Below, piece by piece: positions 1 through 64,000 of a stretch of 64,000 bases of DNA (position 1 is the stretch's first letter; each line of letters begins with the position of its first letter). The position numbers were made by a program, and so were the translations under genes. The notes under the pieces are model-generated. The model was not told the DNA's origin. It saw only the letters and a program-made list of their open reading frames with translations, and did no database searches. Source of the stretch: Alphaproteobacteria bacterium (GTDB lineage: Bacteria; Pseudomonadota; Alphaproteobacteria; RF32; CAG-239); contig JAGBLF010000013.1 in NCBI GenBank assembly GCA_017635595.1, forward strand, positions 1 through 64,000. The letters are read 5' to 3'.

Positions 1-37
1 AAGAAAATAAAAAGAAAATAAAAAGAAGGCTTTTGAA

Positions 38-66
38 AACGGAATTGAAAAATTCCGTTTTTTTTA
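38..66 (+). terminator. intrinsic terminator of an upstream gene
   Basis: A perfect 9-bp stem (38-46 with 51-59) around a GAAA tetraloop is followed by a T run to 66. It closes a transcript that begins before the window. Confidence 0.8.
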
Positions 67-76
67 ATAATTAAAG

Positions 77-105
77 TTGACAAAAAAATATAAAAATGCT
101 ATCTT
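77..105 (+). promoter_or_regulatory. consensus sigma-70 promoter, extended -10
   Basis: TTGACA at 77-82, a 17-bp spacer and TATCTT at 100-105, preceded by TG at 97-98 (extended -10). The ATG at 96 lies inside this promoter, so it cannot be the start codon of the gene that follows; transcription should begin near 112. Confidence 0.7.
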
Positions 106-155
106 CACTGCAATTCACTTATAATTGTTTAACATTATTTAATTTCAATTATTCT

Positions 156-713
156 ATGATTTATGTAGCTATTATCGGAGCTTTGACTCCGTTCGGGCAA
201 TTTATTGCCGAGTCTTTGAAAAATTCTGAAACCGTGAAGGTATTGTTTACGGTGGATGAAGGGTATTATGAAACAAAGCCGACAGCCGGTCAGTATCGTA
301 CGATTGACGAGGCTTTTGCCGAACAACATGGCGCTTCGTTTTACGTCATTGACGTCATCAATGATGACAAGACTGCTGAGCGCGCCATGAGTTACCGCTT
401 TTATGGCGTATCGGCCATCGTATGCGGTTTGACACTCAATCCGGAGGATGTTAAGGCTCTTGAAAAAGGGTATAGCGTTCGCCGCCGCACATTTGCCCCG
501 GTTGTTGTCGAGCCGCAGCTGTCGCAACTGGCTGACCGGTTCAATGCCGATGAAAAAGAGCCGATGGTGCTTGACGACATGTACAAGGCCATCCGCAAAT
601 TGCTCCGGTGGCTGAATTTCGGCAAGCATCCGATAGCAGTCGCAAAGCAGGTGTATTATAACGTCCTGCAAAGGTTAAGTACAGAGCACACCATCGTACC
701 GGTGCTTGTCTAA
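156..713 (+). CDS. hypothetical protein with Rossmann-like N-terminus
   Basis: About 185 aa; not recognised. The N-terminus opens with a beta strand and a glycine-rich turn (AIIGALTPFGQFIAESL), like the nucleotide-binding start of dihydrodipicolinate reductase or NAD-dependent epimerases, but nothing later confirms an enzyme family. The C-terminal third is helical and basic (KAIRKLLRWL). I chose ATG 156 because the in-frame ATG at 96 falls inside the promoter. No Shine-Dalgarno precedes 156; the leader is about 44 nt and AT-rich. The gene has its own promoter and terminator, so it is monocistronic. It belongs with the other SD-less single-gene units here (30165, 31032, 59458). Function unknown. 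Confidence 0.6.
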   Translation: MIYVAIIGALTPFGQFIAESLKNSETVKVLFTVDEGYYETKPTAGQYRTIDEAFAEQHGASFYVIDVINDDKTAERAMSYRFYGVSAIVCGLTLNPEDVKALEKGYSVRRRTFAPVVVEPQLSQLADRFNADEKEPMVLDDMYKAIRKLLRWLNFGKHPIAVAKQVYYNVLQRLSTEHTIVPVLV

Positions 714-721
714 CCAAATTA

Positions 722-760
722 AAAGGAGTTGGTCGTAAGATCAACTCCTTTGGCATTTTT
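722..760 (+). terminator. terminator of the 156-713 gene
   Basis: A perfect 10-bp stem (722-731 with 742-751) with a 10-nt loop starts 8 nt after the stop codon. The U-tract is imperfect (five T at 756-760). Confidence 0.65.
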
Positions 761-863
761 AAAGTCAAGCGGAATATAATGTTGTTAATATATACTTTAG
801 TATAGTCACACCTTTTTTCAATGAGATATCGTACTATGTTAATGTATGAGAGGAGCTTTAGTT

Positions 864-1052
864 ATGTTGAAACAAAATATAGCAAACTTTATTTTATATC
901 ACTTGGAACATACGGATCTTCAGCAAAACATTAAAGTCGATACCGGCTTAATAAGTGATGTTGTTGAAGGATGGAACAAACAGATTTATATTACACCGAA
1001 GCAACCGATAATTTTGAACAAAAGTACAAATAAAAAAATTACTTTGATGTAG
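864..1052 (+). CDS. small hypothetical protein
   Basis: A 62-aa reading frame with no family I recognise. ATG 864 is chosen over the in-frame ATG at 846 because AGGAG at 851-855 sits 8 nt before it. The N-terminal half looks helical (ANFILYHLEH), the C-terminus is lysine-rich (NKSTNKKITLM), and there is no signal peptide or membrane segment. It stands alone between a terminator and a 140-bp gap. The good ribosome site is the main support; short length keeps confidence moderate. Confidence 0.45.
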   Translation: MLKQNIANFILYHLEHTDLQQNIKVDTGLISDVVEGWNKQIYITPKQPIILNKSTNKKITLM

Positions 1053-1192
1053 ATAAAAATTTTTTAAAGTACGAAAAAATGCGTATTTTCAATGTGTAAA
1101 GTGTCAATATAGCCAAGTTTTTATATTTACATTTCTGATTTTGGGTATATCTCTTATCAAGGCAAATAAATATATTAACGAGGTAAACGATT

Positions 1193-1459
1193 ATGCAGAA
1201 AATACGGAAAAACGAATATGTGAAATTAGAAGATTGTTTGGCCTTTGCCGGTACGATTTATGAAAGTTTTGAGGCATTGGAAGAAGTTATGGGCAAGCTT
1301 AAATTAGAGCGGCCGTTGTTTTTGGTTTATCTGGCAAAAAAAGCCTTTGCCGAAGAGGTTTACAAAGCAGCGGGAGAACCGCAGGATAAAGTGGCTAATG
1401 CTATGAAGTATCCGTCATACATCGAAATTCAAAACCCTTTTGTGCAGAAATGGCAATGA
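1193..1459 (+). CDS. small hypothetical protein, helical
   Basis: An 88-aa soluble, mostly helical protein of unknown family, with many acidic and basic residues and a hydrophobic middle (RPLFLVYLAKKAF). A GAGG ribosome site lies about 8 nt before ATG. It is convergent with the cysteine-hydrolase-like gene at 1461, only 1 bp between the stops and no terminator visible. No domain can be named. The AT-rich 140-bp stretch before it (1053-1192) shows nothing convincing. Confidence 0.55.
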   Translation: MQKIRKNEYVKLEDCLAFAGTIYESFEALEEVMGKLKLERPLFLVYLAKKAFAEEVYKAAGEPQDKVANAMKYPSYIEIQNPFVQKWQ

Positions 1460-1460
1460 T

Positions 1461-2453
1461 TTAATAATCACGATTGTTTAACATTTTAGGCGGCATCCTC
1501 ATAATTTTTTGCCGTACTTTCTTGGCAACCTTTTTCCAACTTTTTTTGTAAGCTTTGTTTTGCATAAGGCGTTGGTGAATTTGTGTATATGTGTCAGCCC
1601 GTTCCTGGTGATTGGCAATATAGTTGTGCTTATAAGCCTGTTCTAACTCTGAGGCAAATACTTGAACGCCGTGTTTTCGGCACCATTCTTGTATCCCTAT
1701 GTGAAATGGATTGTTGCCCGGGGCAGGCCAATACATTCCCAACTTATCCGGGCCGTATTGATCCAAGTCTTTGACACCGGCAAGTTTTAATGCATAATCA
1801 ACGGCACCGGCACAATTATTTTTTATAAAATCATAATCTCCGTTTTTTAATATATTAACTTTTTCAATGGCACGGACAAGTTGCTTTGGATCAATACCGA
1901 TTTGGCTCGGGTAAATAAGGTAGTAATTGGCTTTATTGCCGTAACGCGGAAGCAGGGGTTTGGTATCCATTTTATAGCGCATACGGTTGACAACCATATC
2001 TTTGTACTGTAATGCGGCGTGACCGATTAAAGAAGGGCCTTCAATAGGCAGTATGGCTATGACAATCGGTTCTTCGGCCATCAAATCGGGAACACCTTGA
2101 GCATTGCGCGGCAAAACGTCAAGTGCGTTGCGGCCGTTGCGGAAGATACGTTTGCGTTTTCCGGCTTCCGTTGCCAGAGAATAAGGCTCGTCCGTGCTGA
2201 CACGGACACCGTTGTATTCAAAGTAACGCAGATTTTTGTTAATGGCTATTTCTCGGGCGTCTTCAACCGTGTCCGCTTTAATTTTTTGCAATGTTGTATG
2301 AAACGGATTTAAGCGTGAATGACGATACGCCTGAAAAAGCTTTGTTTTCTTAAAACGTCCCCATATCGGTTTAAGAAAACGGACTAAAGCGCTGTCTTGA
2401 CGCGGATGTTGGTGGTATTGTTGTTTGATTGTATTGTTTTCATTTTCAGGCAT
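1461..2453 (-). CDS. putative papain-like (NlpC/P60-type) cysteine hydrolase
   Basis: 330 aa. The central part carries a possible catalytic pair: His145 in LIGHAALQY and Cys214 in FIKNNCAGAVDYAL. The order His before Cys is that of circularly permuted papain-fold hydrolases (LRAT-like, DUF4105-like, YiiX-like). Such enzymes cut amide or ester bonds in peptidoglycan, peptides or lipids; the substrate is unknown. The N-terminal 60 residues and the last 60 are strongly basic and there is no signal peptide, so it may act in the cytosol or leave by a dedicated route. AGGAG precedes the start by 7 nt. It diverges from deoB across 106 bp. Family assignment is inference from motif order. Confidence 0.5.
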   Translation of the reverse strand: MPENENNTIKQQYHQHPRQDSALVRFLKPIWGRFKKTKLFQAYRHSRLNPFHTTLQKIKADTVEDAREIAINKNLRYFEYNGVRVSTDEPYSLATEAGKRKRIFRNGRNALDVLPRNAQGVPDLMAEEPIVIAILPIEGPSLIGHAALQYKDMVVNRMRYKMDTKPLLPRYGNKANYYLIYPSQIGIDPKQLVRAIEKVNILKNGDYDFIKNNCAGAVDYALKLAGVKDLDQYGPDKLGMYWPAPGNNPFHIGIQEWCRKHGVQVFASELEQAYKHNYIANHQERADTYTQIHQRLMQNKAYKKSWKKVAKKVRQKIMRMPPKMLNNRDY

Positions 2454-2559
2454 ATTTCATCTCCTGTTTTCATTAATAACACGTTTTTGTCTATTTGTAA
2501 ATCGGTAATTTACGTTTTCTTTAATCTTATTTGCTAATCTTAAAGTAAAGGAGATTGTT

Positions 2560-3753
2560 ATGTCAGGAAAAGTAATCATTTTAATGCTGGACTCCTTTGG
2601 GGTCGGCGGAGCACCGGATGCTGAGCAATACGGGGATAAAGGGACTAATACTTTGGGGCATATCGTACAGACTATGAATGGGCTGAACATACCGAATATG
2701 CAGGCTTTGGGTCTGACAAATGTCGGTCGCGAAGCAGGTGGTGAAAATATTGCAACGCACTGCGAATCGGCCTTAATTTCACTTGGTTATAAGTATGGTC
2801 ATGCCAAAGAAATCAGTAAAGGTAAAGATACAAGTTCGGGACACTGGGAAATGGCCGGCACACCGGTTTTGTTTGATTGGGGATATTTTCCGCCCGAATA
2901 TCCGTCTTTTCCGCCGGAATTGATTTCCGAAATATGTAAAAAAGGCGGTATTGAAGGTATTTTAGGTAATGTTGCTGCTTCGGGAACAGCAATTTTGGAT
3001 GAACTGGGAGAGGAACATATCAAAACCGGAAAACCGATTTTTTATACCTCGGCCGACAGTGTGCTGCAAATTGCCTGTCATGAACAATATTTCGGATTAG
3101 ACAGACTCTATAAATTGTGCGAAGTCGCATTCGAATCCGTTAAGCCGTATAATATTGCCCGTATTATTGCCCGCCCGTTTATCGGTGAACGAAAAGGGGA
3201 ATTTACGCGTACCAAAAATCGTCATGATTATTCGGTAACACCGCCGGAAACAACCGTTTTGAATAAGGCCTCGACAGCCGGTCATAAAGTTATAGCCATC
3301 GGTAAAATCAAAGACATCTATGCCGGTTCGGGAATTGATGAAGCTTATAAAGCGGCAGGTTTACCTGAATTGTGGAATGTAACGCTGAAAGCTGTGCAAC
3401 AAGCTGATAAAGGTTCGCTTATTTTTACCAATTTTGTGGATTTTGATATGGTGTACGGACATCGTCGTGATGTCAAAGGTTATGCCGCAGGTTTGGAATA
3501 TTTTGACAGTCGTTTGCCGGAATTGTTTAAGTTACTTGACGATGATGATATTGTATTCATAACCGCCGATCACGGTTGTGATCCGACCTATAAAGGTACC
3601 GATCATACGCGTGAGCAGGTACCGGTCATTATGTTCGGGAAAAATGTAAAAACCGAAAATATCGGGCAACGCGAAACCTATGCCGATATAGCCCAGACAA
3701 TTTGTGCTTATTACGGTTTGGAACCGATGAAATACGGAAAGAGTTTTTTATGA
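2560..3753 (+). CDS. deoB: phosphopentomutase
   Basis: 397 aa, full length for DeoB. It interconverts ribose-1-phosphate and ribose-5-phosphate (and the deoxy forms), feeding nucleoside sugar into the pentose phosphate pathway. Signatures of the alkaline-phosphatase-like metalloenzyme fold are present: metal-binding Asp in ILMLDSFGVGGAPDA, the phosphate-accepting Thr in KDTSSGHWEMAG, and late metal ligands in ADHGCDPTYKGTDHTRE. AAAGGAG precedes ATG by 6 nt. Its stop overlaps the start of pgeF (ATGA), so the two are translationally coupled; both suit purine nucleoside salvage, because the PgeF family has adenosine phosphorylase/deaminase activity. Confidence 0.95.
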   Translation: MSGKVIILMLDSFGVGGAPDAEQYGDKGTNTLGHIVQTMNGLNIPNMQALGLTNVGREAGGENIATHCESALISLGYKYGHAKEISKGKDTSSGHWEMAGTPVLFDWGYFPPEYPSFPPELISEICKKGGIEGILGNVAASGTAILDELGEEHIKTGKPIFYTSADSVLQIACHEQYFGLDRLYKLCEVAFESVKPYNIARIIARPFIGERKGEFTRTKNRHDYSVTPPETTVLNKASTAGHKVIAIGKIKDIYAGSGIDEAYKAAGLPELWNVTLKAVQQADKGSLIFTNFVDFDMVYGHRRDVKGYAAGLEYFDSRLPELFKLLDDDDIVFITADHGCDPTYKGTDHTREQVPVIMFGKNVKTENIGQRETYADIAQTICAYYGLEPMKYGKSFL

Positions 3754-4508
3754 GTTGGAAGGCAGCAAATTTAATTGCAGATAAGCATTGTTTTTTCGGT
3801 GCCGAAGGCGGGGTTTCAGCCGGTATATACAGCTCGCTGAATACAAATCTTTCAAGCCGCGATGATAAGGCGAATATTTATAAAAATTTTGATATTATCG
3901 CCGCACATTTTGCCACGAAGCGTGACAATATGTTTACTATCCGACAAAGTGTCAGTAATATTGCCGTCAGTGCCGATGCTCCATCGTGGTTTCGGACGGC
4001 TGCTGATGGAATTGTAACGGATAAGCCTGATTTATTAATCGGAATTAAAACGGCCGACTGCGCCCCCGTTTTGCTGGCAGACTACGAACACGGCGTGATT
4101 GGTGCGGCGCATGCCGGTTGGCGCGGCGCGGTACGCGGCATTGTCGAAAATGTGGTGGCTTTAATGGAGAAAAAAGGTGCTAAACGAGAGAATATTGTTG
4201 CCGCTATCGGACCATGTATGCAACAGAAATCATTTGAAGTAAGAGAAGATCTGCGTGATGTATTTTTGCAACAGTCGGCGTTGAATGAGAAATATTTTAA
4301 AGTAAAGACCGATGAGACGTATTTATTTGACTTAAGCGGCTATCTTGAGGATAAATTGCACGCTTTGGGAATAGATAATGTCGAAAACTCGCACATTGAT
4401 ACATATAGTGAATTACAAAAATATTTCAGCTATCGGCGCAATACACATTTGCATTTGATTGAGTTTGAAAAAGATTATCCGACACAATATTCTTTTATAA
4501 AATTATAG
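3750..4508 (+). CDS. pgeF: YfiH/PgeF-family laccase-domain protein (purine nucleoside phosphorylase / oxidoreductase)
   Basis: 252 aa from the ATG at 3750, which overlaps the deoB stop. The conserved zinc-site segments are all seen: TADCAPVLLAD, GAAHAGWRGAVRG and AIGPCMQQKSFEV. Members cleave or deaminate adenosine and related purine nucleosides, and in enterobacteria (PgeF) remove a wrong L-Ser from UDP-MurNAc. Coupling to deoB favours the nucleoside role; the amidase gene next to it would suit a wall-quality role. The sequence alone cannot decide. Confidence 0.85.
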   Translation: MSWKAANLIADKHCFFGAEGGVSAGIYSSLNTNLSSRDDKANIYKNFDIIAAHFATKRDNMFTIRQSVSNIAVSADAPSWFRTAADGIVTDKPDLLIGIKTADCAPVLLADYEHGVIGAAHAGWRGAVRGIVENVVALMEKKGAKRENIVAAIGPCMQQKSFEVREDLRDVFLQQSALNEKYFKVKTDETYLFDLSGYLEDKLHALGIDNVENSHIDTYSELQKYFSYRRNTHLHLIEFEKDYPTQYSFIKL

Positions 4509-4516
4509 GAAGTAAG

Positions 4517-5239
4517 ATGAAAAAGATTATTCAGATACCTCTGCCTTATTGGAACGAACGTCCGAAAAAATGTGCCATCAAAGCCATCGTTCTGCATTGC
4601 AGTGCGCATGAGGGAATTCCGATGGTTAAACTGCTGAATAAATTACGTTTGAGTGCGCATTTCGTTATCGGTACCGACGGACGGATTTTTCAGCTTGTAC
4701 CGGAAGAAAAACGTGCCTTTCACGCCGGTGTCAGCTCTTGGCGCGAGATGGTTAATTTGAACCACTATTCCATCGGTATTGAATTAAGTTCCCCGAGTAT
4801 GGGGGAAAAGGTTTATTCCGATGAGCAGTTGGCAAGTCTTGTAAGCTTATGCCGTGCTTTAATTCGTCGTTATAATATACCGGCAGAAAATATTGCGGCG
4901 CATTCCGATGTAGCTCCGACCAGAAAGCCGGATCCGGGGAAAGCTTTTCCGTGGCAGCGGTTTGCCGCGTGCGGCGTAGGTTTGTGGTATGATTTGAATG
5001 ATGCCGATAAAATTAAAGAAAACGATGTTGAAAAACTCCTGAAAATAATAGGGTATAATACCGACAACCTGCCGGCGGCAAGTTATGCTTTTTGTAGGCA
5101 CTTTGTTCCGGAGTTGATTCAAGAACAGGGAAATATAAGCGATATTATTACCAATGTGTATCCGGCAAATTTTGTTTTGCCTTCGGAATATTTGCCGCAT
5201 TTAAAAGCCTGTGCTTATAAATTTTCTAAGCGTTATTGA
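4517..5239 (+). CDS. ampD: N-acetylmuramoyl-L-alanine amidase, AmpD/AmiD type
   Basis: 240 aa, Amidase_2 fold. It removes the peptide from N-acetylmuramic acid or anhydro-muropeptides in peptidoglycan recycling. Zinc ligands by alignment to AmpD: His27 (IVLHCSAHEG), His129 (IAAHSDVAP) and Asp139 (RKPDPG). A C-terminal helical stretch of about 90 residues resembles the peptidoglycan-binding tail of AmiD-like proteins. There is no signal peptide, which suggests cytoplasmic recycling, consistent with a nagZ gene in this window. AGGAAG precedes ATG; the gap to pgeF is 8 bp, so it is third in the deoB operon. Its 3' end overlaps the convergent hydrolase by 14 bp. Confidence 0.85.
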   Translation: MKKIIQIPLPYWNERPKKCAIKAIVLHCSAHEGIPMVKLLNKLRLSAHFVIGTDGRIFQLVPEEKRAFHAGVSSWREMVNLNHYSIGIELSSPSMGEKVYSDEQLASLVSLCRALIRRYNIPAENIAAHSDVAPTRKPDPGKAFPWQRFAACGVGLWYDLNDADKIKENDVEKLLKIIGYNTDNLPAASYAFCRHFVPELIQEQGNISDIITNVYPANFVLPSEYLPHLKACAYKFSKRY

Positions 5240-5912
5240 TAATTGAGCTTATTTGTGAAATTTCAGCTTCGTTAATCCGATGTGCCAAATTGGCGTAAGT
5301 ATTGCCGGAAACATGAACACCGTGCGATTTAAGCCAGTTTAGACTATCGGGCAGGGTTTTATATTGTACGCGCAAATCATCTTCACCGTGCAACATATAA
5401 AGCGGCGGTTTCGCAGATATTCTTTTTTCCAGCAAATCAGCACCGGCAACCAGACCGGCAACGGCAAAAGCTCCGGCAAGCGGCTCACTTCGTGTCAGCG
5501 AAGTGTAGATTGTCAGTATAGCCCCTTGCGAAAAACCGACAAGATAGGTGTGGGCATTGTTTATGCTTAATTTTTGCTGTAATTGGGTAATAAATTCATT
5601 GATGTCATTGGCACGGTGGTCTAAGTCGCGCTGAGCACCGCTGTAAATTTTAAAAATATCTTTTGTAGAGGTTTCGGGATTACTGCGCTTATATTCGGGA
5701 TCATATTTCAGCATACCGAACCATTGGCGCTTTTCAGGATTTTTATCACAATTTTCAGGTGCCATCGGAGTTGCCAGATAAGCCGACGAAAGCGAATTTT
5801 TCAACCAGTCGATGGCGTATTTGTGGTCTTCAAGATTGCCGTTATAACCATGTAGGAAAATAACTAAAGATTTTGGTTTTTCTGCTGTTTGATAAAGTTT
5901 ATATTCCAACAT
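5226..5912 (-). CDS. alpha/beta hydrolase of the phospholipase/carboxylesterase family
   Basis: 228 aa, a compact serine esterase. Nucleophile Ser128 in GFSQG, acid Asp178 or Asp179 in HGEDDLRV, and His211 in NLAHRI form the triad; the oxyanion strand is LVIFLHGYNGN. The family hydrolyses carboxyl or thioesters of small acyl substrates in the cytosol; the substrate here is not predictable. It is convergent with the amidase (14-bp overlap) and read as a single gene. No signal peptide. Confidence 0.8.
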   Translation of the reverse strand: MLEYKLYQTAEKPKSLVIFLHGYNGNLEDHKYAIDWLKNSLSSAYLATPMAPENCDKNPEKRQWFGMLKYDPEYKRSNPETSTKDIFKIYSGAQRDLDHRANDINEFITQLQQKLSINNAHTYLVGFSQGAILTIYTSLTRSEPLAGAFAVAGLVAGADLLEKRISAKPPLYMLHGEDDLRVQYKTLPDSLNWLKSHGVHVSGNTYANLAHRINEAEISQISSIINNA

Positions 5913-5974
5913 AAAGCACCTCTGAATAATTTGATTAGGCTCATACTATCCGAAATTGAATATAAAAACAATCG

Positions 5975-6020
5975 AAAAATAACAAATCCCGCGTTTTTTT
6001 TGTAAACGGGGGATTTGTTA
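5975..6020 (-). terminator. terminator of the 52-aa gene
   Basis: An 11-bp perfect stem (5980-5990 with 6010-6020) extended by five inner pairs after one mismatch. A U-tract is present only in the minus direction (5975-5979), so it ends the minus-strand transcript from 6036-6194. Confidence 0.7.
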
Positions 6021-6035
6021 TAAAAGAAGTCAAGA

Positions 6036-6194
6036 TTAAAGACTGTCGCCCAAATCTTTGATGCGTTTGCGACGCGGCAAAGTGTCCGAAGTGTTTTCTT
6101 GCGGCGTCTTGTCAGTGTTTCTTTTCGAATGATTTTTGCCGAGCAGATCATCTCGAAAATCATCGGGATTGTAGAGTTCACAGTTTTGCTTCAT
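6036..6194 (-). CDS. small basic hypothetical protein, 52 aa
   Basis: A 52-codon frame starting MKQNCELYNPDDFRDDLLGK and ending KRIKDLGDSL. It is hydrophilic and unrecognised, and resembles the short alphaproteobacterial proteins that carry an arginine/lysine patch before a short acidic end. No clear Shine-Dalgarno is visible. Support comes from an intrinsic terminator 16 nt after its stop in the right orientation, and from its place in a gap otherwise empty of genes. It diverges from rpmF. The longer overlapping minus-strand frame at 5864-6181 runs through that terminator and is rejected. Confidence 0.4.
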   Translation of the reverse strand: MKQNCELYNPDDFRDDLLGKNHSKRNTDKTPQENTSDTLPRRKRIKDLGDSL

Positions 6195-6388
6195 AATTAT
6201 TGAAAGAATTTATCTAAAAACATAAAACAAGATTTTTGAAAATTAGCAGAAGCATTTTTTAAAGTCAAACGGAAATTGGCACAGAATGCAGTCCTGAGGC
6301 AAATATTCTAAATAAATTGAAAAAAAAGCTTGCAAATTGCAAAAAATGTATTACAACACAGCTATTCGTTCGGATAAGTTATTTTTAC

Positions 6389-6417
6389 TTGCTTTTTAAA
6401 TAAAGCTATGCTAAATA
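6389..6417 (+). promoter_or_regulatory. candidate promoter for rpmF-plsX-fabH
   Basis: TTGCTT, 17 bp, TAAATA, giving a leader of about 40 nt before rpmF. The rest of the 6195-6464 gap is AT-rich with no gene seen. Confidence 0.35.
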
Positions 6418-6464
6418 TAACGCCGAATGTTTGTGTAATTAATTAACAATAAAAGAGAAGAAAA

Positions 6465-6650
6465 ATGGCTACACCTAAGAAAAAAGTATCAAAATCTCGC
6501 CGCGATATGCGCCGTTCTCATGATGCATTAAGCTCTAACGCTTATCAAGAATGCCCGAATTGCGGTGAACTCAAAAGACCTCATCATGTTTGCGCCAAAT
6601 GTGGCCAATACGATGGTAAAGAAGTTGTTTCTCATAAGGAAGCAAACTAA
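6465..6650 (+). CDS. rpmF: 50S ribosomal protein L32
   Basis: 61 aa. It opens with the diagnostic [20 protein letters not shown] and carries two CxxC pairs (CPNC and CAKC) that bind zinc, so this is the zinc form of L32 in the large subunit. GAGAAG lies just before ATG. It leads the rpmF-plsX-fabH operon, the usual link between ribosome and phospholipid synthesis in proteobacteria. Confidence 0.97.
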
Positions 6651-6682
6651 GTCTTATAATTTATTAGAATATGGAGCAGGTT

Positions 6683-7735
6683 GTGTCTGATAGTAATCTG
6701 GTCATATCCGTAGATGCGATGGGGGGAGATAATTCCCCTCGTATCGTAGTTGAGGGTATACATATCGCTCATAAAAATAATCCGGATATAAAATTTCTGC
6801 TGTTCGGTGATGAAACAAAAGTCAGTGAGGAAATGAAAAAATTTCCAAATCTTAAGGAGTTTTGTACACTGATACATGCTACCGAAGTCGTAAAAAACGA
6901 AGACAAACCTTCTCAAGTTATTCGTAATAAAAATACCAGTATGTATATGGCTATCGATGCCGTGCGCAAAGGGGATGCCAAAGCAATCATTTCTGCAGGC
7001 AATACCGGCGCTCTGATGGCTATATCCAAAATGATTTTAAAAACCATTCAACGTATTCATCGCCCGGCAATATGTACCAATATTCCGCATAAAAACGGAA
7101 TGTGCGTGATGCTTGATTTGGGGGCCAACACAGAATGCAGCGCCGTTAACTTGGCAGAGTTTGCCATTATCGGTAATATTTTGGCTCGTCATACACTCGG
7201 TATTGCTCGTCCGCGAATCGCTCTCTTAAATATTGGTGCCGAGGAAATGAAAGGTCGTGAAGAAATTCATCAGGCCGCTAAAATGATTAAAAATACGCAT
7301 CTGGACTTAAATTTTATCGGCTATATTGAACCGCACCAAATTGCCGAAGGCTATGCCGATGTTATCGTCTCTGACGGTTTTACGGGAAATATCGCCCTCA
7401 AAACAATGGAAGGTATGGCTAAACTTGTTTCCGGTTTGGTAAAAGATTCCATCAAAAAATCTATTGTCGCAAAAATAGGTTTGCCGTTTTTGTTACCGGT
7501 AATTTTTACCTTAAAGAAAAAAATGGATCCGCGCAAATATAACGGTGCAATGTTTGTCGGTTTGAACGGATTATCGGTTAAAAGCCACGGTGGTACCGAT
7601 TCGCTCGGATATTCTTATGCTATCGATAATGCCGCTAAATTGGTCCGTCAGGATTTTGTGCAGACGATTCGCGATGAAGTGGAACACGTTGACCTAGACG
7701 AATTATCTCAGGATATTTTATACGATGTTTATTAG
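6683..7735 (+). CDS. plsX: phosphate acyltransferase PlsX
   Basis: About 350 aa. PlsX converts acyl-ACP to acyl-phosphate, the first step of glycerophospholipid synthesis through PlsY. Family signatures: SVDAMGGDNSP at the N-terminus, SAGNTGALMA, and SDGFTGNIALKTMEG. An ATG at 6671 is in frame, but GGAG at 6673-6676 lies 6 nt before GTG 6683, so GTG is the better start (removing 4 residues). The 3' end overlaps fabH by 11 bp, which indicates translational coupling. Confidence 0.94.
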   Translation: MSDSNLVISVDAMGGDNSPRIVVEGIHIAHKNNPDIKFLLFGDETKVSEEMKKFPNLKEFCTLIHATEVVKNEDKPSQVIRNKNTSMYMAIDAVRKGDAKAIISAGNTGALMAISKMILKTIQRIHRPAICTNIPHKNGMCVMLDLGANTECSAVNLAEFAIIGNILARHTLGIARPRIALLNIGAEEMKGREEIHQAAKMIKNTHLDLNFIGYIEPHQIAEGYADVIVSDGFTGNIALKTMEGMAKLVSGLVKDSIKKSIVAKIGLPFLLPVIFTLKKKMDPRKYNGAMFVGLNGLSVKSHGGTDSLGYSYAIDNAAKLVRQDFVQTIRDEVEHVDLDELSQDILYDVY

Positions 7736-8699
7736 AAGTGAAGTGGTCGGTTTCGGTCGTTATTTGCCGGAAAAAGTACTGACTAATGATGACTTGTCGA
7801 CTATGGTTGAAACCAACGATGAGTGGATTAGAACCCGCACGGGAATTTGCAGCCGTCATGTCGTTACAAATGAAACGACATCGGTTATTGCCGGAAAAGC
7901 AGTTACTATGGCGATTAAAAATGCCAATATGACACCGCAGGATGTCGATTTATTGATTGTTGCTTCCGTAACACCTGATTTAACTACCCCTTCGACCGCA
8001 ACACTGATCGCGGCATATTTGGGTTTGAGACCGGGGGTGCCGGCTTTTGATATATCGGCAGCTTGTTCGGGTTTTGTTTATGCTTTGACATTGGCTGATA
8101 ACATGATTCGTTTGGGACAAGTTAAAACGGCTGTTGTTGTCGGTGCCGAATGCTTATCTAAAATCGTTGATTGGACAGACAGAAATACATGTGTTTTGTT
8201 CGGTGACGGCGCCGGTGCGGCCGTGTTGCGTGCAACGGCGGGTAAAGGCGATAATACCGATATCGGTGTTTTAAGTACCTGTATTTTCTCCGACGGTCAT
8301 AATGCCGAGTTTTTAAAAACGACCGGCGGTGTTTCTTCAACTCAAAATGCCGGATTTGTCAATATGAACGGTAAAGAAGTGTTTAAACATGCCGTTGTCA
8401 GCTTAGCTGAAGCTGCCGAAACAGCTTTGAAACAGGCCGGTATCGAAAAAGATAAAATTAATTGGTTGGTACCGCATCAGGCTAACGTTCGGATTATAGA
8501 AAGTGTCGGAGAACGTTTGGGCTTGGAGCCGGAAAAAGTTATTGTAACACTTGATCATCACGGGAATACGTCAGCAGCATCAATCCCGTTGGCGCTGTCC
8601 GAAAATACCGAAAACGGTCGTATTAAAAAGGGTGATGTGATTGTTCTGACCGCGATGGGGGCCGGATTTACCTGGGGCGGGGCGGTTATTCGCTTGTAA
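7725..8699 (+). CDS. fabH: beta-ketoacyl-ACP synthase III
   Basis: 324 aa, thiolase fold. It condenses acetyl-CoA with malonyl-ACP to start fatty-acid elongation. The Cys-His-Asn triad is seen: Cys114 in ISAACSGF, His251 in VPHQANVRI, Asn281 in DHHGNTSAA. It overlaps plsX. Unlike the common alphaproteobacterial order, ihfA and merR do not follow; a terminator does, and ihfA-merR lie 16.4 kb further on. Confidence 0.97.
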   Translation: MFIRSEVVGFGRYLPEKVLTNDDLSTMVETNDEWIRTRTGICSRHVVTNETTSVIAGKAVTMAIKNANMTPQDVDLLIVASVTPDLTTPSTATLIAAYLGLRPGVPAFDISAACSGFVYALTLADNMIRLGQVKTAVVVGAECLSKIVDWTDRNTCVLFGDGAGAAVLRATAGKGDNTDIGVLSTCIFSDGHNAEFLKTTGGVSSTQNAGFVNMNGKEVFKHAVVSLAEAAETALKQAGIEKDKINWLVPHQANVRIIESVGERLGLEPEKVIVTLDHHGNTSAASIPLALSENTENGRIKKGDVIVLTAMGAGFTWGGAVIRL

Positions 8700-8707
8700 G
8701 TTTTTAG

Positions 8708-8738
8708 CAGGCTTTCTGGTAAGAAAGCCTGAATTTTT
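8708..8738 (+). terminator. terminator after fabH
   Basis: A perfect 10-bp stem (8708-8717 with 8722-8731), GGTA loop and a T run. It ends the rpmF-plsX-fabH transcript just ahead of the next gene. Confidence 0.85.
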
Positions 8739-8752
8739 ATATGAGGTATAGC

Positions 8753-10171
8753 ATGACAACAAAAATGAAATGGACATTACTGACCGTCATTTGTATGCTC
8801 GGATTTACCAGTATGTCGTTTGAGCTGATTATTTTGCGTCAGTTAATTAATTTTGTCGGCTCAAATACGATTATTACGTCAATTGTGATTTCATTTATTC
8901 TGTTGTTTTTGTCCCTCGGCTATTATCTCGGTTCGGTGGTTTCTTTTGCAAAAATACCGATTAGGATTCGTATTGTACAGTTACTGGATACATTGGCCTT
9001 GTGGTATTTATTGGCTTGCACTTATGAAACCGTCGGCGGCAGTTTTTATGTTATGTATAATATAGGGATGCGCTCATCGGTGTATATGGTCTTTATGTTT
9101 TCGGCAATTTTTTTAGCTCTGCCTTCCGTAGCACTCGGCTTTATTACAGCAGCCATAGGGCGGATTATTCACCATTTTAATGCCGATTATACCGGACGTT
9201 TTATGGCAGTTGACACCATCGGCAGTGTCGGCGGTTCATTATTGACAACGTTGTTGCTGATGCCGATAATCGGGGTTACGTATACAATAGTTGTTTTGAG
9301 CATAATTACAGCATTTGCATCTTTATTGATCGGATGTGAAAAAATATGGATAAACTGCGTTAAATTCGCATGCTTTGTTTCCTTTGGCTTTATCTTAAGC
9401 AGTCGATATGTGTTGCCTGTAAGCAATACGTTGATTAAAGATGATGCCATATCGCGTATGGAAGTTGTTTCGGTAACCGATGATAAAGGTATTAAAACCA
9501 ATACTATGTATATTAACGGACAAATTGCTTCCGTTTATTCAACCGGCGAAGATTATACATCGGATTACGTGCGTTTTATTAATGATAATTTGATCGATAC
9601 AATGCCTAAAGGTAAAATTCATAAAATTTTGGTATTGGGGGCCGGCGGATTTACCGTCGGTCTGCATGATACACAAAATCAATACGTATTCGTTGATATT
9701 GAAAAAAATCTGCCGGCCGTGACGGAAGAAAGATTTTTGGAACAACCGCTGCCGGAAAATAAAAAGTTTGAATTTGCTGATGCGTATTTATACTTGTTAA
9801 ATTCTGAGGAAAAATACGATTTGATCGTGGTTGATGTGTATTCGGCCATTCAGAGTATTCCGGAAAATTTCGTAACGGCGGATTTTTTTAAGCTCGTGAA
9901 AGAGCATTTGGCAGAAAACGGGATTATGGCGGCCAACATTATTACGTCGGCTTCGTTTGAAAATGAGTTTTCCCGCCGGATTGATAATACGTTGCGCTAT
10001 GTGTTTAAAAATTATATTTCGCGCCAGATTATTAAAACTTTTAATCCGTATAATGAGTCTCTTTCCAATGTTATGTATTTGTATTATAACCGTCCTGAGG
10101 TTGAGAATACGGTTTATACAATTGATAAAAACTCGGCACTTTACGGCCAGCAAATTAAATGGGTGGATTAA
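8753..10171 (+). CDS. membrane-anchored spermidine/spermine synthase-like protein
   Basis: About 472 aa. Residues 1-210 hold about six hydrophobic segments; the C-terminal half is an aminopropyltransferase-like Rossmann domain: nucleotide loop ILVLGAGGFTVG, acidic FVDIEK, and active-site region LIVVDVYSAIQSIPE. Such fused membrane proteins are related to SpeE, but their reaction is mostly untested, and the canonical catalytic Asp-rich loop is altered here. GAGG at 8743-8746 points to ATG 8753 rather than 8741. The gene lies between two terminators, so it is a single unit. Confidence 0.75.
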   Translation: MTTKMKWTLLTVICMLGFTSMSFELIILRQLINFVGSNTIITSIVISFILLFLSLGYYLGSVVSFAKIPIRIRIVQLLDTLALWYLLACTYETVGGSFYVMYNIGMRSSVYMVFMFSAIFLALPSVALGFITAAIGRIIHHFNADYTGRFMAVDTIGSVGGSLLTTLLLMPIIGVTYTIVVLSIITAFASLLIGCEKIWINCVKFACFVSFGFILSSRYVLPVSNTLIKDDAISRMEVVSVTDDKGIKTNTMYINGQIASVYSTGEDYTSDYVRFINDNLIDTMPKGKIHKILVLGAGGFTVGLHDTQNQYVFVDIEKNLPAVTEERFLEQPLPENKKFEFADAYLYLLNSEEKYDLIVVDVYSAIQSIPENFVTADFFKLVKEHLAENGIMAANIITSASFENEFSRRIDNTLRYVFKNYISRQIIKTFNPYNESLSNVMYLYYNRPEVENTVYTIDKNSALYGQQIKWVD

Positions 10172-10182
10172 TAAATTAAAGC

Positions 10183-10213
10183 AAAGCCCCGATTTTGTGT
10201 CGGGGCCTTTTTT
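10183..10213 (+). terminator. terminator of the 8753-10171 gene
   Basis: GC-rich 7-bp stem (10186-10192 with 10200-10206) and a T run; an outer AAA/TTT extension follows a bulge. Confidence 0.8.
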
Positions 10214-11156
10214 ATTCCTTGCTGAATTTTTTGATTTTGAGAACATCGTCTATCGGTATCTTTGCAATATCCGTATGGATATTATTGATATAAGTCGGAT
10301 ATGCCATATAATCACCGTAGCTGTTGGTCAGATATGTATCAATATCATTCGGGCAAGATACCTCCAAGTCACCGAATTTTACGGTTTTCAGCGGAAAGAT
10401 GGTTTCATAATTCAAAAATATACTGTATTTAGGAGAGTGCATAAATTCGCACCCGGCCACCAGATCAGGTTTGGAGCTTTCCGGTGCACTTTGCTGTCCG
10501 TCCATAATTTTAGGATGGCAAGTATTGAAAATTCTTTCGTGAAATTTTTTAACATCTTGTCCGGTGTAAAAAACTCGGTTTCTTCGTAAGATTTTCCGTC
10601 TTCTCGCGGTCAGTTTCATTCTTTCATCCCACGTTTCGATTTTGCGCGAATAGAAATCATAAGGAAAAATATCCACCCATAATTGCGGAATGTTTTTATG
10701 TTTGACTTTGAGTAAATTGCATAAACCGTTCGGAGAACTGTAGTAAACAATCTCAAAATCGGTGTTTTTATTTTCTTTGTTGAATAAATCAACAATTTTA
10801 CTATAATCATCACGCAGCATGCAGATATCAATATCATCATCCTACGGGATAAAATCACCGTGACGGACCGCGCCCAATAAACTGCCGTAGGCAAGCCAAT
10901 ATCTTATTTGGTGCTTATTGCAAAAATCAACAATCACTTTAAGTAATTTCATATTGGCTATTTGAAATTCACGCCGCAGACCGATTGCAGGTTTTTGCTC
11001 GGTAATATCAGGCATGGTGCAGTATTCCAGCTTCTGAATGCGCTGCAGTGCATCCTCAGTGATATCTTTTACTTTCGGGGTGGTGCGAAATACGGGAATG
11101 CCGCAGAAAAAATAAGTGGTTTTATGAGGTTTTACTTTTTTCTTAAAAATTTCCAT
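10212..11156 (-). pseudogene. LicD-family phosphotransferase, broken by one in-frame amber codon
   Basis: LicD-family proteins add phosphocholine or other phospho-substituents to surface glycans. The N-terminal half holds YWLAYGSLLGAVRHGDFIP, the family nucleotidyltransferase start; the continuation DDDIDICMLRDDY is in the same frame after a TAG at 10842-10844. Family members normally have Trp (TGG) there (IPWDDDIDI), so a single G-to-A change explains the stop. Downstream the frame stays open for another 200 codons to 10212. AAGGAAGG precedes ATG 11156. The first 25 residues carry the short KTTYFFCGIPVF motif also seen at the C-termini of the glycosyltransferases at 43904 and 45250. Either a recent pseudogene, a strain polymorphism or a sequencing error. 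Confidence 0.8.
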
Positions 11157-11325
11157 AAATCCTTCCTTTTCGACTGATTCATTATATTTGAATTTAATCT
11201 GAATACATACCGAATGCATCTGAAATAAGGGTATGTACGAACATATTTATTGCAGGATAAATTAACTTTATTAAAAAGAAGTTAAAAGTTATGGATGCAA
11301 GGCAAGCCGTATACATATATAAATG

Positions 11326-11353
11326 TTGACATTTGATGATTTAATAATATTCT
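11326..11353 (+). promoter_or_regulatory. promoter of the 11421 glycosyltransferase
   Basis: TTGACA, 16 bp, TATTCT; start of transcription expected near 11360. Confidence 0.55.
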
Positions 11354-11420
11354 GGACCGAGCATAAGATGTGGAACAAATGATATAGTGTTCAACGCCGG
11401 AAAATAGGAATATAAAGAGG

Positions 11421-12479
11421 ATGAGAATTGTTAATGTAATGATCGGCCGCGAGTTGGGCGGTATAGAGCAGGCTTTTTTAGATTACAATCAGGCTTTGAC
11501 TTTATATGGTCATACGGTGTGTGCCGTTATTAATAAAAATGCTAAAATTGAGACTTTTTTAGCGCGCCAAAATATAAAGAAAATCGTTAAAACACGCTTT
11601 ATCCACTATAATTATTTTTTATTGATAACTCTTTATATAAAATTGCGTCGATTCAATCCCGATGTTATTATCGTCCACAATAAAAAAGCAATACCTATAT
11701 TTAAGATTTTGGCACGACTTTTGCATGTTAAAATCATTGGTGTTTCACATAACCCAAAATTTAAGCTTATCGATAAATGTGACGGGATATTTACAATTAC
11801 GAATTATCAAAAAAAACTTTTTGCAGAAAAAGGATTCCCTGATAACAGAATTTTTGTTATCCCGAATTTGATTGCTAAAGTGCTTCCTTTTCAGCGACAA
11901 AAATCGTTTAGGGAGCCTCCGGTTATCGGAACAATGGGCAGGTTCGATCCAATGAAAGGTTTTACCGATTTTATAGAGGCTCTCGGAATATTAAAACAAA
12001 ATAATATACCATATAAAGCGGTTATCGGCGGTGGACAACAAAAGAATTATGCTGATGAGTTTGCGGCAATACAAAAAAAAGTTAAAGAGTTGGGTTTGCA
12101 AGACGATGTAACATTTTGCGGCTGGGTTAATGATAAAGAGGCGTTTTTTAATGAAATTGATATTTTTGTTTTGCCTTCTCGTTTTGAGCCGTTCGGAATT
12201 GTTTTGCTGGAGGCGATGATCCATTCTAAGCCGATAGCGGCTTCCTTGGCGGAAGGTCCGGCCGAAATATTTGCAACAAATGCACCAAGTGCATACCTGT
12301 TCCCGATTAATAATCCTCAAAAAATGGCAGAACAAATTGCCGAGGCCTTGAGTAACTTTTCAAAAACACAGGAAGTTGCCCGCAGAGGGTATGATTTGTG
12401 CGTTGAAAAATATACTTTGGAACAAGTCGGTAAAAGCTTAGATGAGGATTTAAGATATATTGTGAGCGGAAAACTATAA
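11421..12479 (+). CDS. glycosyltransferase family 4
   Basis: 352 aa, GT-B fold. It transfers a sugar from a nucleotide donor to a growing surface glycan or lipid carrier. The acceptor-side glycine-rich start MIGRELGGIEQ, the phosphate-binding GTMGRFDPMKGF, and the donor-site E-x7-E motif in RFEPFGIVLLEAM followed by GGPAEIF-like AEGPAEIF are visible. It stands alone behind its own promoter, divergent from the broken licD. AGAGG directly abuts ATG, which is closer than usual. No terminator with a U-tract follows on this strand. Confidence 0.85.
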   Translation: MRIVNVMIGRELGGIEQAFLDYNQALTLYGHTVCAVINKNAKIETFLARQNIKKIVKTRFIHYNYFLLITLYIKLRRFNPDVIIVHNKKAIPIFKILARLLHVKIIGVSHNPKFKLIDKCDGIFTITNYQKKLFAEKGFPDNRIFVIPNLIAKVLPFQRQKSFREPPVIGTMGRFDPMKGFTDFIEALGILKQNNIPYKAVIGGGQQKNYADEFAAIQKKVKELGLQDDVTFCGWVNDKEAFFNEIDIFVLPSRFEPFGIVLLEAMIHSKPIAASLAEGPAEIFATNAPSAYLFPINNPQKMAEQIAEALSNFSKTQEVARRGYDLCVEKYTLEQVGKSLDEDLRYIVSGKL

Positions 12480-12560
12480 CGGCGGTTGATTGGAAAATGT
12501 CCGTAATCATACCGGTCCGTATTGCGCAAGATATTATGAATAAAATTAAATTCCGTACAT

Positions 12561-12594
12561 AAAATGAGGCAGAAAGTCAGACCTTTCTGCCTCA
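12561..12594 (-). terminator. terminator of the HU gene
   Basis: A perfect 12-bp stem (12565-12576 with 12583-12594) with a 6-nt loop. The U-tract (TTTT) is on the minus strand, 17 nt after the HU stop. Confidence 0.8.
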
Positions 12595-12611
12595 GAGAAA
12601 ATAAGAAACAA

Positions 12612-12893
12612 TTATTTCTTGCTGTTTACAACACTTTGCAGAGTTTTACCTGCTTTGAATTTAGCAACTTTGCGAGCAGCAACTTTTACCGGTTGACGTG
12701 TGCGCGGATTAATAGCCGTGGTGGCAGCTCTTTTAGATGTAGAGAATGTACCGAAACCGACCAAACGAATGTCATCACCTGATTTTAATGCACTGCATAC
12801 AGAAGAAACAAATGCATCTAATGCTTTAGCAGAATCTGTTTTTGTTAAACCGGATGTTTTAGCGATGCTGTCAATCAATTCACTTTTATTCAT
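12612..12893 (-). CDS. hup: DNA-binding protein HU
   Basis: 93 aa. The HU/IHF fold is clear: dimer helices at residues 1-40, VGFGTFSTSKRAAT, and the DNA-intercalating arm NPRTRQPVKVAARKVAKFK with the proline at its tip. It bends and compacts DNA non-specifically as a dimer. AAGGAAT precedes ATG; it has its own strong promoter and terminator. A second family member (IHF alpha) is at 25122. Confidence 0.93.
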   Translation of the reverse strand: MNKSELIDSIAKTSGLTKTDSAKALDAFVSSVCSALKSGDDIRLVGFGTFSTSKRAATTAINPRTRQPVKVAARKVAKFKAGKTLQSVVNSKK

Positions 12894-12949
12894 TTTATTA
12901 TTCCTTATATATAGGTTATGTTGTTACGAGAATTTTCTTCTCATCGACC

Positions 12950-12979
12950 ATAGTAGTATATCTGCTTTTTCAATGTCAA
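12950..12979 (-). promoter_or_regulatory. HU promoter
   Basis: On the minus strand TTGACA (12979-12974), 18 bp, TACTAT (12955-12950). The transcript would start near 12943, with a leader of about 50 nt. Confidence 0.65.
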
Positions 12980-13060
12980 ACAAAAAAACGTATCAAATCC
13001 CCAAAAATAATGGCTTTTAAGGCCGTTTCTTTGTAAGTTGTGAGTCAAATTTATTCGTGT

Positions 13061-13089
13061 TTGACTTTGAGTTTCAACTTTATTAAAAT
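13061..13089 (+). promoter_or_regulatory. promoter of the 13116 lipoprotein
   Basis: TTGACT, 17 bp, TAAAAT. An AAAGGAG ribosome site follows before ATG 13116. Confidence 0.65.
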
Positions 13090-13115
13090 AATCGAGTAGA
13101 TTAAAGGAGAAACTT

Positions 13116-13616
13116 ATGAAAATCGGCATATCGGCATTATTTGTCTTATTGGCGGTTGCGGCATGCGAAAAATCGGATCAGGTTTTGGTTTATAACGAAA
13201 ATAACACCAGTGTCGTTAACGGTGTGGTTTACGATATGCACGAAAAACCGATTAACGGACTATATAAGATTTATTATCCGAACGGCGTGGTTCGTATGGA
13301 AATCGAAAGTAAAAACGGCTTGCCGAACGGAGCCGGCAAATTTTATGACGAAGAAGGTGTTCTTGTAAACCAGACAACATTTAAGGATGGTGTTACCGAT
13401 GGTGTTTTATATAATTACTATCCGGACGGGCAGGTGCACAATGAGTTGATTTATGTAGGCGGCGTGTTAAACGGTTCACAAAAAACATACGATGAAACAG
13501 GTGAATTGATTGCGGAGATTGTGTATGAAAACGGGAAAGCGGTGAGCGGCTATACCGTTGTCGACGATGAAAAAATTAATCTGACCGAGGAAGAACTTAA
13601 ACAATTAGAAATTTAA
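13116..13616 (+). CDS. lipoprotein with MORN-type repeats
   Basis: 166 aa. The N-terminus is a lipoprotein signal with Cys17 in LAVAACEKS, so the mature protein is lipid-anchored in the cell envelope. The body holds about four repeats of the variant MORN type (NGLYKIYYPNGVVRMEIE, NGAGKFYDEEG, DGVLYNYYPDGQVHNEL, NGSQKTYDETG), as in the YwqK-like antitoxin family. MORN_2 proteins are binding scaffolds; no partner can be named. A related exported MORN protein is at 29502. Confidence 0.75.
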   Translation: MKIGISALFVLLAVAACEKSDQVLVYNENNTSVVNGVVYDMHEKPINGLYKIYYPNGVVRMEIESKNGLPNGAGKFYDEEGVLVNQTTFKDGVTDGVLYNYYPDGQVHNELIYVGGVLNGSQKTYDETGELIAEIVYENGKAVSGYTVVDDEKINLTEEELKQLEI

Positions 13617-13916
13617 TAACAGTTATATCATTACTTATTGACGTTTTTAAGGATTCTCATCAAAAAATTGCGAATCGGTACTTTAAAATAATTTGTATTA
13701 AAAACAATGTGTTATCAAAATATGATAAATTTTAATCAAAATGCGGCTTGTTATGTGTAAAAAAATGATTATGTCCAAAAATGGCGCTTTTCAGGACTTT
13801 TTTGTATATTTTTAAATAAAAAGTAAAAAAATACTTAACAAATGATTAATTTTCTGTTAATAATATACTCAGTGTTATGAATATCCCAATTTTCAGAAAA
13901 TTAACTGGAGGATTTT
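13617..13916 (+). other. intergenic region, 300 bp
   Basis: Very AT-rich, no open frame of credible length on either strand. Only the putative promoter near its end (13835-13863) stands out. Confidence 0.5.
13835..13863 (+). promoter_or_regulatory. candidate promoter of the 13917 lipoprotein
   Basis: TTAACA, 17 bp, TAATAA, in an AT-rich stretch where other -10 choices (TAATAT at 13861) are possible. Confidence 0.35.
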
Positions 13917-14297
13917 ATGAAAAATTTATATTATATCTTTTCGTTGGTTTTAGTTGCCGGTTTATCGGCTTGCGCCAGCAATGAAGGTACAGAAGGAGCA
14001 AACTATAGATATGCAGGTGAAGATGGTTGCAGCGATACTTTGGTAAAACCGGCACCGGCCCCACAAGTCAATTATCAACCGGCTCCTATGGCACCGGCTT
14101 GCGGCGGTTGCCAAGCCAGAGAATATACTGTAAGAACACCGGTAAAAGTTGTTTATAAAAATACAACATATCGTACAGTATATGAACCGCGCACATTTGA
14201 AACCACATCTTTTGAAACCCGTCCGTATAACAGAGCGGAAGCTTGTGAAAGCGGAAACTGCGGTGATCCGCGTTTGGTTTCTTCTCGCCCGATGTAA
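13917..14297 (+). CDS. small lipoprotein, cysteine- and proline-containing
   Basis: 126 aa. Signal peptide with lipobox ending LSAC (Cys19). The mature part has a proline/alanine linker (PAPAPQVNYQPAPM), paired cysteines (CGGC, CESGNC) that could form disulfides, and a Thr/Tyr-rich segment (TYRTVYEPRTFETTSFETRP). No family recognised; low complexity suggests a structural envelope protein. A strong ribosome site (TGGAGG) and a following terminator mark a single, probably well-expressed gene. Confidence 0.7.
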   Translation: MKNLYYIFSLVLVAGLSACASNEGTEGANYRYAGEDGCSDTLVKPAPAPQVNYQPAPMAPACGGCQAREYTVRTPVKVVYKNTTYRTVYEPRTFETTSFETRPYNRAEACESGNCGDPRLVSSRPM

Positions 14298-14332
14298 TCA
14301 GGCGATTTAACGGAAGATTTTCTGAAGAAAAA

Positions 14333-14361
14333 GAGGGCAGTGTAAACTGCCTTCTTTTTTT
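14333..14361 (+). terminator. terminator of the 13917 lipoprotein gene
   Basis: A 9-bp stem with one G-T pair (14333-14341 with 14346-14354), GTAA loop and seven T. Confidence 0.85.
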
Positions 14362-14444
14362 GGGTTAAACTCCTGTATATTCAAAAATCTCGAAATAGCT
14401 GCATCTGTGGCAGCTCGGAAGTATATGATAACAAAACGGAGATA

Positions 14445-15128
14445 TTATTTGATAAACTTATCTTGTAAATGCAATGTGTGGTGTTTTTTGATTTCTTGTT
14501 TCGGGATAAAATCGAAATAATCCTCATTAACATTGGTGTACACCTGGTTTTGTCTGCCGTTCTTTTTCAGGTCTAATCTATGCTTCAGATTGGTGGCAAA
14601 ATTACTTTTCGGCGATACGCGATTACCGGCCATAAATGTTGTATCAATATAAAAACGTCGACCGTCTATTTCAGCCTGATTCCATGCATGAGCGACTTTA
14701 GGCATATCTTTATGGTAATATAATTTTTTCATCAATGTCTGCTTTTCGAGAACAAAACCATGGACTGTTTTGACATTGCGGACATTTGCGATATTGGCCA
14801 TATCGCTAAAAAGTTGAGCAAAATCGGTGCAGATACCGGCTTTTTCTTTTAATATATTTCCCTTATAGTTAAAGTTCTTTTTATCGACTTTACCGTTTCG
14901 GTACTTGTACTCGTCATAAGATATGTGCGAAGCTATCCAATAGGCTATAACATATAATTTTTCATAGTCATTTGTGCAGGGCTGTATCAAATATTTGGTT
15001 AAAGAATGAGTGTTTGTGCCAACATTATCCGGTGCATTGAACGCTCTTCTTTTAAGCTGGTTGTCGGAAGCTTGAACCTGACATATACAATTTATAAAGA
15101 GTAATATGTAAAACACAAATTTATACAT
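14445..15128 (-). CDS. exported transglutaminase-like protein
   Basis: 227 aa. A signal peptide (residues 1-20, ending VQA) precedes a transglutaminase-core domain: Cys100 in AGICTDFAQLF, His147 in VAHAWNQAEID, Asp162 in RRFYIDTTF, in the right order and spacing. Family members are cysteine proteases or amidases; bacterial ones often act on peptides in the periplasm. It follows the TPR-methyltransferase gene by 14 bp and is probably co-transcribed with it. Confidence 0.75.
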   Translation of the reverse strand: MYKFVFYILLFINCICQVQASDNQLKRRAFNAPDNVGTNTHSLTKYLIQPCTNDYEKLYVIAYWIASHISYDEYKYRNGKVDKKNFNYKGNILKEKAGICTDFAQLFSDMANIANVRNVKTVHGFVLEKQTLMKKLYYHKDMPKVAHAWNQAEIDGRRFYIDTTFMAGNRVSPKSNFATNLKHRLDLKKNGRQNQVYTNVNEDYFDFIPKQEIKKHHTLHLQDKFIK

Positions 15129-15142
15129 TGCCGCTTTTAATT

Positions 15143-16678
15143 CTAAGATGTTGCTTTTTTGGATAAATCAGGTTTTTGGGAAACAACGATATAACCGTAA
15201 ACAGGGTGTTCGGCCTCGTTGCGTAAAATTTGCGGTTCAAATGAAATCGGGCGTAATCCCGAGCTTTTCATTACGCGTTCAATGTATGTCGGCGTGTGTA
15301 TAAAACGGCTGCTCGGTGCCAAGAAAAAATCGTTTTTATTGATATCATTTTCCGTAAAGGTAAAGACAAATAAACCGTTTGGCGTTAAGTTACGTGATAC
15401 TCGGACAAAGAGCTTGGTTAAATCACCGAAATAGGTTAAAACATCCGAAGCCACAATTAAGTTGAAAAAAATCTGATTGTTTTCAAGATAGTGGCAAATA
15501 TCGTCACAAATCAAATCGGTGTAAATCTTTTTTTGACGGGCGATATCCAGCATGTTTTCAGATAAATCGACACCTATCAGCCCTCTGAATGAAGCATATT
15601 TTTTCAACCTTTCGCCGCATAAACCGGTGCCGCAACCCAAATCCAGAATATGATATTTGGTAAACAGGGAAGGTTTGACACTTTTTTTCAGAGCGGCTTC
15701 AATCAGGGCAGGGGCTTGATAATCTAAGTCAGCCAGAGTTTTTTCAAAGTCCTGAGCAAAAGAGTTGAATGTTTCTTTAATAAATTCTGCATCCGAATTT
15801 TGAATGGCAACGGTATTGGTAATGGCATTACCCATGTGCTCGACAATTTTGTTATCCGGAAAAAATTTAAGCCACTTCTCGGCAAATTTTTTAGCCAGTT
15901 CCGGACTTTTCTCGGAATAACATTCATAGAGCAGATAACCGAAGTTTAATTGCATATCGTTTGTTTTTTCCGGTGCGTTTTTAAGGTAGCGCCAAGCAAA
16001 CAGCATACAATTTTCCCAATCATTGGCGGCTCGATACGCCTCACTTAGCGAATTTAAGATATCTATTTGCGTGTTGTCCAGTTCAAAGGCTTGTAAATAC
16101 ATATCAATCGCTTTTTCATAGCGGCCCATGGCATTAAGCGTGTTGGCTGCCAACAAGTGTGCCGTAACGCTTGACGGGTGTTTTGCCAGTGATTTCTTAG
16201 CAAAATCAAGTGCCAGTACGTATTTTCCCAGATAATAGTAGGTATTGGCGATATTTATCATCGCAATATAACTGTTGTTATTGTAATCATACATTTTCTG
16301 GTAATATTCGAGGGCTTTTTGATAGTCAGCATTACAAAAGGCAATATTAGCCAGATTTTGCCATGCGGCAACGTTATTAGGGTTCAATTTTAAGGCCTTA
16401 TTGGCATAACTGACCGCTTTTTCATAATCTTTGAGCTCGTAATAAATGGTTGAAAGATTTAAAATGGCAGATTCGGAATTTTTATTGATTTTGAGAGCTT
16501 CGTTATACATTTCAACGGCTTTTTCTTTATTACCGAGGGCATCATGGCAATTACCGCAAGAGATAGCGTAATTTTCGTTTTTGCCGTTTCCCATCAGCAA
16601 TAAAGTGTATATTTCCAAAGCTTTACCATATTCTTTTTGGCTGAATAGGGTAGCTGCCTGTTGTTCGAGATTTTCCAC
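15143..16678 (-). CDS. TPR-repeat protein with C-terminal SAM methyltransferase domain
   Basis: 511 aa. Residues 1 to about 240 form about seven tetratricopeptide repeats (for example NYAISCGNCHDALGNKEKA, AWQNLANIAFCNADYQKALE). A linker follows, then a class I methyltransferase at about 340-500: motif I LDLGCGTGLCGE, acidic GVDLSENML, and motif IV-like LIVASDVLTYF. The repeats would present a protein partner to be methylated. Similar fusions occur widely in alphaproteobacteria and lack known substrates. It heads a two-gene unit with the transglutaminase-like gene. Confidence 0.8.
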   Translation of the reverse strand: MENLEQQAATLFSQKEYGKALEIYTLLLMGNGKNENYAISCGNCHDALGNKEKAVEMYNEALKINKNSESAILNLSTIYYELKDYEKAVSYANKALKLNPNNVAAWQNLANIAFCNADYQKALEYYQKMYDYNNNSYIAMINIANTYYYLGKYVLALDFAKKSLAKHPSSVTAHLLAANTLNAMGRYEKAIDMYLQAFELDNTQIDILNSLSEAYRAANDWENCMLFAWRYLKNAPEKTNDMQLNFGYLLYECYSEKSPELAKKFAEKWLKFFPDNKIVEHMGNAITNTVAIQNSDAEFIKETFNSFAQDFEKTLADLDYQAPALIEAALKKSVKPSLFTKYHILDLGCGTGLCGERLKKYASFRGLIGVDLSENMLDIARQKKIYTDLICDDICHYLENNQIFFNLIVASDVLTYFGDLTKLFVRVSRNLTPNGLFVFTFTENDINKNDFFLAPSSRFIHTPTYIERVMKSSGLRPISFEPQILRNEAEHPVYGYIVVSQKPDLSKKATS

Positions 16679-16820
16679 TTTTATCCTCTTTCAAAACCAA
16701 CTGCGGCACAGTTTATCACATATTTAAGTAAAATAAAAGTAAAAATGCATGTTTTTTCAAAATTCATAAAAAAACTATTGACGGATAAAAATAAATATAG
16801 TAATAACTATTTTCGTCGAT

Positions 16821-16905
16821 GGGGTTGTGGCGGAACTGGTAGACGCGCCAGACTCAAAATCTGGTTCCTTCGGGAGTGGGAGTTCGATTCTCCCCGGCCC
16901 TACCA
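16821..16905 (+). tRNA. tRNA-Leu (anticodon CAA)
   Basis: 85 nt with encoded CCA. The acceptor stem 16821-16827 pairs with 16895-16901 using three G-U pairs; D-loop GGCGGAACTGGTAGACGC is the class II leucine form; anticodon loop CTCAAAA gives CAA (reads UUG); a short variable arm (TTCCTTCGGGAG) and the TTCGATT T-loop follow. Confidence 0.92.
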
Positions 16906-16911
16906 AAAGAC

Positions 16912-16942
16912 AAATGCCTGCAAGAAATTGCAGGCATTTTTT
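16912..16942 (+). terminator. terminator of tRNA-Leu
   Basis: Perfect 12-bp stem (16912-16923 with 16928-16939), GAAA loop, T run. Confidence 0.85.
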
Positions 16943-17067
16943 GTTAAACACACCTATATTTGTGCCATATTTTTACATTCAGCACGGTCGCCGAATAATT
17001 TAGCTTTACAAATATATAGACTCTTTTAATTGTTTTGTGCTAATATCTTCTTTGAAGGAGAAGTAAG

Positions 17068-17622
17068 ATGACAATGGGGCAGCTTTTATTAATCGTTATT
17101 ATTGTTTTTTTATTGGTGTATTTGGTGTCGGTGTACAATAAGTGCATAAGCTACCGTAACTATGTGCGCGAAGCTTTTGCGACAATGGATGTTTACTTAA
17201 AAAAACGTTGGGATTTGGTGCCTAACCTGATAGAATTGGTAAATAAATATTCGCAATATGAAAAAGGAATCTTAAAAGAGCTGACGGAAATTCGCACTCG
17301 CGATTATCAAGGCTTATCCGCCGAGGATAAAATCAGTACCAATATGGTGCTCGGACAGACATTAACTAAGTTTGTCGCAGTTGCCGAAAATTATCCGGAT
17401 CTGAAGGCTAATCAAACTTATACAACGCTCATGCAGCAGATGGAAAATGTCGAAAACGATATTGCCAATGCCCGTAAATATTATAATGGTACGGTGCGCG
17501 AATTAAATACTCTCTTAGACGTTTTTCCGACCAATGTTCTCGGTGAGCTGTTCGGTTTTAAAAGAGAAAAGCTGTTTATTGCCGAAGAAAATGAACGTGT
17601 TAATATAAAGGTTGATCTTTAA
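17068..17622 (+). CDS. lemA: LemA family protein
   Basis: 184 aa. One N-terminal membrane helix (LLIVIIVFLLVYLVSVYNK) is followed by a long helical bundle outside or inside the membrane: REAFATMDVYLKKRWDLVPNL and AENYPDLKANQTY are family hallmarks, with NVLGELFGFKREKLF near the end. Function of LemA is not settled; it usually sits with a DUF2207 or TPM-domain partner, as here. AAGGAG precedes ATG; the stop overlaps the next ATG by one base, so the pair is coupled. Confidence 0.92.
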   Translation: MTMGQLLLIVIIVFLLVYLVSVYNKCISYRNYVREAFATMDVYLKKRWDLVPNLIELVNKYSQYEKGILKELTEIRTRDYQGLSAEDKISTNMVLGQTLTKFVAVAENYPDLKANQTYTTLMQQMENVENDIANARKYYNGTVRELNTLLDVFPTNVLGELFGFKREKLFIAEENERVNIKVDL

Positions 17623-19373
17623 TGAATGTTAATAAAATATTGTTTTTATTACTTTTTATTAGTCCGCTGCTGTGCGGATTTTCGGCACGGGCGGAGAACT
17701 TTGTAATTAAAAATTATGATATTGAGCTTTTGGTTAATCGCGACCAGGTGGTAACGGTAAGGGAAAATATTACGGCGGATTTTCAGATAGCATCACATGG
17801 TATTTTTAGGGATATTCCGAATAAAAACAGTGATATATCGTCTATATACGTTGATAATCGTTACAGTGTAGAGCACAGTGTCGGGAATGTACGCCTTAAA
17901 ATCGGCTCGCCGGATACATTAGTAACCGGTTTGCAAAATTACGGTATTTCATTTAAGCATCAATTATTCGGTGACAGGCGCGAATTCTACTATAATATTG
18001 TCGGTACCGGTTGGCCGGTCACAATAGAAAAAGTACGTTTTAAGGTTATATTACCGGCACCGTTTGATAAATCGAAAGTAGGTCTTTCAATCGGCGAATA
18101 CGGCACAGCAGGGTTCAAAGACGGGGCGCGGTTTACCATGTTTGAAAAAGAAATTATCGGTGAAACTTTTGCACCGTTACCGCCGTATCACGGTATAACG
18201 TTGCGGATGGAATTTCCTCAAGGCTATTTTAATCAAAAAGAAAATCCGTGGATTCCGATTACTCTGTGGGCGATTATCATTATGAGTCTGCTATCGTTTT
18301 CTATTTGGTTTTTGTATGGAAAAGATGCCCATATCACGCCGGTTGTGTCGTTTTATCCGCCGAAAGATTTTAATGTATATGAGGCTGAACAGGTTTGCAC
18401 CGAAAAAATAACCTCCAAAAGTTTGGTTGCTATGCTGATAGCATTGGCTCATCAGGGATTTATCAACATCGTTACCGATGATAAAGATTTTTCGCTTATT
18501 CGCCTTAAAGAATATGACGGAAACAATGCGGCTATGAAAAAATTAATGGAGGCGTTATTTAAGCGCGGCTCTCATCAATTACCGACAGTCGGCAAGAATG
18601 ATTTGGAAAAATCGACAACATTTTACAAAGATTGCGATTCTATCTTAAAAAGCTTGAACGGTTATAAGAGTAAGTTCTTTTCCGCGGTTTCGGTTAACAA
18701 AGCTGTTGATTGTTTTATGTTTTTATTGTCGGTTGGTCTTGTGTTATTAACGGCTTTTGCGCTAAATCACTATCGCTTTGGTGATGATATGGCCGGATTG
18801 TTGTTGTCCGGTTTGATTTGCGGCTGTTTCTTGACTGTGTTTAGGCGGAATACAAAGTCGTTAATCGGGCCGGCAATATTTGCTGTATTTGTGTTCTATT
18901 TGTTTTTACAACAAGTTGCAAATTCGATGGATAGTACAAATTCATGGCAGGTACAATGCGGTTTTGTAGGCGCAATTATTTCGATTATTTGTTATATTCA
19001 AATGCCGCAACTCAATTTTACCGGCAGAAGATCTAAAGGCGAACTGTTGGGCTTGAAAAAATTTATTGATGTGGCCGAGAAAAAACGTTTGGAACTATTG
19101 GTAGAAGAAAATCCGGAATATTTTTATGATATTTTGCCGTATGCCTATATTTTAGGTGTTTCGGATAAATGGATTAAGCAGTTTGAAAGTATTACGGATT
19201 TGAATCCCGACTGGTATAAAGGCAATTTCAAAAATCTTAACAGATTTTCAAAATCCATGAATTTGATGACACAGCCTTCGGTTGCCAACGGCGGTATCAG
19301 CCAAACAAGCAGTCGGGGCGGCGGCGGATTTTCCGGCGGCGGTTTCGGCGGCGGTGGCGGCGGTTCGTGGTAA
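17622..19373 (+). CDS. DUF2207 membrane protein with glycine-rich tail
   Basis: 583 aa. A signal peptide (residues 1-24) precedes an extracytoplasmic beta domain (about 25-210: YDIELLVNRDQVVTVRENI), a membrane helix near 215-235, a cytoplasmic part, and more membrane helices at about 360-460. It ends in a run of GGGG, GFSGGGFGGG and a final Trp, typical of DUF2207 and TPM proteins. Role unknown, thought to be envelope-related and tied to LemA, which overlaps it here. Confidence 0.88.
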   Translation: MNVNKILFLLLFISPLLCGFSARAENFVIKNYDIELLVNRDQVVTVRENITADFQIASHGIFRDIPNKNSDISSIYVDNRYSVEHSVGNVRLKIGSPDTLVTGLQNYGISFKHQLFGDRREFYYNIVGTGWPVTIEKVRFKVILPAPFDKSKVGLSIGEYGTAGFKDGARFTMFEKEIIGETFAPLPPYHGITLRMEFPQGYFNQKENPWIPITLWAIIIMSLLSFSIWFLYGKDAHITPVVSFYPPKDFNVYEAEQVCTEKITSKSLVAMLIALAHQGFINIVTDDKDFSLIRLKEYDGNNAAMKKLMEALFKRGSHQLPTVGKNDLEKSTTFYKDCDSILKSLNGYKSKFFSAVSVNKAVDCFMFLLSVGLVLLTAFALNHYRFGDDMAGLLLSGLICGCFLTVFRRNTKSLIGPAIFAVFVFYLFLQQVANSMDSTNSWQVQCGFVGAIISIICYIQMPQLNFTGRRSKGELLGLKKFIDVAEKKRLELLVEENPEYFYDILPYAYILGVSDKWIKQFESITDLNPDWYKGNFKNLNRFSKSMNLMTQPSVANGGISQTSSRGGGGFSGGGFGGGGGGSW

Positions 19374-19437
19374 ACCCGAACATTCAGACTATTTAAAAAT
19401 ACGTATTTCTGACTATCTCTAAAATAAAGGAGGTCGT

Positions 19438-19749
19438 ATGCGTTTTGTAAAGCCACACAGTTTAACGGATAAATCATTTATTTTAGATGTGCGTTCACCT
19501 GAAGAACATGATACGGAAAAGCTGAAATTGCCCCACGTTTTTAAGAGCTTAAACGAACTTGATCCGCTGGAGTTTATTAAAGAAAATAATATATCTGATG
19601 AGCAGACGATTCATATTTTGTGTGCATCGGGTATCAGGGCCTCACATGCCGCCGAGATGTTTGAAAAAGCCGGTTTTGATAACGTGGCCGTGGTTATCGG
19701 CGGTATAATCGAGGCCGAATATGAAGGTGTGGAAATTATAAAGCATTAG
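19438..19749 (+). CDS. single-domain rhodanese-like protein
   Basis: 103 aa. The rhodanese fold is seen from SFILDVRSPEEHD to the active loop ILCASGIRA, where Cys can carry a persulfide and Arg closes the loop (CxxxxR). It could move sulfane sulfur between proteins, for example to tRNA thiolation or Fe-S assembly. AAAGGAGG is a very strong ribosome site. It precedes rnhB by 56 bp, probably by chance. Confidence 0.85.
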   Translation: MRFVKPHSLTDKSFILDVRSPEEHDTEKLKLPHVFKSLNELDPLEFIKENNISDEQTIHILCASGIRASHAAEMFEKAGFDNVAVVIGGIIEAEYEGVEIIKH

Positions 19750-19805
19750 CTTGAGATGCAGATGTAATTTTATATAATGGCATAAATTGCATGTAGGAGG
19801 AATTT

Positions 19806-20435
19806 ATGCCGGACTGGAGTTTGGAAGATAAATATCAGGGGTTTGTTTGCGGTGTCGATGAAGCCGGCCGCGGCCCGTGGGTGGGGCCGGTGGTGGCCGG
19901 TGCTGTTGTTTTTATAACGCGTGAAATTAACTCTGAGTTATTGCAGGGAATTAATGATTCTAAAAAACTCAGTGCCAAAAAACGAGAGTATTTGTATGAT
20001 TTGTTACTCAAAGAAGCCGAACTCGGGCATTTATGCTATGGAATAGGTGAGGCAAGTGCCGCGGAAATTGACAGCTTAAATATATTGCAGGCGACATTTT
20101 TGGCGATGACACGCGCCGTAGAAAACTTAAGTACAAAGCCTCAATTTGCTTTGATTGACGGTAATCGTTTGCCGGCAAAGTTTCCGTGTGCGGCATCGTG
20201 TTGTATCGGCGGTGATGCCAAGTCGTACTCCATTGCCGCGGCCAGTATTTTAGCCAAAGTTTATCGGGATCGCTTAATGCAGAAAATGGCGCAAATCTAT
20301 CCGGGATACGGTTTCGAAAAAAATGCCGGTTACGGTACCAAAGACCATATTGAAGGCTTAAAAAAATACGGTATTACACCCGAACACCGCAAAAGTTATA
20401 AGCCGATTAAAGAGTTTTTGGCAGACAACTTATGA
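19806..20435 (+). CDS. rnhB: ribonuclease HII
   Basis: 209 aa. It cuts RNA in RNA-DNA hybrids and single ribonucleotides in DNA. Catalytic Asp18 and Glu19 in GVDEAGRGPW, NDSKKLS, the LIDGNR segment, and SYSIAAASILAKVYRDR with the last acidic residue are all present. TAGGAGG precedes ATG. Confidence 0.96.
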   Translation: MPDWSLEDKYQGFVCGVDEAGRGPWVGPVVAGAVVFITREINSELLQGINDSKKLSAKKREYLYDLLLKEAELGHLCYGIGEASAAEIDSLNILQATFLAMTRAVENLSTKPQFALIDGNRLPAKFPCAASCCIGGDAKSYSIAAASILAKVYRDRLMQKMAQIYPGYGFEKNAGYGTKDHIEGLKKYGITPEHRKSYKPIKEFLADNL

Positions 20436-20483
20436 AAAATTACTTGCGTTTTAGCATAAAAAAGGATATATTTCCCCTCGTGA

Positions 20484-20561
20484 TACAGGCGTAGCTCATC
20501 AGGATAGAGCGACTTCCTCCTAAGAAGTAGGTAGGCGGTTCGAGTCCGCCCGCTTGTACCA
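20484..20561 (+). tRNA. tRNA-Arg (anticodon CCT)
   Basis: 78 nt with encoded CCA. Acceptor ACAGGCG pairs with CGCTTGT (one G-U). The anticodon loop CTCCTAA gives CCT, reading AGG. T-arm GGCGG-TTCGAGT-CCGCC is perfect. Confidence 0.93.
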
Positions 20562-20715
20562 TTTTTAATCTGCACCGCGATATTTATTCACATAACAGAT
20601 GATAATCCTTTTGCAACAAAGCTTCCGTAAAGCGGTGCGTTTTCTGATTAGCCGGTATTAAATTTTTTAATAACAGACACACAAATTGTTGCTCAGATAG
20701 AGTCTTTTCTTGCGG

Positions 20716-21585
20716 TTAGTACAGAGAATAATCCAAACCGGCCCACTCATATAACTGTCTTTTGGCTTCTTGTGTTTCGTTGTATTGCCTTTGGTTAAAA
20801 GTGTTGCTGTGGTGAGGTGTGTCATTGTATATGGCTAAAATTTCCGGAATATGATGAAATTTTGCACCGGCTTGAACCATATCAAGGTATAAATAATAGT
20901 CATCGGAAATAACATCTTTGTTGTAACGGATGTTGTGTTTTTCGAGAAATTCTTTACGCATCATTGAAGCCGAGTGTGTCGGAACAGCCAGCGAAAACAG
21001 CAGACCGAGTTTAATGTTTTCGTCTTTTTCGGCTTCCGTATACAGGTCTGTGCTCTTGTGTAAGCGGCTTAGTACATAGTCAAAAACGTGAGCGCGCTTG
21101 TTTTCTATCCCTTTTTCATAGTCTAATTTCAAAATAGTATCAACATCGACAACATCTGTTTCGGGGTGAGAATCCAGATATTCGGCCGATACTTTTAAAC
21201 GTTGCGGCAAAGAAATATCATCGGGATCCATCATGGCGATGTATTGACCGCGTGAAAGTTCCAAGCCGCGATTACGATTGCCGCAGATACCTAAATTTTT
21301 CTCGTTGCGATAAATGCGAATTCGACTGTCCTCTCTTTCCCATTGTTGCAGCATACTCCAGGTTTTATCGGATGATTCATCGTCAATCACAACCAGTTCA
21401 AAATCATCCCATTCGGATTGCAAAAACATCGGAATAACGCTGTCGACATATTTTTCAGCATTATATGTTGTTAGTATAACCGAAACTTTCGGGTGGTATT
21501 TCTTGTATTGCAGATAACCGAAGAATCCGGTGTAAATCAGCAATACGGATACAAGAATCAAAATAATGTTACTTTTGTTAAACAT
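20716..21585 (-). CDS. membrane-anchored glycosyltransferase family 2, apparently 3'-truncated
   Basis: 289 aa. A membrane anchor (IILILVSVLLIYTGFFGYL, residues 7-25) is followed by a GT-A domain: VSVILTTYNAEKYVDSV, donor DDESSDKTW, the DxD-like MMDPDDISLP, and the catalytic-base region DDYYLY. It transfers a sugar to a surface glycan on the cytosolic face. The frame stops at TAA 20716-20718, yet it continues open for 43 more codons with protein-like sequence (SEQQFVCLLLKNLIPANQ) to another stop at 20584-20586. This suggests a recent nonsense change near the C-terminus; the catalytic part is intact, so activity may remain. It lies 21 bp after hydF. Confidence 0.8.
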   Translation of the reverse strand: MFNKSNIILILVSVLLIYTGFFGYLQYKKYHPKVSVILTTYNAEKYVDSVIPMFLQSEWDDFELVVIDDESSDKTWSMLQQWEREDSRIRIYRNEKNLGICGNRNRGLELSRGQYIAMMDPDDISLPQRLKVSAEYLDSHPETDVVDVDTILKLDYEKGIENKRAHVFDYVLSRLHKSTDLYTEAEKDENIKLGLLFSLAVPTHSASMMRKEFLEKHNIRYNKDVISDDYYLYLDMVQAGAKFHHIPEILAIYNDTPHHSNTFNQRQYNETQEAKRQLYEWAGLDYSLY

Positions 21586-21606
21586 AGTGTCTCTACGTAC
21601 AGATGT

Positions 21607-22794
21607 TCAGATTTCTATATTAAAAGGTTCGATCACGCGGGATAAAACGCCTTTTAATTCGGATATGCAAACGCCGTAGTTGGTGATGGCAACGCCGGCC
21701 TGTTCGCATTTATAAATGCGTGATAAAATTTCACGTCGGTTAATGGTACAGCCGCCGCATTGTATAACCAATTTGTAATCTTCAAGATGTGTGCCGAAAT
21801 CACAACCGGAAACATGATCGATTTGCAAATCTTTTTGGGTTTTCTTTTTCAACCAGTTCGGAATTTTAACCCGCCCGATATCATCTTCCGTCGCATGGTG
21901 GGTACATGATTCGGCAATTAAAATCTTATCGCCGTCTTGCAATTTGCTAATTATGGCTGCGCCCTTGACCATTTTCGATAAATCGCCCTTAAAACGCGCC
22001 ATCAAAATTGAAAAAGTGGTACATTTGATATTATTCGGTGTTTCGGCAACCATGCGGTCGACAATTTGCGAATCGCATACAACCAGTGCCGGCGGATTTT
22101 TGAAATTATTTAAGGCGGCAAGATAATCATTTTCTTTAACCACCAAAATATTCTGTTCGTGGTCTAAACAATCGCGAATAGCCTGAACCTGCGGCATAAT
22201 CAGACGGCCTTTCGGTGCGCCGTAATCCAACGGAATAATCATGACAACGGTCGAGTGTGCCGGTGCTAAATCACCCAACAGCGGCGGATTATTGATAAAT
22301 TCATCCGGGCATACTTTAATAAGCTCGGCTTTGATTTGGCTAAGCACTCGGTCACGCGAGTTTTTGTCGGTTGAATTGACGATAATACCATCGGTTGCGT
22401 TGATTTTATATTTATCGGCCTGATTATAAATTTTAATCAGCGGAATTTTGCGCTCGTTGGCCATGGAAATAATTTTTTGTTCTTCTGCGGCAATTTTATC
22501 GCCTTGGCAGACAAGCATAATCACATCGGCACGGTCAAAAGTTTTGAAAGTTTTTTCCATACGTTTATCGGAAAGTTCCGAATCATCTCCGAAACCGGCC
22601 GTATCTATCCACAAAACCGGTCCGAGCGGTTGCAACTCTTGGGCTTTTTCAACAATATCGGTTGTGGTACCGGCGATATCGGAAGTAATGGCAAAATCCT
22701 GTCCCGTCATTAAATTCAAAAAACTGGATTTTCCGGCATTGACACGTCCCATGATGGCAATTTGCAAACGTAATGATTTTGGTGCTTCGGTCAT
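21607..22794 (-). CDS. hydF: [FeFe]-hydrogenase maturation GTPase HydF
   Basis: 395 aa, full length. HydF is the GTPase scaffold on which the 2Fe subcluster of [FeFe]-hydrogenase is assembled before transfer to HydA. N-terminal GTPase: Walker A GRVNAGKS (16-23), switch GTTTD, DTAGFGD, NQAD in place of NKxD. C-terminal 4Fe-4S ligands: Cys297 (with His299/300, CTHH), Cys346 and Cys349 (QCGGC). All three cysteines needed for the cluster are present. AGGAG precedes ATG; tatD ends 1 bp upstream, so the two are co-transcribed. HydE is at 31032; HydG and HydA are not in the window. Confidence 0.94.
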   Translation of the reverse strand: MTEAPKSLRLQIAIMGRVNAGKSSFLNLMTGQDFAITSDIAGTTTDIVEKAQELQPLGPVLWIDTAGFGDDSELSDKRMEKTFKTFDRADVIMLVCQGDKIAAEEQKIISMANERKIPLIKIYNQADKYKINATDGIIVNSTDKNSRDRVLSQIKAELIKVCPDEFINNPPLLGDLAPAHSTVVMIIPLDYGAPKGRLIMPQVQAIRDCLDHEQNILVVKENDYLAALNNFKNPPALVVCDSQIVDRMVAETPNNIKCTTFSILMARFKGDLSKMVKGAAIISKLQDGDKILIAESCTHHATEDDIGRVKIPNWLKKKTQKDLQIDHVSGCDFGTHLEDYKLVIQCGGCTINRREILSRIYKCEQAGVAITNYGVCISELKGVLSRVIEPFNIEI

Positions 22795-22795
22795 G

Positions 22796-23533
22796 TTATT
22801 CTCCTGTGAATTTTGCCCAATTTTGCATTATTTTTTGAGAAAACCGTGCGGTCGGCAGATTAAATATCGGGGCAAGTTGAGCTGCCAGCAGCGGTAAGTT
22901 TTCCGGTAGGGTTTCACCGTTATCGATATTTTGATACGGACCGTCGGTTTCTAATAATATTTGATTTATATCCAAATTTTGCAAAATTTCAACTCTGTTT
23001 TTTTTGCGCAAAATCGAAAAATTAAGCCCGATGAAAAAACCGTGGCGCTGAATATCTTTTCCCCATTCGGCGGAGCCGGTAAACGAGTGAAAAATCGTTT
23101 TTTCGGGTAATAAAGAAAACAGTTTCTGCATATACATATCTGCTTTGACAGAGTGGATAATCAGCGGGCGATGATATTTTTTTGCCAATTCAATGTGCGG
23201 TAATAAAATTTTAATTTGAGCCTCGGTATCAGTGTTTTTAAGCCGGTCAATACCGCATTCGCCGACACAAGTCTTCGGATTGCTTTTCAAACGGCGTTCC
23301 AAATCGGTTTGCCAACTTGCCGGTGCATCATCAGTGTACCACGGATGAATGCCGTATGCCGGTATAATTTGCGGATATTCGGCAGCAAGCATATCAATGT
23401 TTTGCCAATCACTCGGGTGTGCCGAGACATTGATTAATTTTACAACACCGTTTAAAATCGCATTTTTTATGACATTATTAATATCTTTAGTTTTATAATC
23501 TTGCAAATGAATGTGTGAATCAATAAATTCCAT
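22796..23533 (-). CDS. tatD: TatD-family metal-dependent hydrolase
   Basis: 245 aa, TIM-barrel amidohydrolase fold. Metal ligands: DSHIHLQ near the N-terminus, Glu in CVGECGIDRL, His in PLIIHSVKA, HSFTG, and LLETDGPY. TatD proteins are 3'-5' DNases acting on single-stranded DNA in vitro; a DNA-repair role is likely. It is first in the tatD-hydF pair. The start is only 33 bp from the divergent alr start, so promoters of one or both must lie in the neighbour's coding sequence. Confidence 0.88.
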   Translation of the reverse strand: MEFIDSHIHLQDYKTKDINNVIKNAILNGVVKLINVSAHPSDWQNIDMLAAEYPQIIPAYGIHPWYTDDAPASWQTDLERRLKSNPKTCVGECGIDRLKNTDTEAQIKILLPHIELAKKYHRPLIIHSVKADMYMQKLFSLLPEKTIFHSFTGSAEWGKDIQRHGFFIGLNFSILRKKNRVEILQNLDINQILLETDGPYQNIDNGETLPENLPLLAAQLAPIFNLPTARFSQKIMQNWAKFTGE

Positions 23534-23566
23534 TAAACAAACCTTTTATATTTCGGAGGCAATCTT

Positions 23567-24682
23567 ATGAGTATTTTTAAAAAATCCGCAGCGGATGTTT
23601 TTACTCAACCCGTTTTGGAAGTTAATTTAAACCGTTTAATCGATAATTACAAGCAACTTTGTCAGATTATTGCACCGGCAAAGCCATCGGCGGTGGTTAA
23701 AGATGATGCTTACGGTTTAGGGGCGGCTATGGTTGCAAAAGCTTTGTATGAAAAAGCCGATTGTCGTGATTTTTGGGTGGCCCATGCCGTAGAAGGGCAA
23801 AAAATAGCCGCTGAGGTTCCGGATGCCAATATCAGAGTTTTGCAGGGAATCGGCGCCGACAGTATAGAATTGTTTGAACAATATAAATTAATACCGGTTA
23901 TCAGTTCACCGGAAATGCTTAACTATTGGAAGGCTCATAAAATCGAAGGTGTTGCACCGGTTATTCATGTCGAAACAGGGCTTAATCGCTTAGGTTTTCG
24001 CGAAAATGAACTTGCGGCCTTATCGCGCTCGGATATTAAATCTTTTTCAATGGTCATGAGCCATTTGGCTTGTGCCGATGAAAAAGACCATTTTATGAAC
24101 CAGCATCAATTAGATAACTTTAAGAAAATCCGTGAAAAATATTTTGCCGATGTGCCGGCATGCTTGTCAGCATCCGACGGTGCGTTTTTGGGGGCGGATT
24201 ATGCTTTTGATATGGTACGTTTGGGCGCGGCCGTTTATGGTATCAATACGGCACCGTATCGTCCGAATCAGATGAAAAATGTGGTGACGGTTAAAGCGCC
24301 GATTTTGCAAATTGCCGATTTGGCTAAAGGTGAGTTTGTCGGCTATTCGGCTACCTATCGGGCACCGACACAGCGAAAACTGGCTATTATTTCTATCGGT
24401 TACGGTGACGGTATTCCGCGTTCGCTTTCCAATGTCGGTCGTGTATTTTTCAACGTGGGCGGAAAAATGTGTGAAGCGCGCATTTTGGGACGCGTTTCCA
24501 TGGATAATATCATTTGCGATGTGACAAGTATTGAGGGCTTAAAAGTCGGTATGTTTGCCGACATCATAAATGATATTTATACGCTGGATGATATTGCCCG
24601 TGATGCCGGCACAATCAGTTATGAGATTGTTTCGCGTATAGGTAAAAACGCAAGATTTAAAAAGACGTATGTCTTAGATTAA
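23567..24682 (+). CDS. alr: alanine racemase
   Basis: 371 aa. It makes D-alanine for peptidoglycan. The PLP lysine is Lys45 in AVVKDDAYGLG (family form VVKANAYGHG); HVETGLNRLGF, LSASDGAFLG, GYGDGIPRSL and GRVSMDNIICDV are the other conserved blocks. A strong CGGAGG site precedes ATG. Two alphaproteobacterial classes exist (alr and dadX) and sequence alone does not tell biosynthetic from catabolic use; a biosynthetic role is likely as no dad genes are near. Confidence 0.94.
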   Translation: MSIFKKSAADVFTQPVLEVNLNRLIDNYKQLCQIIAPAKPSAVVKDDAYGLGAAMVAKALYEKADCRDFWVAHAVEGQKIAAEVPDANIRVLQGIGADSIELFEQYKLIPVISSPEMLNYWKAHKIEGVAPVIHVETGLNRLGFRENELAALSRSDIKSFSMVMSHLACADEKDHFMNQHQLDNFKKIREKYFADVPACLSASDGAFLGADYAFDMVRLGAAVYGINTAPYRPNQMKNVVTVKAPILQIADLAKGEFVGYSATYRAPTQRKLAIISIGYGDGIPRSLSNVGRVFFNVGGKMCEARILGRVSMDNIICDVTSIEGLKVGMFADIINDIYTLDDIARDAGTISYEIVSRIGKNARFKKTYVLD

Positions 24683-24695
24683 TTGTTTTCGGTTA

Positions 24696-24956
24696 CTATT
24701 TTTTGGCACGGATAATCATATAAAGAATCATCGCGCCGAAGAATAAACCTATGCTGTTGAAAATCAGCATTTGTACAGAGTGGATATACAGCCCGTACAG
24801 AATCCACGAAATTAAGCCCGTACAATAAATAATATAACTGGTCAGCGATAAGCCGCGCACATCTTTCGAGCGTATGGTTTGTAAAGTCTGCGGCAAAAAA
24901 CATATTGCCGTGCAGATGCCGGCAATGTAGCCGAATAATTCTCCGATAATATTCAT
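24696..24956 (-). CDS. SemiSWEET sugar transporter
   Basis: 86 aa, three membrane helices, the half-size bacterial form that works as a dimer. The PQ-loop motif FLPQTLQTIRSKDVRGLS is clear, followed by SYIIYCTGLISWILYG. It would pass sugars down their gradient across the inner membrane. The start is ATG 24956 (MNIIGELFGYIAG), preceded by GGAGAG. It is convergent with alr. Confidence 0.88.
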   Translation of the reverse strand: MNIIGELFGYIAGICTAICFLPQTLQTIRSKDVRGLSLTSYIIYCTGLISWILYGLYIHSVQMLIFNSIGLFFGAMILYMIIRAKK

Positions 24957-25121
24957 ATGTTCTCTCCGTATTATTTGTTCACTAATAGTAAGTGTTAAAA
25001 TATTAATTGGCAAGTATTTTTAATTTTTTAAAAACTTGTGAATTTCTTTATTAAAAAGGTTTTGTTTTCTTTTTGATAGAGGTATGGTTAAGCAATTGTT
25101 AATTTTATCAGGAAGGAAAAA

Positions 25122-25412
25122 ATGAAAACTGTTACTCGTGTTAGTATTACTGAGGCGATTTATGAAGAAATCGGATTGTCACGCAAAGATTCCGGTGATA
25201 TCTTGGATTTGATTATCGAAGAAATTAAAAAAGAACTTGCCGATGGTCATGATGTTAAGATTTCTTCGTTCGGTACTTTTAGCTTGCATAAGAAAAATGC
25301 TCGTATAGGGCGCAACCCAAAGACCGGTAAAGAAGCTGAAATTACACCGCGTACGGTTATTTCGTTTAAACCTTCTCAGCTGTTGAGAAAAGCCGTAAAC
25401 GGTCAAAAATAA
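25122..25412 (+). CDS. ihfA: integration host factor alpha subunit
   Basis: 96 aa, HU/IHF fold: SITEAIYEEIGLSRKDSGD, KISSFGTFSLHKKNARIGRNPKTGKE and PRTVISFKPSQLLRK. IHF bends specific sites in promoters and recombination sites. Its pairing with the merR gene directly after it is the alphaproteobacterial arrangement that normally follows fabH. GGAAGG precedes ATG. Confidence 0.92.
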   Translation: MKTVTRVSITEAIYEEIGLSRKDSGDILDLIIEEIKKELADGHDVKISSFGTFSLHKKNARIGRNPKTGKEAEITPRTVISFKPSQLLRKAVNGQK

Positions 25413-25424
25413 TAAAGGGTAGGG

Positions 25425-25847
25425 ATGATCATAAATAAGTCAAAATCTGCGTTTAAGACCATTGCCGAAGTTGCTGAAGAACTTGGGGTTGCAACGCATG
25501 TTTTGCGCTTTTGGGAAACAAAATTCAGTCAAATCCGCCCGATGAAAGCAACCGGCGGACGGCGTTATTATCGTCCGGATGATGTTGAAATTTTAAAACT
25601 CATCAAAAGCTTGTTGTATGATAATCGCTATACTATTGAGGGAGCGCAGCGCTATATCAAAGAAAAGGGTTTGAAAAATCTTTTGAATGATAGCGAAATT
25701 CAAAAAGACTTCTTTGAAGATAATACTGTTGCCGAAGAGCCACAAGGTGAAGGTGTCAAGGCTACGCTCAGCAATGACGTATTGTTGCAGATATCTGAAG
25801 CGGTAGATACTTTAAGAGAATTACGAAAGAAACTTTCAAATTTGTAA
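25425..25847 (+). CDS. MerR-family transcriptional regulator
   Basis: 140 aa. An N-terminal winged helix-turn-helix of the MerR type: [32 protein letters not shown] and [14 protein letters not shown]. The C-terminal part (about 85-140) is a short helical, coiled-coil-like region without metal-binding cysteines. The ihfA-merR pair is widespread in alphaproteobacteria, where its target is unknown. It begins 12 bp after ihfA and ends with a strong terminator. Confidence 0.9.
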
Positions 25848-25854
25848 GTTTGGT

Positions 25855-25888
25855 AAAAAAGCTCCGTTTCAATAAACGGAGCTTTTTT
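25855..25888. terminator. bidirectional terminator between merR and the prepilin gene
   Basis: Perfect 15-bp stem (25855-25869 with 25874-25888), CAAT loop, with A/T runs on both sides so that it serves both convergent genes. Confidence 0.88.
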
Positions 25889-25904
25889 ATGGCAGATCTT
25901 AAAT

Positions 25905-26959
25905 CTAATAAAACCTCAGCATAATTGTATTGTTGTCTCCTGCTTGACAGGCTGTCGCGGCAATGTTGACCGGCATCGGTACGGATACGGAAGAACCGTT
26001 CGGACAGGCTATTGCTCCCGGAACCGAGAACCAAGGGGCATTAGCACTGGCGTTACCACTGCAACCGGATGAAAAGCCGTCACTAAAAACATTCGGAGAT
26101 CCATAATTGATGTCAACAGAAAGCAAACCCGAGGATGAACCGGATCCCCAATCATAAGTTGCCAGAGCCATGCATGCTTCTTCAGGTACACTCCAAAAAC
26201 GAATGGCAAAAGCCTTATGATCACCGGCGATTTTCTTATCGTTGGCATGAATCTCGACAGATCCGCCGAAAGCATTTTCTAAATGACCGGAAGTATTCCA
26301 CATTTCATCCGGTACAAGATTGGCTTTTTTTAATATTTTTCCGGTGTCTCCATTTGCAGAACAGCCGCCGGAATAGCAACCGACAAGTCCTGAATAATTC
26401 TTTTGGCTGCCGAATAAAGTGCGCACATTACCTACAATTTGCGAAATTTGATCAACAGATTTATTGATTTTATATTGCATCATGGCCTTAGAGTAGCCGG
26501 CGATACCGCCAACCGATAAAACACCGATGATGGCCAAAACGCCCAACATCTCAATCATACTTCTTCCGCTCTGTGTGGCACCTGCTTGCAGCTTTCTCGC
26601 TTGTGTACCTCTGTTGTACACGGCACTCGAAAATTGCGGCGCATCTGCAGCACACATCGAAAGAAGGCCGCTCTCACATTTTACTGTCATTCTTTCGCCA
26701 ATATTTTTACTTGTCATTCTTGAGCCGATATTTTTACCAGTCATTCTTGAGCCGCAGGCTCGAGAATCTCGGCTGCTTAAAATGCTTCGGCCGAGATCCT
26801 CGCATTCGCAAGGATGACGATTTTGTGATTCGGCCGAGATACTCGCGCTATCGCGCAAGTATGACTTTTTCTTGTTATCAGCAAAAACGGAATTGGAATT
26901 AAGGCTCAGAACCTCAGAATCTGCAGAGAGAGAGAGCCTTGCTTAGTTAAATTTAACAT
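25905..26959 (-). CDS. prepilin-like protein, long repeat-filled leader, out of frame by one AG unit
   Basis: The functional part is a type IV pilin/pseudopilin: SGRSMIEMLGVLAIIGVLSV has the prepilin peptidase site (G before R, Glu at +5) and the hydrophobic alpha-1 helix; a Cys/Gly-rich globular domain of about 210 residues follows and ends DNNTIMLRFY. Upstream, a good ribosome site (GGAGAAAGACAA) and ATG at 26959 open a frame (MLNLTKQGSLSL) that stops after 17 codons. The stop is due to (AG)6 at 26925-26936: with one AG unit fewer the frame runs from 26959 into the pilin without interruption. Between lie about 100 codons built largely from palindromic and tandem repeats. As read, the gene is off unless an internal start is used (for example ATG codons in the RMTGKN repeats). 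A decayed second copy is at 50.9-51.2 kb. Confidence 0.7.
26687..26740. repeat. 27-bp tandem repeat
   Basis: Two adjoining 27-nt copies (26687-26713, 26714-26740), each starting TCATTCTT and ending in ATATTTTTAC plus two bases; the third partial unit runs into the palindromic element at 26740. On the minus strand they encode RMTSKNIGE/RMTGKNIGS. Confidence 0.8.
26740..26865. repeat. cluster of three palindromic elements inside the prepilin reading frame
   Basis: Units at 26740-26773, 26790-26818 and 26833-26865, the last two in opposite orientation to the first. Each is a hairpin of about 29-34 nt bounded by GTCAT on one side and CTCGGC on the other, with a variable loop. They keep the frame open on the minus strand. 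The same family recurs at 50977-51158. Confidence 0.8.
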
Positions 26960-27050
26960 TTGTCTTTCTCCAAAAATATAAGTGATTATGCATAACACAT
27001 AGAACATAGTGCCATATTTTTAATATAATGTAAATATGACGAAAGTAATA
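26866..27050 (-). repeat. duplicated prepilin 5' region, copy 1
   Basis: About 185 bp covering the upstream region, ribosome site and first codons of the prepilin gene are nearly identical to 51159-51341. The shared stretch ends at ATGACGAAAGT. Confidence 0.8.
26925..26936. repeat. (AG)6 dinucleotide tract near the prepilin start
   Basis: Twelve bases, read as (CT)6 in the prepilin 5' coding sequence, eight codons after ATG 26959. The related locus at 51.2 kb has only (AG)3 here and is in frame. Confidence 0.85.
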
Positions 27051-27060
27051 GGACTGTCTA

Positions 27061-28446
27061 TCAACAACTCAGCGCATTTTTGGCAATACCGGCCAAAGAT
27101 GTTTCTTTATAATCCTTATTCAAACTGAGACCTGTTTCGTACATCGTTTTGATAATACTGTCTAAACTGACAACGTGGTTACCGGTATTTTGCAAAGCCA
27201 AACGTGCGGCATTAACGGCTTTAATGGCGCCCATGGCGTTACGCTCAATACACGGAACCTGTACCAATCCGCAAATCGGGTCACAGGTTAATCCTAAGTT
27301 ATGTTCCATGGCAATTTCGGCCGCATTTTCAATTTGGCGATTGTTGCCGCCGAAAGCTGCCGCTAAACCCGCAGCAGCCATCGAACAGGCAACACCGACT
27401 TCGCCCTGACAGCCGACTTCGGCACCGGATATTGAAGCATTTGAACGATACAGACTGCAAATAGCCGATGCGGTGGCCAAGAAGGTAACTGTTGCATTTT
27501 TCTTTTCGTTTTCATTGCGGAATTTGCCATAGCGTTTCATATAGCGCAAAACAGCCGGAATAATCCCTGCCGAACCCATTGTCGGAGCTGTGACCATTCG
27601 ACCGCCGGCCGCATTTTCTTCGGCGACGGCAAACGCCCAAATATTAATCCAATCAAGAGCCGTTAATGAGTCGGTTGAGTTATTTTCAAATCGATTTTTT
27701 AATCGCTCATACATTTCTTTGGCATGACGCTTAACTTTCAAACCACCCGGCAGCTCGCCGCTTTTTTGCATACCGACATCAATATTTTCTTCCATAATAT
27801 GCTCGAGCCTTAAAATATCGGTAATAACGGAGGTGCGTTTCAAAGAAATAGCTTTTTCATTTTGCATAACAACTTCGGCAATAGAGAGTTTGTTTTGATC
27901 GCAAAGCTTCATTAATTCTTTGCACGAGTTAAACTGGAACGGTACGTTGTACGGAGCGCGATCAATACGCTGCGAAATTTCATCTTGTCGGGCAATTGTG
28001 CCACCGCCCACCGAAAAATAGGTTTCTTCCAATAAGATATTGTCGTTTTCATCATAGGCTGTGAATTTCATGCCGTTTGAGTGTTCCGGTAAAGTTATTT
28101 TCTTTTCCAAGATAATGTTTTTATCAAATGAAAAGGCAATAAAGTGGTGCACGTTAAGACATAACTCACCGTTGTCTTTAATTTCTTGAATATAATTTTT
28201 ATCCGGAGTGATGTCCTCGGCATTTAAGCCCATAAAGCCGTAAGCAATGGCGTTTAGTGTGCCGTGTCCGATGCCGGTCAGAGCCAAAGAACCGTAAAGA
28301 CGAGCTATCAGTTTGGTTGTTTTTTCCAGTTTATTTTGCTTAGCCAAATTTTTTACAAAACGATGTGCTGCTTTCATCGGACCGACGGTGTGTGAACTGG
28401 ACGGACCGATACCGACGGCAAAAATCTCAAATAAACTGTAATACAT
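27061..28446 (-). CDS. sdaA: L-serine dehydratase, iron-sulfur, single chain
   Basis: 461 aa. It deaminates L-serine to pyruvate with a 4Fe-4S cluster. The N-terminal beta domain has [14 protein letters not shown]; the alpha domain has [15 protein letters not shown] and [13 protein letters not shown], which provide three cluster cysteines. The protein ends in Cys (AKNALSC), the C-terminal 'tail-in-mouth' residue that fills the fourth ligand place in this class. I chose ATG 28446 (MYYSLFEIF), with AGAGGG 5 nt before it; the longer frame has no ribosome site. It follows pip by 8 bp, so both are one operon for peptide and amino-acid catabolism. Confidence 0.95.
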
Positions 28447-28454
28447 TATTCCCT

Positions 28455-29378
28455 CTATAAAAACTCTTTTAATTTTCTTTTGACAACGTCCATAAGCTGT
28501 GGCGATGAATGTCCGTATCCGGCATTTATTTTTAATACTGAATTCGGCATGACCTGATGCAAATTCCATGCCTGTTCGACCGGACAGCAGAAATCCATCC
28601 GATTATGGACAATCAGACACGGAATATCTTTTATTTTTGCGATATTGTCAAGGATTTGATTATCGGTTATGAAGAAGTTATGACCGACATAATGAAAATA
28701 AACACGGGATGATTTCAAAAAGCTTTCATCAATTTCGGTAAACTCTTCAAATTCAGGGGCAAGCTGACCGAGTTTATGTTCATAACTGCCGAGATAAGAC
28801 AGAGCTTGCAGATTATCGGTTTTATTTGTTGAAAACAAAAGTTTCGTATATTCTTTCAGCACATTCTTGTTATCGATTTTTTGGCGCATTTGTTGCCACA
28901 AATCCGGATAAAAACGCTCACTATCCTTGTTAACCCAGTCGGCATCATGCGGGCGTGCCAAAAAGACGGAATGAACTATAATTTTTTGAACCATTTTCGG
29001 ATATGCTTCGGCAAACAGCAGTGCCATAGTCGAACCCCATGAACAACCGTGAACGATAATCGGTGTTTTAATGTTCAAAAATTCGAGCAAACGTTTGGCA
29101 TCGTCAATTAAGTTTTCGGTTGTGTTGTGCGCGCATAAATCAGCGTATTCGGACATACCGCAACCGCGTTGATCAAATTGTATGAAACGATATTTTTTCA
29201 AATCAAACAATTTGGCATATTTAACGCGAGAACTGCCGCCCGGACCGCCGTGAAACGATAAAACGGGAATACCGTTCGGATTACCGTATTGAACAAAATA
29301 AATTTTATGACCGTCTTTTTCGGGCAGAAAACCTTCGGCAAAAGGTTTTGGATCAAAATTAAACAAATTAAAAAACAT
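28455..29378 (-). CDS. pip: proline iminopeptidase
   Basis: 307 aa, alpha/beta hydrolase of peptidase family S33. It releases N-terminal proline from peptides. Oxyanion HGGPGGSS, FDQRGCGMS, nucleophile Ser113 in HGCSWGS (usual GGSWGS, here Gly to Cys one place earlier), late Asp in NRMDFCC and His in GYGHSSP. First gene of the pip-sdaA operon, together turning peptides into serine, proline and pyruvate. No signal peptide. Confidence 0.92.
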   Translation of the reverse strand: MFFNLFNFDPKPFAEGFLPEKDGHKIYFVQYGNPNGIPVLSFHGGPGGSSRVKYAKLFDLKKYRFIQFDQRGCGMSEYADLCAHNTTENLIDDAKRLLEFLNIKTPIIVHGCSWGSTMALLFAEAYPKMVQKIIVHSVFLARPHDADWVNKDSERFYPDLWQQMRQKIDNKNVLKEYTKLLFSTNKTDNLQALSYLGSYEHKLGQLAPEFEEFTEIDESFLKSSRVYFHYVGHNFFITDNQILDNIAKIKDIPCLIVHNRMDFCCPVEQAWNLHQVMPNSVLKINAGYGHSSPQLMDVVKRKLKEFL

Positions 29379-29455
29379 AATGCAATCCCTCTTTTTTATG
29401 TTTGCAACATAACAAAAATTCTTTATGACTGCAACCGAATTATCAAAATATCGGC

Positions 29456-29483
29456 TTGAATTTTTACCGTTTTTGAGTATGCT
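29456..29483 (+). promoter_or_regulatory. promoter of the 29502 MORN protein gene
   Basis: TTGAAT, 16 bp, TATGCT; AGAGG follows just before ATG, so the leader is very short. Confidence 0.5.
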
Positions 29484-29501
29484 GTGAAAAGAGGATAAAA
29501 A

Positions 29502-30095
29502 ATGAATAAAATATTTATATCGGTTGTTTTGGGGTTATTTGCATTTGAAGCACAGGCCTATATTAACGAACCGATTACCAAATTAACCGAGCCGAAAAAA
29601 ATCTATCTGCCGTATAAAATAATCGTGCCGAGTAATCGTATTTATACGCCGAATCAGTATTCATGTTATGTACGGCAAAAGCGTAAATTCTGCCAAAACA
29701 AGCACGGTAGGGGGATTAACGGTCGCATTGTCAGCACCTATGATGACCGTGTGGCTTATGAAACCTATGTTGACGGTTATCAAACCGGTATAACTTCGGT
29801 ATTTAATCTGCAAGGTTTGTTATTGCAACACATTGAATACAAAAAAGGAGTTCGTGACGGCGAAGCAATATCTTATTATGCCAACGGCAATGTCGAAGTC
29901 GTGGCTCATTATAAAGACGGGGCTCTGCACGGCCGCTTGGAACAATATGATATAAACGGTGCGTTGGTCGGTAATATGACTTATAAAAAGGGCTGGTTTA
30001 AGGACGGGTATTGCAAAAACGAAGCCGATAATTCTTCAATGGAAGAACGCCTTCATTCAGGATATAACGAAGTTATTCCTTGCGGTATTGAATAA
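29502..30095 (+). CDS. exported MORN-repeat protein
   Basis: 197 aa. Signal peptide (MNKIFISVVLGLFAFEAQA, 19 residues). The central and C-terminal parts hold MORN_2-type repeats (GYQTGITSVFNLQGLL, GVRDGEAISYYANGNVEVV, GALHGRLEQYDINGALV). Four cysteines in the mature protein could form disulfides. Related in repeat type to the lipoprotein at 13116 but not lipid-anchored. Role unknown. Confidence 0.7.
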   Translation: MNKIFISVVLGLFAFEAQAYINEPITKLTEPKKIYLPYKIIVPSNRIYTPNQYSCYVRQKRKFCQNKHGRGINGRIVSTYDDRVAYETYVDGYQTGITSVFNLQGLLLQHIEYKKGVRDGEAISYYANGNVEVVAHYKDGALHGRLEQYDINGALVGNMTYKKGWFKDGYCKNEADNSSMEERLHSGYNEVIPCGIE

Positions 30096-30102
30096 TAAAA
30101 TA

Positions 30103-30130
30103 TTGACAAAAAATAAAGTGAAATTATAAT
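30103..30130 (+). promoter_or_regulatory. consensus promoter of the 30165 gene
   Basis: TTGACA, 16 bp, TATAAT: both hexamers are perfect. Expected start near 30137, leaving a 28-nt AT-rich leader without a ribosome site. Confidence 0.75.
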
Positions 30131-30164
30131 AGATGCCAGATTACTAATTAAATACATACAAATT

Positions 30165-30932
30165 ATGGCACTATTAGACCTTTTGGCATGTTCTCGTCAA
30201 GCTGACGAGTTATGTCTTGTATACTGCAAAGCGCACGCTCAATTACTTCTAGATTGCAAAAACGCGGTTCTTGTTCAATTAAAGAGCAGAGCAGGTTATC
30301 GCCACATTGTCTGGATGGATCCTGTGGCATGTGATAACGGCATCGATTCGTATGTGCGCGCGTTTTACGAATTTAGCGAAGACAGAGACGACGACCTGAG
30401 TGAACCTGTTTCTAAACAAATTATCACCGCCGATAAAGATATTTTTTGCTATAACGGCAATGCGTATTTTTTGAATACGCAGCCAAACGGCAATTTATCT
30501 ATTCGGCAGATGACAATGTTTCCGACACAGGATGCTGTTGTGTCATTGGACCGCAATTCGGAAGATGAGCCTAAAAACCCCATCAATGTGTTTCTGGTAA
30601 AATTCTCTCTGGTGGAAAACAACACATTGCAGTATGCCCTAACCTGTTGGGGTATTGCGTATGAGGATGAATGTAACTACATCAGCATCTTTGATGACGA
30701 CAGTCACTGGTTGCAGGAATATGCACTCGGTTCTTTTGTTCGCGAGGAGCTTCCGGTAGGTTCGGTCTTCAAGAAAGATGACTACTATTACAAATTGGTC
30801 ACTGATGCAGATGGTAAACTTTGCTTGGAAAAGAGCTCTTCGGTATTTGCGTCTAACAGAACGAAATCTGTTAGCAAATCACCTGTCAAAGCGCGTCTTA
30901 TCCCTCTTTATCCTAAAAGCGACGGAAATTAA
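30165..30932 (+). CDS. hypothetical protein, orphan
   Basis: 255 aa, acidic and soluble, no family recognised. There are several cysteines (CSRQADELCLVYCKAH at the N-terminus), two beta-rich segments that look like internal repeats of one fold (ITADKDIFCYNGNAYFLNT and LPVGSVFKKDDYYYKLVTD), and a basic tail. It has a perfect sigma-70 promoter, no Shine-Dalgarno, and its own terminator whose loop contains the stop codon. It sits just before hydE but is a separate transcript. High predicted transcription argues for a real product. Confidence 0.6.
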   Translation: MALLDLLACSRQADELCLVYCKAHAQLLLDCKNAVLVQLKSRAGYRHIVWMDPVACDNGIDSYVRAFYEFSEDRDDDLSEPVSKQIITADKDIFCYNGNAYFLNTQPNGNLSIRQMTMFPTQDAVVSLDRNSEDEPKNPINVFLVKFSLVENNTLQYALTCWGIAYEDECNYISIFDDDSHWLQEYALGSFVREELPVGSVFKKDDYYYKLVTDADGKLCLEKSSSVFASNRTKSVSKSPVKARLIPLYPKSDGN

Positions 30933-30953
30933 TTCCGCCGCTTTTAGTATTTT
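30913..30953 (+). terminator. terminator overlapping the 30165 gene stop
   Basis: A 15-bp stem with one A-C mismatch (30913-30927 with 30933-30947); the TAA stop lies in the loop. A short T-rich tail follows. Confidence 0.75.
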
Positions 30954-30970
30954 GCAAACATTAATATTTA

Positions 30971-30999
30971 TTGACATTTTATACAATAATAAGTACACT
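30971..30999 (+). promoter_or_regulatory. hydE promoter
   Basis: TTGACA, 17 bp, TACACT. The leader is about 26 nt, AT-rich, without a Shine-Dalgarno. Confidence 0.7.
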
Positions 31000-31031
31000 G
31001 CGTTCAATTAATCATTATTAATATATATAGT

Positions 31032-32045
31032 ATGAAGGAAGATATTATTTCTCTTGCCGAACGCAGTCATATATTGACCAAACGGCAAATTATTGAAGTG
31101 CTACAGAGTGAAAGTTGTGACACAGAACTCTTTGCAGCCGCTGACCGAGTGCAACGAAAGTTTTTCGGAAACGCGGTAAAATTGGTTGCTCTTTTGGAGT
31201 TCTCCAATAAATGCAGAAATGCGTGTTTTTATTGCGGCCTTCGCGCCAAAAATCAAAAGTTATCCCGTTACAGTCTGTCGGTTGAAGAGATTGTTGCTCA
31301 TGCCCAAGCCGCTAAGGCTATGGGGTTTTCAACAATCGCATTACAATCGGGTGAAAGTTTATCTTATTCGCGAGATGATTTCCTGCGGATAATTCGTGAG
31401 ATTAAGGCGATGGATATGAAATTGATTTTGAGTTGCGGTGAACTTGACGGACGTGATTTGGTCGATTTCCGGCGTTGCGGGGTTGATGGTTACCTACTTA
31501 AAATCGAAACAACCGATCAGCAGTTGTATGCCTGTATGCATCCTCATCAAAACTGGATGTTGCGCAATAACACAATTCATCTGTTATCGGCTCTCGGCTA
31601 CTATACGGCAACCGGCGATATCATCGGTTTACCCGAACAGAGTCTCGAATCTGTTGCTGATGATTTGCTCTATTTTCAGCGTGTCAAAGCCAACTTTATC
31701 GGTATCGGTCCGTTGATGACCCATCCGGAAACGCCTTTGCGCGGAGAAGCAAACGGCGATATCAATTTGGTTTTGAAGTGTATGGCATTGAGCCGTCTTC
31801 TTAATCCCAAAGCCGATATCGTAACGACAACAGCACTGGAAGCTCTGGCTCCCGACGGACAAAAGCGCGGTCTGGCTGCCGGTGCCAATGTGGTTATGCC
31901 GAATATAACATCAGAGCAGGTACGCAAAAATTACCAGTTGTTTACAAATAAAGAAAATACCAATATTGCCGTTAACGGTTTGCAGGATATTATCCGTAAT
32001 ATCGAGCAGTGCGGCAGATGTGTATCTTCCGATTTTAAGCATTAA
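31032..32045 (+). CDS. hydE: [FeFe]-hydrogenase maturation radical SAM enzyme HydE
   Basis: 337 aa. HydE is a BioB-like radical SAM enzyme that acts on the HydG-made Fe-cysteine-CO/CN synthon during H-cluster assembly. The CxxxCxxC motif is Cys61-Cys65-Cys68 (KCRNACFYCGLR). HydE-specific blocks follow: RYSLSVEEIV, TIALQSGES, LKIETTDQQLYACMHP, DIIGLPEQSLE, IGIGPLMTHPETPL, TTTALEAL and GANVVMPNITSEQ, which separate it from BioB and ThiH. It is monocistronic between a promoter and a strong terminator, 8.2 kb from hydF and on the other strand. No SD; the only sensible start is ATG 31032. Confidence 0.92.
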   Translation: MKEDIISLAERSHILTKRQIIEVLQSESCDTELFAAADRVQRKFFGNAVKLVALLEFSNKCRNACFYCGLRAKNQKLSRYSLSVEEIVAHAQAAKAMGFSTIALQSGESLSYSRDDFLRIIREIKAMDMKLILSCGELDGRDLVDFRRCGVDGYLLKIETTDQQLYACMHPHQNWMLRNNTIHLLSALGYYTATGDIIGLPEQSLESVADDLLYFQRVKANFIGIGPLMTHPETPLRGEANGDINLVLKCMALSRLLNPKADIVTTTALEALAPDGQKRGLAAGANVVMPNITSEQVRKNYQLFTNKENTNIAVNGLQDIIRNIEQCGRCVSSDFKH

Positions 32046-32049
32046 GCAG

Positions 32050-32095
32050 ACGGATAACCCTCGGTTTTGAATACCGAGGGTTATCCGTTTTTTTT
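32050..32095 (+). terminator. strong hydE terminator
   Basis: A perfect 15-bp stem (32050-32064 with 32074-32088), 9-nt loop and eight T. It starts 5 nt after the hydE stop. Confidence 0.92.
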
Positions 32096-32113
32096 GTTTA
32101 TTCAAATTGCTTA

Positions 32114-33631
32114 TTAATAGCTTCTGGCGTAAATAACGTCCATTGTGGCATCTTTGCCGGTTAATAAACATTTTCCGGTTGTACCGCTTTGGTCAAACGG
32201 AATACAGCGGATGGTAATCTTCATTGATTTTAAGATTTCTTCCGTTTCGGAATCACCGCACCATTTACCGCGTACGAATGCGACTTTACCCTGTTTGCCG
32301 TCTTCAATCCACTCATTCGAGTTGGCAAAATAAGCGGCAAAAGCTTCAGGCGTGGTGATATCGGTACGAATATTGTTATGTAAACGTTCGGTAGCCTTTT
32401 CCAACATTATTTGCTGCAAAGCAACCAAGCGTTCGCCGACGGAATCGATAAATTCGTCGACTTTCATAATCTTTTTGCCTTCCGGTTGACCGAGGAAAAT
32501 ACGTTCTTTAACCATTAAGCCGTTATTTTCGATATCGCGTGCGCCGATTTCGCAAACCATCGGTGCCCCTTTTCTGATCCATTCCCAAACTTTGTCAACG
32601 CTTGGTTTATCGCGGTTATCAATTTTAATACGGAGCTTCTCGCCGAAAGCCGTTTTATCTTTAAGCTGAGCTTTGATATTCTCGATATATTCCATAATGC
32701 GCGGGGTATCATCGGCTTTTTTGATAACCGGTACAAAAACAATTTGATACGGTGCAACATGCGGCGGCATAACCATACCGTCATCATCGGCATGGCTCAT
32801 AATGGCACCGCCGATTAAACGGGTAGAAACACCCCAGGATGTCGTATAGGCAAATTCTTGTTCATTGTTTTGATTAACGAATTTAATGTTAGCCGATTTG
32901 GCAAAGTTTTGCCCCAAAAAGTGCGAAGTTCCTGCTTGTAAAGCTTTACCGTCTTGCATCATAGCCTCAATACAATAGGTGTCAACCGCTCCAGGAAACT
33001 TATCGTACTCCGGTTTGCGGCCGATTATAACCGGCATAGCCAAAGCATTTTCGGCAAAATCACGATAAACGCCGAGCATTTTAACAGTTTCGTCTTCGGC
33101 TTCTTTATAGGTTGCGTGAACCGTATGGCCTTCCTGCCACAAAAATTCGCGTGTGCGCAAGAATAAACGAGGTCTCATTTCCCAACGCACAACATTGGCC
33201 CACTGATTTAACAAGATAGGTAAATCACGATAAGATTTTACCCATTTGGCAAATGAATCGGCAATAATCGTTTCACTGGTCGGGCGAACAATCAACGGCT
33301 CTTCCAAAGGGGAAGCCGGTTTTAGTTTGCCGTCTTCGGTGACCAAACGCGAGTGGGTGACAACCGCCATTTCTTTGGCAAAACCTTCAACGTGGTCGGC
33401 TTCTTTTTGGAAGAAAGAAAGCGGAATAAACATCGGAAAATAATAATTTTCATGTCCGGTTTCTTTAATTTTTTCATCTAACACGCGTTGGATACGTTCC
33501 CATAAGCCGTAGCCCCAAGCCTTCATAACCATACAACCCGGAGAGGAAGCATTTTCGGCCATATCGGCCTCGGATACCACATTTTGATACCATTCCGGAT
33601 AGTTTTGCTTGCGTGTTGTTCTCATAGCCAT
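32114..33631 (-). CDS. proS: prolyl-tRNA synthetase, archaeal/eukaryotic type
   Basis: 505 aa, class II synthetase joining proline to tRNA-Pro. Motif 2 is MRPRLFLRTREFLWQEGHT; motif 3 is TRLIGGAIMSHADDDG. There is no editing insertion, and the C-terminal zinc-type domain ends in Tyr (YARSY), both marks of the archaeal/eukaryotic ProRS form. Alphaproteobacteria usually carry a shorter bacterial-type enzyme of about 440 aa, so this copy is probably an old horizontal acquisition, as in some Bacteroidetes and Clostridia. AGGAG precedes ATG. It lies 10 bp after pheT on the same strand. Confidence 0.93.
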   Translation of the reverse strand: MAMRTTRKQNYPEWYQNVVSEADMAENASSPGCMVMKAWGYGLWERIQRVLDEKIKETGHENYYFPMFIPLSFFQKEADHVEGFAKEMAVVTHSRLVTEDGKLKPASPLEEPLIVRPTSETIIADSFAKWVKSYRDLPILLNQWANVVRWEMRPRLFLRTREFLWQEGHTVHATYKEAEDETVKMLGVYRDFAENALAMPVIIGRKPEYDKFPGAVDTYCIEAMMQDGKALQAGTSHFLGQNFAKSANIKFVNQNNEQEFAYTTSWGVSTRLIGGAIMSHADDDGMVMPPHVAPYQIVFVPVIKKADDTPRIMEYIENIKAQLKDKTAFGEKLRIKIDNRDKPSVDKVWEWIRKGAPMVCEIGARDIENNGLMVKERIFLGQPEGKKIMKVDEFIDSVGERLVALQQIMLEKATERLHNNIRTDITTPEAFAAYFANSNEWIEDGKQGKVAFVRGKWCGDSETEEILKSMKITIRCIPFDQSGTTGKCLLTGKDATMDVIYARSY

Positions 33632-33641
33632 TTTTGTTCTC

Positions 33642-36026
33642 CTATCTCAGTTCGCCGCCGGTTTTTTTACCGACTTCGACAATAACTTTATTCATCAAAT
33701 TCTCAATATCTTTATCCGTAAATGTCTGCTCGGCCGGTTGGAATGTTAAGCTGATGGCAACCGATTTTTTACCCTCCGGCAAATTGCTGCCTTCGTAGAT
33801 ATCAAAAATGCGGACATCGGTAATTAAGTTGCGGTCGGCATTTTTGGCAGCAGCCAAAATTGCAGCGGCCGAAACGGTTTTATCAACCACAAATGCCAAA
33901 TCTTTATCAACCGCTTGGAATTGAGAAAGCTCTAACTTTTTGCGTGCTTTACCGGCAGACTGACGCGGTAACGGAATGTTGTTTAAATTGACTTCAAATG
34001 CCACAACGCGAGTTTTGATATCGAGTTTTTTCAGAATACTCGGGTGGATTTCACCAAAATAAGCCAATACATTTTTGCCCAAGCGGATTGTCCCCGAACG
34101 TCCCGGATGATAATAAGCCGGTGCATCGGTGGTAATCTGCGGATTTTCATAAGGTCCTTTAGCGGCGGCAATGGCGGCTAAAGCATCGGCTTTGGCATCA
34201 AAGATATCATATTCTCTGGCACTTCCGGTCCAATCTTTTTTAGCGGTTAAACCGGCACGAACGCCGCCGGCATCCGTATGCTGTTCCCCCGGATTTCTGC
34301 CTGTAAATACCGGTGCTACTTCAAAAATAGCAACATTCGGATAGCCACGGGCAATATTATTTTTAACCGCCGTCAACAAATTAGGCAATAACGACGGGCG
34401 CATTTCATCGAGTTCTTTAACAATCGGATTTTGCAGCATAATGGCTTCATGACCGTTGCGGAAATATTGCGCAATATCACTGTCGGCAAAACTCCATGTG
34501 ACGGTTTCGTACATACCGCGGGAAGCCAGTTCATGCTTAACCGTAACGACATTATGCTGTTCGGCCGATAATATTTCTTTCGGGAACATCGGACGCGGCA
34601 GAGAAATTGCCGGAATTTCATCCAAACCGATCATGCGGACAACTTCTTCAACCAAATCCTGCTCACATTCGATATCACCGCGCCAACTCGGTGAAACAGC
34701 CTTGATTTTGCCGTTTTCAAGCGATACTTCAAAACCAAGTTTGCTTAAAATTTCCATAGATTTTTTGGCACTGACCGGCATACCGATAAGCGTTTCCAAT
34801 CTTTCAGGACGTAAATAAGCTATTTGCGGCTCGTATTCTTCATTGCCGACAACGGTTAATTCCGAAGCTTCACCGCCGCAAATGCTTAAAATAAGCTGTG
34901 TGGCATAGTCTGAACCGCTGATGTTTGATTTCGGATCTACCCAGCGTTCATAGCGATAGCGTGAGTCGGAATCGATTTGCAGTTTGCGACCGGTTTTAGC
35001 AATACATTCCGGTTTAAACAAAGCACATTCCAATAAAACGTTGACAGTATCTTCCGAGCAGCCTTTTTCCATACCGCCCATAATACCGCCCAAACACTGA
35101 ACGCCTTCGTCATCGCAAATACCCAAACAATAATCGGTTAAATCATATTCTTTGTCGTTCAAAGCTTTGAATTTTTCACCGTTATGTGCCATACGAACGG
35201 TAATGTTGCCGGTCAATTTATCGGCATCAAACACGTGCAACGGACGAGCTAAATCATAGTTAATGTAGTTAGTGATATCAACCAACGGTGAAATCGAGTG
35301 AATACCGATAGCATTTAATCTGTCGGTCATCCATTTCGGGGATTTACCGGTATTGTTCACGCCCTTTATATAGCGTCCGGTATATGTCGGACATTCGTGC
35401 GGACATTCAACGTTGATTTTAATCGGATTGGCAAATTTAGCTTCGGTTTTGATAATATTAAGCGGCTTTAACGTACCCAAACCGGCGGCGGCCAAATCGC
35501 GGGCAATACCGCGAACGCCTAAACATTCGGCACGATTAGGAGTGATTGAAACTTCAATAACCGGATCGATATTCAAAACTTCGGCGGCAGGTCTGCCGAT
35601 AGGCGTATCTGCCGGCAATTCGATAATACCTTCGTGATCTTGCCCAATACCGATTTCATCTTCGGCGCACATCATACCGCAGCTTTCAACACCGCGAATA
35701 GTCGTTTTCTTCAGGCGCTCGTTAAACAGCGGTATAAGTGTTCCTTCCGGTGCAAAAATACCGATTAAGCCTTCTTTGACATTAGGGGCACCGCATACTA
35801 CTTGATATTTATGTGTGCCGTCATTGACGCATAAAACGTGCAAATGATCGGAATCCGGATGGTCTTCGACACTGTCTAAACGAGCGGTTATAAAATTGCC
35901 GAGCTGTGCTGCCGGATTAATCACTTCTTCAACTTCCAAACCGATACGGGTTAATGTTTCGCTGATTTCATCAATTGAAGCATTCGTATCCAAGTGTTCT
36001 TTTAACCAAGATAAAGTAAATTTCAT
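33642..36026 (-). CDS. pheT: phenylalanyl-tRNA synthetase beta subunit
   Basis: 794 aa. N-terminal tRNA-binding OB domain (LDSVEDHPDSDHLHVLCV, VVCGAPNV), B3/4 editing domain (about 200-390), B5 domains, and a C-terminal ferredoxin-like anticodon-binding domain (LSQFQAVDKDLAFVVD). It works as an alpha2-beta2 enzyme with PheS, whose gene overlaps it by 4 bp. Confidence 0.97.
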   Translation of the reverse strand: MKFTLSWLKEHLDTNASIDEISETLTRIGLEVEEVINPAAQLGNFITARLDSVEDHPDSDHLHVLCVNDGTHKYQVVCGAPNVKEGLIGIFAPEGTLIPLFNERLKKTTIRGVESCGMMCAEDEIGIGQDHEGIIELPADTPIGRPAAEVLNIDPVIEVSITPNRAECLGVRGIARDLAAAGLGTLKPLNIIKTEAKFANPIKINVECPHECPTYTGRYIKGVNNTGKSPKWMTDRLNAIGIHSISPLVDITNYINYDLARPLHVFDADKLTGNITVRMAHNGEKFKALNDKEYDLTDYCLGICDDEGVQCLGGIMGGMEKGCSEDTVNVLLECALFKPECIAKTGRKLQIDSDSRYRYERWVDPKSNISGSDYATQLILSICGGEASELTVVGNEEYEPQIAYLRPERLETLIGMPVSAKKSMEILSKLGFEVSLENGKIKAVSPSWRGDIECEQDLVEEVVRMIGLDEIPAISLPRPMFPKEILSAEQHNVVTVKHELASRGMYETVTWSFADSDIAQYFRNGHEAIMLQNPIVKELDEMRPSLLPNLLTAVKNNIARGYPNVAIFEVAPVFTGRNPGEQHTDAGGVRAGLTAKKDWTGSAREYDIFDAKADALAAIAAAKGPYENPQITTDAPAYYHPGRSGTIRLGKNVLAYFGEIHPSILKKLDIKTRVVAFEVNLNNIPLPRQSAGKARKKLELSQFQAVDKDLAFVVDKTVSAAAILAAAKNADRNLITDVRIFDIYEGSNLPEGKKSVAISLTFQPAEQTFTDKDIENLMNKVIVEVGKKTGGELR

Positions 36027-37132
36027 CGTGCCAATCCTCCGTTATTGCTCAAACCGCCTGTCATTGAAGACAAATCAAGCGGCGTAAATCCGTAATGCTT
36101 TAACCAACGAACATCCGATTCAAAAAACGTTCTCAAATCCGGAATACCGTATTTAAGCATGGCCAAACGGTCAATACCCAAACCGAACGCAAAACCCTGA
36201 TAAACATCCGGATCAATGCCGCCGGCACGTAAAACATTCGGGTGAACCATACCGCAACCCAATACTTCAAGCCAGTCGGTACCGGCACCGATTTTTAACT
36301 CGGTTTTGGTTTTCAAACAACCGATATCCATTTCGGCCGATGGTTCGGTAAACGGAAAATATGACGGACGATAGCGAACCGGCAATTCGTCCAACTCAAA
36401 AAATGCTTTCATAAAATCATATAAGCAGCCTTTAAGATGAGCCATGGTGATATTTTTATCAATGACCAAACCTTCTACCTGGTGAAACATCGGGGTATGT
36501 GTCGCATCGTAGTCGGAACGATATGTACGTCCCGGTGCAATAATACGGATCGGCGGTTGCTGCTTTTCCATGGTTCTGATTTGCATACCGGAAGTATGTG
36601 TGCGGATAACGTAAGCGGTATCCATATCAAAAGGTTGCGAAGGATCATTATTCAAATAAAATGTATCCTGCATTTGGCGGGCAGGGTGATTGGCCGGCAT
36701 ATTTAAGGCATTAAAGTTGTGGAATTGATCTTCGATATCCGGACCGTTGGCGACATCAAAGCCCATTTCGCCGAAAATAGCAACGACTTCTTCATAAATT
36801 TTTGAAACCGGATGAATACGGCCTTGTGTTTCCGGCCTTATCGGCAAAGTAACGTCAATCGTTTCATTGGCGAGCTTTTCGTTTAGGGCTTTTTCTTCCA
36901 ATACCTTTTTCTGAGATTCGATGGCGCTTTCAACTTCGGATTTTAATACGTTCAAACCTTTACCCAAGGCAATTTTTTCTTCTAAAGGCAAAGAGCCTAA
37001 ACCTTTCATCATTTCGGTAATCTGACCTTTTTTACCCAAAACCGAAACTCTGATGTCATCAAGTCCTTTCAGGTCAGCGACCGCATTGATTTTGCATAAT
37101 ATTTCGCTTTTTAATTCTTCTAAATTTTCCAT
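36023..37132 (-). CDS. pheS: phenylalanyl-tRNA synthetase alpha subunit
   Basis: 369 aa. N-terminal coiled coil (about 1-90), then the class II core with the phenylalanine pocket: TSGMQIRTMEKQQPPIRI, HTPMFHQVEGLVIDK, GCGMVHPNVL and GFAFGLGIDRLAMLKYGI. A terminator-like hairpin separates it from rplT, so pheST may be set by readthrough. Confidence 0.97.
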   Translation of the reverse strand: MENLEELKSEILCKINAVADLKGLDDIRVSVLGKKGQITEMMKGLGSLPLEEKIALGKGLNVLKSEVESAIESQKKVLEEKALNEKLANETIDVTLPIRPETQGRIHPVSKIYEEVVAIFGEMGFDVANGPDIEDQFHNFNALNMPANHPARQMQDTFYLNNDPSQPFDMDTAYVIRTHTSGMQIRTMEKQQPPIRIIAPGRTYRSDYDATHTPMFHQVEGLVIDKNITMAHLKGCLYDFMKAFFELDELPVRYRPSYFPFTEPSAEMDIGCLKTKTELKIGAGTDWLEVLGCGMVHPNVLRAGGIDPDVYQGFAFGLGIDRLAMLKYGIPDLRTFFESDVRWLKHYGFTPLDLSSMTGGLSNNGGLAR

Positions 37133-37161
37133 AATGGCAACCTTTTGTGTTTAAAATAAAT

Positions 37162-37207
37162 AAAAAAGAGTCAGCTAAAGTATATAAACTGTCGCCAACT
37201 CTTTTTT
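37162..37207 (-). terminator. terminator or attenuator between rplT and pheS
   Basis: A 14-bp stem with two G-U pairs (37162-37175 with 37194-37207) and an 18-nt loop, followed on the minus strand by TTTTTTATTTATTTT. No Phe-rich leader peptide is seen in the 97-bp gap, so tRNA-Phe attenuation of the enteric kind is not supported. Confidence 0.7.
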
Positions 37208-37229
37208 ATAGTTTTTGTGTATCGTTATA

Positions 37230-37589
37230 TTACTTGTTAAGAGCCGCTTTGGCAGTTTCTACCAACTGTGCAAATGTTTCGGGCTGCTTCAAAGCGATAT
37301 CAGCAAGAACTTTACGATCAAGCTCAACACCTGCTTTGATCAGTCCGCTGATAAATCGAGAATAAGTCATATCATGGATACGTGTGGCAGCGTTAATACG
37401 TTGAATCCACAAAGAACGGAAACTTCTTTTCTTTGCTTTTCTGTCACGGTAAGCATATTGCAAACCTTTTTCAACTTTTTCAACTGCTACTCTGAATACA
37501 TTTTTGTTACGACCTCTGTAACCTTTCGCCATACCTAAAATTTTCTTGTGGCGAGCGTGAGCCGTTAAACCTCTTTTAACACGAGACAT
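37230..37589 (-). CDS. rplT: 50S ribosomal protein L20
   Basis: 119 aa. Signatures [35 protein letters not shown] and [19 protein letters not shown]. It nucleates large-subunit assembly. It follows rpmI by 14 bp; infC, which usually leads this operon, is missing upstream. Confidence 0.98.
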
Positions 37590-37603
37590 ATCCTAAATCC
37601 TCC

Positions 37604-37798
37604 TTAAATAAACGGTAAAAACTTTTTGATAAACTTGTTGGCTGCCGCAATGATAACGGAACCTCTGGCTTGTCTTTTTTGTTTTGTCGGTTTGTTAAAG
37701 AGAAGGTGTCTCTTAAACGAATGTTTTCTTTTTAATTTACCGGTACCGGTAACGCTGAAACGTTTGGCAGCGGCTTTCTTTGTTTTTAATTTAGGCAT
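37604..37798 (-). CDS. rpmI: 50S ribosomal protein L35
   Basis: 64 aa from ATG 37798 ([20 protein letters not shown]), preceded by AAAGGGA. The [17 protein letters not shown] segment is diagnostic. First gene of the rpmI-rplT unit with its own promoter. Confidence 0.97.
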
Positions 37799-37876
37799 TT
37801 TATTCCCTTTCGTTAATGGAATTGAACAACAAGCTGTCAGGCATGCCAATTTCGCCCGAACAACTCAGACTTAGCG

Positions 37877-37905
37877 TTTATAACGCAATTATATTTTAAA
37901 TTCAA
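37877..37905 (-). promoter_or_regulatory. rpmI-rplT promoter
   Basis: On the minus strand TTGAAT (37905-37900), 17 bp, TATAAA (37882-37877). A 70-nt leader follows. Confidence 0.6.
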
Positions 37906-37957
37906 GCACTTTTTTTGCTTTTTTCATCATTTCTTATGTGTAAGAGAAAAACATTTC

Positions 37958-37985
37958 TTTACATCTGCATAATATATTGTATAAA
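37958..37985 (+). promoter_or_regulatory. promoter of the 38018 ankyrin gene
   Basis: TTTACA, 16 bp, TATAAA, directed away from rpmI. Confidence 0.55.
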
Positions 37986-38017
37986 TGTACGAAAAAGAGA
38001 ATGTTTGAGGACACCGA

Positions 38018-38749
38018 ATGCTGAAAAAGTTTTTAATTGTTTTAGGCACACTGATTGTTTTTGTCACCATTTGCGGTTATTTTATTTATGCCAACCGAAC
38101 CAAGCTCATTAATAAAGTGGTTGATTATACAATGCAGAGTATGCTCAGCGGTGAAAAAGCAACCGAATTAACAAATGCCGATGATGAAGATCAATCGTGG
38201 GTAGGCACTTTGTTGGGTGTCGGCAGTGAAAATATTAAGTATGCCGTTACCGAAATTATGTCAAAGCGCGGCGTAAACGGTAAAACAAGAGAAGACGGCG
38301 GTGCCAGAAGGCAATCTCTGGCTACGGTGGCCGATATGCTTATTAACGGCACAGGTACCGATAAAAGCGGCAGTGTTAACCAAATGGCAAAAATGCTGAT
38401 TTCTTCATTTGACACCGGTACGGGGCAACAGCGTAATCCGGTCGAACACGATATTAATGCTCGTGATGAAAAAGGGCGAACGTTGTTGATGAATGTTTGC
38501 CGTGTCGATGTAACGCCGCGTGTTGTTAAAATGATGATGCGTTACGGTGCCGATATTTATGCCGTTGATAATGAGGGACGTACGGTTTTGATGTATGCCG
38601 CTGCCTTAAATAAGAATATTAAAGTGGTAAAACTGCTTATTGACAGCGGTGTTAATGCCGGTGCTATGGATTATAACGGTAAAACGGCCTATGACTATGC
38701 AGAAGATCCTGAAATAAAAGAATTTTTACGTTCCTATGTGGCTCAGTAA
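38018..38749 (+). CDS. membrane-anchored ankyrin-repeat protein
   Basis: 243 aa. One N-terminal membrane helix (FLIVLGTLIVFVTICGYFIY), a low-complexity middle, then about three ankyrin repeats from residue 145: DEKGRTLLMNVCRV, DNEGRTVLMYAAALNK and DYNGKTAYDYA. Ankyrin repeats bind proteins; the membrane anchor places them in the periplasm or cytosol. GAGG precedes ATG. No partner can be named. Confidence 0.8.
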   Translation: MLKKFLIVLGTLIVFVTICGYFIYANRTKLINKVVDYTMQSMLSGEKATELTNADDEDQSWVGTLLGVGSENIKYAVTEIMSKRGVNGKTREDGGARRQSLATVADMLINGTGTDKSGSVNQMAKMLISSFDTGTGQQRNPVEHDINARDEKGRTLLMNVCRVDVTPRVVKMMMRYGADIYAVDNEGRTVLMYAAALNKNIKVVKLLIDSGVNAGAMDYNGKTAYDYAEDPEIKEFLRSYVAQ

Positions 38750-38862
38750 AACAAAAAAATATCGGAGAAAGAACCGCAGTGCAATCCTTTCAAAACAAAG
38801 CATAAAATCCAAAGATATTATGTGATGTTATTTGTTTGCTAAAACGGACAGATTTGGGAAAA

Positions 38863-39972
38863 TCAGCGTTTGTTTTCGGCTAAATGCTCCAAAAATTTAA
38901 TCTGGATATCGGCAATCTGCTTAACACTTTCAATGTCGACGTATTCGCCGGAAGCGTGCATGCCTTCACCGCTGCCCGAATGCATAATCACCGTCGAACC
39001 TTTTACCGCAAACGAACGGGAATCGGTTGCACCGCCGATGTGTTCAAACTCGATCGGCTTACCCATAATATTTTCGGCAAAGCGCTTGTAGTCCAGTATA
39101 TCCGGATTTTCTTCCGACATAACGACCGGCGTGCTGGATGATATGATTTTGTAAGTAACGCCCTTTTCTAAGCAACTTTGCAGATTCTTTTCTAAGTTTT
39201 CAACACTGGAGTTTTCGGTCAGACGAAAGTCTAATAGCGCTTCGGCATGGTTCGAAATAATGTTGGCAACATCGCCGCCGGAGATTTTGGCAAAGTGTAC
39301 GGTATCAAACCAAGTATCTTGCGGCTGCGGTAAGTCGGCGGCATAATAAGGATAAATTTTACGGATATTTTGCCATGTTTTGAAAAGCAATTCATTGGCA
39401 TCGATGCCGTCCCACGGCGTTGAACCGTGCGCTTCTTTACCGGTGGCAATCAATTTTACAAACACCGGATTTTTGCATTTGCTGACAATTTTGGTAATGT
39501 CGCCGCCGACATCATTATCCAAAACAATGCGAGCTTTTATACTCGGATAGGCCTTAAGAAAAGCCTCGGTTGATAAGCTGCCTTTTTCTTCATCGGTTGA
39601 AAGAATAACCCCGAATTTAATCGGTAGTTTATGTTGTACAACATACTCCATCGTATTGAGTGCAACAGCGGCAAAAGACTTCATATCCAATGTGCCGCGA
39701 CCATACATTTTGCCGTCTTTAATAACAGGTGTAAACATATCCTCGGATGCCGGAACAACATCAATATGGCCTAAGACAATCACATCAAAGTCAATGGTGT
39801 CGGTGTTGCGTAAAAAGATGACAGGGGATGCATCGGATTCAAAAATTTCAGCCAAAGTATCGGTATGTTTGAGAGAATCTTTGATATAATTTGCCGCCCG
39901 CATAATTTCGGTTCGATTGCCGGTTACGGTAGGAATTCTGATTAAATCCTGAACAGTTTTCATTAAATCCAT
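38863..39972 (-). CDS. M20-family metallopeptidase (ArgE/DapE-like deacylase)
   Basis: 369 aa. Two-zinc amidohydrolase: GHIDVVP and GRGTLDMKS give the first ligands, STDEEKGS the catalytic Glu pair, LDNDVGG and a late His in MHSGSGEGMH the rest; the dimerisation domain with GKEAHGSTPWDG lies in the middle. ArgE (N-acetylornithine), DapE (succinyl-diaminopimelate) and peptidase T-like members share this plan, and no neighbour gives the substrate. It stands alone between the ankyrin and SH3 genes. Confidence 0.85.
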   Translation of the reverse strand: MDLMKTVQDLIRIPTVTGNRTEIMRAANYIKDSLKHTDTLAEIFESDASPVIFLRNTDTIDFDVIVLGHIDVVPASEDMFTPVIKDGKMYGRGTLDMKSFAAVALNTMEYVVQHKLPIKFGVILSTDEEKGSLSTEAFLKAYPSIKARIVLDNDVGGDITKIVSKCKNPVFVKLIATGKEAHGSTPWDGIDANELLFKTWQNIRKIYPYYAADLPQPQDTWFDTVHFAKISGGDVANIISNHAEALLDFRLTENSSVENLEKNLQSCLEKGVTYKIISSSTPVVMSEENPDILDYKRFAENIMGKPIEFEHIGGATDSRSFAVKGSTVIMHSGSGEGMHASGEYVDIESVKQIADIQIKFLEHLAENKR

Positions 39973-40057
39973 TTTAATTGTCCTTTCAACGGAATTTTTA
40001 CTATTTTTTTATATATATAGTGCCATAATACTTTAAAATAAGTAAAAAGGGAAAAAT

Positions 40058-40570
40058 ATGAAACATTTATTGATAACATTGATTGCATTAATGTTTACGT
40101 TTGGTGCGGTTTTACCTGCCAATGCGGCTGATGACGAAAGTGAAAGCGGTGCAGCTTTGCCGCGTATGGCCGCTATGCGTTCCAGTCTGGTTAACGCACG
40201 TTCTGGTCCGGGCAGCCGCTATCCGATTGAGTGGGTTTATAAACAAAAAGGCGCACCGGTAGAAATTACCGCCGAATTTGAGTTGTGGCGCAAAATCAAA
40301 GATTGGGAAGGTTCCGAATCATGGGTGCATAAAGCCATGCTGATGTCAAACAGACGTTATGTGCGCGTGGTTAATCCGGGCGAAAATAATATTTACGCTA
40401 AACCGGATAAAGAAGCTCGCGTTATTGCCAAAGTAGAAGACGGCGTTGTCGGTGCGGTTGAACAATGTCCGACACCCGAAGGTATGTGTTTGTTGAAATT
40501 CGATAATGTTAAGGGCTGGATGCCGCGCTCGGTGCTTTTCGGTATTTATGATAAAGAGGTTATTAAATAG
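40058..40570 (+). CDS. exported bacterial SH3-domain protein
   Basis: 170 aa. Signal peptide of 23 residues (ends ANA). Two SH3-like folds: SSLVNARSGPGSRYPIEWVY with SWVHKAML, and a second, looser one (NNIYAKPDKEARVIAKVEDG, GWMPRSVLFG). SH3_4 domains bind peptidoglycan or other wall material; it probably lies in the periplasm. The TAG stop is 3 bp before the TTG proposed for xerC. Confidence 0.85.
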   Translation: MKHLLITLIALMFTFGAVLPANAADDESESGAALPRMAAMRSSLVNARSGPGSRYPIEWVYKQKGAPVEITAEFELWRKIKDWEGSESWVHKAMLMSNRRYVRVVNPGENNIYAKPDKEARVIAKVEDGVVGAVEQCPTPEGMCLLKFDNVKGWMPRSVLFGIYDKEVIK

Positions 40571-40573
40571 AAA

Positions 40574-41515
40574 TTGAAGGAAGAAATAAAGTTTAATGCA
40601 GACGATTCCTTAAAGCCGATTATTACGCGCTGGCAAAATTGGCTGTTAAAAGAGCGCCTGTATTCCGAGCATACTTTGGATGCATATTCGCGCGACTTGG
40701 CTTTATTTCTGCAACAAATCACCCCCGATAAAAAAGTGTCTCTTGATGATTTAGCCGCGCTTGAAGTTCATGATTTCAGACGCTTTCTGAGTAATCGTGC
40801 CGCACATTATATCAACAAAAATTCTATGGGGCGTGAGTTATCGTCAATTAAAAATTTTTTTAAGTGGCTCGATGTCAATGATATCATAAAAAATCCGGCC
40901 ATCAGTGTTATCAGTTCACCGCGCAAACCTAAGATTTTACCTAAAGCATTAGATGTTGATGATGCATTTAATGTATTGATTGAAGCTAAAGATGTAGCTC
41001 AAAGCGCGTGGCAAGGACTTCGAGATAAAGCCGTTTTGACTTTGCTGTATGGTTGCGGATTACGTATTTCCGAAGCCCTTGCGTTAAATGTCGGCGATAT
41101 AAATGCCAAAAGCGAGTTCCTCCGCATAAAAGGTAAGGGGAATAAAGAACGAATAGTACCCCTTCTGCCGATAGTTTGGCAAAATATCGAGGCTTACCTT
41201 GCAAAAAGCCCGTACAGTATTAACGTAGGAGAACCGTTATTTGTCGGGGCTCGAGGTGAGCGATTAAGTCCGCGCATTATCCAGCGGCAGTTGCAAAAGC
41301 TGCGAGGTCGAATAGGCCTTCCCGATACTGTGACACCCCATGCCTTGCGCCATTCTTTTGCCACTCAACTGTTAGCGGCGGGAGTTGATTTGCGTTCCAT
41401 TCAAGAATTACTGGGCCATTCATCCCTAATCACGACCCAACGCTATACCGATGTTCAGACCGAAACCTTACAAAGAGAATACCATAAAGCGCATCCGCTC
41501 GAAAAAGCCAAGTAG
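40574..41515 (+). CDS. xerC: tyrosine recombinase XerC
   Basis: 313 aa. It resolves chromosome dimers at dif with XerD. N-terminal SAM-like core-binding domain (LLKERLYSEHTLDAYSRDL), then the catalytic domain: Arg164 (GCGLRISEA), Lys188 region (GKGNKERIVP), His256 and Arg259 (HALRHSFATQLL), His282 (LGHSSLITTQRYT) and nucleophile Tyr291. No ATG or GTG is available; TTG 40574 is the likely start, without a clear ribosome site, so translation may depend on the SH3 gene before it. Confidence 0.9.
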   Translation: MKEEIKFNADDSLKPIITRWQNWLLKERLYSEHTLDAYSRDLALFLQQITPDKKVSLDDLAALEVHDFRRFLSNRAAHYINKNSMGRELSSIKNFFKWLDVNDIIKNPAISVISSPRKPKILPKALDVDDAFNVLIEAKDVAQSAWQGLRDKAVLTLLYGCGLRISEALALNVGDINAKSEFLRIKGKGNKERIVPLLPIVWQNIEAYLAKSPYSINVGEPLFVGARGERLSPRIIQRQLQKLRGRIGLPDTVTPHALRHSFATQLLAAGVDLRSIQELLGHSSLITTQRYTDVQTETLQREYHKAHPLEKAK

Positions 41516-41518
41516 AAT

Positions 41519-41550
41519 AAAAAAAGGTCGGTTAATGTGCCGACCTCTTT
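41519..41550. terminator. bidirectional terminator between xerC and rpmG
   Basis: A 7-bp GC-rich stem (41525-41531 with 41540-41546), A/T runs on both sides, placed between convergent genes. Confidence 0.75.
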
Positions 41551-41573
41551 TCTAAATCTTGTTTATGCAGAAA

Positions 41574-41741
41574 TTACTTAATCTTCTTTTCTACGAACTC
41601 TTCATGTTTGCGAGATTTCTTGTCAAACTTTTTGATAACAAGTTTCTCCGGATGAGTTCTCGGATTTTTTTCTGCCAAGTAGAAAGAACCGGTACCGGCA
41701 CTGCTTTCCAATTTAATTTTAATCTTTACTGCTTTTGCCAT
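41574..41741 (-). CDS. rpmG: 50S ribosomal protein L33
   Basis: 55 aa: begins [20 protein letters not shown] and ends EEFVEKKIK, with [16 protein letters not shown] in the middle. It lacks the CxxC pairs, so it is the zinc-free form, in contrast to the zinc-type L32 at 6465. Convergent with xerC. Confidence 0.95.
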
Positions 41742-41838
41742 TTTTTTACTCTTTTGTTAAAGTTATCAATTAAACATTTAGGCGCAGTATACATATTTTA
41801 CGCCGCTTGTCAATAGCTTTTTTTTATAAATGAAAAAA

Positions 41839-42471
41839 TTATTTTTTCTTATTTAGAGCCGAAGTTTTTTCGTTAAACCATTGCATACGACACAGAAAAC
41901 GATGTAACGTTATTCTTTGAACGCCTATAATTCGGGCAATCTGATTTTTAGAAGTACCTTCATTCAATAACTGTCTAATTTTTTTTATGTTTTTTGACAG
42001 TTTCAATTTTTTTGTTTCTGCACCATAAGGGCGACCGAGCTTTTTCCCTTTGGCTTTTAGGTTTTCTAGTGAGCTTTTGGTACGTTGCGATATTAAATTA
42101 CGCTCTATCTGGGCAGATAGTCCGAAGGCAAAAGCCAGCACCTGAGATTGAATATCGTTTCCGAGATGATAATTTTCTTTAATTGTGATAACCTGACAAT
42201 TTTTGCTTAAACAGGTTTGTAATATCGCCATAACTTCAAGCAACGAGCGACCGAGACGAGAAATTTCCGTGGCAATCAATATATCATTGTTTTTCAGTTG
42301 TTCTAACAATATTCCCAGTTTTCTGTTTTTTAGCGCTTTCCTTGAAGAGATTGTTTCTTCAATCCACTTATCAATTTTGAAATTGTGTGTTTTAGCGTAT
42401 TCTGCGATCTCTCGTTCCATAGCATCATATGATTGTTTATGTGTGCTGACACGTATATATCCGTAAATCAT
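41839..42471 (-). CDS. serine site-specific recombinase, DNA invertase type
   Basis: 210 aa from ATG 42471, with GGAAC before it. Resolvase/invertase domain: Ser9 nucleophile in IYGYIRVSTHKQ, arginine-rich active site (ISRLGRSLLEV), and the dimer helix with AQIERNLISQRTK; then GKKLGRPYGAETKK and a C-terminal helix-turn-helix (EGTSKNQIARIIGVQRITLHRFL). Its layout matches Hin/Gin and, from memory, the Mpi-type master invertase of gut Bacteroidales. A perfect 17-bp inverted repeat lies 72 bp upstream, just before a surface-glycan operon, so it most likely inverts that segment. It is orientated away from glf. Confidence 0.88.
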   Translation of the reverse strand: MIYGYIRVSTHKQSYDAMEREIAEYAKTHNFKIDKWIEETISSRKALKNRKLGILLEQLKNNDILIATEISRLGRSLLEVMAILQTCLSKNCQVITIKENYHLGNDIQSQVLAFAFGLSAQIERNLISQRTKSSLENLKAKGKKLGRPYGAETKKLKLSKNIKKIRQLLNEGTSKNQIARIIGVQRITLHRFLCRMQWFNEKTSALNKKK

Positions 42472-42542
42472 TTTAATAGTTCCTTTTTTATGTATTTTTT
42501 TTGTTAAATTCAACAAGTTATATACCTAAAAATTGGGCAGAT

Positions 42543-42559
42543 TAAATGAACGTTTATGT
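42543..42559 (+). repeat. left inverted repeat (IRL)
   Basis: 17 bp, TAAATGAACGTTTATGT, exact reverse complement of 42691-42707. Confidence 0.9.
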
Positions 42560-42608
42560 CAATACCTTATACAAAATTTTTATAAGTATTTTAAGGTCAA
42601 TGCTTATT

Positions 42609-42636
42609 TTTATAACTTATTCAAATATGTCGTAAA
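42609..42636 (-). promoter_or_regulatory. candidate promoter inside the invertible segment
   Basis: On the minus strand TTTACG (42636-42631), 16 bp, TATAAA (42614-42609). It points to the invertase, away from glf, in this orientation. A second -35-like TTGACC lies further left without a well-spaced -10. Confidence 0.4.
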
Positions 42637-42690
42637 TATTTTGTTTTGTGTGTTCATAAATAAATTTTATTTAGCATGTTTTCACAGCAT

Positions 42691-42707
42691 ACATAAACGT
42701 TCATTTA
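42691..42707 (-). repeat. right inverted repeat (IRR)
   Basis: 17 bp, ACATAAACGTTCATTTA on the plus strand, exact reverse complement of 42543-42559. It lies 80 bp before the glf start. Confidence 0.9.
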
Positions 42708-42786
42708 TGTTCATATAACACAGTTAATTAGTGTATAAATAAAAATAATGCAATTTATTGTATGTAGACAGGGAGCTGTAGAGTAT

Positions 42787-43911
42787 ATGAAAACAAATCT
42801 GGTTGTTGGGTGCGGATTATCCGGTATAACGATGGCGCATCGTCTGGCTGATGAGCTGAATGAAGAAGTTGTCATTATTGATACAAAAAGTCATATCGGT
42901 GGAACTTGCTATGATTATAAAGATGAAAACGGTATAACGGTTCATAAATACGGACCACATATATTCAGAACAAATTCAACGGAAATATGGGATTTTTTAT
43001 CGCAATTTACAGAGTGGTATCCTTTTATGCATCACGTATTGGGTGTAATAGATGGTATAGAAGTTCCGATTCCGTTTAATATCAATTCAATGCATAAAGT
43101 TTTTCCGAAACAATTGGCAGAAAAATTGGAAACGAAGCTCATTCAGCAATTTGGTTATAATAAAAAAGTTCCGATTTTGGAGTTGCGAAAAACCGATGAC
43201 GAAGATTTACAATTTTTAGCAGAGTACATTTATCAAAAAGTGTTCTTGGGATATACGATTAAGCAATGGAATTTTACGCCGGAGCAGTTGGATCCTTCCG
43301 TGACAGGTTCTGTTCCGGTATACATAAGCCGAGATGACAGATATTTTCAGGAAAAATACCAAGGCATTCCGCTTAACGGCTATACAAAAATGTTTGAAAA
43401 TATGCTGAAACACCCGAATATTAAGGTTAGGTTAAATACAGCGTATACGGATGTAAAGGACATTAAATCGTATAATCGAATTTTTTATACCGGAGCCATT
43501 GAAGAGTTCTTTAATTATAAGTATGGCAAACTCCCGTACAGAAGCTTGGATATCCGTATAAAAACATTTAATACTGAAAAATTTCAGAATGCACCGGTTG
43601 TTAATTATCCTGAAAATTATGATTTTACGCGTATTGCCGAGTATAAATATTTTTTGAATGAAAAATCAGATAAAACAGTTTTATCTTTTGAATATCCGCA
43701 GGATTATGAATTAGGCAAAAATGATCGGATTTACCCAATATTGAATCCCCAAAATCAAGCGATTTATAATCGTTATTTGCAAGAAGCCGAACATATGCCG
43801 AATGTCTTTTTCTTAGGCCGCTTGGGGGCTTATCGCTATTATGATATGAATCGTACAATAGCTGCTGTGTTTGAGTTGTTTAATAAAATAAAAGGAAAGG
43901 TAAATGGATAA
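42787..43911 (+). CDS. glf: UDP-galactopyranose mutase
   Basis: 374 aa, flavoprotein. It makes UDP-galactofuranose from UDP-galactopyranose for surface glycans. FAD loop GCGLSG (8-13), IGGTCYDYKDE, KYGPHIFRTN, LGYTIKQWNF-type middle (VFLGYTIKQW), ISRDDRYFQEKYQGIPL and FLGRLGAYRYYDMN are all conserved. ATG 42787 (MKTNLVVGCG) is chosen over an upstream in-frame ATG at 42748. It is first in a three-gene overlapping operon directly behind the invertible segment. Confidence 0.95.
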   Translation: MKTNLVVGCGLSGITMAHRLADELNEEVVIIDTKSHIGGTCYDYKDENGITVHKYGPHIFRTNSTEIWDFLSQFTEWYPFMHHVLGVIDGIEVPIPFNINSMHKVFPKQLAEKLETKLIQQFGYNKKVPILELRKTDDEDLQFLAEYIYQKVFLGYTIKQWNFTPEQLDPSVTGSVPVYISRDDRYFQEKYQGIPLNGYTKMFENMLKHPNIKVRLNTAYTDVKDIKSYNRIFYTGAIEEFFNYKYGKLPYRSLDIRIKTFNTEKFQNAPVVNYPENYDFTRIAEYKYFLNEKSDKTVLSFEYPQDYELGKNDRIYPILNPQNQAIYNRYLQEAEHMPNVFFLGRLGAYRYYDMNRTIAAVFELFNKIKGKVNG

Positions 43912-45253
43912 AAAAAATATCCTTGTAATAGCTCAAGCTGACTTAATTAATACAGTTGGCGGAGCTATGACAATTTTTAATCATCTTTGCAATTTTTTAT
44001 GTAAAAATAACTATAATGTCAAAGCTGTATGTTTTAATTCTGAAAATATAACGGACAGACCGAAAGCTTTGGATAAAAATGTCGAATATGTCAATTTGTA
44101 TTTGATTAATCAAGAATCGTATTCGGCGGCAATAAATGCTTATTTGGAAAAGAATAAAGCTGATTTGCTAATTTTTTTCTTTCCGATTTTTTATGTCGAA
44201 GCCGAATTATCGAAAAAATTTAACAAAATTCCGCGTATATTAATGTTACACAGCAGGCCCGATTGGTATTTTCAGGATAAAACAATATTGGATAAAATGA
44301 AATCGGCGTGGACAAAGAATTCGGTCGCTCAGATATTATTTCCATCATACTATCGGTTGGTTCCCGATTTTATGAAAAAAGTGACGTGTATCGCAAATTA
44401 CGTCACAAAATCAGCAGATACCGTAACTGATGTACAGTGCCGTAAAAAAATCGTATATTTATCTAAAATCGACAGATACAAAGGATTACAGTTTTTACTT
44501 AAATCCATGCAAATTGTCGCAAAACAACATCCTGACTGGATTTTAGATATATATGGGCAATCAGTACCTAAAGACTATGCGGGTAAATTGCAAAAATTAG
44601 CTAAAGATTTAAAAATATCCGGACAAGTCCATTTTAAAGGAATAACGGCAAACTCCTGTAAAACACTATTGGAATATGATATCGGGGTGTTTCCGTCATT
44701 TTTTGAAGGATTTAGTATCGGTTTGAGCGAAATGCTGAGTGTCGGCTTGCCGACTGTCGGATTGCAGGGAGCAAGCGGGGTAAATGAATTAATCATCGAC
44801 GGCTATAATGGTTATCTGACGGCGGATAATCCGGTAGCATACGCTGCAAAAATCATGGAACTTATCGAAAATCAGGAACAGCGCAAAATCATGAGCCGCA
44901 ATGCAGTTGCATCGATGGATCGTTTTACTGAAGAAAATTTCAATAACCAATGGCTGAATTTGATTAATGATGTTTTGCATGACAAATACAAAAATCCGCA
45001 AATTAGTACTTGCATCGAAAAGTATCCGTTGTTTAGTCTCGAAAAAATCAATAAATCGCATAAATGGCTTGATTTTTTTCATAAGAAGACCATCAGACTG
45101 TTTGATTTTATTCCCGTGTTTTCCAAAACAACTTTCGGCGGACGGAAAACCTATGAAATTTTCAAGATTCCGGTCTGGAAAACCAGACATATGTCCGATC
45201 GGGTAAAATACTATTTTCTTAATATTTTGTTACTGGAGATAATTAAAAAATGA
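43904..45253 (+). CDS. glycosyltransferase family 4
   Basis: 449 aa, GT-B fold. Acceptor-side NTVGGAMTIFNHLCN, donor-side IVYLSKIDRYKGLQFLLKSM, and the catalytic FFEGFSIGLSEMLSVGLP with G-ASGVNELI. A likely galactofuranosyl or other surface-glycan transferase, given glf. The last 60 residues carry a short motif (RKTYEIFKIPVWKTRH, KYYFLNILLLEI) shared with the next gene and with the broken licD. It overlaps glf by 8 bp. Confidence 0.88.
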   Translation: MDKKNILVIAQADLINTVGGAMTIFNHLCNFLCKNNYNVKAVCFNSENITDRPKALDKNVEYVNLYLINQESYSAAINAYLEKNKADLLIFFFPIFYVEAELSKKFNKIPRILMLHSRPDWYFQDKTILDKMKSAWTKNSVAQILFPSYYRLVPDFMKKVTCIANYVTKSADTVTDVQCRKKIVYLSKIDRYKGLQFLLKSMQIVAKQHPDWILDIYGQSVPKDYAGKLQKLAKDLKISGQVHFKGITANSCKTLLEYDIGVFPSFFEGFSIGLSEMLSVGLPTVGLQGASGVNELIIDGYNGYLTADNPVAYAAKIMELIENQEQRKIMSRNAVASMDRFTEENFNNQWLNLINDVLHDKYKNPQISTCIEKYPLFSLEKINKSHKWLDFFHKKTIRLFDFIPVFSKTTFGGRKTYEIFKIPVWKTRHMSDRVKYYFLNILLLEIIKK

Positions 45254-46383
45254 AAAAACAACCAAAAGTGTCGGTAATCTTACCGATTTATAATGCTGAA
45301 AAATATCTGCATGAATGTTTGGACAGCATTGTCAATCAAACTTTGAAAGACATCGAAATTATTTGTGTAAACGATGGCTCAAAAGATAAATCTCTGGATA
45401 TTATTAAAGAATATGCCGCAAGAGACAAGCGAGTAAAATACATAGATAAGCCGAACGGAGGCTACGGGCATACAATGAATCGCGGTATTGAAGCGGCAAC
45501 CGGTAAGTATTTCGGCATCGTCGAACCGGATGACTATATAAAACCGGAAATGTATGAAATATTGTATAAGAAAGCCGAAAAATTTGATTTAGATATCGTT
45601 AAAAGTAATTTATCATGTTTTTACGGAGATGAAAACAGAATTTATTCGACTATCAAGTATATGAAAAAAGAGGGGTATGATCTGGTTGACAGTCCGATTG
45701 TTCTGCAAAATTATATGATACACTCTTATTTTACTACAACGGGGATTTATAAAACCGAATTTGTGAAAAAAAATCATATTTGTTATAACGAAACACCGGG
45801 AGCAGCTTATCAAGATACATCTTTTTGGTTTTTTACACACTGTTTGGCAGAAAAAATTTGTGTGTTGGACCAGGAATTCTATTGTTACCGGCAAGATAAC
45901 CCGAATCAGTCAGTGCAGAACCCGAGGCAAGTTAATGCTTTATTATATGAATATAAAACCATTTATGAGTTTTTGAAACAGCATCAATTAAAGAAATTTA
46001 TCCCTTTATATTTTTATCGTAAATTTCTGGGCTTGAGGTGGTACTGGAGAATGCAAAAAGGCAAAGCTCGCAAGCAATATTTAAAAATAATGAAAGCTTC
46101 GTTTGCCGAAGACAGCAAAAATAAAACGGAAAATTTTGAGTTATTTACTCCGAAGGAAAAAACAGAGTATCATAATATTATCAAATACGGTGAGGCCTCG
46201 GTTAAGATATTTGCCTGCAAATTGTTCGGTATTTTCCCGATGTGCGGCTACAAAATAATCGGCGGTAAAAAGGTTTATTCGCTGTTGGGTGTACCGTTAT
46301 TGAAAATCCGGCGGATGGCAAACGGTTTTACAACCAAGTATTATTTTTGCGGACTTCCTTTTTTGAAAATAACCGATAAGTAG
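45250..46383 (+). CDS. glycosyltransferase family 2
   Basis: 377 aa, GT-A fold: KVSVILPIYNAEKYLHECL, donor site VNDGSKDKSLDII, NGGYGHTMNRGIEAA, DxD VEPDDYIKPEM, and the base region GAAYQDTSFWF. The C-terminal 50 residues hold two copies of a short motif (KKVYSLLGVPLLKIRR and KYYFCGLPFLKI). It starts 4 bp inside the end of the previous gene and completes the glf operon. It ends 7 bp before a convergent protease gene. Confidence 0.9.
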   Translation: MKKQPKVSVILPIYNAEKYLHECLDSIVNQTLKDIEIICVNDGSKDKSLDIIKEYAARDKRVKYIDKPNGGYGHTMNRGIEAATGKYFGIVEPDDYIKPEMYEILYKKAEKFDLDIVKSNLSCFYGDENRIYSTIKYMKKEGYDLVDSPIVLQNYMIHSYFTTTGIYKTEFVKKNHICYNETPGAAYQDTSFWFFTHCLAEKICVLDQEFYCYRQDNPNQSVQNPRQVNALLYEYKTIYEFLKQHQLKKFIPLYFYRKFLGLRWYWRMQKGKARKQYLKIMKASFAEDSKNKTENFELFTPKEKTEYHNIIKYGEASVKIFACKLFGIFPMCGYKIIGGKKVYSLLGVPLLKIRRMANGFTTKYYFCGLPFLKITDK

Positions 46384-46390
46384 TAGCAAT

Positions 46391-47458
46391 CTATTTAATG
46401 TGAGAAAATAATTTGACGGCTTGTTCGATGTCGGCATCTTCATTGAGACGGCTGATACGCGGACAAGTGCCGTCAACATCAGGCATTAGGCAAACATCAG
46501 GCGTAATGCCGTTGTGATGTATAATTTTACCCGACGGCGTGAAAAACTGTTCGGTTGTCAAGACCAATTTACCGCCGTTGCTCATTTGGGTAATGTTTTG
46601 AATGGTGCCTTTACCGAAAGTGCGTGTGCCGATAAGTTTGGCTCGAGACTGTTCCTGCAAACCGCCGGCTAAAACTTCGGCGGCCGAAGCGGTTTCGCCG
46701 TCAACCAGCACAACCAGCGGACCTTCATACATCGCGCCTTCTTTTGAGGTGTAATAATGAATGTTTTCATTATTGCGTCCGGCAGTATAGGTTATGATTT
46801 CATCATCACAGAATAAATCGGCAACTTTTAAGGCCGCGTTAAGCATGCCGCCGCTGTTGCCGCGTAAATCCAAAATCACACCTTTGACATCAGGATTGTT
46901 TTCTAACGATTGTTTGACCATGGTGTCGGTTTGCTTGTTGAAAATGCGTACGCGCAAATATAATATATCATCTATTTTTCGGTCACTGTACAAGGTATAA
47001 ATCGCGTTTTCTTCTTCGGTATCTTCGTAATTGTATTCGGAGTAGTAATGCGAATAGGGGTCGAGTTTTGCTGCCATTTTTTTCATCATCAGATCCGGGA
47101 TTTGAAAATCTTGCAAGGCAATTTTTTCGGAAAGTTTGGCGGCAGCTTCAATAACCTGCACCGACGTGTCGACCCAACCCGTAACCGAGGCTGTATCTTT
47201 TGGAAACGGCACGATTTTATTGATTTGCGAATTATAATAAATATAGAAGCGATCACTACCTTTTGATATCACGATTTTACTGTCCAAATCATGAATAGCT
47301 GTCAGGCCGGCAGCGGCCAATTCGGTATTGTCAACCGACTCCAAATATTCGTTGTTGACGGTTGTAAACATCTCGTTAAGCAAATGTGTATCGATAATAT
47401 CATCTGCAAGGGCGGTGCTGCTCCAAAGCATGGCTGTCAGTAACAAAAGTTTTTTCAT
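46391..47458 (-). CDS. S41-family C-terminal processing protease without a clear PDZ domain
   Basis: 355 aa. Signal peptide (residues 1-18, ends ALA). Catalytic Ser258 in DGETASAAEVLAGGLQ and Lys283 in RTFGKGTIQ form the serine-lysine dyad; LDLRGNSGGML is the family strand. CtpA/Prc proteins normally have a PDZ domain of about 80 residues after DPYS; here only about 25 residues separate DPYSHYYS from the core, so the PDZ is absent or degenerate. A periplasmic protease; substrate unknown. It follows xth by 2 bp. Confidence 0.88.
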   Translation of the reverse strand: MKKLLLLTAMLWSSTALADDIIDTHLLNEMFTTVNNEYLESVDNTELAAAGLTAIHDLDSKIVISKGSDRFYIYYNSQINKIVPFPKDTASVTGWVDTSVQVIEAAAKLSEKIALQDFQIPDLMMKKMAAKLDPYSHYYSEYNYEDTEEENAIYTLYSDRKIDDILYLRVRIFNKQTDTMVKQSLENNPDVKGVILDLRGNSGGMLNAALKVADLFCDDEIITYTAGRNNENIHYYTSKEGAMYEGPLVVLVDGETASAAEVLAGGLQEQSRAKLIGTRTFGKGTIQNITQMSNGGKLVLTTEQFFTPSGKIIHHNGITPDVCLMPDVDGTCPRISRLNEDADIEQAVKLFSHIK

Positions 47459-47460
47459 TA

Positions 47461-48255
47461 TCAGTCCTTAAATTCTGCAATTAAAATTGTGTGGTCGGAA
47501 GCCTTGTCTCTTTTTCTGAAATCACGGTCAATGGTGCAGTCGAGCAGGCGGTCAGTTAAAAAGGGTGCGGTAAAGATATAGTCAATGCGCATACCCAAGT
47601 CATTTTGAAAAGCGTTGCCGGTGTAGTCCCAAAAAGTATAGCCGGCGGTCTGCGGATAGAGCCGGCGATAAGTGTCGCAATATCCTAAACGCGACAACAA
47701 ACGCAGGCGGTTCTGCACTTCCGGTCGGAACAAAGCATTGCCGGCAAAAAGTTCCGGATTATAAACATCGAGATTACTCATAATCACATTGAAATCACCG
47801 GCCAAAATCACTTTTTTGTTTTGCTTTATCAGATAATCGGCACGTTTTAAAAAGGCATCCATCCACTTTAATTTATAAACAAATTTGCTCGTATCGGAAG
47901 GATTGTTGTACGGCGGATTACCGTTCGGCAAATAAATCGAGGCAATGGTGTATGTGTGCTTACCGATAGTGGTTTCACATTCGAGATAACGGGCGTTATC
48001 ATCCGGAAAATCAGGCAGATTTTCGGTGGTAATCCTGAGCGGAAAACGGCTTAAAACCGCAACGCCGTTGTAGCTTTTTTGTCCCAAAATCTTAACATCG
48101 TATCCGGCGGCCTGAATATCAAAAAACGGAAAGTTGTTAAATTCGGTTTTAATTTCCTGCAACAGCATGATATCAGGTTTGTTCTGTACTAACCAATCAA
48201 TCAGATTGGTCAGGCGCGCATTGACGGAATTTATATTAAGCGTGGCAATTTTCAT
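47461..48255 (-). CDS. xth: exodeoxyribonuclease III
   Basis: 264 aa. AP endonuclease and 3'-5' exonuclease in base-excision repair. MKIATLNINSVNARL, LLQEIKTE (metal Glu), LAGDFNVIM, RIDYIF and ASDHTILIAEF are the family motifs. First gene of the xth-S41 pair. Confidence 0.96.
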   Translation of the reverse strand: MKIATLNINSVNARLTNLIDWLVQNKPDIMLLQEIKTEFNNFPFFDIQAAGYDVKILGQKSYNGVAVLSRFPLRITTENLPDFPDDNARYLECETTIGKHTYTIASIYLPNGNPPYNNPSDTSKFVYKLKWMDAFLKRADYLIKQNKKVILAGDFNVIMSNLDVYNPELFAGNALFRPEVQNRLRLLSRLGYCDTYRRLYPQTAGYTFWDYTGNAFQNDLGMRIDYIFTAPFLTDRLLDCTIDRDFRKRDKASDHTILIAEFKD

Positions 48256-48380
48256 TGGTGTATCCTTGAGTGCTAATATAACCGAATTTTTGATAAATAA
48301 AAGAATTTATTTAATTCTGTTAAATGATTTTAAACCATAACGCGTTATAAGATGTATAATACGATAAAGAGGGGATGACA

Positions 48381-49319
48381 ATGTATCAAGATTTTTTTAA
48401 TAAAAACGACGGATATTTGGATGATTTTAAACAGAAAGTCGCCGAACAAAAAATCGCATCAATAGAAGAACGCCGTGACGAGTTGGTTCGTTCACGCAAT
48501 AATTTTTTAGGCACATTTGCCGGCATTGCGCTGGCAGGTGTTGTCGGTTGGTTTGTTTTAATTCCTCAATATCAACAGGTTAACAAAGAAATACCTATTA
48601 TTCGCCGTCCGCAGAGCGCTGTTAAAATTAAGCCTGAAAATCCGGGCGGAATGGAAATTCCGAATCAGGATAAAGATGTGTATAATATCGTCGAGAAAAA
48701 GGATGTTGATACAACCGTTGTCGAAAATCTGCTGCCGACACCGGAACAGCCAAAATTACCGGATATTATACCGGATGAAACACAAATTGATGAAAATGCT
48801 CAAAATATAGATGAGTTGGTTGACGAAGTTGTCGATGAAGCCGCTGAAAATACGGCTCAAATTGCAGACAATGCCGTTCCGAATAAGCCTGAAGATTTGT
48901 TGGCAGAGCCTAAAGAACAGGATAACGGCGCACAAGAGGCTAAAGCCGAAGCAAAAGAAGCTACTCAGACCGAATCCGCTAAAGCGGTTGAACCCGTTGC
49001 CGAACCGGCTAAACCGGCCGAACCGGTTAAAACAGCCGAACCGGTTGCGAAGGCACAAACCGTTGCCGATGGTAAGTGGCAAATTCAGCTTATCGCTTCT
49101 AAAAATAAAGGTGCTGTTGAAAAATCGTGGAAAACATGGTCGGCAAAATACAGTTTATTGCAGTCTATGAACCATGAAATTCAACCGGTTGATTTGGGCA
49201 CGCAAGGGACGATATATCGTCTGCGTGTCGGTTCGTTTGCCGATAAAGCCGCTGCGCAAAATGCCTGTGCGGCACTTAAAGCTCAAGGTTTATCCGATTG
49301 CATAGCTAAAGAGCGTTGA
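48381..49319 (+). CDS. SPOR-domain membrane protein
   Basis: 312 aa. One membrane helix near residues 45-65 (FLGTFAGIALAGVVGWFVL), a long Pro/Glu/Ala-rich periplasmic linker (about 75-230) and a C-terminal SPOR domain (KWQIQLIASKNKGAVEKSW to CIAKER) that binds denuded peptidoglycan at the septum. GAGGGG favours ATG 48381 over the ATG at 48375 that touches it. It begins the SPOR-nagZ-TatA-like row typical of alphaproteobacteria. Confidence 0.88.
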   Translation: MYQDFFNKNDGYLDDFKQKVAEQKIASIEERRDELVRSRNNFLGTFAGIALAGVVGWFVLIPQYQQVNKEIPIIRRPQSAVKIKPENPGGMEIPNQDKDVYNIVEKKDVDTTVVENLLPTPEQPKLPDIIPDETQIDENAQNIDELVDEVVDEAAENTAQIADNAVPNKPEDLLAEPKEQDNGAQEAKAEAKEATQTESAKAVEPVAEPAKPAEPVKTAEPVAKAQTVADGKWQIQLIASKNKGAVEKSWKTWSAKYSLLQSMNHEIQPVDLGTQGTIYRLRVGSFADKAAAQNACAALKAQGLSDCIAKER

Positions 49320-49328
49320 GATTAAAAA

Positions 49329-50387
49329 ATGACAGAAATTCTACCGGTATTTTTATCATGTCAGGGACCAAGATTAAGTGATGATGAAAAGCGGTTGTTT
49401 GCCGAGTATAATCCGCTCGGTGTGTGCTTGTTTTCGCGCTTTTGCGAAAATATAAAAGACACATCACAAGTCAAGGCCCTAATTAAAGATATTAAAGAGG
49501 CCGTGGGGCGGGATAATGTTTTAATTTCCGTCGATCAGGAAGGCGGACGGGTACGGCGTTTGCTCGAACCGGAGTTTACGGCAGTTACCGCGCAACAAAA
49601 TATTGTTACCGACGAACAGGCCAGAGAGCATGCCTACCTTATCAGTGCCGATTTGAAATCATGCGGAATTAATGTCAATTTTGCACCGGTTTTGGATACG
49701 CTGTACCCCGAAACATCGACCGCATTACAGGGACGCTGTTTTACCTGCAATATTGCCGAATTGGGCGCAAGTATGGTTAATGAATATATCAAAAACGGAA
49801 TATGTCCGTGTATTAAACATATGCCCGGACACGGAAGAGCTGCTGTCGATCCGCATTTGAATTTGCCGGTTATAGAGGCTTCGCTGGATGAATTACAACA
49901 AGATTTTGCTCCTTTTAAGGCTCTGAATGATGCCCCGATGGGGATGTTGGCACATATTGTTCTAACGGCTGTTGATAAAGATAATGCGGCAACGGTGTCA
50001 GCAAAGGTTATTAAAGAAATTATCCGCGGGGATATTGCTTTTAAGGGCTTATTGGTTTCGGATGCGATTGTTATGAAAGCCTTAAAAGGAAGTATTGCCG
50101 AAAAAGCCAAGCGTTCAATAGCGGCCGGTTGCGATGTGATCTGTTTGGGTAATACCGATTTTGCAGCTAATGTCGAACTGTGCAAAAGCGGTATTCGGAT
50201 GCATGATGAAACGGCCGAACGCTTGCAAAAAATATTTGACGTTATAAATAAATCGGCAGATTTCGGTAACTATGAATATGTTAAAAATAAATATTGTGAA
50301 AATTTGAAAAATATAATATCGTATGACTATCAATACGACGCGACCGAAGTCTTGAATCAGTTGCGCCAGTCAAATAAAGGAGATTAA
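49329..50387 (+). CDS. nagZ: beta-N-acetylhexosaminidase NagZ
   Basis: 352 aa, glycoside hydrolase family 3. It removes GlcNAc from anhydro-muropeptides in peptidoglycan recycling. SVDQEGGRVRRL, CIKHMPGHGRAAVDPH (with the His/Asp loop) and the nucleophile Asp in LLVSDAIVMKAL are present. It acts in the cytosol with the AmpD-type amidase at 4517. The canonical scpA-scpB genes that often follow are not here. Confidence 0.94.
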   Translation: MTEILPVFLSCQGPRLSDDEKRLFAEYNPLGVCLFSRFCENIKDTSQVKALIKDIKEAVGRDNVLISVDQEGGRVRRLLEPEFTAVTAQQNIVTDEQAREHAYLISADLKSCGINVNFAPVLDTLYPETSTALQGRCFTCNIAELGASMVNEYIKNGICPCIKHMPGHGRAAVDPHLNLPVIEASLDELQQDFAPFKALNDAPMGMLAHIVLTAVDKDNAATVSAKVIKEIIRGDIAFKGLLVSDAIVMKALKGSIAEKAKRSIAAGCDVICLGNTDFAANVELCKSGIRMHDETAERLQKIFDVINKSADFGNYEYVKNKYCENLKNIISYDYQYDATEVLNQLRQSNKGD

Positions 50388-50388
50388 A

Positions 50389-50799
50389 ATGGGCGGATTT
50401 TTTGGATGGTTTCTGGTTTTTGCAGGTGTTTTGGCGATTTTTAATGCCGAAAAATTGCCGGCAATAAAGCAAATGTTGGAAGATAAATTCAAGGATAGCG
50501 TTGATGCTGCAAAAGAAGGTTCAAAATTGGCACAAGCTAAAATACAACAAGTTAAAACCGAAATAGAAAATAAGAAAAATGCACCGGCTCCGGAAGTCGA
50601 ACCGGAAGAAAATTCGCCGGAAGAAATCGATGAAGCTTTGAAATTTATGAACAGCTTTGTCAAAGAAAATAAACCGGAAGAAGAAAAAACGGAAGCTCCC
50701 GAATTGGAAATTGCGGTTGAAACTCCTGCTGAAGAAAAACCGGAAGAGCCGGCAGCGCCTGCCGAAGATGCACCGATTGACTTGGAACACAGATATTAG
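50389..50799 (+). CDS. TatA/TatB-like single-pass membrane protein
   Basis: 136 aa. A short N-terminal membrane helix (GFFGWFLVFAGVLAIF) is followed at once by an amphipathic helix (AEKLPAIKQMLEDKFKDSV) and a Glu/Pro-rich tail: the TatA/TatB plan. The usual FG hinge reads FN here. Gene order after nagZ matches alphaproteobacterial tat loci, but no tatB/tatC follow, so a Tat role is likely rather than certain. AAAGGAG precedes ATG by 7 nt; the gene is 1 bp after nagZ and ends at a terminator. Confidence 0.72.
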   Translation: MGGFFGWFLVFAGVLAIFNAEKLPAIKQMLEDKFKDSVDAAKEGSKLAQAKIQQVKTEIENKKNAPAPEVEPEENSPEEIDEALKFMNSFVKENKPEEEKTEAPELEIAVETPAEEKPEEPAAPAEDAPIDLEHRY

Positions 50800-50822
50800 T
50801 TTTAATAGACGTTTCTATAAAG

Positions 50823-50850
50823 AGGCAGACTAATTAAAGGTCTGCCTTTT
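50823..50850 (+). terminator. terminator of the SPOR-nagZ-TatA-like unit
   Basis: Perfect 8-bp stem (50823-50830 with 50840-50847), T run. Confidence 0.8.
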
Positions 50851-50858
50851 GTAATAAG

Positions 50859-50890
50859 AAAAGAGGAGAAAATTACTTCTCCTCTTTTTT
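50859..50890. terminator. bidirectional terminator at the prepilin remnant
   Basis: A 12-bp A/T- and G/C-mixed stem (50859-50870 with 50877-50888), AATTAC loop. It lies 13 bp beyond the remnant's stop on the minus strand. Confidence 0.75.
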
Positions 50891-50902
50891 GCGTATATTA
50901 AT

Positions 50903-51245
50903 CTAGTAGAACTTCCATATAATAGTATTATTATCACCATGATCGCAAACTTTTGTTGCCACTTCTCTCAAATATAGCCGAGACTCTCGCCATCGCTGCG
51001 CTCGGCAAGAGTGACATTAAAGAAAAATTGTTATCCTTGCTATTATTTTTACCCGTCATTCTTGAGCCAATATTTTTACCTATCATTCTTGAGCCGCAGG
51101 CTCGAGAATCTCGGCAAATTAAAGAATCAGCCGAGATCCTCGCTTTCGCAAGGATGACTTTTTTGTTATCAGCAAAAACGGAATTTGAATTAAGGATCAG
51201 AACCTCAGAATCTGCAGAGAGACATTGCTTAGTTAAATTTAACAT
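50903..51245 (-). pseudogene. remnant of a second prepilin gene
   Basis: The minus strand keeps the 5' end of the prepilin gene (ribosome site GGAGAAAGACAA, ATG 51245, MLNLTKQCLSADSEVL, then the same palindromic repeats) and its last about 19 codons (VATKVCDHGDNNTIIWKFY, stop 50903-50905). That end aligns to IAATACQAGDNNTIMLRFY of the gene at 25905, about 10 of 19 identical. The pilin helix and globular domain are gone and the two ends are in different frames. The 5' frame runs on into palindromic sequence to 50934, so any product is a nonsense peptide of about 104 residues. Confidence 0.75.
50977..51158. repeat. palindromic element cluster, second locus
   Basis: Three units: 50977-51015, 51082-51115 and 51130-51158. 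The latter two match units at 26740-26773 and 26790-26818 almost base for base; the first is a new family member with a longer loop. Bounded by GTCA(T/C) and CTCGGC as before. Confidence 0.8.
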
Positions 51246-51341
51246 TTGTCTTTCTCCTAAAATATGTGTTGTTATGCATAACACATAAAACATAGTTCAT
51301 ATTTTTAATATAATGTAAATATGACGAAAGTGATAGTCTGT
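51159..51341 (-). repeat. duplicated prepilin 5' region, copy 2
   Basis: About 183 bp nearly identical to 26866-27050, with (AG)3 where copy 1 has (AG)6. Covers upstream region, ribosome site and first codons. The wider gap 50800-51399 holds only this locus and terminators. Confidence 0.8.
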
Positions 51342-51351
51342 GTATCGCAAC

Positions 51352-51383
51352 AAAAAAAGCCGTCAGTTACGACAGCTTTTTTT
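51352..51383. terminator. terminator after the DUF192 gene
   Basis: Stem of 12 positions with one C-A mismatch (51353-51364 with 51371-51382 or so), A/T runs on both sides; it serves the minus-strand DUF192 gene ending at 51400. Confidence 0.75.
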
Positions 51384-51399
51384 AAATTAAGAATTCTGT

Positions 51400-51873
51400 T
51401 TATTTCTTATCTAATAAATCGAATTTGAATTTATCGCCGATGGAAATACCGTATTGAGCAATTTGTCCGCCGTTGATTTCTAATACCAAACGCGGACGCT
51501 TCGGCGGATAAATCGGGGTAACATCATTCGGACGGGCATTTTCGTAATAGCTGAATACGACTCCGTTTTCATCAACAAAGACGATATCCAAAGGAATTAA
51601 GGTATCCTTCATCCATAAGGCAACTTCCATATCCTGAGGTAAGATATTAATATCAAACACTAAACCGGAATTGATATCCAATGAAGTTCTACCCATTAAA
51701 CCGTTATACATTTTCTCTTTCGTATCTGCGGTTTCAACTTTATATGCTGCACGTACGGCGCCTTCCGGCGTGATAATTTGCAAGTCAGACAGTGCAACTT
51801 CATTCTCTGATTTGGAACAAGAAGCCGTAAATACCAGTACGGATAAAGCGATTAATCTTAAAAATTTAAACAT
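51400..51873 (-). CDS. DUF192 lipoprotein
   Basis: 157 aa. Lipoprotein signal with lipobox ending TASC (Cys19). DUF192 domain: KEKMYNGLMGRTSLDINSGLVF, MEVALWMKDTLIPLDIVFVD and LVLEINGGQIAQYGISIGD. The family is common in proteobacteria and archaea, small beta-barrel of unknown function. Alone between terminators. Confidence 0.88.
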   Translation of the reverse strand: MFKFLRLIALSVLVFTASCSKSENEVALSDLQIITPEGAVRAAYKVETADTKEKMYNGLMGRTSLDINSGLVFDINILPQDMEVALWMKDTLIPLDIVFVDENGVVFSYYENARPNDVTPIYPPKRPRLVLEINGGQIAQYGISIGDKFKFDLLDKK

Positions 51874-52055
51874 TACTTATCTCCATTTTATGTTATCTAC
51901 GCCGCAGTATATTAGATATTTTTTTTTAATTCAATGTAATTTTTTACTTTTTTACCCTTTTTTTTACTTGTTGGCAAAAAAGCAAATATGCTTGTCAGAT
52001 AAACAGATGTTTGCTAAGTTTAATAAAATTTATTGTAACTTGATGGAGATGCGGT

Positions 52056-52520
52056 ATGAAGAAAATATGCAGTATTCTTATGGCCTTGGTTTTGAGCGGG
52101 TGTGCCGGCGTTTTTAATAAACCGATATGCATACAGAAACGGGTGTCGGTTGCTGAAATATCTAAAATAGAACTGGCAGGGGTTATTCACTATGCCGACG
52201 GACAATCCGATTTAAGCGGCGACGATTGGACTTTGCTGAGTCAAATTGCCGAGCAGGCTAAAAAAACAAAGGCTAAAGTTGCTGTATACGGACATGCTTC
52301 ACACCGCACAAAAACACAAGATCCGTTACAGCGAATTCTTGTCAATATAAAAGTTTCAAACGATCGGGCCGTAAAGGTTATGTCCGGACTATGGGCTTAC
52401 GGCGTGCCGCTAGCCGAAATTAAAACTATGGCAATGTTCGATACGCGTCCGGTAGCTGAAGAAACCGACCGTAAAGGCGAACAGGCAAATCGCCGTACCG
52501 AAATATATCTGTATTGGTAG
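52056..52520 (+). CDS. OmpA/Pal-like lipoprotein
   Basis: 154 aa. Lipoprotein signal ending LSGC (Cys16). The C-terminal OmpA-like peptidoglycan-binding fold is seen in KAKVAVYGHASHR, NIKVSNDRAVKVMSGLWAYGV and GEQANRRTEIYLYW. It would link an outer membrane lipid anchor to the wall. TGGAGA precedes ATG. It ends 6 bp before recJ. Confidence 0.82.
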   Translation: MKKICSILMALVLSGCAGVFNKPICIQKRVSVAEISKIELAGVIHYADGQSDLSGDDWTLLSQIAEQAKKTKAKVAVYGHASHRTKTQDPLQRILVNIKVSNDRAVKVMSGLWAYGVPLAEIKTMAMFDTRPVAEETDRKGEQANRRTEIYLYW

Positions 52521-52526
52521 CGGCAG

Positions 52527-54290
52527 ATGACGGCAAATACCGAAAATCTGTCTTTGGGCGGTAATGTGTGGAATGTCGCGGCAATCGATGATGGCTTAAG
52601 CGCGCGGATTGCTGCGGCGTACGATATTTCGCCGCAAATAGCCGGCATTATGTGCGTGCGCGGAATTGATTTTACCGAAGCAGAAAGTTTTTTGAACCCA
52701 AAATTGCAAACATTGATGCCGGACCCATACGTGTTAAAGGATATGCGGAAAGCCTCTGAACGAATTGCTGAGGCTATTGAAAATAAAGAACAAATTGCCA
52801 TTATCGGCGATTATGATGTTGACGGTGCCACATCTACTTCGGAATTAACACGTTTTTTTAAGCATAACGGAATAGAACCGCTGATACATATTCCGAGCCG
52901 CGAAGAAGGCTACGGGCCGAGCGATTTGGCGTTTGCCGAGTTTAAACAAGGACAGGCAACACTGGTAATTACCATTGATTGCGGTACGACAGCCTTTGAT
53001 GTGCTTGATCGTGCGGCGGCAGAAGGGTTTGATATTATAGTTATCGATCACCATGAAGCCGAAGCCAGATTGCCCAAAGTGTATGCCGTGGTTAATCCGA
53101 AGCGTTTGGATGAAGAAAATCCGTATAAATATTTAGCATATATGTCGGCGGTGGGGGTCGGTTTTATGACCTTAGTGGCTGTTAATAGGCTGTTGAGACA
53201 ACATGGTTTTTATAAAAACAAAGCTGAACCTAATTTAATGCAACTCTTAGATTTAGTCGCTTTGGGTACAGTTTGCGACGTAGTGCCTTTGCGAGGCCTG
53301 AACCGTGCTTATGTGAAGCAAGGTTTGAAGGTTATGGCGCAGCAGCAAAACATAGGCTTGAAAAATCTGATGGAAATCTTAGAGCTCAAAGAGGCACCGC
53401 AAGCGTATCACCTTGGGTTTGTATTGGGACCGCGTATCAATGCTTGCGGACGTGTCGGCGATGCAACGCTCGGCAGTAAGCTTTTGTGTTCTGAAAATGA
53501 AATTGAAGCACGAATGTTGGCTGAAAAATTCAATCAATTCAATATTGAACGTAAAGAAATCGAAAATTACGTTTTGTTGCAGGCAATAGAACAAGTCGAA
53601 GGTAAAATAGCGCGTTATCCGATGGCTTTTGCCTACGGAGAAGATTGGCATCAGGGCGTTATAGGCATTGTTGCCGGCAAATTAAAAGAGCGTTATAACG
53701 TGCCGGCATTCGTTATGTCAATTGAGCCGGACGGCGTTAAAGGTTCGGCGCGCTCGGTGGACGGTATCGATTTGGGCGCTTTAATTATCTCGGCTAAAGA
53801 AAAAGGCGTGATTACCGAAGGCGGCGGACATATTATGGCAGCCGGTTTTTCGCTGGAAAAAGAAAAAATTCCGGAATTTGAAAAATTTGTCGGCGAATAT
53901 ATCGAAAGCCGTTTAGGAAACGAAAAAATTGCGCCGGTGTTGAATGTTGATTGCATTATGCATTTGAGCGGCGTAACGGAAAAATTTGCTGATGAGCTCA
54001 GCAGGTTGGAACCGTACGGAACGGATAATCCGGAGCCGATGATTATGCTGCAAAATGTTCGGATTAATCGTCCGCAAACAGTGGGTAACGGTCATGTGCG
54101 TTGCTTTTTATCGACGGCAATGGGCGGAAGTCTGCCGGCGATTGCTTTTCGGTGTACCGATAATGAAATCGGCCGCGCTATGTTAGAACAACGCGGTGAA
54201 GCATTTGATGTTGTCGGTACGGTTAAAATTGATAATTGGCAGAACCGTAAAAAGGTTCAATTCATTATTAATGATATAGCGAGGAAATAA
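52527..54290 (+). CDS. recJ: single-stranded-DNA exonuclease RecJ
   Basis: 587 aa. 5'-3' ssDNA exonuclease in RecFOR repair, mismatch and base-excision repair. DHH-family motifs: IGDYDVDGATSTS, ITIDCGTT, VIDHHEAE, NPKR, LVALGTVCDVVPL; DHHA1 domain GEDWHQGVIGIVAGKL and GGGHIMAAGF; an OB domain at the C-terminus. RecO, its pathway partner, is at 56405. Confidence 0.96.
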   Translation: MTANTENLSLGGNVWNVAAIDDGLSARIAAAYDISPQIAGIMCVRGIDFTEAESFLNPKLQTLMPDPYVLKDMRKASERIAEAIENKEQIAIIGDYDVDGATSTSELTRFFKHNGIEPLIHIPSREEGYGPSDLAFAEFKQGQATLVITIDCGTTAFDVLDRAAAEGFDIIVIDHHEAEARLPKVYAVVNPKRLDEENPYKYLAYMSAVGVGFMTLVAVNRLLRQHGFYKNKAEPNLMQLLDLVALGTVCDVVPLRGLNRAYVKQGLKVMAQQQNIGLKNLMEILELKEAPQAYHLGFVLGPRINACGRVGDATLGSKLLCSENEIEARMLAEKFNQFNIERKEIENYVLLQAIEQVEGKIARYPMAFAYGEDWHQGVIGIVAGKLKERYNVPAFVMSIEPDGVKGSARSVDGIDLGALIISAKEKGVITEGGGHIMAAGFSLEKEKIPEFEKFVGEYIESRLGNEKIAPVLNVDCIMHLSGVTEKFADELSRLEPYGTDNPEPMIMLQNVRINRPQTVGNGHVRCFLSTAMGGSLPAIAFRCTDNEIGRAMLEQRGEAFDVVGTVKIDNWQNRKKVQFIINDIARK

Positions 54291-54950
54291 ATGGCTGAAG
54301 AAAAGGAAAATAACGACGGTATTATCTCTAAAATAAAAAGTTATTTTTTAACAGGTGTGATTGTGGCCGCGCCGGTCACCATTACGGCCTATATGTCGTA
54401 TCATTTGGTGTTGTGGATTAATGAAGTTACCAGTAAACTTATTCCTCAACAGTGGAAAATAGGTGATTTTGCACCATATGCCGTACCGGGGTTAGGGCTG
54501 ATTTTACTATTGACGGTGCTGGTTGTTATAGGTATGTTGACAACGGGTTTTGTCGGCAGGTTCTTTGTTAATTTGGGCGAACGGATTATCCGTAAAATGC
54601 CGTTTATATCAAGCTTTTATTCTCTGATTAAGCAAATTTTTGAAACATTTTTGTCGCAAAAATCACGCTCGTTCAGTGAGGTGGTGTTGGTTGAATACCC
54701 ACGTCAGGGTTTGTGGACAATTGCATTTGTAAGCAAAGATGAAACCGGCGGTGAAGTCGATGAAAAAACAGGCCGGCCGCATTTAAGTATATATGTACCG
54801 ACAACGCCAAATCCGACATCGGGATTTTTGATTTTTGTACCCGAAAAGGATGTTATTAAGTTGGACATGAGTGTTGAAGACGGTATCAAATATGTGATAT
54901 CGTGCGGTATCGTGACACCGGAAATGAAAAAATTAACCAAAAAGAAATAG
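54291..54950 (+). CDS. DUF502 membrane protein
   Basis: 219 aa, two membrane helices (YFLTGVIVAAPVTITAYMSY and VPGLGLILLLTVLVVIGMLT) and a conserved C-terminal domain (SRSFSEVVLVEYPRQGLWTI, VYVPTTPNPTSGFL-like). Widespread family of unknown role. It begins directly after the recJ stop. Confidence 0.88.
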   Translation: MAEEKENNDGIISKIKSYFLTGVIVAAPVTITAYMSYHLVLWINEVTSKLIPQQWKIGDFAPYAVPGLGLILLLTVLVVIGMLTTGFVGRFFVNLGERIIRKMPFISSFYSLIKQIFETFLSQKSRSFSEVVLVEYPRQGLWTIAFVSKDETGGEVDEKTGRPHLSIYVPTTPNPTSGFLIFVPEKDVIKLDMSVEDGIKYVISCGIVTPEMKKLTKKK

Positions 54951-54958
54951 GACAAGAA

Positions 54959-55516
54959 ATGAATTTTAATAAGACATTTTTAATGCTGATTGCAAGCCTG
55001 ATGCTAATGTCATCCGGTCAGGCAAGAGCCGGGATTTTGGCCGATTGGTCTGATTTTATTGTTAATGATATCAAAGATATACGATGTATGCATCACTATG
55101 ATGTGTACGTGCCGGTGTATGCTTGGCACAACCGTCTGACCTATGATAACGAACATATCCGTAAATACAATGAAAATCCATGGGGCGCAGGATTCGGAAT
55201 TTCGCACTATAACAGCGAACACACTTGGTCAGGTATTTACGCAATGGCCTTTAAGGATTCGAATTCCTATCTCGAAACTTATTTCGGTTATGCCCGTCAA
55301 TGGAACTGGACAGCCGGAGAACATAATCAATGGCGTGCCGGTATCGGGTATGCACTCGGTTTGACACAACGTCACGAATACGCCTATATACCTGTGCCAT
55401 TGCCGTTACCGATGTTCGGTGTCGGATATCGTCATATTGATTTACAAGCCGTTTATGTACCGGGCGTGAAAAATGACGGTAACGTTTTGTTTGCTTTTAC
55501 ACGTTTTCACTTTTAA
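54959..55516 (+). CDS. pagP: lipid A palmitoyltransferase PagP
   Basis: 185 aa. Signal peptide (residues 1-24), then the eight-stranded outer-membrane barrel that moves palmitate from phospholipid to lipid A. Alignment with E. coli PagP is clear: YDVYVPVYAWHNRLTYD with catalytic His57, NENPWGAGFGIS, AMAFKDS with Asp100 and Ser101, YIPVPLPLPMFGVGY and GNVLFAFTRFHF. PagP is rare in alphaproteobacteria outside Bordetella-like and Legionella-like bacteria, so this may be acquired. The start is ATG 54959, 8 bp after the DUF502 stop. It would blunt host recognition of LPS. Confidence 0.92.
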   Translation: MNFNKTFLMLIASLMLMSSGQARAGILADWSDFIVNDIKDIRCMHHYDVYVPVYAWHNRLTYDNEHIRKYNENPWGAGFGISHYNSEHTWSGIYAMAFKDSNSYLETYFGYARQWNWTAGEHNQWRAGIGYALGLTQRHEYAYIPVPLPLPMFGVGYRHIDLQAVYVPGVKNDGNVLFAFTRFHF

Positions 55517-55530
55517 TTGAAGGAAAGAAT

Positions 55531-56373
55531 ATGGAACAAAAAATCATTAAAGTCGGTTCTGTTGAATTAGGGAATCGTTTGCCGCTCGGATTAATTGCCG
55601 GTCCGTGCCAAATCGAGAGCCGTGAGCACGCGATTTTTATTGCCGGTGCAATGGTCGAAATTACCAAAAAACTCGGTATTCCGTATATATTCAAAGCTTC
55701 GTTTGATAAAGCTAACCGTACGTCAATTACCAGTGCACGCGGTGTCGGTTTGGAAGAGGGTATGCGCACTTTTGAAGAAATCCGCAAGTTATATCCGGAT
55801 TTACCGATTGTGACCGATATTCATGAATGTTCTCAGTGCCCGATTGTCGCGCAATACGTCGATATGCTGCAAATTCCGGCATTTTTGTGCCGTCAGACCG
55901 ATTTGGTGGTTGCCGCTGCCAAAACAGGTAAAGTCGTCAATGTGAAAAAAGGACAATTTTTGGCACCGTGGGATGTGAAAAATATTGTTAAAAAAGTCGA
56001 AGATTCGGGAAATCATAGCGTATGCATCACCGAGCGCGGAACAAGTTTCGGTTATAACACATTGGTAACCGATATGCGGGCTTTTCCGCAAATGGCGAAA
56101 GATACAGGGTATCCGGTGATTTTTGATGCCACACACTCGGTTCAGCAACCAGGCGGTTTGGGTGGAACAACCGGTGGTCAGCGTGAATTTGCGCCGGTAT
56201 TGGCCAGAGCCGCGGTGGCAGTCGGTGTGGCGGCCGTGTTTATCGAAACACACGAAAATCCGGATAAGGCTTTGTCCGATGGACCAAACTCCATTGCACT
56301 GGCCGATATGGAACGCGTTATCTCCGAATTGATGGCTTTTGACCGAGTTAATAAAAGTTTAATCAAAATATGA
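55531..56373 (+). CDS. kdsA: 3-deoxy-8-phosphooctulonate synthase
   Basis: 280 aa. It joins arabinose-5-phosphate and PEP to Kdo-8-phosphate for LPS inner core. GPCQIESREHA, FKASFDKANRTS, VTDIHE, QTDLVVAAAKTGK, TERGTSFGYNTLV and DATHSVQQPGG are the family motifs. GAAGGAAAG precedes ATG. It confirms a Kdo-containing LPS. Confidence 0.97.
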   Translation: MEQKIIKVGSVELGNRLPLGLIAGPCQIESREHAIFIAGAMVEITKKLGIPYIFKASFDKANRTSITSARGVGLEEGMRTFEEIRKLYPDLPIVTDIHECSQCPIVAQYVDMLQIPAFLCRQTDLVVAAAKTGKVVNVKKGQFLAPWDVKNIVKKVEDSGNHSVCITERGTSFGYNTLVTDMRAFPQMAKDTGYPVIFDATHSVQQPGGLGGTTGGQREFAPVLARAAVAVGVAAVFIETHENPDKALSDGPNSIALADMERVISELMAFDRVNKSLIKI

Positions 56374-56404
56374 TATAAAATAGCCGAATAATTTGGCGGA
56401 AAAT

Positions 56405-57139
56405 ATGCAGTTCAGCGGTGAAGGATACATAATCAAAATCAAAAATCACGGCGAAAAGTCGGCGATTGTGACTTTGGTTTGCCCGCAAAGAGGCAAAATT
56501 GTCGGCTATGTCAACGGGGCTTTGAGTAAACGCAACCTCGGAATGTGGCAGCTCGGTAATTATATATCGTTTAATGCCTATGCCCGTGTTGAAGAAAATA
56601 TGCTCAGCTTAAAAGGAACGGAGCTGGTACGTTCGCATACGGCAGATTTTCTACTCGATAATGATAAAATAGGCGCATTGGTTTCTTTAAGCCGCTTGAT
56701 TGATGAATGTGTCGCCGAAAATGATGATTTGGGACAACTTTATATCGCGGTAGATGACTTCTTTACCCATATACACGAAAATAATTGGCTGGCATATTAC
56801 TCGTTTTTTGAATACTATCTTTTGGATTTTTTAGGCATCGGTTTAGATGTAAGTGCTTGTGCAGTTACCGGAAAACACAGCGATTTACAATATATATCGC
56901 CGAAAACCGGACGAGCTGTTTGCGCCGAAGTCGGCGAACCGTATAAAGACAGATTATATGCCTATCCGCACTATATCGTCGAAGGGAACCATTCTCCGCA
57001 ATACAAGGAAATAGCCAACGTTTTGACTATGACCGGTAATTTTTTGAATAAAAATTTTTTAGCACAACATAACTTGCAATTGCCGGAAAAGCGTGCTAAC
57101 TTGCTCAATATTGCGCAGGCATATAAGATAAAATTATAG
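56405..57139 (+). CDS. recO: DNA repair protein RecO
   Basis: 244 aa. It loads RecA on SSB-covered DNA with RecR. N-terminal OB fold (GEGYIIKIKNHGEKSAIVTL), a helical core, and a C-terminal zinc-like region that here has lost most cysteines (DVSACAVTGKHSDLQYISP). ATG 56405 with GGCGGA before it is preferred over the TTG at 56393. It ends 9 bp before parC. Confidence 0.9.
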   Translation: MQFSGEGYIIKIKNHGEKSAIVTLVCPQRGKIVGYVNGALSKRNLGMWQLGNYISFNAYARVEENMLSLKGTELVRSHTADFLLDNDKIGALVSLSRLIDECVAENDDLGQLYIAVDDFFTHIHENNWLAYYSFFEYYLLDFLGIGLDVSACAVTGKHSDLQYISPKTGRAVCAEVGEPYKDRLYAYPHYIVEGNHSPQYKEIANVLTMTGNFLNKNFLAQHNLQLPEKRANLLNIAQAYKIKL

Positions 57140-57148
57140 GTGAGTTGA

Positions 57149-59368
57149 ATGGCAGAAGAAGAGCAAAAAATTAAAGATGTCCAATTTGGAGAAGAATTAA
57201 GCAAACGCTATTTGTCGTATGCCATGTCGACTATTGTATCACGCTCGCTTCCGGATGTGCGCGATGGCTTGAAACCGGTGCACCGTCGTTTGATGTATGC
57301 CATGCGTCAGCTGCATTTGGATCCTAAAAACGGCTTTAAAAAATGTGCGCGTGTGGTCGGTGACGTTATCGGTAAATATCACCCGCACGGCGACAGTGCC
57401 GTTTATGGGGCTATGGTGCGTTTGGCTCAGGATTTTTCGGTGCGTTATCCGTTGGTAGACGGGCAGGGCAATTTCGGCAATATTGACGGTGACGGTGCGG
57501 CCGCCATGCGTTATACCGAAGCGCGTCTGACCGAATTTGCCATGGACCTGATGGCCGGCTTAAATGATGATGCCGTTGATTTTACCGATACTTACGACGG
57601 TGAGGATTCCGAACCGGTTGTTATGCCGGCAATGGTGCCGAATTTGCTGTGTAACGGCTCAATGGGTATTGCCGTCGGTATGGCCACCAATATTCCGCCG
57701 CATAATTTGAGTGAGTTAAGCGATGCGCTGCTGTTTATGATTGAACATCCCGATTGTGATGAAGAAGCGGTGGTGCGTCGCGTAAAAGGTCCGGATTTTC
57801 CGACCGGCGGTGTGATTATCGATTCGTTTGAAACCATATTAAATAATTACAAACAAGGCAAAGGTAATTTTCGGATTCGGGCTAAATGGACAACCGAAGA
57901 TTTGGGACACGGTCAATATCAAATTGTTGTCACCGAAATTCCGTATCAGGTGATAAAATCCAAATTAATTGAAAAAATCGCCGAACTTTTGATGAATAAA
58001 AAACTGCCGTTATTGGCAGATGTACGCGATGAATCGGCGCAAGATGTCCGTATCGTTTTGGAACCGAAAAACCGTATGGTTGACGCAACGCTGTTGATGG
58101 AACATTTATTCCGTCAAACCGATATGGAAGCCAAATTCAATATGAATATGAACGTGCTCGACTTGGACGGCGTGCCTAGAGTAATGAGCTTGAAAGAGGT
58201 TCTGCATAATTATCTCATTCATCGCAACGAAGTATTTTTGCGCAAAGTTAAATTCAGATTAGGCAAAATCAATGCTCGCTTAGAAATTCTTGAAGGTTAT
58301 TTGGCGGCGTATCTGAATTTGGATGAAGTAATCCGTATTATCCGTGAAGAAGACGAACCGAAAGCCAAATTGATGCAAACGTTCAACCTGACGGATAATC
58401 AGGCCGAAGCTATTTTGAATATGAAACTGCGTAACTTACGCAAGTTGGATGAAGAACAAATCAATGCCGAGCATAACGAACTTTTGGAAGAAAAGGCTGA
58501 ACTTGAAATCTTAGCAAGTGATGAAACAAAGCGATGGGCAGCCATAGCCGAAGAAATCAAAAAAATCAAAGAAAAATACGGCAAAAAAACGGCATTGGGC
58601 CGCCGTCGTACCGATTTTGCCGAGGCACCGGCCGATATTGAAATGCCGATAGAAGCCATTATCGAAAAAGAACCGATCACGGTTATTCTGTCGCAAAAGG
58701 GCTGGATACGCTGCATGAAAGGTTACATCGACTTAAACGAAAACTTTAAGTTTAAGGATGATGATGCGCTGGCCTTTGCCATTCATGCGCAAACAACCGA
58801 CAAAATCGTTCTTTTGGATAATAAGGGTAAGTTCTTTAATGTGGTTGCTAATGACATTCCGAGCGGGCGCGGTTTCGGTCAACCGGTACGTTTGATGATA
58901 GATTTAGCTAACAGTGATGAGATTGTGGCGATGTTTGTCTACCAGCCGGAACAGAGCTATTTGGTTGCTTCGGATAAGGGATACGGCTTTATTGTCGACC
59001 AAAATCATATTTTGGCACAAACCCGTAACGGTCGTAAGATTATGAATGTGGCCGATAATGAAAATGTGAAATTCTGTCTGCCGATGACGGGAGATTATGT
59101 GGCAACCGTCGGCGAAAACCGGAAATTATTGGTGTTTAAGGCCGAAGAAATTCCGACAATGGCACGCGGTCACGGTGTGTTGCTGCAACGCTATAAAGAC
59201 GGTAATATTGCCGATATTCAAATCTTTAAGGGTGAAGAAGGGTTCAGCTATAATCGTGCCGGCGGTATCAGCACCGAGAAAGAACTCATTACATGGCTCG
59301 GCCATCGGGCACAAGTCGGTAAACTGGTTCCGTTCGGCTTCCCGAAGAACAACAAATTTTTGAAATAA
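57149..59368 (+). CDS. parC: DNA topoisomerase IV subunit A
   Basis: 739 aa, type IIA topoisomerase that unlinks daughter chromosomes with Par[18 protein letters not shown], the quinolone-target helix [14 protein letters not shown] (Ser83 kept; the second quinolone site, Glu/Asp in most enzymes, is Gly87) and active-site Tyr122 (AMRYTEARL). C-terminal beta-pinwheel is shorter than in GyrA, and there is no GyrA-box (QRRGG...G), so ParC is preferred. TGAG-type weak RBS. Confidence 0.94.
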
Positions 59369-59408
59369 GATTATTGACATTTCCGGTCCGAAAAGGTAAA
59401 AATCATTT

Positions 59409-59436
59409 TTGTGAAAACAATAATGAAGAGTATTAT
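59409..59436 (+). promoter_or_regulatory. candidate promoter of the ACP-like gene
   Basis: TTGTGA, 16 bp, TATTAT. An alternative is TTGACA at 59374-59379 with the weaker TAAAAA 17 bp on. Either leaves an AT-rich SD-less leader. Confidence 0.45.
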
Positions 59437-59457
59437 TTATTTTAAAATCATATTTTT

Positions 59458-59754
59458 ATGGATAAACACATTTTAACAATTGAAGATGTTCGTCGTCTTC
59501 TTAAAGAAGAAGCCCTTTTTCTAAGGGATGATATTGATGTTGATGCAATGTCTGATCAAGATTTGCTTAACTCTGATTTGAGACACGGATTACGGCTTGA
59601 CAGCTTGGACATTGTGGATATGGTGTTGACACTGGAACGCGACCACCATCTGGTAATTGCGGAAGCTACGGTTGTTGAAACTATTAAGAAAGGCGGCACT
59701 GTCGGACATTTTATCGAGGCCGTTAATCAGCACTCTCTTTCAACAAAAAAATGA
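59458..59754 (+). CDS. acyl-carrier-protein-like protein
   Basis: 98 aa. It has the ACP helix-II signature LRLDSLDIVDMVLTLERDH with Ser in DSL for the phosphopantetheine arm, and a later VVETIKKGGTVGHFIEAV helix. No fatty-acid or polyketide gene is near, so its acyl partner is unknown; it is not the main AcpP. It has its own promoter and terminator and no Shine-Dalgarno. Confidence 0.8.
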   Translation: MDKHILTIEDVRRLLKEEALFLRDDIDVDAMSDQDLLNSDLRHGLRLDSLDIVDMVLTLERDHHLVIAEATVVETIKKGGTVGHFIEAVNQHSLSTKK

Positions 59755-59771
59755 TGCGTAAAGAAGATTTC

Positions 59772-59814
59772 AACAGCGTTGTTTTGCAAAAGGCAAAACG
59801 ATGCTGTTTTTTTT
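59772..59814 (+). terminator. terminator of the ACP-like gene
   Basis: A 16-bp stem with two G-U pairs (59772-59787 with 59793-59808), T run to 59814. Confidence 0.85.
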
Positions 59815-59900
59815 GTATTTAATACTTGCATAACATAAAATCCTTAGGATATAATCCGGTGTTGAAAAAAACGATGATGCACACGTGAAAGCAGAACAAT

Positions 59901-61649
59901 TTGACCGTTAAAAGAATAGAAATATTTATCTGGCTCGGCCTTATTTTATTGATGTATGCGTTCCAATATACACATTGGAGCGGATTGTATATGGATACCG
60001 ATAATTATTCGTATGCGTTGCGGGTTATTGAATGGCTGAAGCATCCGTCTTGGTTTGAGCAAAAATTTTCAATGGCAAATTATCCGATTGGAGAAATCAA
60101 GCATTGGACACGCCCTATGGATGTATTAATTGCCGTTTGCAGTGCGCCGTTTTTGTTGTTTGAACCGATTAAACAAGCCGTATTTCATGGTAGTTTGCTG
60201 TTAACGCCGCTAATTTTGTCGGCAACGGTTCTGATTTTGTTGAAATTAAGCAATAACATCTTAAATTTGCATGGTCGGATAGTGCTGTTTGCATTGTTAT
60301 ATGTCCAAGACTGTTTTATTAAAATCTTTGCCTTTAACCGGCCGGATCACCATGCTTTGCATATTTTTCTGGCGGTGTTGCTGTTTGGATTACTCTATCA
60401 ATACATTAAATCCCGTGATGAGCGCCGTTTGATCTGTGCCGGTGTGGTTTGCGCCGTATTTATATGGACGGCGGCGGAAGGTGTTATTCCGTATGCTTTG
60501 ACTCTGGCATTTTTATATTCCGGATACCTGCTTTTCAAATACCCATATAGTAATTTACAAAAATTTGCGCAAGCTTGTGCTGTAAGTATAACGTTTTTTT
60601 GGCTAATAAATCCGCCGTTTCGGGGGTGGCTGTTTCCCGATAACGGCAGACTATCCGTTTTATATGTTGTAAGTTTGTGGTATGTGTTTGCTGCTGTTTG
60701 GCTGACAGCAAAAATTAAGTCCGAAAAGTTGCGGTTTGTTTCAGCCGTTGCTTCGGCAGTCGGATTAACAGCCGCATTATGGTTTGGCGGGTATTTGGCT
60801 TCACCGTTGTCCGAGGATATAAACGAGGCGTTTGTTGCCCGGATTTCTGAAATGGAAAGCGGCTTAAATCCGTATAATTTGGCCTATCCGTTGACAGCAT
60901 TGTGTTTGTGGTTTGTTTTGTGGTATAAAAGGGCCAATAGAGAATTTTTGCATTTATCGGCCGTATTTGCCTGCGGATATTTACTCTTAAGCATTTGGGC
61001 TATGAGATTTTGCTGTTTTGAGGCAATATACACTTCGCTTATAATTGCTTGTTGGACAAGCGGTTTAAAATTGAAAAAAATATCTTTTGCCTTTTTGCTT
61101 TTGGCGTTGATGTTAATCGAATTTACGGCATTTGCAATAAATGCCGCTCTGAAATACAATTTAACCGAGCAGGTGCCTACCGATAAAATATTCAATATCA
61201 AAATGTTTTCTAAATACCCGTTCAAAGAGGGCAGTGTGGTTACGGATGTATTTATAACCCCTTATGTGATGTGGTATGCCAATCGTCCGACGGTGGCTTC
61301 ACCGTACCATACAAATATTGAAGGGATTAAGGATAATCATGATATCTTGTTTTCAAATGATGAAACAAAAGTATTACAATTGCTTTTAAAACATAAAGTA
61401 AAAACAATTATTATGCCGTGGCAGTTACATGATGAAAAATATTATGTCGAACCGAAACTAAATTGCGATAAGCTGTACGGCAAAATATGGGGTTGCCGTA
61501 ATTATCCGCAATGGCTGACGGTTGCTGAAATTAATGAACACGGAAATTATATGGTGTTTGAAATTAATGAAGAAATTATTGCACAAATTTTGCGCCAAAA
61601 ACAATATAAACAGGGTAATAACGGCAAACAAAACTTGACTGAACCGTAA
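59901..61649 (+). CDS. multi-pass membrane protein, GT-C/STT3-like
   Basis: 582 aa with about eleven membrane helices and a soluble C-terminal domain of about 130 residues. The first loop has the acidic DTDNYSYALRVIEWL and HWTRPMDVL, and the second has FNRPDHHALH, the pattern of the GT-C glycosyltransferases related to STT3 and PglB (acidic DxD-like loop, later RxDHH). It would use a lipid-linked sugar at the outer face of the inner membrane. The start TTG 59901 has no ribosome site; the next ATG (59952) would cut the first helix. Confidence 0.65.
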   Translation: MTVKRIEIFIWLGLILLMYAFQYTHWSGLYMDTDNYSYALRVIEWLKHPSWFEQKFSMANYPIGEIKHWTRPMDVLIAVCSAPFLLFEPIKQAVFHGSLLLTPLILSATVLILLKLSNNILNLHGRIVLFALLYVQDCFIKIFAFNRPDHHALHIFLAVLLFGLLYQYIKSRDERRLICAGVVCAVFIWTAAEGVIPYALTLAFLYSGYLLFKYPYSNLQKFAQACAVSITFFWLINPPFRGWLFPDNGRLSVLYVVSLWYVFAAVWLTAKIKSEKLRFVSAVASAVGLTAALWFGGYLASPLSEDINEAFVARISEMESGLNPYNLAYPLTALCLWFVLWYKRANREFLHLSAVFACGYLLLSIWAMRFCCFEAIYTSLIIACWTSGLKLKKISFAFLLLALMLIEFTAFAINAALKYNLTEQVPTDKIFNIKMFSKYPFKEGSVVTDVFITPYVMWYANRPTVASPYHTNIEGIKDNHDILFSNDETKVLQLLLKHKVKTIIMPWQLHDEKYYVEPKLNCDKLYGKIWGCRNYPQWLTVAEINEHGNYMVFEINEEIIAQILRQKQYKQGNNGKQNLTEP

Positions 61650-61697
61650 AAATCTTTATGCTTAGTAAACAAAAACAGAAGAATACGAGGATAAAAT

Positions 61698-62540
61698 ATG
61701 CTTAAAATAGCTTATCAAGGTGTGCCGGGGGCATATTCACATATAGCATGCCGGCAGATATTTCCAAATCAGGAATATATACCTTGCGATACGTTTGAAA
61801 TCGCCATGGAAATGGTCAAAAACGGCAGTGTCGACAAAGCCGTTATTCCGGTAGAAAATTCCAATGCCGGTCGGGTAACGGATGTTCATTTTTTGTTACC
61901 TAAAGCCAATTTGCATATTGTTGCCGAACATTTTTTGCGTGTCGAACATCAGTTATTGGCAATGCACGGTGCCAAGCTCGGGGATATAACGAGTGCAGCT
62001 TCGCATCCGCAGGCATTGGCTCAGTGCAGTGAATTTTTGAAAGCGCATAGTATAAAGCCGATTTCGCGCATAGATACGGCAAAATCATGCGAAAAAATAG
62101 CCTTGGAACAAGATAAAACCAAAGCGGCCATTGCTTCCAAGTTGGCTGCCGAGATTTACGATTTGGATATATTGGCTTCAAATATCGAAAATGCCGATAA
62201 TAATACAACGCGTTTTTTGGTGATGCAGGCGAACGAGGAAATACCGGAAGATGACGGCGGTAAGTTTATCACCTCCATTATGTTTGTTACCAAACATATT
62301 CCGGCGGCATTATATAAGGTTCTGGGCGGATTTGCTACCAACGGCATCAATATTTTGAAGCTCGAAAGCTATCTGTTAAACGGTAAGTTCTTTTCGGCAC
62401 AATTTTATATCGAAGTAGAGCAGCATGCGCAATCAAAAGCCTTGCAATACGCATTATCCGAATTAAAATTCTTTTCGGAAGAATACCATATTTTAGGATG
62501 CTACAAAGCTCATCCGTATCGTGACAAAAAGGCCAGATAA
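61698..62540 (+). CDS. pheA: prephenate dehydratase
   Basis: 280 aa. It makes phenylpyruvate for phenylalanine. Periplasmic-binding-like catalytic domain (AYQGVPGAYSH, PVENSNAGRV, NNTTRFLV) and a C-terminal ACT domain with the feedback site (GFATNGINILKLESYLL). No chorismate mutase domain is fused. GAGG precedes ATG. Confidence 0.93.
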   Translation: MLKIAYQGVPGAYSHIACRQIFPNQEYIPCDTFEIAMEMVKNGSVDKAVIPVENSNAGRVTDVHFLLPKANLHIVAEHFLRVEHQLLAMHGAKLGDITSAASHPQALAQCSEFLKAHSIKPISRIDTAKSCEKIALEQDKTKAAIASKLAAEIYDLDILASNIENADNNTTRFLVMQANEEIPEDDGGKFITSIMFVTKHIPAALYKVLGGFATNGINILKLESYLLNGKFFSAQFYIEVEQHAQSKALQYALSELKFFSEEYHILGCYKAHPYRDKKAR

Positions 62541-62543
62541 TTC

Positions 62544-63443
62544 ATGAAGTACGAGCGGACAAAAGAACTGGAAAATTTTATTAAAGACAATAAGTTATTT
62601 AATAACTTTAAATCTTTACATGAAATATACACAGGCGGCAGCTCGTATAATTTTTGCGTACAAACAACCGATGCAATATATTTGCTTAAAATTATCCGTA
62701 ATCCTGAGCGGTATAATCGTGTACAACTTGTGCTGAAGGCTCTCGGTATACTGAAAGAATTGCCAGTAAATGATTTTGCCGAAACAGAAAAATTGCTTGT
62801 CATTCCGTATATTCATGGACAGCGAATAGCTCTTAGAGATATAACGCCAAAAGCGCTTACACAGTTGCATGAACAATATAAATGTATGCAAAGTTTAGAT
62901 ACGGCTGCCGTAAAGGTATTGCCACAATTCGATGTTGCTGATACGGTGCGGGAGTTGGACGATTGGCTGACAGATGAAAAAGGTCTTATGTATCGCCTGA
63001 TCAATAAGTATTTTTGGCAGAAAATTAAAAAAGAACTGATTGTTATGCCTGCCGTGCATACTTTGATACATGGTGATATGACGGCCAATAATATCTTGAT
63101 AGACGGCGACGGCAAACCGCATTTACTGGATTTTGATCAAATACGTTTCGGCTATCCGACGGAAGACTTTATGGGCTTGTTTTTACAAATAGCCGGTTTC
63201 CGCGGGCTGTACGGCTCATTGAACAAATTAAAGAGAATGCTGGGTATCGCTGATATTTCTTCGATGTATACGCCACGCGAAATACTCTACGGCGTACAAT
63301 GCTTTTACTTGCGATTGTTATTGCGTCGGACACGTATGCGTGCGGCAAAAAAAGAAAATGCCCGCAAGACACTGTGTTTGTTGGTATGCCTTTTAGGGTA
63401 TTTTAGGGTTCGTGAACTTTTAAGTAATCAAACTAACTTTTAA
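62544..63443 (+). CDS. aminoglycoside-phosphotransferase-like (APH) kinase
   Basis: 299 aa, protein-kinase-like fold. Catalytic HGDMTANNILI and metal-binding LLDFDQIRFGY; the ATP-binding N-lobe has GGSSYNFCVQT. APH-fold kinases phosphorylate choline, aminoglycosides, LPS core sugars or thiamine; substrate unknown. It is 3 bp after pheA and so co-transcribed, and overlaps the end of rnd by 11 bp. Confidence 0.78.
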   Translation: MKYERTKELENFIKDNKLFNNFKSLHEIYTGGSSYNFCVQTTDAIYLLKIIRNPERYNRVQLVLKALGILKELPVNDFAETEKLLVIPYIHGQRIALRDITPKALTQLHEQYKCMQSLDTAAVKVLPQFDVADTVRELDDWLTDEKGLMYRLINKYFWQKIKKELIVMPAVHTLIHGDMTANNILIDGDGKPHLLDFDQIRFGYPTEDFMGLFLQIAGFRGLYGSLNKLKRMLGIADISSMYTPREILYGVQCFYLRLLLRRTRMRAAKKENARKTLCLLVCLLGYFRVRELLSNQTNF

Positions 63444-64000
63444 GCTCTTTCAATTCAATTTGTTTTTTCTTCGGATTATATGAAATGGCGAGTTTGCCTT
63501 TGCATAAGTCTTCGGCGTATTTGCCGAAGATTTCATAGCGCCATCCTTGCAGAGCTAAGGTTTTATTCTTTTGATTGCAGGTGATATGACGCAAATCATC
63601 ATCCGAGGCAATAAGACGAGCGATAACGCCTGCTTCCTGACTCTTGATTTTCAAAAGCAATTTCAATATTTCTACAAGGCTGTGTTCGTTGCACGGGGCG
63701 CATTTGTCCTGCTTACGATCAAGTCTGCATACTTCGGCCGGCATCGGATTTCGAGCGGCTTCCTGCAAAACATCGATAATTTCTCCGCCCAGTCTGCCGT
63801 TGATAATATCGGATTTCAGGTTGCGCACTTGTCTGAGCTCATCAGGTGTTTTCGGAAATGTACTGGCAATATTGAGCAGAACGTCATCTTTTAAGATACT
63901 TGAACGTGGTGTGTTGAATTTCTGAGCACGGCGTTCGCGCCATTCGGCCAGATATTTGAGTGCGGCTAAAAATTGCGGTGAATGGGCGTTGTGTTTAATT
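63433..64000 (-). CDS. rnd: ribonuclease D, C-terminal part (runs off the window)
   Basis: The last 188 codons of a longer gene whose start is beyond 64000. The HRDC domain is seen: LAEWRERRAQKFNTPRSSIL and DVLLNIASTFPKTPDELRQV, with the RNase D type of tail (VRNLKSDIINGRLGGEI). RNase D trims tRNA 3' ends. The 3'-5' exonuclease domain is outside the window. Overlaps the kinase gene by 11 bp at the convergent ends. Confidence 0.85.
   Translation of the reverse strand, partial: IKHNAHSPQFLAALKYLAEWRERRAQKFNTPRSSILKDDVLLNIASTFPKTPDELRQVRNLKSDIINGRLGGEIIDVLQEAARNPMPAEVCRLDRKQDKCAPCNEHSLVEILKLLLKIKSQEAGVIARLIASDDDLRHITCNQKNKTLALQGWRYEIFGKYAEDLCKGKLAISYNPKKKQIELKELKS

Follow-up and report, generated by a model that had tools for sequence, protein, structure and literature searches.

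The window, a 64 kb stretch of alphaproteobacterial DNA, contains a serine recombinase gene and a three-gene glycan operon that diverge from either side of a short AT-rich intergenic region. The features of this locus are:

41839–42471, minus strand: serine recombinase of approximately 210 amino acids with Resolvase and HTH_7 domains, divergent from glf; motifs YIRVST and SRLGRS intact
42543–42707, no strand: predicted invertible segment (165 bp with its two arms, 21% GC), recognised from the arms and from inverted homologous segments in relatives
42543–42559, no strand: recombinase-proximal arm and putative crossover site, TAAATGAACGTTTATGT, the exact reverse complement of ACATAAACGTTCATTTA
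42549–42562, minus strand: conserved unit TTGACATAAACGTT, with a −35-like TTGACA at 42557–42562 at a constant offset from the site core, recognised from clade-A conservation
42691–42707, no strand: operon-side arm and putative crossover site, ACATAAACGTTCATTTA, the exact reverse complement of TAAATGAACGTTTATGT
42711–42719, plus strand: putative −10 region of a glf promoter, in the flank on the operon side, usable only after inversion; weak here, with a significant family-level signal
42788–43911, plus strand: glf, UDP-galactopyranose mutase (domain match to PF03275)
43904–45253, plus strand: glycosyltransferase, group 1 family, GT4-type (domain match to PF00534)
45250–46383, plus strand: glycosyltransferase family 2, GT2-type (domain match to PF00535)

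The recombinase starts with an ATG at 42471, 71 bp from the nearer arm; an open reading frame taken from a TTG start would begin at 42516. The protein matches Resolvase (PF00239, 7e-31) and HTH_7 (PF02796, 2e-6), and has the Ser and Arg catalytic motifs and C-terminal HTH of the small serine invertase family. No second copy of the recombinase was found in the focal genome. On the other side, the family-consistent start of glf is the ATG at 42788, which is preceded by AGGGAG and lies 80 bp from the right arm, and the operon genes overlap by 8 bp (glf and the GT4-type gene) and 4 bp (the GT4-type and GT2-type genes). This is the layout given in the preliminary description, which had placed a serine recombinase just left of perfect 17-bp inverted arms around AT-rich non-coding DNA, and glf with two overlapping glycosyltransferases to their right; all three elements were recovered at the same positions, and the recombinase is intact.

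The arms enclose 131 bp of AT-rich non-coding DNA, and the GC content of the 165-bp segment with its arms (21%) compares with 40% for the window. No other perfect inverted repeat in the 64 kb window reaches 17 bp with a gap of 30–300 bp, and 40 windows simulated with matched local dinucleotide composition contained none. Read on the minus strand, the recombinase-proximal arm is a near-dyad about a central TT (ACG-TT-CAT). With zero mismatches, the arm core ATRAACGTTYAT has just two occurrences in the 1.50 Mb genome, the focal arms themselves; this search was for perfect arm motifs in a 96% complete draft, which could miss some sites, and looser sites are possible. A 20-mer of the segment used as query also matched a viral contig, with only 22 bp in common, and this match was rejected as chance.

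The presence of glf makes a surface glycan containing galactofuranose a plausible product of the operon. A second glf lies elsewhere in the focal genome (G000:C1:61426-62022), so a switch at this locus need not govern all galactofuranose. At E 1e-60, this glycosyltransferase operon was recovered from none of the other 25 genomes in the genus, which left no orthologous glf locus for comparison.

Of 152 genomes in the family, 126 carry relatives of the recombinase, with up to 12 per genome. Those with names come mainly from metagenome-assembled Alphaproteobacteria, many of ruminant gut source. Across the class, a search at E 1e-30 gave matches in just 5 of 115 genomes, including the focal genome and one family member. 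In a tree rooted on Hin/Gin, which sit on a long branch, and including no sequence named Mpi, the focal protein is nested among alphaproteobacterial family members; its sister, L067 (84% identity), precedes a different gene than glf. Homologues from Bacteroidota, Verrucomicrobiota and gut phages are placed apart from it. The preliminary description had suggested acquisition from Bacteroidales. As a recent event this was rejected on the tree, since the focal protein groups with its alphaproteobacterial family, in which 15 of 16 genera are positive.

For comparison of the recombinase loci, 100 were fetched, of which 96 had sufficient upstream sequence. A divergent gene lies across the gap in 81 of the 96, its start 169–462 bp from the recombinase start and mostly at 215–290 bp. 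Many relatives have arms of other sequence in a similar place, approximately 55–90 bp upstream of the recombinase gene and approximately 100–165 bp apart, and in many others the arm scan gave no long arms. The focal arms are longer than those of most relatives. Among homologues from other lineages (Bacteroidota, Verrucomicrobiota, phages and other alphaproteobacteria), no clear arms were seen upstream except in L181 and L064.

Because the sites of most relatives are short, scans for long arms missed them, and homologous segments were therefore compared directly. L125 and L126 are colinear on both flanks (1.6 kb at 88%), and the segment between them, −239 to −83, aligns inverted at 94.9%. The segment of L082 is inverted relative to that of L084 (98.5% over 130 bp) and that of L085 (99.2% over 125 bp), with recombinase and proximal site in the same order and orientation (96–97%); here the comparison gives orientation relative to the recombinase only, because the far flanks come from different operons or, in L084, are missing. 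L128 and L130 provide a more diverged case of opposite segment orientation. Contig ends were also unevenly placed: within 250 bp of 95 recombinases there were 8 upstream and 1 downstream, in a count that excludes further recombinase copies starting less than 250 bp from a contig end, which for that reason had not been fetched. Several of the upstream ends fall at 71–98 or 178–196 bp, where the sites lie, a pattern to be expected if assemblies break where the orientation is mixed.

Inversion within the family is well supported, because the segment runs in opposite directions in sister loci. The focal locus has the layout of an invertible element, a stretch of intergenic DNA that is bounded by inverted repeats and precedes a gene, and its segment is very probably invertible as well. 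The proposal in the preliminary description of an invertible promoter and phase variation is supported by the homologous loci in opposite orientation, the conserved position of arms and divergent gene, and the contig-end pile-up. It is very improbable that the enzyme is instead a resolvase or mobile-element recombinase, with the inverted repeat serving as a binding or regulatory site and no inversion taking place. Small serine recombinases do include resolvases, Tn3 and gamma-delta being among the matches to the focal protein, and in relatives the module stands before operons of widely differing kinds, as though it had moved; yet sister genomes carry homologous segments both ways round, the sites are inverted rather than direct, and the open reading frame list has no transposase adjoining the module.

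In a separate group of loci, L133 and L137 (also L142, L153 and L163) have nearly the same recombinase and differ by approximately 1 kb starting at the proximal site. Positions −147 to −109 of one match −1199 to −1161 of the other, as would follow from insertion of a gene-sized piece at the site or from a more extensive rearrangement there.

A plain sigma-70 promoter scan of the focal segment in either orientation gave nothing above shuffled sequence. In clade A, to which the focal locus belongs, the unit TTGA[ACT][ATC]N4CGTT occurs at one segment end in 28 of 60 loci, where 0.5 would be expected, pointing toward the recombinase in 25 and toward the operon in 3; the strict unit is absent from about half of these loci. 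If the unit is a −35, its place at the segment end requires that the −10 sit in the flank. Scored at 16–18 bp spacing, the operon-side (distal) flank of clade-A loci has a mean −10 score of 2.32 against a null of 0.12 (sd 0.44; 0 of 2000 shuffles), and the recombinase-side (proximal) flank −0.13 (p 0.69), although such shuffle tests overstate independence and significance because the loci are related. The −10 sequences in the operon-side flanks include TATAGT, TATCAT, TATCGT, TACACT and TACAAT. A promoter split across the crossover site is thus statistically supported in clade-A relatives, with the site core falling in the promoter spacer because the −35 lies in the segment end and the −10 in the operon-side flank. 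The unit TTGAYWN4CGTT could also be in part a recombinase half-site.

Clade B, the other large clade, differs. In L125 and L126 a complete TTGCAA-18-TATAAT lies inside the segment, directed toward the operon in L125 and toward the recombinase in L126. A promoter directed at the gene in just one orientation is indicated statistically in clade A and by sequence in this pair, and weakly at the focal locus. The focal segment might likewise, as in Bacteroides and the clade-B relatives, hold a whole promoter that drives the recombinase one way round and the operon the other. Two candidates, TTTACG-16-TATAAA and TTAAAA-17-TATAAG, both at present directed toward the recombinase, could serve. However, they score no better than shuffles of this very AT-rich segment, and the element conserved in clade A is at the segment end with its −10 in the flank; we regard an internal promoter as rather doubtful.

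A split promoter at the focal locus stands at about even chances. It is only plausible here because the −10 that inversion would bring into use is weak: either TCATAT at 42711–42716, with a spacer of 17 (TTGACA-17-TCATAT; 3/6 matches), or TATAAC at 42714–42719, with a spacer of 20 (TTGACA-20-TATAAC). The unit TTGACATAAACGTT faces the recombinase in the assembly, and for this reason the assembled locus would, by the split-promoter model, be OFF, glf being turned on by inversion.

For the focal locus we infer that inversion takes place and a promoter is active, and that the product is a phase-variable surface glycan, perhaps with galactofuranose. The locus would act as a phase-variation module in cis beside the glf operon. 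The serine recombinase would bind both arms, synapse them and invert the 165-bp segment, which has a −35 fused to the crossover site at one end; the matching −10 would lie in the operon-side flank. In the ON orientation the −35 and −10 halves would join across the site and the operon would be transcribed, and in the OFF orientation the −35 would face the recombinase side, with no −10 at the right spacing, leaving the operon silent. That the segment controls the glf operon is likely, and the whole explanation, a cis-acting module switching the operon by a split promoter, we consider probable. The switch could also be a locked or decayed one, an ancestral invertible element that has lost flipping at this locus. 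The single recombinase copy of the focal genome, against up to 12 in relatives, and the weak focal −10 would fit such decay, but the perfectly matched 17-bp arms, longer than in most relatives, and the intact recombinase reading frame make it improbable. The split-promoter layout would be compact, with the crossover site doubling as promoter spacer, and, if true, would give a simple rule for calling ON and OFF states from an assembly.

Several known systems resemble this one. Mpi of Bacteroides fragilis is the product of a single gene and acts on many dispersed promoters, among them those of capsule loci. The preliminary description gives ARACGTWCGT as the consensus of its sites, against which the focal arm has AAACGTTCAT, one base off; the literature search did not turn up this consensus. 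Shared with Mpi are a serine invertase with short dyad sites, intergenic promoter segments that invert (predicted at the focal locus) and glycan operons among the targets. In contrast to Mpi, the focal enzyme adjoins a segment of its own, with no other perfect site found in the 96% complete draft genome; most copies among its relatives also adjoin their own segment, the promoter of the focal clade appears to be split across the crossover site, and the host is an alphaproteobacterium. The description of the enzyme as Mpi-like stands in so far as it is nearer to homologues from Bacteroidota (45–55% identity; approximately 45–56% when Verrucomicrobiota and gut-phage homologues are included) than to Mu Gin (28%), and does not stand as regards its position in the tree, apart from Bacteroidota recombinases, or further perfect sites in the genome, of which none were found. 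Hin of Salmonella and Gin of phage Mu are further serine invertases whose genes adjoin the inverted sites. In the Hin system the promoter is contained entirely in the segment, and in the Gin system the ends of coding sequences are inverted. Close sequence kinship with Hin/Gin is not apparent at 28–30% identity and with a long branch in the tree, the focal recombinase being only 28% identical to Gin.

Serine invertases with short dyad sites and invertible intergenic promoters are a general picture (PMC10939037, PMC11892184). The PhaseFinder invertons (Jiang et al. 2019) are intergenic invertible segments at surface and regulatory genes of gut bacteria, and the passages on them in PMC11868660 and PMC11892184 describe the promoter as embedded in the segment, whereas that of the focal clade appears split across the crossover site. 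A literature search found no alphaproteobacterial case of an invertible promoter; the preliminary description likewise knew of none in this lineage. We place the locus among invertible promoters, a known general class, and regard the architecture in its clade as a variant.

The first genes across the segments of relatives encode autotransporters, ankyrin proteins, EcoRI-like, C5 and type III methyltransferases, type ISP enzymes, BrxA and SLOG-domain proteins. Among the genes that come later are those for type I specificity subunits as well as sugar-nucleotide and glycosyltransferase operons. The focal glf operon would fit with the glycan group of switched loci. Comparison of approximately 100 related loci suggests on/off inversion switches across the family, many of them apparently joining or separating promoter halves. 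Restriction-modification or defence genes lie behind predicted invertible segments in L083, L106, L132, L135, L161 and others, and phase-variable defence in the family is possible.

At seven loci the first gene across the segment is a recombinase paralogue without the catalytic Ser/Arg motifs and with the C-terminal HTH region kept (dead paralogue):

L159:2376-2963, plus strand
L130:2263-2904, plus strand
L140:3630-4214, minus strand
L143:3667-4260, minus strand
L149:2287-2871, plus strand
L129:3631-4152, minus strand
L144:3612-4187, minus strand

Examples of the motif changes are YIRVST to YIKNSE and SRLGRS to SSLGAS. Glycan genes follow the dead paralogue in several loci. A search of the family found it in 14 of 128 genomes and 3 genera, and at no fewer than 6 loci its neighbour is an active recombinase.

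We tentatively propose, as something that may well not hold in full, that self-contained cassettes of recombinase, segment and any operon serve the whole of this family of small-genome gut Alphaproteobacteria as a genome-wide switchboard that assembles and splits promoters at the crossover site, and that at some glycan loci a dead recombinase copy, the first switched gene and with its DNA-binding domain kept, may lock or cross-regulate switches. If so, phase variation by DNA inversion would be a family-wide trait of these reduced-genome gut Alphaproteobacteria, extending to restriction-modification, surface and glycan genes.

In L140 the active recombinase and the dead paralogue are divergent around one segment, with start codons 263 bp apart. 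L193, L194 and L195 have a dead paralogue with inverted arms TTCAAAAACCACCATTT, approximately 131 bp apart, immediately before it, upstream of 1501; as the arms are present and the fetched flank has no recombinase, an enzyme encoded elsewhere may act on them in trans.
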